Position numbers and translations under genes: made by a program
Shown here: positions 1-29,841 of the stretch, one piece after another
Layout of the letters: the number at the start of each line of letters is the position of its first letter
Numbering within the stretch: the stretch's first letter is position 1
The notes under the pieces: generated by a model
What the model was told of the DNA's origin: nothing
The model's input: the letters and a program-made list of their open reading frames with translations, nothing else
The model's database searches: none
Origin: a virus
Reading direction: 5' to 3' (one strand)
Length of the DNA stretch: 29,841 nucleotides
Virus record (IMG/VR): IMGVR_UViG_3300021347_000021
Span: 1-29,841 of that record

Positions 1-140
1 AAATAAAAAGCATAACACATTTTCCAAGAGAAACTTTACGTGCTGAAAAATGCAATGAAGAAGGTGAAATTGAAGCTTATTTTTATAGTGCAGATTGGGA
101 GAATGTAAACAGAAATACTAAATTAAAAAGATTTCCTGTT
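1..140. repeat. Terminal direct repeat, left copy (circular genome overlap)
   Basis: Bases 1-140 match 29702-29841 at every position except base 14 (A) against 29715 (T). The repeat lies wholly inside the portal gene and keeps its frame. This is the signature of a circular or circularly permuted genome cut open arbitrarily at assembly. A true short terminal repeat of the virion DNA is less likely, because it would then split the portal gene. Confidence 0.95.
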
Positions 141-1496
141 TTTGGTTCTGGTGCTCAAAATGAAATATTTATTGTTAGAAGGTATGTCACAGGTTACTAC
201 TACTATTCACCAGCTGACTATCAAATTTCATATGCAGAACTTGAAAAAGAGATAGCAGATTATCTCATAAATGACTGTAAATCAGGGTTTTCTGGCACAA
301 AAGTTGTGAATTTTAATAATGGGGTTCCTGACAGGGAAAAACAATTAAGCATCAAGAATGATGTGATGAATAAGCTCACAGGCAGTTATGGTGAAAAAGT
401 AATTATAGCTTTTAATAACGATGCTGAAAGTAAAACAACTATTGATGATGTTCCTTTAAATGATGCACCATCACACTATCAATATCTAAGCGAAGAATGC
501 GGTAAAAAGATAATGGTAACACATAGGGTAACTTCACCTATTTTAATCGGTTTAAACTCATCTAATGGCTTTTCAAGTAATGCTGATGAAATTAAAAACG
601 CTTCATTATTATTTGATAATGTAGTTATTAAACCTTACCAAGAATTATTGATAGATGCTTTAGATGAAATGTTTGCTGTAAATGATATTAGTTTAAATCT
701 ATATTTTAAAACTATCGAACCATTAGAGTTCATTGAGATTGACAAAGATATGGATGCTGAAGTGATTGAAGAAGAAACAGGTGTTGCAGTTGAAGATCAA
801 GATTTTGAACAAAAAGATGAATACCAACAAATTGAGGATTTAGTAAATAAATCTAAACTAAGCAAATCAGAAAATAAAGAAGATTTGAGTGATGAAGAAT
901 TTGATTTAATACTTGATGGCTTAGAGGGTGAAGTAATGGATGAAGATTGGGAACAAGTAGCAGAAAGAGAATACTTAGAAACTGACGATGAAGAAGAATG
1001 GGCAAATAGTTTAATTAAAACTGATTTAGCTGCAATAGATGATAGGCCAAGTGGATTTAGTATTTTAGATAAATCTAACTATAAAATTAGATTTAAGTAT
1101 GTTAAAGGTTCTAATAAACCTTTTAAAGAAGGCAATACATCAAGACCATTCTGCCAACAAATGATGGCACGAACAGCGCAAAAAATTGTTTATAGGATTG
1201 AGGATATTGACAAAGCAAGTACAGTAGGTTTTGAAAATTCTGCAAAGCTTCCAATGCATAAAGGTCAAGCATATTCACTTTTTAAATTTAAAGGCGGCGT
1301 CTACTGCCGACATAAATGGATTCAAGTTTTATATACTTTGAAGAAAGGTAAAGAGGTTGGAAGTGATGAAATAAAAGATTACAAGGTAACTAAAGAAATA
1401 CCTAAGAGTTATAGAAGGTCACCAGCTGGAAGTAAAAAAGCAAAAAAAGCACCTGTTAATATGCCTAATCAAGGTCATTATCCTGGTGTAAAATAA
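1..1496 (+). CDS. Portal protein, C-terminal part (5' end lies at the other end of the window)
   Basis: The frame is open from base 3 with no stop until TAA at 1494-1496, so the GTG at 306 is internal and not the start. Its first 46 codons repeat the end of the partial gene at 29371-29841. Joining the two across the repeat gives one protein of about 608 residues. The portal forms the dodecameric ring at the capsid vertex through which DNA is packaged and to which the neck attaches. The identification rests on size, on its place just before a connector gene and after capsid and tail-tube genes, and on the N-terminal half. The C-terminal third has a very acidic stretch (about 735-1015, Glu/Asp rich), followed by a basic tail with Lys/Arg/Pro. 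A fused or appended domain there is possible. Bases 12-14 read ATA, while the copy at 29713-29715 reads ATT, both Ile. Confidence 0.75.
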   Translation, partial: IKSITHFPRETLRAEKCNEEGEIEAYFYSADWENVNRNTKLKRFPVFGSGAQNEIFIVRRYVTGYYYYSPADYQISYAELEKEIADYLINDCKSGFSGTKVVNFNNGVPDREKQLSIKNDVMNKLTGSYGEKVIIAFNNDAESKTTIDDVPLNDAPSHYQYLSEECGKKIMVTHRVTSPILIGLNSSNGFSSNADEIKNASLLFDNVVIKPYQELLIDALDEMFAVNDISLNLYFKTIEPLEFIEIDKDMDAEVIEEETGVAVEDQDFEQKDEYQQIEDLVNKSKLSKSENKEDLSDEEFDLILDGLEGEVMDEDWEQVAEREYLETDDEEEWANSLIKTDLAAIDDRPSGFSILDKSNYKIRFKYVKGSNKPFKEGNTSRPFCQQMMARTAQKIVYRIEDIDKASTVGFENSAKLPMHKGQAYSLFKFKGGVYCRHKWIQVLYTLKKGKEVGSDEIKDYKVTKEIPKSYRRSPAGSKKAKKAPVNMPNQGHYPGVK

Positions 1497-1504
1497 ATTA
1501 AGAT

Positions 1505-2017
1505 ATGGCAAAAGCATTATTCATAACAAGAGAAGATTTAGTAACTTTTACAAGTGCAAATGGTAACCTTGATCCTGATAAATTCCTACCTTATATTCGT
1601 ATAAGTCAAGATATACACATACAGAATTATTTAGGAACGGATTTATACGAAAAGCTGGAAACATTAATTGAAAATGGTGAATTAACAGAATTACTAAATC
1701 CTAATTATTACAATTTAGTTAGAGATTATGTTAAGGATATGACCATATATTGGGCAATGGTTGAATATTTACCTTATGCTGGTGTTAATATTGCGAATGG
1801 TGGAATATATACTCACAATCCTGAAAATGCTACTTCACTTGATAAAAGTAGAGTTGATTTCTTAATAGAAAATAGCAGAAATACAGCGCAGCATTATACA
1901 AACAGATTCATTGATTACATTTGTTTTAATACGGATTTATTTCCTGAATACAATAGTAATTCAAATGGTGATATTGATCCAGATACAGTTGCTAATTTTG
2001 GTGGATGGGTATTATAA
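1505..2017 (+). CDS. Head-tail connector / adaptor protein (DUF6712-like)
   Basis: The protein has 170 residues. Its N-terminus reads LFITREDLVTFTSANGNLDP and is followed by ISQDIHIQNYLGTDLYEKL and later by MVEYLPYAGVNIANGGIY. I recognise this succession from the DUF6712 family of Bacteroidota phages, which takes the place of the gp6-like adaptor that docks under the portal. The family link is from memory. The position directly after the portal gene, 8 bases beyond its stop, fits a neck adaptor. There is no signal peptide or membrane segment. The start ATG at 1505 has an A/T-rich leader and no Shine-Dalgarno sequence. Confidence 0.6.
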   Translation: MAKALFITREDLVTFTSANGNLDPDKFLPYIRISQDIHIQNYLGTDLYEKLETLIENGELTELLNPNYYNLVRDYVKDMTIYWAMVEYLPYAGVNIANGGIYTHNPENATSLDKSRVDFLIENSRNTAQHYTNRFIDYICFNTDLFPEYNSNSNGDIDPDTVANFGGWVL

Positions 2018-2036
2018 ATATTAAATAAAAAAAAGT

Positions 2037-2999
2037 ATGTCAGGTTACGGTAAAATATATGAAAGTTCTTATTGGGGTGTTGGTGTTTGTGAAAATACAA
2101 TAGGATGGGGTTCATCTTATAAATCAATAGCTAACTGTACAGATGCTTCATTTAGTTATCCTTTAGATAGTTATCCAACTAATGGAACTGATCCTACACC
2201 TACAATAACTGGTGATGCTGGTGGTACTTTTACTGCTACACCTTCAGGATTAACTTTAAACGCATCAACAGGTGAAATTACACTATCAACTTCAACTGTT
2301 AATTCATATACAATTAGATACACTTTACCAGATTCAACATTTGCAGAACAATCAATGCAAATTACTGCACCAGCGTTTGCATCGACAAGAAGCTTTTCTT
2401 TTGATGGGGTTGATGACTATTTTGCCGCGCCACCTTTAACATTTTTAAACGGGCAAACTAATGCTTCTTGGTCTATATGGATAAAGCCAACAGATACAAC
2501 ATACACAGATTTAAAAGTTATTTATCATTCACAAAGAACTGGAGCAACAAACACAAGTTCACAATTCTTATTAACTTTACAAAAGGGGGTTAGATTACAA
2601 TTTAGCATAAGTGGTACAACTTTTAATATTACAGCCCCTGACAGTTTTTTAACATATGGAAGTTGGAACCACGTAGTAGTTACTTATGACGCTTCAGGTT
2701 CTTCTCCTTATACTGGAAATATGTATATAAATGGAGTTGACAGAACATCATCAACTTACTTATATTTTGTATTGCCAGACGCGAGAACAGACGTTAATTT
2801 TAGGATTGGAAAAATACAAGAGGCAGGTGGTTATCCATTTTATCAAACATTTTTAGGTAATATGGATGAGTTTGCAATTTGGACAAGTACTTTAAGTTCA
2901 GCAGCAGTAACGGAAATTTATGGAACGGGAGTTCCTAATGACCTTGACAGTTTAAGCAATGCATTAAGTCCAACAGTTTGGTATCGTATGGGTGAATAA
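2037..2999 (+). CDS. LamG-domain virion protein (tail fibre or decoration candidate)
   Basis: The protein has 320 residues. The N-terminal 30 residues (SGYGKIYESSYWGVGVCENT) form a short segment that probably anchors it to the virion. A region rich in Thr/Ser and likely beta-stranded follows at about 30-110, resembling an Ig-like or putative-Ig domain (GLTLNASTGEITL). Residues about 118-310 form one concanavalin-A/LamG-type jelly roll: it opens with FSFDGVDDYF, has SWSIWIKPTD and WNHVVVTYD strands, and ends with ATVTEIYG-like and WYRMGE segments. LamG domains bind carbohydrate or protein ligands. With the next gene this makes a two-gene adhesion module, probably for host surface recognition. 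It could instead decorate the head. The A-rich leader (2018-2036) resembles that of the gene at 5208. Confidence 0.65.
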   Translation: MSGYGKIYESSYWGVGVCENTIGWGSSYKSIANCTDASFSYPLDSYPTNGTDPTPTITGDAGGTFTATPSGLTLNASTGEITLSTSTVNSYTIRYTLPDSTFAEQSMQITAPAFASTRSFSFDGVDDYFAAPPLTFLNGQTNASWSIWIKPTDTTYTDLKVIYHSQRTGATNTSSQFLLTLQKGVRLQFSISGTTFNITAPDSFLTYGSWNHVVVTYDASGSSPYTGNMYINGVDRTSSTYLYFVLPDARTDVNFRIGKIQEAGGYPFYQTFLGNMDEFAIWTSTLSSAAVTEIYGTGVPNDLDSLSNALSPTVWYRMGE

Positions 3000-3035
3000 T
3001 ATTGGCAGATTAAAAATGATTAATTAAAAAAAAAT

Positions 3036-5189
3036 ATGGCGACAGAATTTATATCTAATAGTTGGTTAATGCCAACCAACGCAAATGAAGAAGCAAATAG
3101 ATTGTCAAACTTTTCTTTAGATTTTGATGGGAGTAGTCAATATGTATCTCTAAATGAAGTTATTTATAGTGGGGCTTTTACTTTTTCATTTTGGCTTAAA
3201 CCAGACAACTTGACTCTTGCATTTATAACTGGAGATATTAATAGTAATTCACATTTTGTATGGCTAAATTCATCAACCAAAATATATTTAAAAGCAAGTG
3301 GCTCAACTTTTATCTTCACAGAATCAGCTGGAAATGATATAACTATTGGTTCTTGGCAAAACATAATAATAACAAGAGATGCTTCTAATAATGTAAATTG
3401 CTATAGAAATGGAGTTGCATTTGGTGGAACAGGTGTATTATCTGGAGATTTTAAATTAAATTCTATTGGACAGGTATTTTCTGGCATAGGTAATTGGTTT
3501 TTTAATGGTTCTATGACAGAGGTATCAATATTTGATTACTCGCTTTCAGCTTCACAAGTAACTCAACTATACGGAACAGGTTCAGCTATTGGTAACCCTA
3601 TGGCAATAACAAACGGAAGAAAACCTGTGGCATATTACCCTTTAGGAAATGCAGCTTTCAACGGAGAATTTTTAGTGCCTAACGGAGCAGAACAAGATTA
3701 TGTATTTGATTTTGCTGGTTCAGCTAAAATAAATTATTCAACACCTGTTGATTTAGGGGTTGTATCTACTTTTTCATTTTGGATGAATATTGATACAGGT
3801 ACAACGGGAGCTTTATTTGGTAACACAGATGTTGTAAATCCTACTTATGAATATGTTGTTTACTATGCAGGTTCTGCATTTTATTTTAAAATAGCTGGTG
3901 CATATGCAGATTTTCCAAATGCTGCTTCGGCCATAAGTACAGGTCAATGGCATCACGTAGCTTTTGTTAGGCCATCAGAAAACGAAGTGAAGTGTTATAT
4001 TGATTCTGTATTAACTGATACTATAACTTCTTGGAGTGGTACACCAGGTTCTAATCCTATAAAGTTTGATTTAATTGGCTCAAGGCCAGGCGGAGGTTTA
4101 GATTATAGTGGAAAAATTACAGAAATATCAGGCTTCAACACAGCATTACCAGCAACGGGAACAGAATCAGTTCAATCTTTATATAACTACGGTACACCGC
4201 CTAATATAGCTTCTTATAGCAACTTACAAGCGTGGTATGAATTAAACGCTTCAGCAACCTTTGATGGTTCAAATTGGAGTATTCCAGATGCTTCAAGTAA
4301 TTCTAACACAGGCACATCTTCAGGTATGACTGCTGCAAACCTTGTGCAAAGTGATTTAATTATAAACGCACCTTATGACAGTTTTGCTTTAGATTTTGAT
4401 GGTGCAAATGACTATATAAGCTCTAACAATATTGGCATATCTGGTTTAAATAATGCTTCTGTTTCTGTATGGGTAAAACCAACGGGTTCAACAAGTAGTA
4501 CATATAGGTCTATTGTGAACCAATGGGAAGCAACTAATTCAGCTTGGGGGTTGTGGTTAAATGGCACTGGTAGCACTTATAGAATACATTGGAATCAAGC
4601 GGGTGCAAGTGGAGTTAATAGTGGTTTAATAATACCAAAAGATGAATGGTCGCACATAGCTATAGTTAAAAATGCTACAACTTTAAAAATGTTTTACAAT
4701 GGTAGTGAGGTTAATAGCTTTAGTATCTCTGCTGCTACTGGCTCAGGTGCAACTATATTAAATATAGCAGCTCAATACACATCAACATCAGCTGTAACAT
4801 TTTTTAATGGTAATATTTCAAATGTTTCAATTTACAATTCAGAATTATCAGCAGCGCAAGTAACAACACTTTATAATGAAGGCAAACCTTTTGACTTAAA
4901 CACCTTTGAAGTTACACCAGTAAGTTGGTGGAGATTAGGAGCAACAAATTCATCATTTGATGGTTCAAATTGGACTGTATTGGATGAAATTTCTACAAGT
5001 GGAAACAATGGAGTTTCAGCTAATATGACACAATCAGATTTAGTTGATGGAGTAGGAGCAACAGGAAGCGGAACATCTTCAGGTATGTCAAGTGGAACAA
5101 ATAGAACAGGAGATGCACCTTATTCAGACAATAATGCAGTATCTTACAATATGAGCGTAACCGCTAAATCAACATCAGTACCAACATAA
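3036..5189 (+). CDS. Three-LamG-domain adhesin, receptor-binding candidate
   Basis: The protein has 717 residues and three LamG-type domains in tandem. The first is at about 27-185 (LDFDGSSQYVSL to SLSASQVTQLYG), the second at about 220-385 (VFDFAGSAKINYST to ALPATGTESVQSLYNYG) and the third at about 447-616 (ALDFDGANDYISSN to SELSAAQVTTLYNEG). Each has the typical FSFWLKPD/FSFWMNID/VSVWVKPT strand and a WQNIIITRD/WHHVAFVRP/WSHIAIVKN strand. Linkers of the type FDGSNWSIPDASSN and FDGSNWTVLDEI recur, and the C-terminus is Ser/Gly/Thr-rich. There is no enzyme motif. The likely role is binding host surface glycans from the virion. It shares its module with the preceding gene, 36 bases away. Exact virion location is not known. 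Confidence 0.65.
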   Translation: MATEFISNSWLMPTNANEEANRLSNFSLDFDGSSQYVSLNEVIYSGAFTFSFWLKPDNLTLAFITGDINSNSHFVWLNSSTKIYLKASGSTFIFTESAGNDITIGSWQNIIITRDASNNVNCYRNGVAFGGTGVLSGDFKLNSIGQVFSGIGNWFFNGSMTEVSIFDYSLSASQVTQLYGTGSAIGNPMAITNGRKPVAYYPLGNAAFNGEFLVPNGAEQDYVFDFAGSAKINYSTPVDLGVVSTFSFWMNIDTGTTGALFGNTDVVNPTYEYVVYYAGSAFYFKIAGAYADFPNAASAISTGQWHHVAFVRPSENEVKCYIDSVLTDTITSWSGTPGSNPIKFDLIGSRPGGGLDYSGKITEISGFNTALPATGTESVQSLYNYGTPPNIASYSNLQAWYELNASATFDGSNWSIPDASSNSNTGTSSGMTAANLVQSDLIINAPYDSFALDFDGANDYISSNNIGISGLNNASVSVWVKPTGSTSSTYRSIVNQWEATNSAWGLWLNGTGSTYRIHWNQAGASGVNSGLIIPKDEWSHIAIVKNATTLKMFYNGSEVNSFSISAATGSGATILNIAAQYTSTSAVTFFNGNISNVSIYNSELSAAQVTTLYNEGKPFDLNTFEVTPVSWWRLGATNSSFDGSNWTVLDEISTSGNNGVSANMTQSDLVDGVGATGSGTSSGMSSGTNRTGDAPYSDNNAVSYNMSVTAKSTSVPT

Positions 5190-5207
5190 ATATTAAAATA
5201 AAAAAAA

Positions 5208-5453
5208 ATGGCAACATACATAGTAATAGAATTAACAGAAACAAGCAAAGTAGATTACTCGCAAGTTAATCAAACAAGTGCGCAAACAATGCGTAGAAAC
5301 TTAGCAAACACACAAGGGTTATTAAGCTACATTACAGAACCAAGTTTTGTAACAAGTGGAGCTTTGCCTTACGTAGGTGATAAAATGAATCACGCAGAAG
5401 CACTAATATTAATGAGTAGTTCGGATTGGTCAGAGCCGATGCCTGAAGAATAA
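5208..5453 (+). CDS. Small conserved phage protein of unknown function
   Basis: The protein has 81 residues, starts ATYIVIELTETSKVDYSQVN and has no membrane segment, Cys pair or catalytic motif. The middle (SAQTMRRNLANTQGLLSYITEP) looks helical. It follows the LamG genes behind an A8 leader (TAAATATTAAAATAAAAAAAA type) close to that of the gene at 2037, and it ends 2 bases before the next start. I have the impression of similar proteins in other Flavobacteriia phages at the same place before the lysis genes, but no function is known to me. Confidence 0.6.
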   Translation: MATYIVIELTETSKVDYSQVNQTSAQTMRRNLANTQGLLSYITEPSFVTSGALPYVGDKMNHAEALILMSSSDWSEPMPEE

Positions 5454-5455
5454 TA

Positions 5456-5782
5456 ATGAATAAAAATAATAACATAATAGTAATGGAAGATCACAGTTTG
5501 TTGGTTGCTTTGGCTGGTATTGTATCAGCTTTAGGGTTGAAAGAGATTTGGAACATCGTTAAAAAACGAATGGATATTAGAGCATCAAAAGAAGAACGAG
5601 TTGATGATCTATCACTAAAAGTTATTGAAGAGTTAAAAGATAAAATTTCAGCATTAGAACTTAAAATAGATGTATTAATAACAGAGAATACAGAACTTAG
5701 AGTAAAGGTTGCTAAGATGGAAGAAAGATTGATTCAGAACGCTAAAAAATCAGTATCAAGAAGAAAAAAACCAAGTGAGTAA
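5456..5782 (+). CDS. Membrane-anchored coiled-coil protein, possible holin or lysis accessory
   Basis: The protein has 108 residues. Residues about 14-31 (SLLVALAGIVSALGLKEIW) form one likely membrane helix near the N-terminus. Residues about 50-92 are a heptad-patterned coiled coil (LSLKVIEELKDKISALELK, then LRVKVAKMEERL). The C-terminus is basic (KKSVSRRKKPSE). Small proteins with one N-terminal helix and a coiled coil next to endolysins in phages of Gram-negative hosts are often pinholin, holin or antiholin-like, but the sequence alone does not prove this. An alternative start is Met10 (5483). It lies 62 bases upstream of the amidase gene. Confidence 0.6.
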   Translation: MNKNNNIIVMEDHSLLVALAGIVSALGLKEIWNIVKKRMDIRASKEERVDDLSLKVIEELKDKISALELKIDVLITENTELRVKVAKMEERLIQNAKKSVSRRKKPSE

Positions 5783-5844
5783 ATACTACCAACATAGCAC
5801 TGAAAATTATGAGTACTATTATACTTACGTAGAAAATAAAAATT

Positions 5845-6363
5845 ATGAGAGCAGTAAATAAAATTGTAATACATTGTAGTGCAACGCCAGAAGGCAGAAA
5901 TGTTAGTGCATCAACTATTGATGGATGGCATAGAAAAAGAGGTTTTAACCAAATAGGCTATCATTATGTAATCGGTTTAGATGGTAAGATTGAAGCTGGA
6001 AGGCCTGTAAATATTATGGGCGCACACGTTGGAGGCGGCGGTAATAAAGCATCAATCGGTATAGCTTATATTGGCGGTATGGATAAAGCTTTTAAAAAGG
6101 CAAAAGATACACGTACAGAGGCACAAAAAGCAGCACTAATAAAGATTATTAAAATACTAAAAAATATCTATCCTGAAGCATCTATACACGGCCATAGAGA
6201 TTACAGCAAAGATAAAGATGGTGATGGAGTTGAAGCACACGAATTTATGAAAATGTGTCCGTGCTACAATGCGGAACAAGAGTATTATGAACTTGGTTTG
6301 CAACCTAAATCATTTAAACCAAAAACTAAAAAAGTTAAAGATATTATAAAAAATAAAAAATGA
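5845..6363 (+). CDS. Endolysin: N-acetylmuramoyl-L-alanine amidase (Amidase_2 family)
   Basis: The protein has 172 residues and should cleave the bond between N-acetylmuramic acid and L-alanine in peptidoglycan. It has the zinc-site pattern of T7-lysozyme-type amidases: His10 in IVIHCSATP, His117 in HGHRDY and Cys138 in MCPC. It also has the typical WHRKRGFNQIGYHYVI stretch (residues 28-43) and AHVGG at 60-64. The single catalytic domain fills residues 5-145. The C-terminal 30 residues are basic and Lys-rich, without a cell-wall-binding domain. No signal peptide is present, so export needs a holin. It overlaps the next gene as ATGA, which ties it to the membrane and spanin-like genes that follow. 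Confidence 0.93.
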   Translation: MRAVNKIVIHCSATPEGRNVSASTIDGWHRKRGFNQIGYHYVIGLDGKIEAGRPVNIMGAHVGGGGNKASIGIAYIGGMDKAFKKAKDTRTEAQKAALIKIIKILKNIYPEASIHGHRDYSKDKDGDGVEAHEFMKMCPCYNAEQEYYELGLQPKSFKPKTKKVKDIIKNKK

Positions 6364-6560
6364 GTAATAAAGTAAAGAACATTATAACTAACATTTTAGG
6401 CATTGCATTATTTATATACAATGTTTATATGTATTATTACAATGGTGAAACCTTAGTTAGCTTTTTAAGCATCTTAGCAGTTTCATTAGCATTGTTTTTA
6501 TTTAAAGGAACAGAAACAAAAGAATGGTTAAGAAAAGCATTATCCAAGTTTTCATCTTAA
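6360..6560 (+). CDS. Holin-like small membrane protein
   Basis: The protein has 66 residues and two likely membrane helices, at about 9-27 (TNILGIALFIYNVYMYYY) and about 31-49 (LVSFLSILAVSLALFLF). The C-terminal tail is charged (KGTETKEWLRKALSK). This is the layout of a class II holin, which opens the inner membrane to release the endolysin. The ATG overlaps the stop of the amidase (ATGA), and the gene overlaps the spanin-like gene by 37 bases. Such tight packing is usual in lysis cassettes. The protein at 5456 is a competing holin candidate, and one of the two could be the antiholin. Confidence 0.6.
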   Translation: MSNKVKNIITNILGIALFIYNVYMYYYNGETLVSFLSILAVSLALFLFKGTETKEWLRKALSKFSS

Positions 6561-6952
6561 TTTTATTAATTGGCTGCACACCTCAAAAGAGATTAAACAG
6601 GTTAGTCAGAAATCATCCACATTTAAGCAAAATAGATACTATTAAAATTATAGATACTATTATAGTGCCTAATTATAGCTATGATACAATAGAAACTGTA
6701 ACTTTCCACGATACCACGATTATAGTAAACAATGACAGAATTGAAGCAAGGTATTATTTTGACACATTACGGCAAGAAATATACCACGAAATCACGTGTA
6801 AGAACGACACAATTGTTAAAGATAGATTTATACCTTATGAAACGGTCACTATTCAAGAGCAAACGCTTTGGGAGAAATACGGAGCAATGGTTGTAGTTGG
6901 AATATTAGTTTTAATTGGCTTAAAAATCGGTAAAAAACTCGGTATATTATGA
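6524..6952 (+). CDS. Unimolecular-spanin-like lipoprotein
   Basis: The protein has 142 residues. It starts with a basic N-terminus, a hydrophobic core and a lipobox LIGC with Cys18, so it should be a lipoprotein sent to the outer membrane. The C-terminus holds a single membrane helix at about 119-137 (GAMVVVGILVLIGLKIG) followed by a short basic end. The middle is dominated by beta-type alternating residues and repeated DTI motifs. Outer-membrane lipid at one end and inner-membrane helix at the other is the definition of a u-spanin, as in phage T1 gp11 (131 residues), which fuses the two membranes in the last step of lysis. Position right after the endolysin and the holin candidate supports it. 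It overlaps both neighbours. Confidence 0.75.
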   Translation: MVKKSIIQVFILILLIGCTPQKRLNRLVRNHPHLSKIDTIKIIDTIIVPNYSYDTIETVTFHDTTIIVNNDRIEARYYFDTLRQEIYHEITCKNDTIVKDRFIPYETVTIQEQTLWEKYGAMVVVGILVLIGLKIGKKLGIL

Positions 6953-8010
6953 AACCTAATAAACACGAAAAAGGCAAAGGGAACGCAAGATACAGGTTAA
7001 AAGCTGATGAGGTTGAAATAATTAAAGAGTTTAGAAGAATAAAACAAGAGGCTGAATTTGAAGGTGTCAATCCTAATGACGTTCATTCTGGCTGGATAAA
7101 ATCAAAGAAATCATCATTATATTTTAAGAACAGCGGATATAAAACGCAAAACTTAAAACAGTTCAAAAAAGATTTAATTAAAGATTTACAGGAATATGCA
7201 CCTGAATTTGAAAAGGTTAAAAAACCACAAGTTCACGATGGCCATTGTTTATTAATATCACCAGCAGATATTCATATAGGTAAGCTTTGTAAATCATTTG
7301 TAACAGGTGAAGAATATAACAAACAAACAGCAGTATTAAGAACTTTAGAAGGTGTTCAAGGTTGCTTAGAAAAAAGCAAGGGGTTCAATATAGATAAAAT
7401 TATTCTAATAATAGGCAATGATGCAATGCATATTGATACCCCAAGTGGCGGCAAAACTACGAGCGGCACTGTTCAAGATGTGGATGGAATGTTCTATGAG
7501 CATTTTCATATTGCAAAAAGATTATATATTAATATCATTGAATCTTTGCTGGAATTTTATCCAGATATACACGTAATTTATAATTCATCTAATCACGATT
7601 ACTTAACAGGTTTTTGTTTATCTGATGTAATAGCTACTTATTTTAAGAATAACAAGAACATTACTTTTGATATTAGTTTGCATCATAGAAAGTATTATAA
7701 GTGGCATAATAATCTAATCGGATCAACGCACGGTCACGGTGCGAAATGGGATTTACTGCCTTTACTAATGGCTGATGAATCAAAAGATTGGAGCAGCACC
7801 AAGTATAGATATATGTTTACGCACCACGTTCATCATAAAGTAGGGAACAAAGATTTAGTAGGGTGTACACTTGAAAGTTTCCGTTCACCATCACCAGCAG
7901 ATACGTGGCATTCTAAGATGGGTTACACCTCATCTAATAACCAAGCCATAGAAAGTTTTATTTTCTCTAAAAACAATGGACAGGTTGCAAGATTAACACA
8001 CCTGTTTTAA
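6949..8010 (+). CDS. Calcineurin-like metallophosphoesterase
   Basis: The protein has 353 residues. The metal-binding motifs of the superfamily appear in order: SPADIHIGK (Asp107, His109), IGNDAMH (Asn157, Asp158), SSNHD (Asn215, His216, Asp217), STHGHG (His261, His263) and MFTHHVHH (290-296). Residues 1-95 are a basic, Lys-rich N-terminal region of unknown role that could bind DNA. Members of the superfamily include Mre11/SbcD nucleases and nucleotide phosphodiesterases, and the substrate cannot be read from this sequence. It is the last gene of the late block: its ATG overlaps the spanin-like stop (ATGA), and it is followed by the main intergenic region. Confidence 0.8.
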   Translation: MKPNKHEKGKGNARYRLKADEVEIIKEFRRIKQEAEFEGVNPNDVHSGWIKSKKSSLYFKNSGYKTQNLKQFKKDLIKDLQEYAPEFEKVKKPQVHDGHCLLISPADIHIGKLCKSFVTGEEYNKQTAVLRTLEGVQGCLEKSKGFNIDKIILIIGNDAMHIDTPSGGKTTSGTVQDVDGMFYEHFHIAKRLYINIIESLLEFYPDIHVIYNSSNHDYLTGFCLSDVIATYFKNNKNITFDISLHHRKYYKWHNNLIGSTHGHGAKWDLLPLLMADESKDWSSTKYRYMFTHHVHHKVGNKDLVGCTLESFRSPSPADTWHSKMGYTSSNNQAIESFIFSKNNGQVARLTHLF

Positions 8011-8016
8011 TCAATT

Positions 8017-8043
8017 CCCCTAAAAACCCCTATTTAATCCCCT
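8017..8043. repeat. Three CCCCT direct repeats
   Basis: CCCCT occurs at 8017, 8027 and 8039, with periods of 10 and 12 bases, close to one helical turn. This is conspicuous in such AT-rich DNA. The array sits about 30 bases upstream of the -33 box of the early promoter, which suits an operator or iteron, but no function is shown. Confidence 0.5.
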
Positions 8044-8069
8044 GTTTTTATTTTTTTTCTTTGCAATGT

Positions 8070-8100
8070 TTTGTTTTATAAATATATTTATATATATTTG
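8070..8100 (+). promoter_or_regulatory. Bacteroidota-type promoter for the early operon
   Basis: TTTG at 8070-8073 and TATATTTG at 8093-8100, separated by 19 bases, match the Flavobacterium consensus TTG-N17-23-TAnnTTTG. Transcription would start near 8107, leaving a leader of about 20 bases before ATG 8127. It is the only gap where both boxes fit at the right spacing and where the genes change from late to early type. Confidence 0.75.
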
Positions 8101-8126
8101 TTTAATAATTAACTAAACTATAAAAT

Positions 8127-8336
8127 ATGAGCACATTTATAAAACTTGGAGAAAAAATTGAAGAATGTAAAAAACATTTATTTTATAATCATAATTTAAC
8201 TTATGATGAATCACACGAATATGTTAAATCTACTTTTGAAGAAACTGGATTAAAATTTGGTTTATTTACTTACGTAGATAAAGAACAAATAAAACAAGCT
8301 ATTAAATATTTACAAAAAAATATTATAGAAGCATAA
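8127..8336 (+). CDS. Small early protein, unknown
   Basis: The protein has 69 residues, is soluble and is rich in Lys/Glu and aromatic residues. A helical N-terminus (IKLGEKIEECKKHLFYN) is followed by YDESHEYVKSTFEETGLKFG. No family was recognised. It is the first gene after the predicted early promoter, so it is probably expressed first. That position is typical of host-takeover or regulatory proteins, which is an inference from place only. Its stop is part of the junction TAAACTATG shared with the next gene. Confidence 0.7.
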   Translation: MSTFIKLGEKIEECKKHLFYNHNLTYDESHEYVKSTFEETGLKFGLFTYVDKEQIKQAIKYLQKNIIEA

Positions 8337-8339
8337 ACT

Positions 8340-8432
8340 ATGAAAAAATTACTATTACAATCATTAACATTAATTGGAGCTATATATGTAGCTTATCATT
8401 TTATAATACTAATCATTTTAAAAATAGCTTAA
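8340..8432 (+). CDS. Tiny single-helix membrane protein
   Basis: The protein has 30 residues. After KK at the N-terminus nearly all of it is hydrophobic (LLLQSLTLIGAIYVAYHF, then IILIILKIA), giving one membrane helix. It starts 3 bases after the preceding stop within the sequence TAAACTATG, and the next gene starts 2 bases after its own stop, so it is held tightly in the early operon. A role in superinfection exclusion or membrane change is conceivable but not supported by any motif. Confidence 0.55.
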   Translation: MKKLLLQSLTLIGAIYVAYHFIILIILKIA

Positions 8433-8434
8433 CT

Positions 8435-8608
8435 ATGGAAAAGTATAAACAAAATTTAAGAATAGAAGGAAACAAAGTAATTAGTTATATTACTCACGTT
8501 GCAACTATAAAAGGAAATGAATTGCACCAATTAGGTTATTGGTCAATGACTACACAAAAGCACATTAATTATGTAGCTAAAGAATTAAATTTAAAACTAA
8601 TAAAATAA
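8435..8608 (+). CDS. Small early protein, unknown
   Basis: The protein has 57 residues, starting EKYKQNLRIEGNKVISYITH and continuing with VATIKGNELHQLGYWSMTTQ. It reads as a small alpha/beta protein with a basic C-terminus (AKELNLKLIK). The VISYxTxVATI..NEL pattern with a later TTQKHINYVA stretch recalls small phage proteins of unknown role found in many AT-rich phages. The start context is TTAACTATG. Its stop overlaps the next start as TAATG, indicating coupling with the ribbon-helix-helix gene. Confidence 0.6.
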   Translation: MEKYKQNLRIEGNKVISYITHVATIKGNELHQLGYWSMTTQKHINYVAKELNLKLIK

Positions 8609-8745
8609 TGGTAAGAACATTTTACATACCTGAAGATAAAAGGGAAACAATGATGAAGTTTGTAGAACAAGCACAACAAAACGGTACAAGCTATTCTAAA
8701 CTAATCGTAGAATTTATGGAAAACTATATTAACAATAAAAACTAA
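8608..8745 (+). CDS. Ribbon-helix-helix DNA-binding protein (Arc/MetJ type), putative regulator
   Basis: The protein has 45 residues. A beta strand (VRTFYIP) is followed by a first helix (EDKRETMMKFVEQAQQNG) and a second (SYSKLIVEFMENYINNK). The turn with S/T before the second helix and a strand at the N-terminus is the ribbon-helix-helix plan, in which dimers insert the strand into the DNA major groove. It is coupled to the preceding gene (TAATG). It is the only obvious small repressor-like protein in the early block, so it may act on the early promoter or the CCCCT array. That target is an inference. Confidence 0.6.
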   Translation: MVRTFYIPEDKRETMMKFVEQAQQNGTSYSKLIVEFMENYINNKN

Positions 8746-8749
8746 AACT

Positions 8750-8947
8750 ATGAACGTAACACCAACTAAAAGAGTATTTCAACTACAAGATGAACATACA
8801 GATGTTGAAGTAAGTATTGAACAAAAAGAAGGGCAACCAACAATAATTCAATTTCAAAGCTTTGATACAAATTATCATTTAGTAGCAGAAACAGGAGAAT
8901 TTATGGAGGTTCACAAAATCATTAACAAGATAAAGGAAATGCTATGA
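8750..8947 (+). CDS. Small early protein, unknown
   Basis: The protein has 65 residues: MNVTPTKRVFQLQDEHTDVE, then VSIEQKEGQPTIIQFQSFDT and a C-terminal helix (EVHKIINKIKEM). It appears to be beta-rich with a closing helix, and no family was recognised. The start has the AAAACTATG context, and the stop overlaps the next start as ATGA. Confidence 0.65.
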   Translation: MNVTPTKRVFQLQDEHTDVEVSIEQKEGQPTIIQFQSFDTNYHLVAETGEFMEVHKIINKIKEML

Positions 8948-9258
8948 GTTTAAATCATTATATGACATATGTTGAAGAATGGGAAAGATTCAATAGAACA
9001 TCAGAACTAAATGAAGAACTTAAATTTTTAGTACTTAGAATAAACTACAATAAAAGATTATTATGTTCTGATTCTTGGATGCCAAGCAAAAAAGATATAA
9101 CAACACACAAAGAAAGATTTAATCAATATTTAGAATTATTTAATGACATAGATAATAAACTAAAAATAAATGATTATAATTATTTTGCCAAAAGAATGAA
9201 AACTATAAAACAATCAATAATAAAAATTAGAAACTATGAGAATAAAAGAATTAGCTAA
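8944..9258 (+). CDS. Small helical early protein, unknown
   Basis: The protein has 104 residues and is almost entirely helical by composition (TYVEEWERFNRTSELNEELK, later HKERFNQYLELFNDIDNKLK). The second half is strongly basic. It has no catalytic motif, Cys pairs or membrane segment. It overlaps the preceding gene as ATGA and the following gene by 23 bases. The place just before the recombination-type genes suggests a role in DNA metabolism, but no family is recognised. Confidence 0.6.
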   Translation: MSLNHYMTYVEEWERFNRTSELNEELKFLVLRINYNKRLLCSDSWMPSKKDITTHKERFNQYLELFNDIDNKLKINDYNYFAKRMKTIKQSIIKIRNYENKRIS

Positions 9259-9619
9259 AAAATACAATCTTGGAAAAGATGATTTCTGGGAACTTAAACG
9301 AGGCCAGAAAAGTATGTGGATAATCACACACGATGCCATTGAAAAAATTGCCATAATTGAAAACATTCAATTAATAAACTTTGAGATATTAAATACTGAA
9401 GTTGACTTTGCAAGGTTTTTAATAACTATGAAAAAAGGCGATAAAAGTATAATTAGCATTGGTGAAGCATCTACTAAAAATTGCACATCAACTTATTATG
9501 GAGCAATGGCCGAAAAACGCGGGATCGATAGATGCGTTCTTAAATTAATAAACGCTTACGAATATGGTATTTACTCAGACGTTGAAGCAGACGCCTTTAA
9601 ACAAGCTAAAAATGGATAA
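9236..9619 (+). CDS. Conserved phage protein, possible recombination partner of the RecE-like nuclease
   Basis: The protein has 127 residues. It begins MRIKELAKKYNLGKDDFWEL, like a small helix-turn-helix or translation-factor-like N-terminal element. The second half contains TSTYYGAMAEKRGIDRCVLK, followed by GIYSDVEADAFKQ. The AMAEKRxxDRxxLKL stretch recalls a motif near the end of several phage single-strand annealing and related recombination proteins. With only 127 residues it would be a minimal or partial member, so the link is weak. A two-gene distance to a RecE/Cas4-like nuclease is suggestive. Start context GAAACTATG. Confidence 0.45.
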   Translation: MRIKELAKKYNLGKDDFWELKRGQKSMWIITHDAIEKIAIIENIQLINFEILNTEVDFARFLITMKKGDKSIISIGEASTKNCTSTYYGAMAEKRGIDRCVLKLINAYEYGIYSDVEADAFKQAKNG

Positions 9620-9767
9620 TACGTGCGAACAATACTACCTAAACATTTTGCTATCAACAATTGACCAACGCATAATTTTAATTGAAGATGAATGTAAAAC
9701 ATCAAGCGAAAAGAAAATAGCATATAAAACTTTATTAGAACAAATATCTAAACAACATAAAAACTAA
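9612..9767 (+). CDS. Small early protein, unknown
   Basis: The protein has 51 residues and starts at ATG 9612, which overlaps the preceding gene by 8 bases. An upstream in-frame ATG at 9564 would overlap by 56 bases and is less likely. The sequence is helical with a hydrophobic face (CEQYYLNILLSTIDQRIILI) and then a Lys-rich C-terminus. It has no recognised family. Its stop forms TAAACTATG with the next start. Confidence 0.5.
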   Translation: MDNTCEQYYLNILLSTIDQRIILIEDECKTSSEKKIAYKTLLEQISKQHKN

Positions 9768-9770
9768 ACT

Positions 9771-10475
9771 ATGAAAAAAGATCATCTAAGCTATTCAGCA
9801 TTAACACAATTTAAAAAGTCACCAAACCATTTACTTGCGTATTGGGAAGGCAAACAAACAAGAACTGATGCAATGCTGTTTGGTTCTTTAATTCATAAGA
9901 TAATATTAGAACCAGAAACCTTTGATTTTGAATATGTAGTATATCAAGGTAAAACAAGAAGGGGAAAAGATTGGGTTGAATTTTCAGAACTTAATAAAAA
10001 TAAAACTATTATTAAGCAAAGCGAATTAGATAATGCTTTAGAAATAACTAATGCAGTTGCTAATGATAAAGTATTTATGGACTTAATAAGCAAATGTACA
10101 AAGCGTGAACAACGAGTAGAATGGACAGAGCAAGGAATTAATTTTAAAGGGTTTGTAGATATGGTTGGTGAAGGTTGGATAGCTGATATAAAAACGTGTA
10201 CAGATGCTATGAAATTAAAGCGTGAAATGTACTATAATGATTATAAAATGCAGGGTGCTATGTATCTTGAAAACTATCCACCAAATACTAAATACTATAT
10301 TATTGCAGTTGAAAAAACAATTCCCTATAATATTAAAGTATTTAAATTAGGTGATAATATGCTTGAAGCTGGTTACTTAGATTACATTGATTTAGTTACT
10401 AAATATAAAGCTTGGAATGGTAAGCCAAAAGGATATTCTGAAGAAATAGAAGAATTAGCATACAATGAAGATTAA
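9771..10475 (+). CDS. RecE/Cas4-like PD-(D/E)XK exonuclease (DUF3799 type)
   Basis: The protein has 234 residues. The nuclease core is visible: HLSYSALTQFKKSPNHLLAY at the N-terminus, His42 in LFGSLIHKIILEPETFDFEY, Asp130 in FKGFVDMVG, the D-x-K pair Asp139/Lys141 in IADIKTC, and a QxxxY-like Tyr158/Gln161 in YNDYKMQGAMYLE. This is the order of the RecB-family nucleases known as PDDEXK/DUF3799, which include exonuclease VIII (RecE) C-terminal domains. Such enzymes degrade one strand to make 3' tails for annealing. Partners nearby are the protein at 9236 and the SSB-like protein at 10613. Start context TAAACTATG. Confidence 0.85.
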   Translation: MKKDHLSYSALTQFKKSPNHLLAYWEGKQTRTDAMLFGSLIHKIILEPETFDFEYVVYQGKTRRGKDWVEFSELNKNKTIIKQSELDNALEITNAVANDKVFMDLISKCTKREQRVEWTEQGINFKGFVDMVGEGWIADIKTCTDAMKLKREMYYNDYKMQGAMYLENYPPNTKYYIIAVEKTIPYNIKVFKLGDNMLEAGYLDYIDLVTKYKAWNGKPKGYSEEIEELAYNED

Positions 10476-10493
10476 CCAATAAATATATAAACT

Positions 10494-10610
10494 ATGGATG
10501 AAGAAGAAGAAACAAGAGATTTTTTTGATTTAATTGATGAAGCGTATGATCGCCTTGTTGATGAAAGATTAAATAACGGATATTATAATAAACAAACAAA
10601 AAACAAATAA
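10494..10610 (+). CDS. Tiny acidic early protein, unknown
   Basis: The protein has 38 residues (MDEEEETRDFFDLIDEAYDR, then LVDERLNNGYYNKQTKNK). It is a single acidic helix followed by a basic tail. It is preceded by TAAACTATG and lies 2 bases before the SSB-like gene. No family is recognised. Confidence 0.5.
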   Translation: MDEEEETRDFFDLIDEAYDRLVDERLNNGYYNKQTKNK

Positions 10611-10612
10611 AA

Positions 10613-10945
10613 ATGAAAGTAACAGGAAAAATTGAGAACATTTTAGAAACTCAAACAGGAACAAGTAAAACTGGAAAAGAATGGAAAAAAACATCTTTTG
10701 TAGTTAAAACAGATGATGAATACAATAATCTATATTGCTTTGATGTATTCGGAGAAGAAAAAGTAGATAAATTTTTACAGTACAATGCTAAAGGTGATGT
10801 AGTTGATGTTGACTTCAATGTAAAAACTAATGAATGGCAAGGTAAATACTTTACTTCTTTAGATGCTTGGAAAGTATTCAAAGCTGATAACAGCAAACAA
10901 AAAGAAGAAGTAGCAGTTGAAGAAGAAGGTGATTTACCCTTTTAA
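10613..10945 (+). CDS. DUF3127 single-stranded-DNA-binding-like protein
   Basis: The protein has 110 residues. The N-terminal 90 residues follow the DUF3127 OB-fold pattern: KVTGKIENILETQTGTSKTG, then KEWKKTSFVVKTDD, NLYCFDVFGEEKVD and a YFTSLDAWKVF strand. The C-terminus is an acidic linker ending EEEGDLPF, matching the acidic tip by which bacterial SSB recruits partners. DUF3127 is largely a Bacteroidota family. The likely role is covering single-stranded DNA in phage replication and recombination, next to the RecE-like nuclease. Confidence 0.85.
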   Translation: MKVTGKIENILETQTGTSKTGKEWKKTSFVVKTDDEYNNLYCFDVFGEEKVDKFLQYNAKGDVVDVDFNVKTNEWQGKYFTSLDAWKVFKADNSKQKEEVAVEEEGDLPF

Positions 10946-10971
10946 GTATAAACAAACTATAAAACTATTAA

Positions 10972-11274
10972 ATGAAAAAGGGTTTAAAATCACTTTCAAA
11001 TCTTATAGAAGAATTAATAATTGAAGGTTATACAATACCAGAACTTGCAAATCAATGGGGTTTTCACCCTACTACAATTGCTTGTGCGTATAAACCATCT
11101 AAAAAAGGTTTTAAGTATATAGATTTTGAACAACAAAAAAAAGAAGTAGTAGAGTTGCCTAAGGGTGATTCTATTACTTTCAATAAGATTTATACTTGGG
11201 AATCATTAAGCCAATTAGAAAAATTATTTTACGAACAATACAAAGAAAAACACGAAGCATACTATGAAAAATAA
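10972..11274 (+). CDS. Helix-turn-helix-like protein, unknown role
   Basis: The protein has 100 residues. Residues about 8-36 (LIEELIIEGYTIPELANQWG, FHPTTIACAYK) look like a helix-turn-helix of the kind used for promoter or replication-site binding. The rest is polar, with a helical C-terminus (LEKLFYEQYKEKHEAYYEK). It does not match a family I can name. It could be a second early regulator. It overlaps the next gene by 11 bases. Confidence 0.5.
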   Translation: MKKGLKSLSNLIEELIIEGYTIPELANQWGFHPTTIACAYKPSKKGFKYIDFEQQKKEVVELPKGDSITFNKIYTWESLSQLEKLFYEQYKEKHEAYYEK

Positions 11275-11515
11275 CAATTTAAAACTGTTTGATGATTACG
11301 ATGATTTACAAACTTGGAAAGAACATTGGCAAGATATGCCTGAATTTATTTATGATGATTTAATGCCATATCAACAAATAATAATAAGCTTTGAATGTAA
11401 AGAAGATGTTTTAACATTTTCTAAATTAATCAATCAAAAATTAACTTACAAAACTAAAAGCGTATGGTTTCCTAAAAAAGATAATATAAAACCATCTAAC
11501 TATGAATACAAATAA
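11264..11515 (+). CDS. Small protein paired with the glycosyltransferase gene
   Basis: The protein has 83 residues. It contains HWQDMPEFIYDDLMPYQQII, then ISFECKEDVLTFSKLINQKL and TYKTKSVWFPKKDN. I recall this MPEF....EDVxxFxxLIxQxxTxKTxSxWxP pattern in small phage proteins or domains encoded next to TET-associated-type glycosyltransferases, so it may be a partner of the next gene. That association is from memory. It has no catalytic residue pattern of its own. It overlaps the glycosyltransferase gene by 14 bases, so expression is coupled. Confidence 0.6.
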   Translation: MKNNNLKLFDDYDDLQTWKEHWQDMPEFIYDDLMPYQQIIISFECKEDVLTFSKLINQKLTYKTKSVWFPKKDNIKPSNYEYK

Positions 11516-12341
11516 AACTAAATACCCTATATATATAATTTCTAAAGGTCGTGCTGAAAGTAGACAAACTTCTAAAACACTTGAAGAAATGAATCTTGAT
11601 TATAAAATTGTTATTGAACCTCAAGAATATGATTTGTATGCTAAACACATTGATCAAAGAAAAATTCTTGTAACTCCGTTTTCAAATCTTGGTCAGGGCA
11701 GCATACCTGTTAGAAATTTTGTAATGGAACATTCAATTCAAAATATGCACGAAAAACATTGGATACTTGATGACAACATTAATGGCTTTGTTAGATTAAA
11801 TAGAGGTAAAAGAATACCAGTTAGAAATTCAGTTATTTTTAATTCTATTGAAGATTTTGTTGATAGATATACAAATATAAAAATGGCTGGAATGAATTAT
11901 CGTTTTTTTGCAGGTCCATGGATTAAAAAGCCATATTTTTTAAACACAAGAATCTATAGTATTATACTTCTTGATAATTCAATTAGACACCGTTGGAGAG
12001 GTCGTTACAATGAAGATACTGATTTAAGTTTAAGAATACTTAAAGATGGCAATTGTACTGTTTTATTTAATACTTTTTTAGCTAATAAAGCTGCTACACT
12101 TACAATGACTGGCGGCAATACTGAAGAAGTTTACGCTGATTCAAACAATAGATTAGATTTTGCTGAAAGCTTACAGAAACAACATCCAGATGTAGTTAAA
12201 ATAGTTTGGAGATACAGTCGTTGGCACCATGAAGTAAATTACAAAGTATTTAATAAAAACAAATTATTATTTAAAAATGATTATGTTAAAAAACAAGGAG
12301 TAAACAACTACGGAATGAAATTAACTAAACTAAACAACTAA
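11502..12341 (+). CDS. Glycosyltransferase of the TET-associated (TAGT) type
   Basis: The protein has 279 residues. The N-terminus KYPIYIISKGRAES (residues 7-20), the segment YKIVIEPQEYDLYA (34-47), HWILDDNINGF (86-96, with Asp90/Asp91 as metal-site candidates) and GRYNEDTDLSLRIL (167-180) follow the order of TAGT-type GT-A transferases. These were first noted in phages with TET-family dioxygenases and have been linked to glycosylation of hydroxymethylated bases. No dioxygenase, thymidylate-synthase-like base hydroxymethylase, or DNA methylase is seen in this genome. The acceptor may therefore be a host-made or protein substrate, or a base made by an unrecognised enzyme. It is the only sugar-transfer enzyme here and lies among replication genes. 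Confidence 0.8.
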   Translation: MNTNKTKYPIYIISKGRAESRQTSKTLEEMNLDYKIVIEPQEYDLYAKHIDQRKILVTPFSNLGQGSIPVRNFVMEHSIQNMHEKHWILDDNINGFVRLNRGKRIPVRNSVIFNSIEDFVDRYTNIKMAGMNYRFFAGPWIKKPYFLNTRIYSIILLDNSIRHRWRGRYNEDTDLSLRILKDGNCTVLFNTFLANKAATLTMTGGNTEEVYADSNNRLDFAESLQKQHPDVVKIVWRYSRWHHEVNYKVFNKNKLLFKNDYVKKQGVNNYGMKLTKLNN

Positions 12342-12352
12342 ACTAAATAACT

Positions 12353-12853
12353 ATGAACACAACTAAATACAATGAAAAATATCATAATAATAAATTTAAT
12401 TTTTTAATAAGTAAAAAGTCAGATATGTATAGGTCTATAATAGACATTGATGGCTTAATTACAAAACGAGATAAAAATATAAAATACTGTTTAATGTACG
12501 ATCATAAAAATAATAATGATAATCCTTCAATAAACACATTAAAAGAGTTATCATCATTAGTGGGCGTAACTCGTGGAGATGGTTTAATAATTAAATGTTT
12601 TATTGTTAGAAGTGAAATTAATATATTAAATGATAATCAAGAAGTTAAAACTGATTGTGAAGTTACTACTGTATATGAAATAAAGAAATGGGATAAACAT
12701 TTTAATAAAAGTAATAAACTTTTAAAACACGCTGATTTTATAGAAAAATCTTTTGATATTCGTTCAGATAGTTTATTAATTAAATTTTTTCAACCTGAAA
12801 CACATGAAGAAGTTTATAATAATTTTCAATCTAATCCTTTTTATTTAAAATAA
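12353..12853 (+). CDS. Unknown early protein next to the glycosyltransferase
   Basis: The protein has 166 residues and no recognised family. The start MNTTKYNEKYHNNKFNFLIS is followed by a mixed alpha/beta region (IDIDGLITKRDKNIKYCLMY) and VTRGDGLIIKCFIVRSEINI, then a basic helical section (KKWDKHFNKSNKLLKHADF). Codon use is as AT-rich as its neighbours. The start context is ATAACTATG. Since it follows the glycosyltransferase by 11 bases, it is a candidate for the missing partner enzyme, but no catalytic signature can be read. Confidence 0.6.
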   Translation: MNTTKYNEKYHNNKFNFLISKKSDMYRSIIDIDGLITKRDKNIKYCLMYDHKNNNDNPSINTLKELSSLVGVTRGDGLIIKCFIVRSEINILNDNQEVKTDCEVTTVYEIKKWDKHFNKSNKLLKHADFIEKSFDIRSDSLLIKFFQPETHEEVYNNFQSNPFYLK

Positions 12854-12860
12854 TTAAACT

Positions 12861-13340
12861 ATGAAAGAACTACCATACTTTAAATTTTATCCAGCACAAT
12901 GGATTACAGGAAATATAAGCTTTTTAAGCTATGAAGAACAAGGAGCGTTTATGAAGCTTTGTTGTTACTATTGGTCGCAAGAATGTAAATTAAGTAAATT
13001 ACAATTACAAAAAATAATACCAGAAAGTTATAAAACATTATTAGAATTTAATTTAATTAAAGTTGACGATGATTTAAATATTATTATAAGCTGGTTATAT
13101 GAACAATATAAAGAACGTAAAAAACAACATAAAACTAACGTAAAGAATGGCCGTAAGGGGGGTAAAATAAGTGCTTCAATTAGAGCTAATAATAAGCAAG
13201 GGTCAAGCGACGCTTTAAGCGGGGCTCAAGCATTAAGAAAAGATAATATAATAAAAGATAAAATAAAAAAAGATAATACCCTTTTTACAGACCCTAATTT
13301 AAAAGTTGATAATGAATTAAAAAACCTTTTAAAGAAATGA
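12861..13340 (+). CDS. Replisome-organizer-like protein (DUF1376-like N-terminus)
   Basis: The protein has 159 residues. Its first 55 residues (LPYFKFYPAQWITGNISFLS, YEEQGAFMKLCCYYW) match the DUF1376-type winged-helix domain found at the N-terminus of phage and plasmid replication initiators. A basic stretch (YKERKKQHKTNVKNGRKGGK, about residues 89-108) and a Lys-rich linker follow. The C-terminus is short, so it may serve only as origin binder or helicase loader. The next gene, a RecA/DnaB-fold ATPase, overlaps it as ATGA, so the two very likely work together at the origin. Confidence 0.7.
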   Translation: MKELPYFKFYPAQWITGNISFLSYEEQGAFMKLCCYYWSQECKLSKLQLQKIIPESYKTLLEFNLIKVDDDLNIIISWLYEQYKERKKQHKTNVKNGRKGGKISASIRANNKQGSSDALSGAQALRKDNIIKDKIKKDNTLFTDPNLKVDNELKNLLKK

Positions 13341-14197
13341 TTTTAGAAAATAAAGATTCATTGGAATACTTGTACAGGTTTCAAGAAGGTAAAATAAAAC
13401 TAGGTAAAGGAATAAATACAGAGTTAGATAATTTCATTAGGTATAAGCAAGGAAACTTTAACGTAATAGTTGGATTGGATAATGTTGGAAAAACTGCTTG
13501 GATATTATATTACTTTCTTTGTTTAACTAAACACCATAAGATTAAACACGTTATATGGTCAGGTGAAAACAAAGCAGGTCAATTGATTAGAGATTTGATA
13601 CAAATGTATACAGGTAAAAAACTAAATGAATTAACTAAGGAGGAAATTAGATTTAATAATAATCAAATTAGTAAGTATTTTATTTTTATTGATAATGCAA
13701 AAGTATATGATCATAAACAACTATTCGAATTATTTAAAGAATCTGGTGCAGATAATTGTTTAATTGATCCCTTCACAGGAATGAATCACGACAGGCGAAT
13801 TAATCAGTTTGAACGTAACTATCAATTCTGTAATGATGTTAGGCAGTTTTGTAATGAAACTAAAAAAACTGTTTATATTAACACTCACCCACAAACTGAA
13901 TCAGCAAGGCGAGTATATCCAGCTGGTCATTTATTAGAAGGATACATACAGCCCTGTAAAAAATCTGATGTGGAAGGTGGACAGGTTTTTGCTAACAGAT
14001 GTGATGACTTCATTTCAATACACAGATTATTAAACCATCCTGACTTATGGATGATGACAGAAATTAGAGTTGAAAAAATTAAGGATAAAGAAACAGGTGG
14101 TAGATGTACAAACCTTTCTGAACCTCTACGCTTTGACTTTAACTCAGGAATGGGTTTTACAATTGGAGGAATAAACGGATTAAAAACTATAAACTAA
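13337..14197 (+). CDS. RecA/DnaB-fold ATPase, putative replicative helicase or loader
   Basis: The protein has 286 residues. The Walker A loop GLDNVGKT occupies residues 46-53, and the Walker B strand ends in CLIDPF (Asp144). A sensor-like TVYINTHPQTE strand follows. The SGENKAGQLIRDLIQMYTGK segment after Walker A resembles DnaB/RepA-type helicases, in which a Glu after the first strand activates water. There is no separate N-terminal primase-binding domain, so the protein is short for a DnaB (about 450 residues) and closer to phage or plasmid hexameric ATPases. It is translationally coupled to the initiator-like gene. No primase is recognised in the window. Confidence 0.8.
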   Translation: MILENKDSLEYLYRFQEGKIKLGKGINTELDNFIRYKQGNFNVIVGLDNVGKTAWILYYFLCLTKHHKIKHVIWSGENKAGQLIRDLIQMYTGKKLNELTKEEIRFNNNQISKYFIFIDNAKVYDHKQLFELFKESGADNCLIDPFTGMNHDRRINQFERNYQFCNDVRQFCNETKKTVYINTHPQTESARRVYPAGHLLEGYIQPCKKSDVEGGQVFANRCDDFISIHRLLNHPDLWMMTEIRVEKIKDKETGGRCTNLSEPLRFDFNSGMGFTIGGINGLKTIN

Positions 14198-14207
14198 AAA
14201 CTAAACT

Positions 14208-14477
14208 ATGGATGAATTACAATTACTATTAAATAAAAACAAATTGCATATCTTGCTTATAAAGGTAATGCACGACATAAACAAGGGCAATGCACCAAAA
14301 AGTAAATTGGAGGCCTTAGAAACGCTTAAAATAGCAATGGACACTATAAATGAGTTAGCTGAATACAATAGAAGTTTATTAAAAGAAGTTAGAAAACTTA
14401 GATTAGATAATGCAGTTCAAACAAAAGATATTGTGGAACTTAAATTAAAAATTAATACTTTAGAAGAATGGAAGTAA
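14208..14477 (+). CDS. Small coiled-coil early protein, unknown
   Basis: The protein has 89 residues and is all-helical by composition. Residues about 46-87 are a heptad-like coiled coil (LAEYNRSLLKEVRKLRLDNA, then DIVELKLKINTLEEW). It has no catalytic motif. The start has the TAAACTATG context. The next small gene overlaps its last 10 bases. Confidence 0.65.
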   Translation: MDELQLLLNKNKLHILLIKVMHDINKGNAPKSKLEALETLKIAMDTINELAEYNRSLLKEVRKLRLDNAVQTKDIVELKLKINTLEEWK

Positions 14478-14566
14478 TAACAATGTATTTGTTGGTATCT
14501 CATTTTGTAGCAATACTTACAGGAATGTTTTTACTTAGATTAATAGATGAATATTTTAAAAAATAG
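14468..14566 (+). CDS. Tiny single-helix membrane protein
   Basis: The protein has 32 residues: MEVITMYLLVSHFVAILTGM then FLLRLIDEYFKK. One membrane helix spans about 5-25, with a charged C-terminus. The ATG overlaps the preceding gene by 10 bases. The following gene starts 3 bases after the stop. Confidence 0.5.
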   Translation: MEVITMYLLVSHFVAILTGMFLLRLIDEYFKK

Positions 14567-14569
14567 ATT

Positions 14570-14704
14570 ATGCCAAAACCAAAACCAAACGAAAAGAAAA
14601 AAGATTTTATGATTAGATGTGTACCTGAAGTTATTAATGAAGGTTACAAAAGTGAACAAGCAATTGCAATATGCTCTAAGTATTATGAAAACAAATCTAA
14701 ATAA
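14570..14704 (+). CDS. Small conserved phage protein (PKPKPNEKK...RC...AIC type)
   Basis: The protein has 44 residues. The start MPKPKPNEKKKDFMIRCVPE and the end KSEQAIAICSKYYENKS make the pattern P-K-P-x-x-x-E-x-x-x-x-F-x-x-R-C, then a helix with A-x-A-x-C. I recognise this as a recurrent short phage family, sometimes found near or fused to head-maturation proteases, with two conserved Cys. The function is unknown. Here it lies in the early block, and the next gene starts inside it. Confidence 0.6.
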   Translation: MPKPKPNEKKKDFMIRCVPEVINEGYKSEQAIAICSKYYENKSK

Positions 14705-14840
14705 ATACCGTCAAGTTAAAGATTGTGTTTATACTCATCCGCATCAAAGGATTAATCAAAACATAATTAAACACTATTGTGAATTGTATCCTAATGATAA
14801 AGAACTTGGTGAACAAATAAGAAAACTATATGAACCCTAA
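14685..14840 (+). CDS. Small early protein, unknown
   Basis: The protein has 51 residues from ATG 14685. The same frame is open further upstream to 14619, but that start would lie well inside the preceding gene, so the shorter form is preferred. The sequence is MKTNLNKYRQVKDCVYTHPH and then QRINQNIIKHYCELYPNDKE. It is basic and helical with two Cys and two neighbouring His. No family is recognised. It overlaps both neighbours, by 20 and 11 bases. Confidence 0.5.
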   Translation: MKTNLNKYRQVKDCVYTHPHQRINQNIIKHYCELYPNDKELGEQIRKLYEP

Positions 14841-15081
14841 CAGAGAAGTAAAGAAAGCTTTACAAAAAGAAGTAATTAAAGAAATCAATAAGGCACATAT
14901 GTGGTGTGCTATAATGATGGATGAAAAAAGTAAGATTAAAATTAAATCACCTAATCAAATGAATGTAAGTGTGATTGCTGTACTACTATTTTCAAATCCA
15001 GATTTACACGAATATATAAATGACTTAATTGAATTAATGAAAGCAGAAGAAAATAAAACTAAATTAAAAACTAAAGAATAA
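14830..15081 (+). CDS. Small helical early protein, unknown
   Basis: The protein has 83 residues, is helical and is rich in Lys/Glu (REVKKALQKEVIKEINKAHM). A middle section (NQMNVSVIAVLLFSNPDLHE) contains a short hydrophobic stretch not long enough for a membrane helix. No family is recognised. It ends in the TAAACTATG junction with the nuclease gene. Confidence 0.6.
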   Translation: MNPNREVKKALQKEVIKEINKAHMWCAIMMDEKSKIKIKSPNQMNVSVIAVLLFSNPDLHEYINDLIELMKAEENKTKLKTKE

Positions 15082-15084
15082 ACT

Positions 15085-15450
15085 ATGGGAGGTAGAACAA
15101 GCCAGCTAAAAGGCAAACGCTTTGAATTGTCAATAGCTAATAAACTAAAAGAAGTATTTAATATTAAAGTAAGAAGAACACCGCTTTCAGGTGGTATGGA
15201 TTTTAAAGGTGATATAATCTGTATTGATGATAACAGCATAATAAGCGAATACAGTTTTGAATGTAAGAATCAAGAGAAATTAAACATCTGGAAAGCATTA
15301 GAACAAAGTAGGAACGATGCACCAAGAGGTAAAACACCGCTTGTAGTATTTACTAAAAACTTTCAATTAGATTACTGTGCAATTGAGTTTAATGATTTCA
15401 TAAATATATTATTAGAGCTTGAAGAATTTAGAAATCAAAAAAATTTATAA
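15085..15450 (+). CDS. Holliday-junction-resolvase-like PD-(D/E)XK nuclease
   Basis: The protein has 121 residues. The nuclease core reads KGKRFELSIANKLKE (Glu14), KVRRTPLSGGMDFKGDI (Asp43), then YSFECKNQEKLNIWKALEQ with Glu59 and Lys61, and a final VVFTKN strand. RRTPxSGGxDxKGD and ECKNxE are characteristic of small archaeal-Hjc-like and phage resolvases. The likely job is cutting branched replication or recombination intermediates before packaging. It sits at the border between the early block and the terminase genes. Start context TAAACTATG. Confidence 0.82.
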   Translation: MGGRTSQLKGKRFELSIANKLKEVFNIKVRRTPLSGGMDFKGDIICIDDNSIISEYSFECKNQEKLNIWKALEQSRNDAPRGKTPLVVFTKNFQLDYCAIEFNDFINILLELEEFRNQKNL

Positions 15451-15462
15451 TTTTGTAACAAC

Positions 15463-15963
15463 GTGAATAAAAACAAAGTATTAACATTATTAGCTGAATA
15501 CCACAATAAATGGATAGCAAGCGTTGATGCTCTTATAAATGATGAAAATATAATTGCTGAAGATATAGTACAAGATATGTATCTAAAGATTCACAATTCA
15601 AAAGATGAGGTTATCAATAAAGCAATAGTAGATAACAAACCGCATATAGGTTATATAAATAAAATTTTGTATAATATGTACTTAGATATTCAAAAAGATG
15701 AAAGCATAAAAACAGAATTAAAGGATAATCATACAGTAGAAGAAAAACAACCAGAGATTAACAAATTCAATATAGAAAAGAAGATAGATGAAATAGTTAA
15801 TTCTTTTTATTGGTTTGATCGTAAACTATTTAATTTATATAGAAAAGAATTCCATACAATTCGGAGTTTAAGCAAAGCAACAAAAATTAGTCACGTAGTA
15901 GTACACAACACAATAAGCAAGTGTAAAAAAAAAATCAAAAGAAAACTAAAAGATGAAATCTAA
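15463..15963 (+). CDS. Sigma-70-family-like RNA polymerase sigma factor
   Basis: The protein has 166 residues with a GTG start at 15463. Residues about 7-80 resemble sigma region 2 (LLAEYHNKWIASVDALINDE, IIAEDIVQDMYLKIHN, and a later YINKILYNMYLDIQK helix). The C-terminal 50 residues (FHTIRSLSKATKISHVVVHN, TISKCKKKIKRKLK) look like a region-4 helix-turn-helix with a basic end. The two are joined by an acidic linker, as in ECF sigma factors (usually 160-200 residues). Its place just before the terminase, capsid and tail genes suggests a late-gene sigma. A -7-like TAATTTTG (15448-15455) lies directly upstream, with its -33 partner missing. An A10 run at 15925-15934 sits near the 3' end. Confidence 0.75.
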   Translation: MNKNKVLTLLAEYHNKWIASVDALINDENIIAEDIVQDMYLKIHNSKDEVINKAIVDNKPHIGYINKILYNMYLDIQKDESIKTELKDNHTVEEKQPEINKFNIEKKIDEIVNSFYWFDRKLFNLYRKEFHTIRSLSKATKISHVVVHNTISKCKKKIKRKLKDEI

Positions 15964-16318
15964 AGGATTAGGCGATACAGTTGAAAAGATAACTAAAGCA
16001 ACAGGCATTGATAAAGTAGCTAAATTTATACTTGGTGAAGATTGCGGATGCGAAGAACGTAAACAAAAACTAAATAAATTATTTCCATATAAAAATGCAC
16101 ATTGCTTAGTAGAAGAAGAATACAATTATCTAAAACAATTCTTTAGCAAACATAAAAACACTTTAACTAATATAGAACAAAAAGAACTATTAAAAATATT
16201 CAATAGAGTATTTAACGCCAAAAAAGAATCATCAACCTGTGGAAGTTGTGTAAGAGATTTAATAAGTCAAATGCAAACCTTATACAATACATATGAACAA
16301 GAAAATGAAAACAAGTAA
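15953..16318 (+). CDS. Cys-rich small protein between sigma-like and terminase genes
   Basis: The protein has 121 residues. Two Cys groups, EDCGCEERKQKLNKLFPYKN with Cys at about 32 and 34, and STCGSCVRDLIS with Cys at about 99 and 102, could together bind a zinc ion. Between them the protein is helical with a Lys/Glu-rich surface. I recall similar proteins before the small terminase in other Flavobacteriia phages, but I know no function. It overlaps the sigma-like gene by 11 bases and the next small gene by 14 bases. Confidence 0.6.
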   Translation: MKSKGLGDTVEKITKATGIDKVAKFILGEDCGCEERKQKLNKLFPYKNAHCLVEEEYNYLKQFFSKHKNTLTNIEQKELLKIFNRVFNAKKESSTCGSCVRDLISQMQTLYNTYEQENENK

Positions 16319-16415
16319 ACACAAAACAAGAAAACAAACTGAAGAAAAATTATTATTATATTTAGAACAGTTAGAACAAATGAACAATGAAAATACACTG
16401 AATAATGGCGAATGA
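16305..16415 (+). CDS. Tiny basic protein overlapping the small terminase start
   Basis: The protein has 36 residues: MKTSKHKTRKQTEEKLLLYL then EQLEQMNNENTLNNGE. It is a single amphipathic helix with a basic N-terminus. It fills the gap between the Cys-rich gene and the small terminase gene and overlaps both (14 and 11 bases). The chain of overlaps is the main support. Confidence 0.5.
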   Translation: MKTSKHKTRKQTEEKLLLYLEQLEQMNNENTLNNGE

Positions 16416-16746
16416 AGAAAATTTAAGAAGTTGGTCTAAAGGAGAATCTGGAAATCCTAAAGGTAGACCAAAAGGATCAAAGAATAGAAGTACAATAGTA
16501 CGTGAACTATTAGAAGTATTATTAAAGCGTAAGAATCCATTGACAGGCGAAGAAGAATGGATGTCAGCGGAACATCATATGACTATAGCAGTATTGCAGA
16601 AAGCTTTTGAGAAAGGTGATGTAAACGCATACAATGCTTTAATGAATTCAGGATATGGTTCACCCAAAGATACAGTAGATGTTAATACTACTGAAACAGT
16701 ATCACACGACTTTAAAAAGTTAGTTAGTGCAATTAAGTTTAAGTAG
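16405..16746 (+). CDS. terS: Terminase small subunit
   Basis: The protein has 113 residues. The N-terminus WSKGESGNPKGRPKGSKNRS is the Gly/Pro/Lys-rich element known from DUF5681-type terminase small subunits, and helical segments follow (TIVRELLEVLLKRKNP, then AEHHMTIAVLQKAFEKGDVN, AYNALMNSGYG). Small subunits bind the packaging site and stimulate the large subunit. It directly precedes and overlaps the large terminase by 20 bases, which fixes the assignment. Confidence 0.8.
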   Translation: MANEENLRSWSKGESGNPKGRPKGSKNRSTIVRELLEVLLKRKNPLTGEEEWMSAEHHMTIAVLQKAFEKGDVNAYNALMNSGYGSPKDTVDVNTTETVSHDFKKLVSAIKFK

Positions 16747-17935
16747 AAAGTATAGAACATTTAAAGAGGTTGATTCACGTTACTTCATTGTTACAGGTGG
16801 TCGTGGTTCTGGCAAATCATTTGCTATTAATACATTTTTACTATTGCTAACATACGAAGCTGGTCACACAATACTATTTACAAGATATACATTACGATCT
16901 GCTGGTATTTCAATTATACCTGAGTTTATTGAAAAGATAGATTTACTAAAAAAAACAGATGACTTTATAGTAACTAAAGATGAGGTAATAAACAAAGTGA
17001 CTAAATCTAAAATACTATTTAGAGGTATCAAAACAAGTTCTGGTGATCAGACAGCTAATCTAAAATCATTACAAGGCATAACAACTTGGGTATTTGATGA
17101 AGCAGAAGAAATGACAGATGAAGATATTTTTGATAAAATAGATTTATCAGTACGTCAAAAAGGTTTAGAGAATAGAGTAATACTAATACTAAATCCAACA
17201 ACTAAAGAAAACTTTATATATCAAAGATGGTTTGAAGCAAGAGGTGTTGAAGCTGGTAGCAATATAACTAAAGATGATACAACATACATTCACACAACCT
17301 ATTTAGACAACATAGATAACTTAAGTAAAAGCTATGTAGAGCAAATAGAAAGAATGAAAGAACGTAGGCCAAGTAGATACAAACATACTATACTTGGTGC
17401 GTGGTTAGATAAAGCTGAAGGTGTAATATTTACTAATTGGAAAATAGGAAAGTTTAAGCAAGTAGGTAAAAACGTATTTGGTCAAGATTACGGATTTAGT
17501 AATGATCCAACAACCTTAGTACAAACCAATATAGATAAAGAAAATAAACTAATCTATGTAAAACTATGCTTTTATCAACCAAAGCTAACTACAAGCGAGA
17601 TAGCTACATTAAACAGTAAGTTTGCTAATAGAGATTTAATAGTAGGTGATTCAGCTGAACCAAGATTAATTTCAGAGTTAACAAGAAACAATAATATAGT
17701 AGCAGCAATAAAAGGTCAAGGATCAATAACATACGGAATAAGCTTGTTGCAAGATTATGATTTAATCATAGATGAAGAAAGTACAGATTTAATTAAAGAA
17801 CTAAATAACTACTGTTGGTTAGAAAAGAAATCACAAACACCTGTAGATAAATTTAATCACGCTATTGATGCTTTAAGATATGCAGTTAGCTATCAATTAC
17901 AAAACCCTAATAAAGGAGAATATCATTATTATTAA
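16727..17935 (+). CDS. terL: Terminase large subunit (PBSX type)
   Basis: The protein has 402 residues from GTG 16727. It is the ATP-driven packaging motor and nuclease. The Walker A loop GGRGSGKS is at residues 24-31 and the Walker B strand VFDEAEE at 122-128. The nuclease domain shows FGQDYGFSNDPTTL with its Asp, then LIVGDSAEPRLI and a final FNHAIDALRYAV, which give the three acidic residues of the RNase-H-type active site. The length fits the PBSX/Terminase_3 families (about 400-430). The 54-base gap after it contains the conserved A10 leader. The sequence alone does not decide between cos and headful packaging. Confidence 0.93.
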   Translation: MQLSLSRKYRTFKEVDSRYFIVTGGRGSGKSFAINTFLLLLTYEAGHTILFTRYTLRSAGISIIPEFIEKIDLLKKTDDFIVTKDEVINKVTKSKILFRGIKTSSGDQTANLKSLQGITTWVFDEAEEMTDEDIFDKIDLSVRQKGLENRVILILNPTTKENFIYQRWFEARGVEAGSNITKDDTTYIHTTYLDNIDNLSKSYVEQIERMKERRPSRYKHTILGAWLDKAEGVIFTNWKIGKFKQVGKNVFGQDYGFSNDPTTLVQTNIDKENKLIYVKLCFYQPKLTTSEIATLNSKFANRDLIVGDSAEPRLISELTRNNNIVAAIKGQGSITYGISLLQDYDLIIDEESTDLIKELNNYCWLEKKSQTPVDKFNHAIDALRYAVSYQLQNPNKGEYHYY

Positions 17936-17955
17936 TTACTAATATTAAGAATCTA

Positions 17956-17989
17956 TATAACAAAGTCAAAAAAAAAACATTTATATAAT
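17956..17989 (+). promoter_or_regulatory. Conserved A10 leader, copy 1 (upstream of the tail chaperone gene)
   Basis: The 34 bases before ATG 17990 match 26669-26702, before ATG 26703, at 31 positions, at exactly the same distance from the start codon. The core is TC, ten A, then CATTTATATA. Two unrelated late genes keep this element, so it is probably functional: either a late promoter recognised by the phage sigma-like protein or a translation leader. Confidence 0.65.
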
Positions 17990-18634
17990 ATGGCTATTAA
18001 ACTAAACATACCAGAATCATTAAGTGAAATTACATTAGGCCAATACCAAGAGTGGTTAAGAATCACAGAGGGCAAAGAATTGAATAGTTTCTTTCAGCAG
18101 AAGATGATTGAAATATTTTGCAAATCAAGATTAATAGATACATTAAGAATGAAAGCAAAAGATATAAATGAAATCACACTTGGACTAAATAAAATATTTG
18201 AAGCTAAACCAACTTTAAAAACATTGTGTAAAATCAATGATAAAGAATTTGGCTTTATACCTAAGTTAGATGATATGTCATTTGGTGAATATATTGATTT
18301 AGATACATACTTGGCTGATTGGGAGAATATGCATTTAGCAATGGGTGTTTTGTTTAGGCCTGTTAAGTTTAAAAAGAATAATGAATACATTATTGAGAAA
18401 TACGAAACAGCAAGTAAATACGATATGAAGCAAATGCCATTAGATGTAGTAATGGGTTCATTGGTTTTTTTTTGGAATTTAAAAACCGAATTGTTGAAAC
18501 ATATAGCGAATTATTTGTCCAAACAGGAGGTCGTGAAGTTGCCACAACATCTGATAGCTTCGCTGCAAAATGGGGTTGGTTTCAATCCATTTACGGACTC
18601 AGTAATGGAAACATTAGAAACATACACGAAGTAA
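17990..18634 (+). CDS. Tail assembly chaperone, short (G-like) product
   Basis: The protein has 214 residues when translation stays in frame. It starts AIKLNIPESLSEITLGQYQE and includes DDMSFGEYIDLDTYLADWEN and KQMPLDVVMGSLVFFWNLKT. I recognise this layout from Bacteroidota phage tail chaperones, which coat the tape measure protein during tail assembly. The T9 run at 18465-18473, codons GTT TTT TTT TGG, is a -1 slippery site, and a frame with a clear second domain begins there. The gene lies just after the terminase, far from the tape measure gene, which is unusual. Confidence 0.75.
   Translation: MAIKLNIPESLSEITLGQYQEWLRITEGKELNSFFQQKMIEIFCKSRLIDTLRMKAKDINEITLGLNKIFEAKPTLKTLCKINDKEFGFIPKLDDMSFGEYIDLDTYLADWENMHLAMGVLFRPVKFKKNNEYIIEKYETASKYDMKQMPLDVVMGSLVFFWNLKTELLKHIANYLSKQEVVKLPQHLIASLQNGVGFNPFTDSVMETLETYTK
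18465..18473 (+). promoter_or_regulatory. -1 frameshift site (T9) in the tail assembly chaperone
   Basis: Nine T follow GG, with zero frame G-TT TTT TTT TGG, so tRNAs on TTT TTT can re-pair one base back and the next codon is TTG at 18472. RNA polymerase slippage on T9 is an alternative that would give the same product. The downstream frame is open for 86 codons after the shift. Confidence 0.8.
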
Positions 18635-18732
18635 CACAATTAAAGCTACATCAATGTTTGTATATGTTATCATTTGAAAAGGATAAAATGGAATTAGAAC
18701 AAAGTATACTTAAGAGAAATGCAAAGAAATGA
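18472..18732 (+). CDS. Tail assembly chaperone, frameshifted extension (GT-like)
   Basis: This frame is 86 codons long and has no ATG at its beginning; its first codon is TTG inside the T9 site. Joined to residues 1-161 of the upstream product it gives a protein of about 247 residues. The sequence FAAKWGWFQSIYGLSNGNIR followed by HEVTQLKLHQCLYMLSFEKD has the KWGWxxxIYxLxxG...E.T.LxLHxxLxxLxxxKDK pattern that I associate with the T domain, which binds the tail tube protein. Production of both short and long forms in a fixed ratio is the rule in siphophages. It overlaps the next gene by 14 bases. Confidence 0.78.
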   Translation: MEFKNRIVETYSELFVQTGGREVATTSDSFAAKWGWFQSIYGLSNGNIRNIHEVTQLKLHQCLYMLSFEKDKMELEQSILKRNAKK

Positions 18733-18985
18733 AATAATAGATGAATTGATTACAAGAAAACTATTTTTAGAAGATGATGTAATAATACTTGCTGATGGCT
18801 TTGAAGATGCAATGCTTGGAGTTACTGCAAGAAAACCAACTTGTGCTATTTATGATTTTTGGAAGTGTTTGGACATAACCATAAAAGATGAAGATATGAA
18901 CTTTGATGAAGCATTAGAATGGTTAGAAGAATTTATAGAAGAAGATATGGGTGAACACTCACCAATCTATTTAAAAAATATATAA
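18719..18985 (+). CDS. Small acidic conserved phage protein, unknown
   Basis: The protein has 88 residues. It contains DDVIILADGFEDAMLGVTAR, an YDFWKCLDITIKDEDM segment and then FDEALEWLEEFIEEDMGEHS. I recall a widespread small phage family with a similar order (DGFEDAxxGxT...xxYDxxKC...M..EEAxEWxE). It is very acidic, could mimic DNA or act as a structural partner, and has no known function. It lies between tail chaperone and tail terminator candidates, 2 bases before the next gene. Confidence 0.65.
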   Translation: MQRNEIIDELITRKLFLEDDVIILADGFEDAMLGVTARKPTCAIYDFWKCLDITIKDEDMNFDEALEWLEEFIEEDMGEHSPIYLKNI

Positions 18986-18987
18986 CA

Positions 18988-19443
18988 ATGAATAGTTTTT
19001 ACAGGGTAATAGATAGTATTAAAAATGCAGTAAGTGCAGAACCGTTTAATCATCAAGTAACATTTGGTGATATAGCTGACATTGATTTACAGAAACAAAG
19101 TTTATTTCCTTTGTGCCATATAATGATTAATAACGCTACAATAACTAACAATTTAGTACAGCAGAATATGACAATCTTTTTAATGGACTTAGTAGATATA
19201 AGCAAGTCAGAAGATGTTAGTTTCTTTTTAGGCAATGATAACAAGCAAGATATATTAAATACTCAATTAGGTTTAGGTACAAGAATAATGAGAGTATTAC
19301 AAAAGGCAGACGCATATAGAGATCAATTTGAAATTGTAGGTGATGCAACGTGTGAACCATTTACAGAAAGGTTTGAAAATATGTTGGCTGGTTGGGCTAT
19401 TACATTTACAATAAATACTAATACAGATATGACTTATTGCTAA
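18988..19443 (+). CDS. Tail terminator / head-tail joining candidate
   Basis: The protein has 151 residues in alternating alpha/beta pattern. An N-terminal helix (FYRVIDSIKNAVSAEPFNHQ) is followed by strands (LFPLCHIMINNATITNNLVQ, NMTIFLMDLVDISKSEDVSF) and a closing helix and strand (ERFENMLAGWAITFTINT). Length and fold order fit tail-terminator proteins of the gpU/gp17 type. The place just before a gp10-like gene is normal for siphophages. No signature residue exists for this family, so the assignment depends on context. It couples to the next gene as TAATG. Confidence 0.5.
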   Translation: MNSFYRVIDSIKNAVSAEPFNHQVTFGDIADIDLQKQSLFPLCHIMINNATITNNLVQQNMTIFLMDLVDISKSEDVSFFLGNDNKQDILNTQLGLGTRIMRVLQKADAYRDQFEIVGDATCEPFTERFENMLAGWAITFTINTNTDMTYC

Positions 19444-19934
19444 TGGGAAAGTTTGAAGAGTCATTAGAAAAATACGCTAAGTATGTTGTCAAGAAAGCTA
19501 AAGAGAATTTAGCCAAAGGTGGCAAGTATGGTTCATATGATAAATCTGGTGCATTATCAAACAGTTTAGGATATAAGATAAATAAAGGTAAAGTATCATT
19601 TTTAGGTGAAAACTATGGTGTGTTTTTAGATCAAGGTGTGAAAGGTGCTAAATCAACATATCCTGAAAGCAGTACATCACCACATAAGTACACAACTAAA
19701 ATGCCTCCAAGTAGTGTATTTGATAAATGGACTATAAAAAGCGGTATAGCACCAAGAGATAAAAAAGGTAGATTTATAAAAAGAAAATCATTAAACTTTT
19801 TAATAGCAAGAAGCATATATAGAAAAGGTATTAGGGCAACTATGTTTTTTACAAAACCATTTGAAGCAGCACTACCATTATTTGAAGATGATATATTAGA
19901 AGGATTTTTAGAAGATAATTTAAATTTAGATTAA
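19443..19934 (+). CDS. HK97-gp10-like tail completion / neck protein
   Basis: The protein has 163 residues from ATG 19443, inside TAATG. A TTG six bases upstream is open but weaker. The helical N-terminus (KFEESLEKYAKYVVKKAKEN) is followed by GALSNSLGYKINKGKVSFLG, YGVFLDQGVKGAKSTYPE and a long basic segment (IAPRDKKGRFIKRKSLNFLI). The pattern helix, S/G-x-L-x-x-S, then strand with GxYxxFLDxGxxG is typical of gp10-like proteins, which join tail and neck. The stop overlaps the next start as TAATG. Confidence 0.7.
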   Translation: MGKFEESLEKYAKYVVKKAKENLAKGGKYGSYDKSGALSNSLGYKINKGKVSFLGENYGVFLDQGVKGAKSTYPESSTSPHKYTTKMPPSSVFDKWTIKSGIAPRDKKGRFIKRKSLNFLIARSIYRKGIRATMFFTKPFEAALPLFEDDILEGFLEDNLNLD

Positions 19935-20980
19935 TGAGTACAGAAATAAGAACAAGGTCACCATATTATGTAAGGGCAGCAGATGTTCCAAACCTAACAA
20001 AAACACAATTAGATTTATATATCTATGAGGGTGTTTCACCAACTGATTTACCAGCTTCACCACAATATACATTGTTTAAAGAACCTATCAATAGTGCAAG
20101 GGGTGTTACATTTGAAATAAGCGAATTAATCAGAGATTACTTTGATAACGTATATACAGGAACTTACGCATCATCTGCTGGTTCTGTATTATGGGTAAGA
20201 ACAATTCAAAATTTTGTTACATCATCTGGTGAACCACCTGAACCTGTTACAAATGATTATTTAGCTTTTGATTCATATACTGAATTTCAAGATGGTGTGA
20301 ACTTTGGTTTTCCAGCAACGCAAGTACCATTAGAATCAACATTGATTTATAAGTTAGATGGTCAAGCTTTATACATTCCTGTATTAGCTGAAGAAACAAC
20401 ACAAGTACAATTCAAGTACAATGGTGCAGTAGTTCAAACCGACACAATTAGTGATAACGGAAATACTAACCAAAAAATACAATACCCTAATTATACAGGT
20501 GATGTTGACCAAGTAATAATCACCTCATCATTTCCATTAACATATACAGTAGAAACAATTGAAGAATGTAAATATCCAACTGCTAAAATTAGCTTTGTAA
20601 ATAAATACGGAGCATTACAGGATTTGTGGTTCTTTAAAAAGTCAGTTGAAAGATTAGGAACTAACCAACAAGAGTTCAATAGGAATTTATTAGATTATAC
20701 AGAATTAAGTTATTCAGATAAAGCACATAGTAAAAAGGTATTTAACAAAAGTGGTAATAAATCCATTACATTAAATAGTGGGTTTTATAGTGAAGATTTA
20801 AATTTAACATTTGAACAGTTATTAGTTAGTGAATATGTATGGATGACAAGAAACGGTACAATCTATCCAATGGTTATTACTGATTCATCAATTACATATA
20901 AAACAAGTTTAAATGATAAATTAATAAACTATACAATCAACTTTGATTATGCTTTTGATTTAATTAATAACGTACATTAA
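19934..20980 (+). CDS. Tail structural protein (distal tail / baseplate candidate)
   Basis: The protein has 348 residues, is mostly beta by composition and has no membrane segment. It starts STEIRTRSPYYVRAADVPNL and has TLFKEPINSARGVTFEISEL, then a later part (LTFEQLLVSEYVWMTRNGTI) that looks conserved across Flavobacteriia phages in my recall. Exact role unknown. It lies between the gp10-like gene and the 722-residue protein and overlaps both as TAATG, so these proteins are produced together. A tail-tip or distal-tail function is inferred from this place. Confidence 0.55.
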   Translation: MSTEIRTRSPYYVRAADVPNLTKTQLDLYIYEGVSPTDLPASPQYTLFKEPINSARGVTFEISELIRDYFDNVYTGTYASSAGSVLWVRTIQNFVTSSGEPPEPVTNDYLAFDSYTEFQDGVNFGFPATQVPLESTLIYKLDGQALYIPVLAEETTQVQFKYNGAVVQTDTISDNGNTNQKIQYPNYTGDVDQVIITSSFPLTYTVETIEECKYPTAKISFVNKYGALQDLWFFKKSVERLGTNQQEFNRNLLDYTELSYSDKAHSKKVFNKSGNKSITLNSGFYSEDLNLTFEQLLVSEYVWMTRNGTIYPMVITDSSITYKTSLNDKLINYTINFDYAFDLINNVH

Positions 20981-23148
20981 TGCAAGAACTAATATTATTT
21001 ATAAAGCCACAGTTTAGAGATAATGTTTCACAAGATTATGTGAAGGTAGATATGTTTAGTGATGAGAATGTAACACTAACACAAGTCATTCAAGATGTAA
21101 GAGATATTGATAAAGTATTCACTGACTATTCACAAACCTTTAGTTTACCAGCATCTAAGATTAATAATAAACTATTTCAACATTGGTATAATCCTGATAT
21201 AGATGGTTTTGATAGCAACATACAAAGTGAAGCAATCATAGAACTAAATTACCAACATTTCAAAAGTGGTAAAGTACAACTTCAAGAGGTGAAGATGAAG
21301 AACAATAAACCAAGTGTTTATAAGATTACATTCTTTGGTAAAACAGTTAGTTTAAATAACATATTTGGTGAAGCACAATTAGATGATTTAGTGTGGTTAA
21401 ATAATTTCACTTTTGCTAATACACCAGCTAATGTTAAAGATGGTTTAAATTTAGGTTTAGATTTTACAGTAGATTCTGTTTCATATACTGATGCAATTAT
21501 ACATCCATTAATTTCAAGAAAGCAAAGATACATTTTTGATTCAACAGGAAATAATACAGATCCTGGTAATCTATCAGCAGCCAATGCATCAGAACATAAT
21601 AAAAGAGGTGTTTTACCTGAAGATTTAAAACCAGCTATAAAAGCAAGTTTAATTATAAAGGCAATAGAAGAACAATACAACTTAACATTCAAAACAGGAG
21701 AATTTTTTAATTCGGCTGCATTTAGCAATGTGTATTTATGGCTAAATAGGAAAATAGGAAAGTATTCATTTATTTTTGATATAACAGGAAATACAGCATT
21801 TACTTGTGCTGATAATACTGCTGGTTCTTGTACTTTTTTTAGTAGCACTCCATCAGCTTTATTTAATAATGGTAAATATTCAATTGAAAAAACATCTACA
21901 CCAGATTTAGATACTTTCCAATATATAACTAAAGTAATACCAACTGCTACATACGCAACCACAAATTATACTGTTGAAGTTATTAATGCATTAACTGATA
22001 CAATTGAAGCAACATTAACTTCAAGCGGTACTGATAGTGTTGGTGTAGTTTTAGATTTGCCAACTGATCCGATGGCAATAGGAGAAAAAAAAGAATTAGT
22101 AACAAGAGTTACGTGTGATTCAAATTTTGAATTTACTTCTGAAATAGAAATATTTGTTTTAAATAATACAGCAAGTTTTTTATATAGTTCTACTTATACA
22201 TCAACATCAACAATTGCTGCTACTGCACAAGATTTTGCACCAACACAAGAAATACCTGAAATAAAAGTATTAGATTTTCTTAAAGGTTTATTTAAACAAT
22301 TTAATCTAACAGCATTTTTAGATTCTAACAATGAGATAGTAGTAAAAACTTTAGATTCTTTTTATAGTGATTCAACAACAACGCACGACATTAGCCAATA
22401 TATTAAAACTGATGATAATACAGTAAGTGAAGCATTACCATTTTCAGATATTACTTTACAATATCCAGAACCAAATACAAAACTTGCATTAGCTTATGGA
22501 AATATTCACAACAATAGATATGGTAAATTAGATTACCAAGCAAACGCAAGTAGGGGTGCAACATATAAAGTTGAAACACCATTTGGACATATGTTGTATG
22601 AAAGGTTACAAGATTTAGATGATGAATCATATACTGAAATACAATATGGTTTAAGTGTTAATGAATCAGATAATGAAGTATTGCCAAAGCCATTATTATT
22701 CTATGGTATTTATCAATCATCAATAAGTGATGCAATTAATTTTGTTGATTCTGTAAGGCCTGAAGATGGAGGTTTAGCACCAAGTGGAACAAGATATTCA
22801 TTAACTGATTATTGGATGCCTCACAATGCAAGTGAATTAGGAACATCATCAACTGCACCAGCTTATAATCTAAACTTTGGTAGTGAAATAAACAGCTACA
22901 CATTAACAGATTATGGTGGAAACAATAATTCCTTATTTCAGTTGTATTACCAAAATTACATACTAAGAGTATTTAACACTAAAACAAGGATATTTAAATA
23001 TAAAGCTATATTACCATTAAAGTTTTTATTAACGTATTCTTTAGCTGATAAAGTATTTGTAAATGGTCGTGCTTTTACGATTAATAAAATAACTACTAAA
23101 CTACAAACAGGCGAATCATCACTTGAATTATTAAACGAACCAACATAA
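20980..23148 (+). CDS. Large tail-tip / baseplate hub-like protein
   Basis: The protein has 722 residues. The N-terminal 150 residues (LILFIKPQFRDNVSQDYVKV, then SQTFSLPASKINNKLFQHWY, KSGKVQLQEVKMKNNKPSVY) have the form of a tail hub domain. The middle is Thr/Ser-rich beta sequence with one Cys pair (FTCADNTAGSCTFF). The region TQEIPEIKVLDFLKGLFKQF (about 415-435) resembles the hub segment that precedes baseplate-hub domains in many phages. The C-terminal 100 residues are beta again, ending TGESSLELLNEPT. Tail tip is inferred from size and position before the tape measure. The virion enzymes of such proteins are not seen. Confidence 0.55.
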   Translation: MQELILFIKPQFRDNVSQDYVKVDMFSDENVTLTQVIQDVRDIDKVFTDYSQTFSLPASKINNKLFQHWYNPDIDGFDSNIQSEAIIELNYQHFKSGKVQLQEVKMKNNKPSVYKITFFGKTVSLNNIFGEAQLDDLVWLNNFTFANTPANVKDGLNLGLDFTVDSVSYTDAIIHPLISRKQRYIFDSTGNNTDPGNLSAANASEHNKRGVLPEDLKPAIKASLIIKAIEEQYNLTFKTGEFFNSAAFSNVYLWLNRKIGKYSFIFDITGNTAFTCADNTAGSCTFFSSTPSALFNNGKYSIEKTSTPDLDTFQYITKVIPTATYATTNYTVEVINALTDTIEATLTSSGTDSVGVVLDLPTDPMAIGEKKELVTRVTCDSNFEFTSEIEIFVLNNTASFLYSSTYTSTSTIAATAQDFAPTQEIPEIKVLDFLKGLFKQFNLTAFLDSNNEIVVKTLDSFYSDSTTTHDISQYIKTDDNTVSEALPFSDITLQYPEPNTKLALAYGNIHNNRYGKLDYQANASRGATYKVETPFGHMLYERLQDLDDESYTEIQYGLSVNESDNEVLPKPLLFYGIYQSSISDAINFVDSVRPEDGGLAPSGTRYSLTDYWMPHNASELGTSSTAPAYNLNFGSEINSYTLTDYGGNNNSLFQLYYQNYILRVFNTKTRIFKYKAILPLKFLLTYSLADKVFVNGRAFTINKITTKLQTGESSLELLNEPT

Positions 23149-23309
23149 TGAAAGATATTTTAGACGGACTACAATTTTGCAAAGAAAATAACATATTTGA
23201 TACAAACATAAATATTGCATTAGGTTTAAATCTATATGTGCAAACATTTGAAGAAGCAGCATTACAAAATAAAATAAAATTAAATGAAAACAATATTAGT
23301 AGAGGTTGA
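23148..23309 (+). CDS. Small protein before the tape measure gene, unknown
   Basis: The protein has 53 residues (MKDILDGLQFCKENNIFDTN, INIALGLNLYVQTFEEAALQ, NKIKLNENNISRG). The start is coupled to the preceding stop as TAATG and the gene overlaps the tape measure start by 26 bases. It has a helical region and no family is recognised. Position and overlaps make translation likely. Confidence 0.55.
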   Translation: MKDILDGLQFCKENNIFDTNINIALGLNLYVQTFEEAALQNKIKLNENNISRG

Positions 23310-25374
23310 TTTAAAAGGTGCTCCAGAAGCCATTAGAAATATTGATGGTTTAGAAAATGCTATTTCATCATTAGAAGATGAATTAAAACAAGCTGACTTT
23401 GGTAGTGAAGAATTTAAAAAACTATCTAAGGAGTTAACCAAAGCAAGATCAGAATTAAAGAATACTGAATTAGCATTAGAGGCATTAGATTCTGAACAAG
23501 TTGCATCTGAGTTTGGAGCATTAACAGGAGCAGTAGGTGATGTTTCAGGTGCTTTTGTTTTATTAGGTGGTGAAGATGGAAGTGTAGCACAATCAGTTGA
23601 AAAGATACAAACTGCTATTGGTGTTTCAATGGCATTTAAAGGTGCTATTGAAGGTTTAAGTGCTGGTAGAAAGTTATTAAATAATTTCTTAGCAACATCA
23701 AATACATTACAAAAAATAAATAATACTGCTACTGTTGCAGCAACTGCAATTTATAAACTATTTGGCCAAACTGTTGATGCTACATCTAAATCATTTAAAG
23801 GTTTAAGAACTGCAATAATAGCAACAGGTATAGGTGCATTAATTGTGGCAGTTGGTGCTTTGATTGCTAATTGGGATAAATTAACAAAAGCATTAAGCAG
23901 TACAACAGCAGAACAAGATGCATACAATGAAGCATCTTTAAAAGCTATTGAAAATGTATCAAAAGAATTATCTGCTGCTGATAAATTGAAAGATGTTTTA
24001 AATGATGAAACACTAACAAGGCAAGAAAAAAATGAAGCAGTAAAAAAACTACAAGAAGAATACCCAAGTTTATTAAGTAATGTAGATGCTGAAAAAAATT
24101 CTATTGAAGATATAAATAAAGCTTTAGAATTAAATACAAAATTATTATTACTAAAAGCAAAACAAGAGGCAGTAGCAGAATTAAGAGCTGAAAAGTTTAA
24201 AGAAATAATACAAGCACAAACAGAGGCACAAACAGGAGCAAATAAAGGTTTATTTGAATCTGCACAAGCTTTTGCATTAAGGCAAACAGGAATAGCTGGT
24301 AACATATCAGCACAAGAATTAGCAAATTTAAAAACTGCTGAAGGTGTTAAAGAATCACAAAATCAAGTTGACGCACTTGACGAGGTTGAAAAATCTTTAC
24401 AAGCAGAAATTGATGCACTCAAAGAATTAGGTGCTGTTGTTGAAGATAATACAGAAAAAGAAAAAGAAGCAGCAAGAAAAACAAACGAAAGAATAAAGGA
24501 AGCCAAAAGGAAAAAAGATAAAGATGCTGCAGATAAATTAGCAGCTGCAAATGCACTTGCTGAAAAAGAAGCAAAGGATGAAGCAGATAGATTAAAAAGA
24601 ATTGAAGATAATGAAAAAGCACATAAGCAAAATTTAATAGATATTGAAAATGAATTTCGTGCTGAATTAGAAATAGAATCAGATTTATACAATCAACAAT
24701 TTATAAGTGAACAAGAATTAGAAATACAAGCAGTACAAGATAAATACTTTAGATTAATTGAATTAGCAGAACAGTATGGTGAAGATACTACAGTATTAAA
24801 ATTTAATCAAGCAAAAGCTGAAGCAGAAATAAATGAAAAATTTGCAAAAGAAGAATTAGATAACAATAGGCAATTACAAGAACAAAAATTAACTATTGCT
24901 AATGATGCTCTTGGAGCTATAAATGGATTAGTTCAAGCATTTGCAAAAGAAGATGAAGAAAGTGCAAAACGAGCATTTAATGTAAATAAAGCTGTAGGAA
25001 TAGCGCAAGCAATTATGAGTACAGCACAAGGCGTTATAAATGCATATGCTAATCCTGTTGATGTTGCAAGTGGTGTTGCCTTTGCTAAGTCAGCAATTAT
25101 TGCAGCAACAGGAGCAGCGCAAATTGCAGTAATATCAAAAACTAAATTTGAAAGCCCTGAACAAGCACCGCCACCACCACCATCTGGTAATTTTAATGGG
25201 GGAACAGGAGCAACAACACAACCTCCAGCATTTAATGTAGTAGGTCAATCTGGATTTAATCAAATAGCTGGTGCATTAGGTCAGCAACCGCCAATACAAG
25301 CATTTGTAGTTTCACAAGATGTAACAACAGCACAGCAATTAGATAACGCAATAATACAAACAGCAACTTTTTAA
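23284..25374 (+). CDS. Tape measure protein
   Basis: The protein has 696 residues and should set the length of the tail. The N-terminus is coiled coil (IDGLENAISSLEDELKQADF, LSKELTKARSELKNTELALE). A membrane-prone stretch lies at about 175-200 (AIIATGIGALIVAVGALIAN). Further long coiled coils follow, with a very basic/acidic section (EKEKEAARKTNERIKEAKRK). The C-terminal region is Ala/Gly-rich with PPPPP (about 635-640). Long helical proteins with hydrophobic patches in tail regions are tape measures. At about 0.15 nm per residue the tail would be roughly 100 nm, an estimate from the family rule. Confidence 0.88.
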   Translation: MKTILVEVDLKGAPEAIRNIDGLENAISSLEDELKQADFGSEEFKKLSKELTKARSELKNTELALEALDSEQVASEFGALTGAVGDVSGAFVLLGGEDGSVAQSVEKIQTAIGVSMAFKGAIEGLSAGRKLLNNFLATSNTLQKINNTATVAATAIYKLFGQTVDATSKSFKGLRTAIIATGIGALIVAVGALIANWDKLTKALSSTTAEQDAYNEASLKAIENVSKELSAADKLKDVLNDETLTRQEKNEAVKKLQEEYPSLLSNVDAEKNSIEDINKALELNTKLLLLKAKQEAVAELRAEKFKEIIQAQTEAQTGANKGLFESAQAFALRQTGIAGNISAQELANLKTAEGVKESQNQVDALDEVEKSLQAEIDALKELGAVVEDNTEKEKEAARKTNERIKEAKRKKDKDAADKLAAANALAEKEAKDEADRLKRIEDNEKAHKQNLIDIENEFRAELEIESDLYNQQFISEQELEIQAVQDKYFRLIELAEQYGEDTTVLKFNQAKAEAEINEKFAKEELDNNRQLQEQKLTIANDALGAINGLVQAFAKEDEESAKRAFNVNKAVGIAQAIMSTAQGVINAYANPVDVASGVAFAKSAIIAATGAAQIAVISKTKFESPEQAPPPPPSGNFNGGTGATTQPPAFNVVGQSGFNQIAGALGQQPPIQAFVVSQDVTTAQQLDNAIIQTATF

Positions 25375-25385
25375 AAACAAACAAA

Positions 25386-26006
25386 ATGGAAATAATAGAA
25401 CTTTTATTAGACGAAGAAAACGATAATGCTGGAATAGACGCAATTAGTATTGTATCATCACCAGCCATAGAAAGCAACTTTCTTTCTTTGAAATCTCAAG
25501 AAATCAAATTTGCAAAAGTAGATGATGAAAAACGCATCTTAATGGGTGCAGCATTAATACCTAACAAACCAATTTATAGAAAGGATGAAAAGAAAGAATA
25601 CTATGTATATTTTTCTGCTGATACAGTTAGAAAAGCAAGTGAATTATTCTTTATGAATGGAAATCAAAACAATACAACCTTAGAACACAATATGGAATTA
25701 AATGGTTTGACTGTTGTTGAATCTTGGATAGTTGAAGGCGAACAAGATAAAAGCAGAATGTATGATCTTGATGTGCCTGTTGGAACTTGGATGGTATCAA
25801 TGAAAGTAAATAATGATGAAGTGTGGAATGATTATGTTAAAGAAAACAAAGTAAAAGGTTTTAGTATTGAAGGTTACTTTGCCGACAAAGCAAACATAAA
25901 AGCAAGTGTAGAATCAGTTGTTGAAGAAGTAGATTTAAAAGAAGAAGAAGCAAATAAAAAAATAGAAGAAATTAGAAATCTATTTAAAAAAAAAAGCTTG
26001 ATTTAG
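25386..26006 (+). CDS. Prohead protease, XkdF-like (short product)
   Basis: The protein has 206 residues when read without a shift. The start EIIELLLDEENDNAGIDAIS and SIVSSPAIESNFL (about 21-33), a catalytic-type His101 in NTTLEHNMELNG, then VVESWIVEGEQDKSRMYD and GTWMVSMKVNNDEVW, and a Ser160 in KGFSIEGYF make the order of the XkdF / Peptidase_S78_2 serine proteases, which cut the scaffold during capsid maturation. The next domain (25994-26482) follows in the -1 frame after an A10 run. Its neighbours are the scaffold-like and major capsid genes. Confidence 0.8.
   Translation: MEIIELLLDEENDNAGIDAISIVSSPAIESNFLSLKSQEIKFAKVDDEKRILMGAALIPNKPIYRKDEKKEYYVYFSADTVRKASELFFMNGNQNNTTLEHNMELNGLTVVESWIVEGEQDKSRMYDLDVPVGTWMVSMKVNNDEVWNDYVKENKVKGFSIEGYFADKANIKASVESVVEEVDLKEEEANKKIEEIRNLFKKKSLI
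25986..25995 (+). promoter_or_regulatory. A10 frameshift or slippage site in the protease gene
   Basis: Ten A precede GCTTG. In zero frame the codons are TTT AAA AAA AAA AGC TTG ATT TAG. Slipping back one base gives AAG CTT GAT TTA GAA, entering an open frame that runs to 26482. A_AAA_AAG is the classic bacterial -1 signal, as in E. coli dnaX, and polymerase slippage on A10 is equally able to do it. A missing base in the assembly is the rival explanation. Confidence 0.65.
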
Positions 26007-26482
26007 AAAGTTATAGTGACTATCCAGATGCAGTTAGCAACAATGCTAAAAGGGGAATAGAACTAAATGAAAAGGTTAATAATAAATGTGCAACACAAGT
26101 AGGTAAAGTAAGGGCGCAACAATTAGCTAATAAAGAAAACATAAGTTTAGATACTATAAAAAGAATGTATAGCTACTTAAGCAGAGCAGAAACTTACTAC
26201 GATGAAAGCGATACTAAAGCGTGTGGAACAATATCCTATTTATTGTGGGGTGGCAAGGCTGGTTTAAGGTGGTCATTAAGCAAATTAAAAGAACTTGATG
26301 AAGTTAATTTAGAATCTATGGTAATAGATGAAGATTATGCAGTTATTGATGACCGTTTAGCATATAGTACACAAGCCAAAGCTGAAGAAATGGCAATTAA
26401 TATAGGTTGTAAAGGTTATCACACACACGAATTTGAAAATAAAACTTGGTATATGCCTTGTGAAAAACACATAAATAAATAG
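25994..26482 (+). CDS. YSDYP-domain extension of the prohead protease (-1 frame)
   Basis: From 25994 this frame reads KLDLESYSDYPDAVSNNAKR, then NEKVNNKCATQVGKVRAQQL and NISLDTIKRMYSYLSRAETY, TKACGTISYLLWGGKAGLRW, and a final segment with Cys and His. It is 162 codons long with no stop. The only ATG-based start is at 26165, in the middle of the conserved stretch, so it cannot begin there as an independent domain. I recall this YSDYPxAVxxNAKRxI...WGGxAGxxW domain fused to phage prohead proteases. The function of the domain is unknown. Joined to the protease it would give about 365 residues. Confidence 0.7.
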   Translation, partial: KLDLESYSDYPDAVSNNAKRGIELNEKVNNKCATQVGKVRAQQLANKENISLDTIKRMYSYLSRAETYYDESDTKACGTISYLLWGGKAGLRWSLSKLKELDEVNLESMVIDEDYAVIDDRLAYSTQAKAEEMAINIGCKGYHTHEFENKTWYMPCEKHINK

Positions 26483-26484
26483 AT

Positions 26485-26634
26485 ATGGGAAACAATAAAC
26501 TAAAAAGAGGTGAAAAAAGCAGAACATCGCCAAGAGGCGGTAGAAGGGGTTGCTTATGTAAAGATAATACATACAAAGTTAAATGCTGTGATGGCTCTTT
26601 AAGGGCTCAAGGCATAGGTAAAACACAAGCTTAA
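26485..26634 (+). CDS. Small Cys-rich basic protein
   Basis: The protein has 49 residues: GNNKLKRGEKSRTSPRGGRR then GCLCKDNTYKVKCCDGSLRA and QGIGKTQA. An Arg/Gly-rich N-terminus is followed by C-x-C....C-C-D-G-S-L. I recall similar RGCLCKDxTYxxxCCDGSLxAQGIG proteins from many Bacteroidota phages, with no known function. The four Cys could bind a zinc ion. It lies 2 bases after the protease extension and before the conserved A10 leader. Confidence 0.65.
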   Translation: MGNNKLKRGEKSRTSPRGGRRGCLCKDNTYKVKCCDGSLRAQGIGKTQA

Positions 26635-26668
26635 TAACAAGCTTAATTAAAAATAAATAAAAAAAAGG

Positions 26669-26702
26669 TATAACAAGTTCAAAAAAAAAACATTTATATA
26701 GT
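26669..26702 (+). promoter_or_regulatory. Conserved A10 leader, copy 2 (upstream of the scaffold-like gene)
   Basis: This is the partner of 17956-17989, matching at 31 of 34 positions and ending directly at ATG 26703. The bases in common include TATAACAA, TC, ten A and CATTTATATA. Confidence 0.65.
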
Positions 26703-27350
26703 ATGAAAGCAAATGATATGTTAAACAAAATCAAAACCATTATTGGCGGAATTGAATTAACTGAAGAAGTTAAAGAAGTTCAATTAGCTGAAATGAAGCT
26801 TCAAAACGGAACAGTAGTTGAAGCAGAAGAATTTAAAGAAGGTGAAGCAATCTTTATTAAATCTGATGATGAAAGAATTGCAATGCCTGTTGGTGAATAT
26901 GTTCTTGAAGATGGTAAACTATTAGTAGTTGAAGAAGAAGGAATCATTGCAGATATGCGTGATGTTTCTGATGATGTACCAGCAAAAGAAGAAGCAAGTG
27001 AAGAAGAAGTAAAAGAGGAAATGGCTGAAGAAGAATTAGATGAAGAAGCTGCGGTTTACGATTGGGAAGGAATGGAAAAAAGAATTAAAAACCTTGAAGA
27101 TGCTATTGCTGATTTAAAAGCTGATAAAGTAGATGCACCTAAAGAAGTTGAAGCAACAGCAGAACTTTCTGAAGAGGTTAAAGAAGAAATTAAAGAAGAT
27201 GTAAATGAGGAAGTAGAACTTTCAGCAGTTGAAACTGTTGCTCCTGTAAAACACAATCCAGAAGCAAAGAATGAATCTAAATTTACATTAAAGAAAAATA
27301 ATTATCCTAAAACATTACAATCAAGGATATACGAAAAATTAAATAGTTAA
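26703..27350 (+). CDS. Acidic head protein, scaffold candidate
   Basis: The protein has 215 residues with an extreme Glu/Asp/Ala/Val composition. Residues about 1-85 look like a small folded domain (DMLNKIKTIIGGIELTEEVK, AIFIKSDDERIAMPVGEYVL). A long acidic helical part follows (DVPAKEEASEEEVKEEMAEE and a coiled-coil-like EGMEKRIKNLEDAIADLKAD). The last 30 residues are basic (KFTLKKNNYPKTLQSRIYEK), as in scaffold proteins whose tail binds the capsid. It lies between the protease and the major capsid gene, the usual scaffold place. A head decoration or internal protein is the alternative. Confidence 0.65.
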   Translation: MKANDMLNKIKTIIGGIELTEEVKEVQLAEMKLQNGTVVEAEEFKEGEAIFIKSDDERIAMPVGEYVLEDGKLLVVEEEGIIADMRDVSDDVPAKEEASEEEVKEEMAEEELDEEAAVYDWEGMEKRIKNLEDAIADLKADKVDAPKEVEATAELSEEVKEEIKEDVNEEVELSAVETVAPVKHNPEAKNESKFTLKKNNYPKTLQSRIYEKLNS

Positions 27351-27368
27351 AAAAAACAAAAAAAAACG

Positions 27369-28310
27369 ATGGCAACAACGATTACAACAACATATGCTGG
27401 TGAGTTCAAAGAAAAGTACATAGCAGCTGCCCTTTTGAGTGGGAAAACTCTTGACAATGGTGGAATGACTGTTCTTCCTAACATAGCATTTAAAGAAGTG
27501 CTTCAAAAATCAGTAATGGGTAGTGACTTTATAGTTAATGCTACTTGTGATTATTCTGATGCTGGTACACTTACACTTTCTGAAAGAATTTTGGAAGTAG
27601 AAGAGTTCCAAGTTAACAAAACTGAGTGCAAGAAAACTTTCGCACAAACTTGGCAATCTGCTGAAATGGGATATTCTGTAATGAATCAAGAACTACCAAA
27701 ATCATTTGCTGATTTTATCGTTCAACAATACATTGCTAAAATTGCTGAAAAAACTGAGCAAAACGTATGGCAAGGTGTAAACGCTACTGCTGGTGAGTTT
27801 GATGGTATCACAACTATTGCTGCTGCTAATGCTGCTGATTTAGCTGGTGGTGCAATTGTAGTTGGAACAACTGTAACTGCTTCAAATGTAGTAACTGAAC
27901 TTGGTAAAGTGGTAGATAATGTTGCTGCTAACAGTCCAGCAATCTTAGATAAAGAAGATTTAAGAATTTATGTTGGAAACGGAATTTTCCAAGCTTATAT
28001 CCGTTCACTTGGTGGATTTGCATTAACTGGTTCTGCTGGTACTAATGATAAAATGACTCAATGGTATGATGGTGGTGGTTTAAGTTTTGATGGAATCAAG
28101 ATTTTCTTAGCACCTGGTATGCCAGCAAATCAAATGGTTTGTGCTCAAATTTCTAACCTTTATTTTGGTTGTGGAATTTTAGGTGATTTATCTGAATTAA
28201 GATTGATTGATACTTCAGAAACATTAGGTGACCAAAATGTAAGATTTGTTGCAAGATGGAAAGCTGGTGTTCAAATCGGAATTTTAGGTGAAGTAACATA
28301 TTACGCATAA
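27369..28310 (+). CDS. Major capsid protein
   Basis: The protein has 313 residues. Starting TTTYAGEFKEKYIAAALLSG, it has a middle VLPNIAFKEVLQKSVMGSDF, then TWQSAEMGYSVMNQELPKSF, Thr/Ala-rich connecting loops (TTIAAANAADLAGGAIVVGT) and an end SETLGDQNVRFVARWKAGVQ. I recognise this as the major capsid type of Flavobacteriia siphophages. Length, the scaffold and protease genes before it, an A-rich leader (27351-27368) and a strong terminator after it all fit a highly expressed coat protein. The HK97 fold is inferred from the protease-scaffold context. Codon use shows the most C-rich codons in the block, as is common for highly expressed genes. Confidence 0.85.
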   Translation: MATTITTTYAGEFKEKYIAAALLSGKTLDNGGMTVLPNIAFKEVLQKSVMGSDFIVNATCDYSDAGTLTLSERILEVEEFQVNKTECKKTFAQTWQSAEMGYSVMNQELPKSFADFIVQQYIAKIAEKTEQNVWQGVNATAGEFDGITTIAAANAADLAGGAIVVGTTVTASNVVTELGKVVDNVAANSPAILDKEDLRIYVGNGIFQAYIRSLGGFALTGSAGTNDKMTQWYDGGGLSFDGIKIFLAPGMPANQMVCAQISNLYFGCGILGDLSELRLIDTSETLGDQNVRFVARWKAGVQIGILGEVTYYA

Positions 28311-28322
28311 TTAATAACTTTT

Positions 28323-28350
28323 AAGGGGGTGTTGATTCACCCCTTTATAT
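28323..28350 (+). terminator. Rho-independent-like terminator after the major capsid gene
   Basis: GGGGTG at 28326-28331 pairs with CACCCC at 28338-28343 across a 6-base loop TTGATT. It is extended by AA/TT with one bulged G (28325) and followed by TTTATAT. It is the most GC-rich hairpin in the genome. Since the tail-tube gene follows on the same strand, it probably acts as a partial terminator or mRNA stabiliser. Confidence 0.78.
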
Positions 28351-28363
28351 AAAAACAAAAACA

Positions 28364-28912
28364 ATGGCTTGTGATTTAAGTATAGGTAGAAAAGTTCCTT
28401 GTAAGGATATTATCGGTGGCATTGTACGTGTTTGGTTTGTTGATTTTGGAGATTTAGGAACAGTAACTGAAGTTGATGATGAAATTACAGATTTATCTGG
28501 TACATTTTCAGCATATCAGTATGACTTAAAGGGTGCAAATAGTTTAGACCAAGCTATTACATCTTCTAATGAAAATGGAACTACATTTTTCGAACAAACT
28601 CTAACATTAGTACTACCAAAATTATCTAAGGAAGATAATAAAGAATTAAAATTATTAGCATACGGTAGACCGCATATTGCTGTTGAAGATTACAACGGTA
28701 ATTTCTTTATGGCTGGACTTGAACACGGTTGTTCAGTGTCAGGTGGAAGTGTGGTAACAGGTGCTGCAATGGGTGATTTGTCAGGTTACAATCTTACAAT
28801 GTCTGCTCAGGAGTTAAAACCAGCTAATTTTATTAGTGGTGGAACAAGTGCTGACCCTTTCGCTGGAATGTCGAGTGCGACAGTTACAGTGGTAGTAGGC
28901 ACTAATAGTTAA
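28364..28912 (+). CDS. Major tail (tube) protein
   Basis: The protein has 182 residues. ACDLSIGRKVPCKDIIGGIV at the start, then VRVWFVDFGDLGTVTEVDDE, SAYQYDLKGANSLDQAITSS, ENGTTFFEQTLTLVLPKLSK and GRPHIAVEDYNGNFFMAGLE, VTGAAMGDLSGYNLTMSAQE follow the pattern of the Bacteroidota siphophage major tail protein, which I recall well. It forms the tail tube as stacked hexamers. It lies downstream of the major capsid gene, behind its own A-rich leader, and is followed by a second terminator, which keeps the two abundant structural proteins as separate units. Confidence 0.82.
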   Translation: MACDLSIGRKVPCKDIIGGIVRVWFVDFGDLGTVTEVDDEITDLSGTFSAYQYDLKGANSLDQAITSSNENGTTFFEQTLTLVLPKLSKEDNKELKLLAYGRPHIAVEDYNGNFFMAGLEHGCSVSGGSVVTGAAMGDLSGYNLTMSAQELKPANFISGGTSADPFAGMSSATVTVVVGTNS

Positions 28913-29020
28913 AATGGCACAAATTTCATAGTTTAGTGTGATTCAATATATAGTTTAGTTGGCTAAGGGAGAGTTACAAATTTGTTTCTCTCCTTTTTTT
29001 ATTAAAATAAATTAAAAAAA
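28913..29020. other. Intergenic region after the major tail gene
   Basis: These 108 bases hold the terminator at 28965-29000 and a direct repeat ATAGTTTAGT (28928-28937 and 28950-28959). The last 20 bases form an A-rich leader to ATG 29021. No gene is seen. Confidence 0.7.
28965..29000 (+). terminator. Rho-independent-like terminator after the major tail gene
   Basis: AAGGGAGAG (28965-28973) pairs with CTCTCCTTT (28988-28996) as a 9-bp stem with one G-T pair, around a loop holding the palindrome ACAAATTTGT. A T run continues to 29000. It ends the capsid-tail transcription unit ahead of the gene at 29021. Confidence 0.82.
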
Positions 29021-29371
29021 ATGCAGATAATTACTAAAAGTGGAACAAGATTAATTAATTTTATGCCAAGAGAAACTATTGATAGCGGTAAAGTGTACGA
29101 ATTAAAAATAAAAAGCGAAGAACAGAATAAAATCATTTTAACTGATTCTAATGCATTATTTAATTCAGTTAAGTATTATTACACTTATAGCACAACTGAA
29201 GCTCTTACAGAGGCTAATTTCTACATTATAGAGATTAACAACACTACAGATGGAACTTTAATATTTAAAGATAAACTGTTTTGTACAAATCAAGATTTAT
29301 CAACTTTTGAAATTAGCAAAAATGTTTATATTGAAAAGTCAACAGGAAATAATGAATACATCTACGCATAA
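29021..29371 (+). CDS. Small beta-rich virion-region protein, unknown
   Basis: The protein has 116 residues and reads as beta-rich: MQIITKSGTRLINFMPRETI, SGKVYELKIKSEEQNKIILT, KYYYTYSTTEALTEANFYII, LIFKDKLFCTNQDLSTFEIS. I recall related proteins (F.PRE, YxLxIxSE, KDKxFCTNQ) in other Flavobacteriia phages at the same place between tail and portal genes. It has no known function. It lies behind a strong terminator and an A8 leader and is coupled to the portal gene as TAATG, so it starts the portal operon. A head decoration or neck role is possible. Confidence 0.65.
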   Translation: MQIITKSGTRLINFMPRETIDSGKVYELKIKSEEQNKIILTDSNALFNSVKYYYTYSTTEALTEANFYIIEINNTTDGTLIFKDKLFCTNQDLSTFEISKNVYIEKSTGNNEYIYA

Positions 29372-29841
29372 TGGATAACTTACATTTAATACAATTAAAC
29401 GAATATCAAAGGCCAGTAATCACTGAAGATAAAAACAGAGAGTGGATCGGTATTGGTGAAAATAATGATTACTATCAATGTTTGATAGATGCCTTTATGG
29501 ATTCAACTACTAATAATGCTGTAATTAATGGTATTGTTGATAGAATCTATGGTAAAGGTTTAGATGCTACTGATAGCCATAAAAAACCAGAGGAATACGC
29601 TAATATGAAATCAATCTTGAAAAAGAAAGATTTACGTAGGGTTTGCCAAGATTTAAAGTTATTAGGTGAAGGTGCATTTCAAGTTACATATCAAGGTAAA
29701 AAAATAAAAAGCATTACACATTTTCCAAGAGAAACTTTACGTGCTGAAAAATGCAATGAAGAAGGTGAAATTGAAGCTTATTTTTATAGTGCAGATTGGG
29801 AGAATGTAAACAGAAATACTAAATTAAAAAGATTTCCTGTT
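29371..29841 (+). CDS. Portal protein, N-terminal part (continues at base 1)
   Basis: ATG at 29371 overlaps the stop of the preceding gene as TAATG, which suggests translational coupling. The 157 codons read here contain a NAVINGIVDRIYGKGL stretch and then a KDLRRVCQDLKLLGEGAF stretch. This pattern of a short segment around a stem helix followed by 'cell/gene product processed or fed into a G-x-G/A-F strand' is what I associate with phage portal proteins of the SPP1/HK97 kind in Bacteroidota phages. The gene runs off the window and continues in frame at base 3. Portal is the best assignment because the window otherwise has capsid, protease, terminase and connector genes but no other portal-sized candidate. 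Confidence 0.75.
   Translation, partial: MDNLHLIQLNEYQRPVITEDKNREWIGIGENNDYYQCLIDAFMDSTTNNAVINGIVDRIYGKGLDATDSHKKPEEYANMKSILKKKDLRRVCQDLKLLGEGAFQVTYQGKKIKSITHFPRETLRAEKCNEEGEIEAYFYSADWENVNRNTKLKRFPV
29702..29841. repeat. Terminal direct repeat, right copy
   Basis: This is the partner of bases 1-140, with one mismatch (T at 29715 for A at 14). The difference falls in the third position of an Ile codon and is silent. Confidence 0.95.

Follow-up and report, generated by a model that had tools for sequence, protein, structure and literature searches.

What does a TET-associated glycosyltransferase (TAGT) modify in a phage whose genome encodes no recognizable enzyme for preparing a base, and which of its neighbors, if any, works with it? 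The question is raised by a locus in the 29,841-nucleotide viral record IMGVR_UViG_3300021347_000021 (hereafter, the window), which an earlier sequence-only reading had described as a complete 29.7-kb genome with a TAGT packed together with 2 genes of unknown function, at 11264 and 12353. The record is indeed circularly complete, as shown by a 140-bp terminal direct repeat with a single mismatch, and all 3 open reading frames (ORFs) of that reading were recovered, each with an ATG start and a TAA stop (Table 1). The packing is tight, with 11264 overlapping the preceding gene by 11 nt and the start of the TAGT gene by 14 nt. We consider it likely that 11264 and 11502 together form a DNA glycosyltransferase cassette of two components that is exchangeable and independent of TET.

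Table 1. Coordinates of the features of the window discussed in the text.
Feature	Coordinates	Strand	Basis
Terminal direct repeat	1–140 with 29702–29841	+	Shows circular completeness
Upstream backbone gene, 100 aa, weak HTH_38 match	10972–11274	+	Conserved 5' of the slot
Small TAGT partner, 83 aa, 'MPEF...KTKSIWFP' domain	11264–11515	+	tblastn and linkage counts
TAGT glycosyltransferase, 279 aa, assigned to the partner-type clade	11502–12341	+	PF20691, phrog_842, alignment, GT-A model of a homologue
Exchangeable modification slot	11060–12341		DNA homology breaks against sister phages, slot contents
Downstream backbone gene, 166 aa	12353–12853	+	Kept whatever the slot holds
Replication-type gene, DUF1376/primosomal-like	12861–13340	+	Conserved 3' flank of the slot

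The assignment of 11502 to the TAGT family, made previously from the order of motifs, is borne out by profile searches. The product matches PF20691 (TAGT) in Pfam at 141 bits, the cutoff being 27.5 (E = 5e-41; residues 8–205, profile positions 1–205) as well as phrog_842 (E = 1.6e-43), and the residues D90 D91 N92, N170-x-D172-x-D174, H228 P229 D230 V231, and H242 H243 are invariant in the TAGT alignment. The fold was modeled on a natural partner-TAGT fusion homologue (L090) rather than on the window protein itself; the model of this fused homologue (pLDDT 91.4) has a GT-A fold, with a VIA Z of 14 for the GT-A matches, and the PDB structure matches of its TAGT part are GT-A enzymes, mostly protein or polysaccharide glycosyltransferases. 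The phylogenetic tree separates TAGTs of the T6/T2 (100/100), TET (100/99), and partner (94/91) types, and the window TAGT, which shares 30% identity with the TAGT of phage P12024L, is placed in the partner-type clade, separate from the TET-linked and T6 enzymes. This clade is widespread, being found on at least approximately 594 viral contig stretches.

The clade takes its name from the small gene at 11264. When the 83-aa protein was compared by tblastn with 50,697 phage records, matches were confined to phages carrying a partner-type TAGT and were always located directly 5' of the TAGT domain, mostly within the same gene, and 11264 thus corresponds to an N-terminal TAGT domain encoded as a gene of its own. 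A partner-derived profile placed it next to or fused with the TAGT in 170 of 187 TAGT ORFs (directly upstream in 143, directly downstream in 6, and as a fusion in 21). Because these ORFs had been retrieved by their resemblance to the window and to fused homologues, the fraction describes this clade rather than all of PF20691. Among the remaining ORFs, 11 had the partner nearby and 1 had it far away, 3 uncut ORFs lacked it, and 2 were cut. An independent scan of genome contigs found the partner next to or fused with the TAGT in 24 of 26 cases and a scan seeded with the partner found the TAGT in 9 of 9, whereas the partner was found neither at 22 TET-type loci nor at 25 sister loci. Judged by this linkage, 11264 is a real, previously unnamed, dedicated TAGT partner, in agreement with the small partner gene of the sequence-only reading.

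What the partner does is suggested by its fusions. Five residues (M25, P26, F43, W68, and P70) are invariant in an alignment of 13 members; some homologues carry a ParB_N domain (PF02195, E down to 9.8e-13), and a UDG-superfamily domain forms the C-terminal part of 2 TAGTs (E = 6e-6 and 5e-4), in each case at a minority of loci. The L090 fusion was modeled with a pTM of 0.89 in addition to the high pLDDT, and the partner and TAGT domains are therefore predicted to have a defined mutual placement. The partner, naturally fused to TAGT or ParB_N, probably acts as an adapter domain. Its sequence retrieved only chance-level matches from PDB, apart from an implausible one to a collagen adhesin (E = 4e-5, 30 positions), the Foldseek and VIA lists for the L090 fusion were dominated by the TAGT, with no fold match for the partner part, and nothing in the 11264 product was suggestive of a dioxygenase.

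The sequence-only reading had recognized no TET dioxygenase, hydroxymethylase, thymidylate synthase (TS) homologue, or methylase in the genome, and profile searches, including the search for dioxygenases that it had proposed, agree with it. No protein of the window has a Pfam match to any dioxygenase, methylase, or TS family, and a whole-genome profile search yielded no PF12851, PF00303, PF00145, or PF02511; P12024L, used as a positive control for the TET search, does match PF12851. Across the clade, TET above the cutoff and the TS family were each found in 0 of 32 partner-type viral records (25–334 kb), some of which are fragments, so that a single record lacking them means little and the combined 0 of 32 is what counts; being sequence-profile absences, these counts would miss an enzyme of a new family. 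C5-methylases were present in 6 and ThyX in 4 of 37 partner-type records. By contrast, all 8 distinct P12024L-like TAGT loci reaching far enough have an adjacent TET and none has the partner. On these profile counts, the lack of a hydroxylase characterizes the whole TAGT clade and is not a quirk of the window phage.

These counts bear on the alternative that the pair follows the logic of the TET and T4-like systems, glycosylating 5hmU or 5hmC that comes either from the host or from a phage enzyme whose family has escaped recognition. In those TAGT contexts that have been described, hydroxymethyl pyrimidines are used (TET-TAGT in P12024L; T6, PMC13390438), and some large partner-type myophages carry TS homologues, those of phage 65 and Kuja being atypical. 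The 8 readable TS homologues of these myophages have Asn at the key position (N177) and are of the dUMP type, Asp at this position being the mark of dCMP-type enzymes (PMC8670742), and in large partner-type phages with TS-family genes 5hmU could be the acceptor. Nevertheless, the lack of TET and TS in the 32 records and the scarcity of C5-methylases and ThyX argue against such a supply, and no third conserved gene, such as a dedicated hydroxylase would be expected to leave, was found beside the partner-TAGT pair in the loci of the clade. We regard this explanation as unlikely, albeit one to be taken seriously. As a separate observation, the TS gene of Tenacibaculum phage PTm1 (L046, 199569–201143) contains a long in-frame insertion within a 527-aa open frame, and the TS copy of Pectobacterium phage POP12 (L047) is likewise split and contains a stop.

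The case for a TET-independent DNA glycosyltransferase cassette comes chiefly from the site that it occupies. DNA homology to sister phages that share the window's genome plan (L017–L029) ends at 11048–11059, within the upstream backbone gene, and resumes at 12331 or 12359, the former position coinciding with the stop codons of both cassettes. The sisters have kept the 10972-like and 12353-like flanks and carry, in place of 11264 and the TAGT, an ABC-ATPase-GNAT fusion, which matches a protein of Tenacibaculum phage pT24 at 57% and belongs to a family for which acylation of a DNA base has been predicted (PMC7824862). In a relative (L271), the slot is occupied by Mom (3276–3971; PF25680, E = 1.6e-28; phrog_1384, E = 1.4e-45), and in 3 others (L272–L274) by an FkbM-type methyltransferase, a ParB-C-like small protein, and a divergent TAGT, TET not being found in these 3 records. 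The siblings P12024L and P12024S have likewise swapped a TET-TAGT-methyltransferase set for an ABC-GNAT between flanks that are 97.8% and 96.5% identical. By its contents, the slot is a site where known or predicted DNA modifiers are exchanged, and this is the strongest reason for which we infer that DNA is the substrate.

The same neighborhoods weigh on the possibility that the pair glycosylates something other than DNA, be it a protein of the virion or the host, a glycan on the host surface, or tRNA. Such an acceptor would fit the absence of an encoded base hydroxylase, the predominance of protein and polysaccharide glycosyltransferases among the GT-A neighbors in PDB, and the position of the Vibrio phage 1.076.O gene between portal and head genes. 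It is, however, difficult to reconcile with a slot common to Mom and ABC-GNAT, with the ParB_N and UDG fusions, with the replication genes (DnaB, ResIII helicase, and DNA polymerase) that recur near partner-type TAGTs, and with the action of TAGT relatives of the T6 and TET types in DNA modification (T6-like: PMC13390438), and we consider it rather improbable. That the TAGT is a decaying remnant of a TET-TAGT system, as might be suggested by Flavobacteria phage P12024L, which has the complete TET-TAGT-methyltransferase triad in a comparable part of its genome, is highly improbable and already largely refuted: the window TAGT lies outside the P12024L clade in identity and tree, all catalytic-type motifs are intact, and the partner is kept clade-wide.

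The downstream neighbor fared differently from 11264. The sequence-only reading had offered 12353 as a possible new base-modifying enzyme, but its homologues sit downstream of the slot beside ABC-GNAT, Mom, or other TAGT cassettes; because the gene is retained whatever the slot holds, it is not the TAGT partner, and we rejected it as a base-modifying companion. Thus, of the 2 packed neighbors, the idea that one matters holds for 11264 and fails for 12353. The structure prediction suggested earlier for its product (AF2, 8 rows) reached a pLDDT of 46.6, too poor for a fold search. The invariant D31/D33...D50-H51-K52 pattern resembles, as a residue pattern alone, a PD-(D/E)XK nuclease, whereas hhalign against the one family compared, the window's own PDDEXK_15, gave a probability of 0.26%. 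Standing beside every modification cassette, 12353 might be a restriction-like companion.

In the two-component cassette that we favor, the overlapping genes 11264 and 11502 would probably be translationally coupled. The TAGT, as a GT-A enzyme, would move a sugar from a host nucleotide-sugar, and the 83-aa partner would dock on it as in the fusions, probably serving as a DNA-binding or target-presenting adapter. The acceptor may be a normal base, a hydroxyl made by the host, or a base that an enzyme of a new family has activated; it would not be the hydroxymethyl base of a known phage route, since the genome encodes neither TET nor a TS-family enzyme. Since slot relatives swap other DNA-base modifiers, we infer that the product most likely shields the genome, the sugar acting against host nucleases as Mom does. 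Thus, of the 3 explanations put forward in the sequence-only reading, that of a new enzyme at 12353 falls away and a different acceptor or an unmodified base is favored, with a host-made hydroxylated base as a further possibility.

A bolder version, which we put forward only tentatively and hold to be possible but doubtful, is that the pair glycosylates a canonical DNA base directly, without a preceding hydroxylation, the partner presenting the target base, and would so be the sugar counterpart of Mom. We know of no description of direct glycosylation of a canonical DNA base, and to our knowledge all characterized phage DNA glycosyltransferases act on a hydroxylated pyrimidine. A lone glycosyltransferase with no prepared acceptor would also need unusual chemistry.

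Comparison with known systems shows which parts of the cassette are shared. The TET-associated TAGT of Nonlabens phage P12024L (gp26–gp28) is also a PF20691 glycosyltransferase in a slot that P12024S fills with ABC-GNAT, but it has an adjacent TET/JBP dioxygenase and no partner, the reverse of the window. The T2/T6 beta-glucosyl-HMC-alpha-glucosyltransferase belongs to the same Pfam family (T6, E = 5e-11) and is the source of the PHROG name, yet its clade is distinct, with a long branch; T6-like phages provide both 5hmdCMP and the first glucose (PMC13390438), whereas neither was found in the window (no PF00303, and hence no dCMP hydroxymethylase of the TS family). Phage Mu Mom, which shares the slot in L271, is a stand-alone DNA modification without prior base hydroxylation, although it is a GNAT-fold enzyme acting on adenine N6 (PMC7824862) rather than a GT-A glycosyltransferase. 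The ABC-ATPase-GNAT proteins of pT24 and P12024S (gp24) take the place of the TAGT cassette in the same slot but have an unrelated fold and a predicted transfer of acyl rather than sugar (PMC7824862). Finally, phage ParB_N-DNA methyltransferases (phrog_498) carry ParB_N on a DNA-modifying enzyme, and in L012 a ParB-partner protein precedes the TAGT; their catalytic unit is, however, a methyltransferase, and the window is without ParB_N. The partner-type TAGTs are thus a large, widespread clade for which no supply of hydroxylated bases is seen and which has an obligate, unnamed small partner instead. With the cassette small and relatives present in isolated phages such as Vibrio phages 1.124.O and 1.076.O and Tenacibaculum phage PTm1, glycosylation of unmodified DNA is directly testable; the cassette may yield a new DNA-protecting chemistry and help to explain phages resistant to restriction or CRISPR.

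Clues to the donor sugar come from the larger relatives. Genes for UDP-glucose dehydrogenase and for a UDP-glucuronate-decarboxylase-like enzyme lie a few genes from the TAGT at 6 and 8 of 103 loci, respectively, and in L052, L053, L090, and L003 a UDP-glucose dehydrogenase and/or an NAD-epimerase (UDP-glucuronate-decarboxylase-like) stands beside the partner-type TAGT, which suggests UDP-pentose or UDP-glucuronate as the donor in these phages. No such UDP-sugar genes were found in the window genome, and its TAGT would draw on a host sugar donor.

Several loci depart from the simple pair. The UDG-superfamily domain (GQAPG...HPSG) is C-terminal to the TAGT in L116 (9644–11284) and L125 (9286–11022), 2 of about 103 loci. 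In Vibrio phage henriette 12B8 (L037), the partner and TAGT are unannotated and lie in different frames, as a split gene or a frameshift. Elsewhere in the window, adjacent LamG-type (Laminin_G_3) genes at 2037–2999 and 3036–5189 are likely receptor-binding or tail-associated. Four loci (L277, L279, L280, and L036) contain 2 tandem TAGT genes with one shared partner or one each, suggesting sequential sugar additions.

Follow-up and report, generated by a model that had tools for sequence, protein, structure and literature searches.

A conserved A10 run as a candidate slippage site between a phage prohead protease and a YSDYP domain module

The stretch of DNA analysed here (the window) is a 29,841-base virus record, IMG/VR IMGVR_UViG_3300021347_000021, positions 1 to 29,841. 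Within it, the gene of a prohead protease closes just after a run of ten A's, and a second reading frame, displaced by -1, continues from the same run. The features of this locus, all on the plus strand, are the following.

25386-26006 (+): open reading frame of an XkdF-like prohead protease, 0 frame, 206 aa, ending NLFKKKSLI-stop just after the A run; matches Peptidase_S78_2.
25986-25995 (+): candidate A10 slippage run, exactly ten A's, at a length peak and conserved in relatives.
26004-26006 (+): TAG stop of the 0 frame; in the domain frame these bases fall within TTA-GAA (Leu-Glu).
25994-26482 (+): open stretch of the -1 frame, 162 codons and a stop (26480-26482), with no start of its own near the joint.
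26003-26293 (+): YSDYP core of about 97 residues, conserved in 49 aligned members; the model is mainly helical (pLDDT 83) and there is no named family.
26363-26470 (+): DUF3721 tail (Pfam E 5.9e-9, 35.9 bits against a cut-off of 27).
25996-26489 (+): block missing from a close relative (L434), whose protease ends NLFK-stop.

At the joint the -1 frame reads AAG (25994-25996), then CTT GAT TTA GAA AGT TAT AGT GAC TAT CCA, and its first listed ATG is at 26165. The coordinates agree with the preliminary description, in which the protease frame stopped after A10 with KKKSLI and the -1 frame ran on for 162 codons without a start near the joint. Rarity of long A runs as such was ruled out as a peculiarity of this DNA, as nine-mers from runs of nine or more (A9+) on both strands number 12, with 12.9 expected. 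What is unusual about the run is its position, its relation to the two frames and its conservation in relatives, not its mere presence.

The XkdF-like identity proposed earlier for the upstream gene is borne out by the Peptidase_S78_2 match (Pfam E 8.8e-18, 65 bits against a curated cut-off of 24). In the downstream part, the DUF3721 match covers residues 121-156 and lies above the curated Pfam cut-off, and the YSDYP core matched no family in Pfam or NCBIfam. A structure model of the fused protein from a close relative (L001, pLDDT 72) had no PDB match with E <= 0.001; the model of the domain alone had no Foldseek match at E <= 0.001, and its best VIA matches (Z 4.2) were to unrelated proteins. 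A weak Csm2 match given by PADLOC (E 0.009) was taken as chance. Searches of cultured phages with three domain queries matched 49, 29 and 19 phage records, all at less than 60% identity. In four isolate regions (L531-L534) the YSDYP domain occurs on protease, capsid-annotated, coil-containing and hypothetical proteins; isolate carriers include the prohead protease of HGTV-1, a capsid-annotated protein of Roseobacter CRP-821, a coil-containing protein of Vibrio 1.122.A and a portal-annotated protein of HRTV-28.

In the window a terminase gene lies at 16727, a tape measure gene precedes the protease and a portal-like gene lies at 29371. Two genes behind the protease match phrog_24921 and phrog_11320, both of no assigned function, and their scaffold- and capsid-like identity is our reading. 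Positions 205-317 of phrog_24921 are matched by the acidic protein encoded at 26703-27350, and positions 10-173 of the same phrog by the protease; the protease and this probable scaffold thus seem to be fused in other phages. In one relative (L355, about 2400-2800) a stretch resembling DUF3721 stands before the A run and not after the YSDYP part, an arrangement noticed by eye in which the modules appear to be shuffled. The relative that lacks block 25996-26489 has a protease 95% identical to that of the window, its NLFK-stop overlaps the next gene, and judged by its sequence it is a natural protease-only form. Positions 1-140 and 29700-29841 of the window encode the same peptide stretch; hence the record probably represents a genome that is circular or terminally redundant and was cut within the portal-like gene.

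Among the best 80 loci matched by the domain, the nearest relatives (L001-L012, 89-98% identical) are fused in frame across A9-A11. Three others (L014, L016 and L017) are split by -1 at A9 or A10 in the same place, and most of the remainder are fused and lack the run. Because the nearest relatives are fused, the split in the window may be recent, one A having been lost. Set against relatives with A11 plus G, such as L002, it resembles such a loss, and the window alone would therefore not prove programming. The related loci are all uncultured contigs, mutually related and many of them from shared lineages.

Four sets of loci were collected by domain similarity, a method that takes no account of the run, although three of their queries came from split A-run phages; together they comprise 320 loci, with some contigs repeated. 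A run of A9+ lies at the joint in 33 of them, 23 fused, 7 split by -1 and 3 at a contig edge; the other loci include 166 fused ones, 109 that lack a protease in front and 10 at an edge. Splits without an A run occur twice in these sets (L245 and L270), both with an in-frame ATG at the joint. No split was seen in the 80 loci of a protease-queried set, where 12 are fused with A9+, 55 fused without it, 12 without the domain and 1 at an edge.

A frame-blind pattern scan for A9+ followed within 20 bases by LE codons and a YSDYP-like motif gave 112 stretches, which were classified with home-made profiles; the clusters used below are home-made too. Junctions were counted as distinct by 60 bases on each side, and edge and unclear cases were dropped by length limits. 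The frame runs through in 71 of the 93 classified distinct junctions and is broken in 22, by -1 in 21 and by +1 in 1; since the splits stem from the domain-queried sets and the pattern scan, 22/93 overstates their share among all such phages. All 22 broken distinct junctions lack an ATG at the joint. For comparison, 15 further A9+ coding runs of these loci were classified, and 14 of them are intact, the remaining one being an ordinary gene start with ATG. The sole +1 split (L165) may be a recombinant: its domain belongs to clade D, its protease is distant (dS 0.9). In another locus, split by -1 at A10 (L100), the domain is cut by a second break. A tree of 227 rows requires at least 17 changes of the split state and 13 of A9+ presence. 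The preliminary description expected a programmed site to recur in related genomes as A9-A11 with split frames, and regarded homologues that were all uninterrupted and without a run as evidence to the contrary. A9-A11 is found at the joint in many lineages, fused or split, and both splits and runs recur.

The length of the run departs from what is found elsewhere in the same DNA. Distinct junction runs followed by G are distributed as A7 11, A8 8, A9 12, A10 53 and A11 13, whereas the counts for other coding runs of these loci that precede a G drop steeply with length (A5 887, A6 348, A7 101, A8 18, A9 1, A10 0, A11 2). A10 thus accounts for 53 of the 97 junction runs of seven or more and for none of 122 elsewhere in genes of the same contigs. 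By domain cluster, 18 of 24 reach A9+ at the joint and 6 have only A7. Lysine triplets are encoded by an unbroken A9+ in 11 of 13 cases at the joint and in 3 of 73 elsewhere (Fisher 1e-9; one locus was counted per cluster, L355 contributing two stretches). The run is conserved in homologues beyond chance, and by these comparisons it looks selected.

The downstream half of split genes appears to be maintained as well. In the clades in which all members examined are split, omega of the domain is 0.06-0.13 (clade C), 0.04-0.27 (clade E) and 0-0.04 (clade D without L165); some counts are small, the most divergent pair of clade C differing by 16.5 silent and 6.5 replacement changes. These clades stay split over silent distances of about 0.2-0.3, and whole split clades come from separate samples. 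Purifying selection on both frames was found in the split clades C, D and E, the window's near relatives being fused. On this evidence the startless downstream halves are under purifying selection and behave as expressed.

A further sign lies in the frame that is not used. In 58 of 66 fused loci with A9+, a stop closes the -1 frame within four codons, compared with 32 of 138 at the comparable place in fused loci without the run. Counted by cluster, this holds for 18 of 20 fused clusters; 462 in-frame AAAAAA sites in other parts of these loci give an expectation of 7.6, and none of 100,000 simulations reached 18. Shuffling of synonymous codons gave 11.2 such stops on average with 17.3 observed (P 1e-4); the excess of +1 stops was weaker (15.4 against 12.9, P 0.05), and stops of the +1 frame are also enriched in fused clusters (0.77 against 0.40). 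Among 25 split loci, 24 have a 0-frame stop no more than four codons past the run. The prompt stops in the alternative frame, in fused and split genes alike, suggest that either state is organised to give two products, the protease by itself and the protease with the module.

We therefore consider it likely that the A10 run is a selected slippage site joining the prohead protease to the YSDYP(-DUF3721) module, so that two proteins would be obtained from one gene. Comparison among loci supports this in several ways: the run is conserved at its place and commoner than the background, the splits go in the -1 direction, both halves are under purifying selection, and protease-only relatives exist. 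Slippage would occur either by RNA polymerase adding or dropping an A, which is the more likely, or possibly by the ribosome shifting by -1. From the split gene the short product would be the protease alone, read in the 0 frame to KKKSLI-stop, and the long product would be the protease fused to the module (FKKKKLDLESYSDYP...). The original proposal, slippage that joins the protease to the YSDYP domain, gains from the recurrent -1 splits, the selected run, the purifying selection and the prompt stops, but has to be reversed for most run-bearing relatives, which are fused (71/93). In these the -1 frame closes immediately, so that the protease alone would be the second product of the same run. 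We infer that both proteins are made, at some level of slippage, and in the prohead the module would then be carried in by a fraction of the protease. With a confidence just short of even, we further suggest that the switch is indifferent to frame: selection would keep the run near ten and the alternative frame closed rather than keep the frame itself, either DNA state would lead to the same pair of proteins, one-base indels would be nearly neutral, and only a fraction of the prohead protease would be loaded with the YSDYP cargo module.

Further upstream, the sequence GGTTTTTTTTTGG (T9) at 18464-18475 lies near the end of an open reading frame (17990-18634) that overlaps a second one in another frame (18472-18732). 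The frame 17990-18634 matches only phrog_32199, which has no assigned function, and about 30 related loci show the same -1 split at T9 as the window. The site resembles a tail assembly chaperone frameshift.

As to how the two products would arise, programmed ribosomal -1 frameshifting on A AAA AAA or A AAA AAG would give the same pair, and it is a reading to be taken seriously, although we judge it somewhat doubtful. The strong -1 bias of the splits (21 to 1) is compatible with a ribosome, and the -1 split at T9, in the gene placed like a tail chaperone upstream in roughly 30 of the same loci, points the same way. A ribosome, however, would need no more than seven A's, and A7 joints are fused in 10 of 10 cases with a long upstream frame, while A10 is favoured. 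Shine-Dalgarno-like sites are scarce among cluster representatives (1 of 9 split, 2 of 20 fused), and no consistent downstream structure was found in them (mean z -0.87 and -0.38). The enrichment of +1 stops is what a mixture of transcript lengths would lead one to expect. We give a slight preference to transcriptional slippage because of these observations on sites and structure, the A7 joints, the run lengths of nine or more and the stops in both alternative frames. The A_AAA_AAG-type slippage put forward earlier is accordingly retained as a slippery run at the joint, but it need not be ribosomal, as A9-A11 without other signals fits RNA polymerase at least equally well. That the module is translated by itself, by reinitiation or from a non-canonical start at the joint, is very improbable. 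The downstream frame is open slightly upstream of the run, and the hosts may have start rules of their own; on the other side stand the missing ATG at all 22 broken distinct junctions, the ATG present in both splits that lack a run and the fact that fused homologues are the rule. An own start for the domain was rejected, with no start near the joint.

Two further explanations place the change in the DNA or in its reading. Two loci that are 99.956% identical over 6751 bases, one split at A9 (L179) and one fused at A10 (L104), differ by two mismatches and a single gap, which is the junction A run. The pair fits error or hypermutation at the run, and implies that the site mutates or is misread easily, so that phase variation and noise stay rivals. 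Phase variation, in which slippage of DNA polymerase toggles the module between phage generations as in bacterial contingency loci, would account for such near-identical phages in both states and for the many state changes on the tree; we regard it as unlikely, for clades C, D and E remain split with the domain still under purifying selection, and the domain must therefore be read in the split state. Moreover, indels in both directions would be expected, whereas the splits are almost all -1. It does not exclude slippage in expression, with which it is compatible. Homopolymer noise, meaning sequencing errors or recent one-base deletions that break a continuous frame, or decay of a dispensable tail, seems to us quite unlikely. 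It agrees with the fused state of the window's nearest relatives, with the L179/L104 pair and with the complete absence of the module from 12 of 80 loci, and a deletion bias alone would yield -1 splits. Other A9+ coding runs in the same loci are nevertheless unbroken (0 of 14 without ATG), clades from separate samples share the split, and the startless half is under strong purifying selection; a fragile linker also leaves unexplained the A10 length peak and the closed -1 frame of the fused phages.

Slippage on A runs and head proteins with frameshift-made extensions are already known in kind. Slippage of RNA polymerase has been described on runs from about nine upwards (PMC1088944, PMC3711429), and runs of A8-A10, varying in length, join two frames in transposases of insertion sequences (PMC1088944); these transposases resemble the present case in the A run that joins two frames, but they are not capsid genes. 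Nine split dnaX genes with ten A's have also been described (PMC3711429). In dnaX (Thermus thermophilus, A9-A10; Bacteroidetes/Chlorobi-type split), as here, A10 joins frames by -1 and a short and a long protein result. There, however, the gene is that of a cellular polymerase, whereas the candidate phage device concerns a capsid protease and a module, and the DNA alternates between fused and split. A search of 84,980 species genomes with the junction pattern matched only dnaX, in a Flavobacteriales assembly with an A10 -1 split (L514, 7200-8000, minus strand), which is a classical example of this type of site. Frameshifting gives a head protein with and without a C-terminal module in T3, Lactobacillus phage A2 and Listeria phage PSA (PMC5009743); the two forms and the C-terminal module are shared, but those are coat proteins, not a maturation protease, and the shifts are ribosomal with other signals. 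The tail assembly chaperone pair gpG/gpGT likewise consists of two forms made from a phage morphogenesis gene by a conserved -1 frameshift (PMC3483164, PMC5009743), but from a tail gene, with a low ribosomal shift and usually without a long A run. Within the accessible parts of the literature, including PMC3483164, PMC5506516, PMC3711429, PMC5009743, PMC10885494 and PMC1088944 and mostly outside subscription papers, no description of a prohead protease frameshift was found. The unusual part is the alternation of fused and split genes around a nearly fixed run length.

Annotation pipelines would label such genes as broken or as separate, and the signature seen here is general: a length peak, fused/split alternation and an alternative frame that stops promptly could serve to reveal other such sites. 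The candidate device occurs in phages of many aquatic metagenomes. Pairs of proteins made by frameshifting in phage heads are known for coat proteins; if a maturation protease also came in two forms, stoichiometry within the prohead would be under a further control. Several head proteins of isolates, annotated as protease, portal or capsid, carry the YSDYP module, a domain without a name, and its metering by some phages would give a handle on its role.
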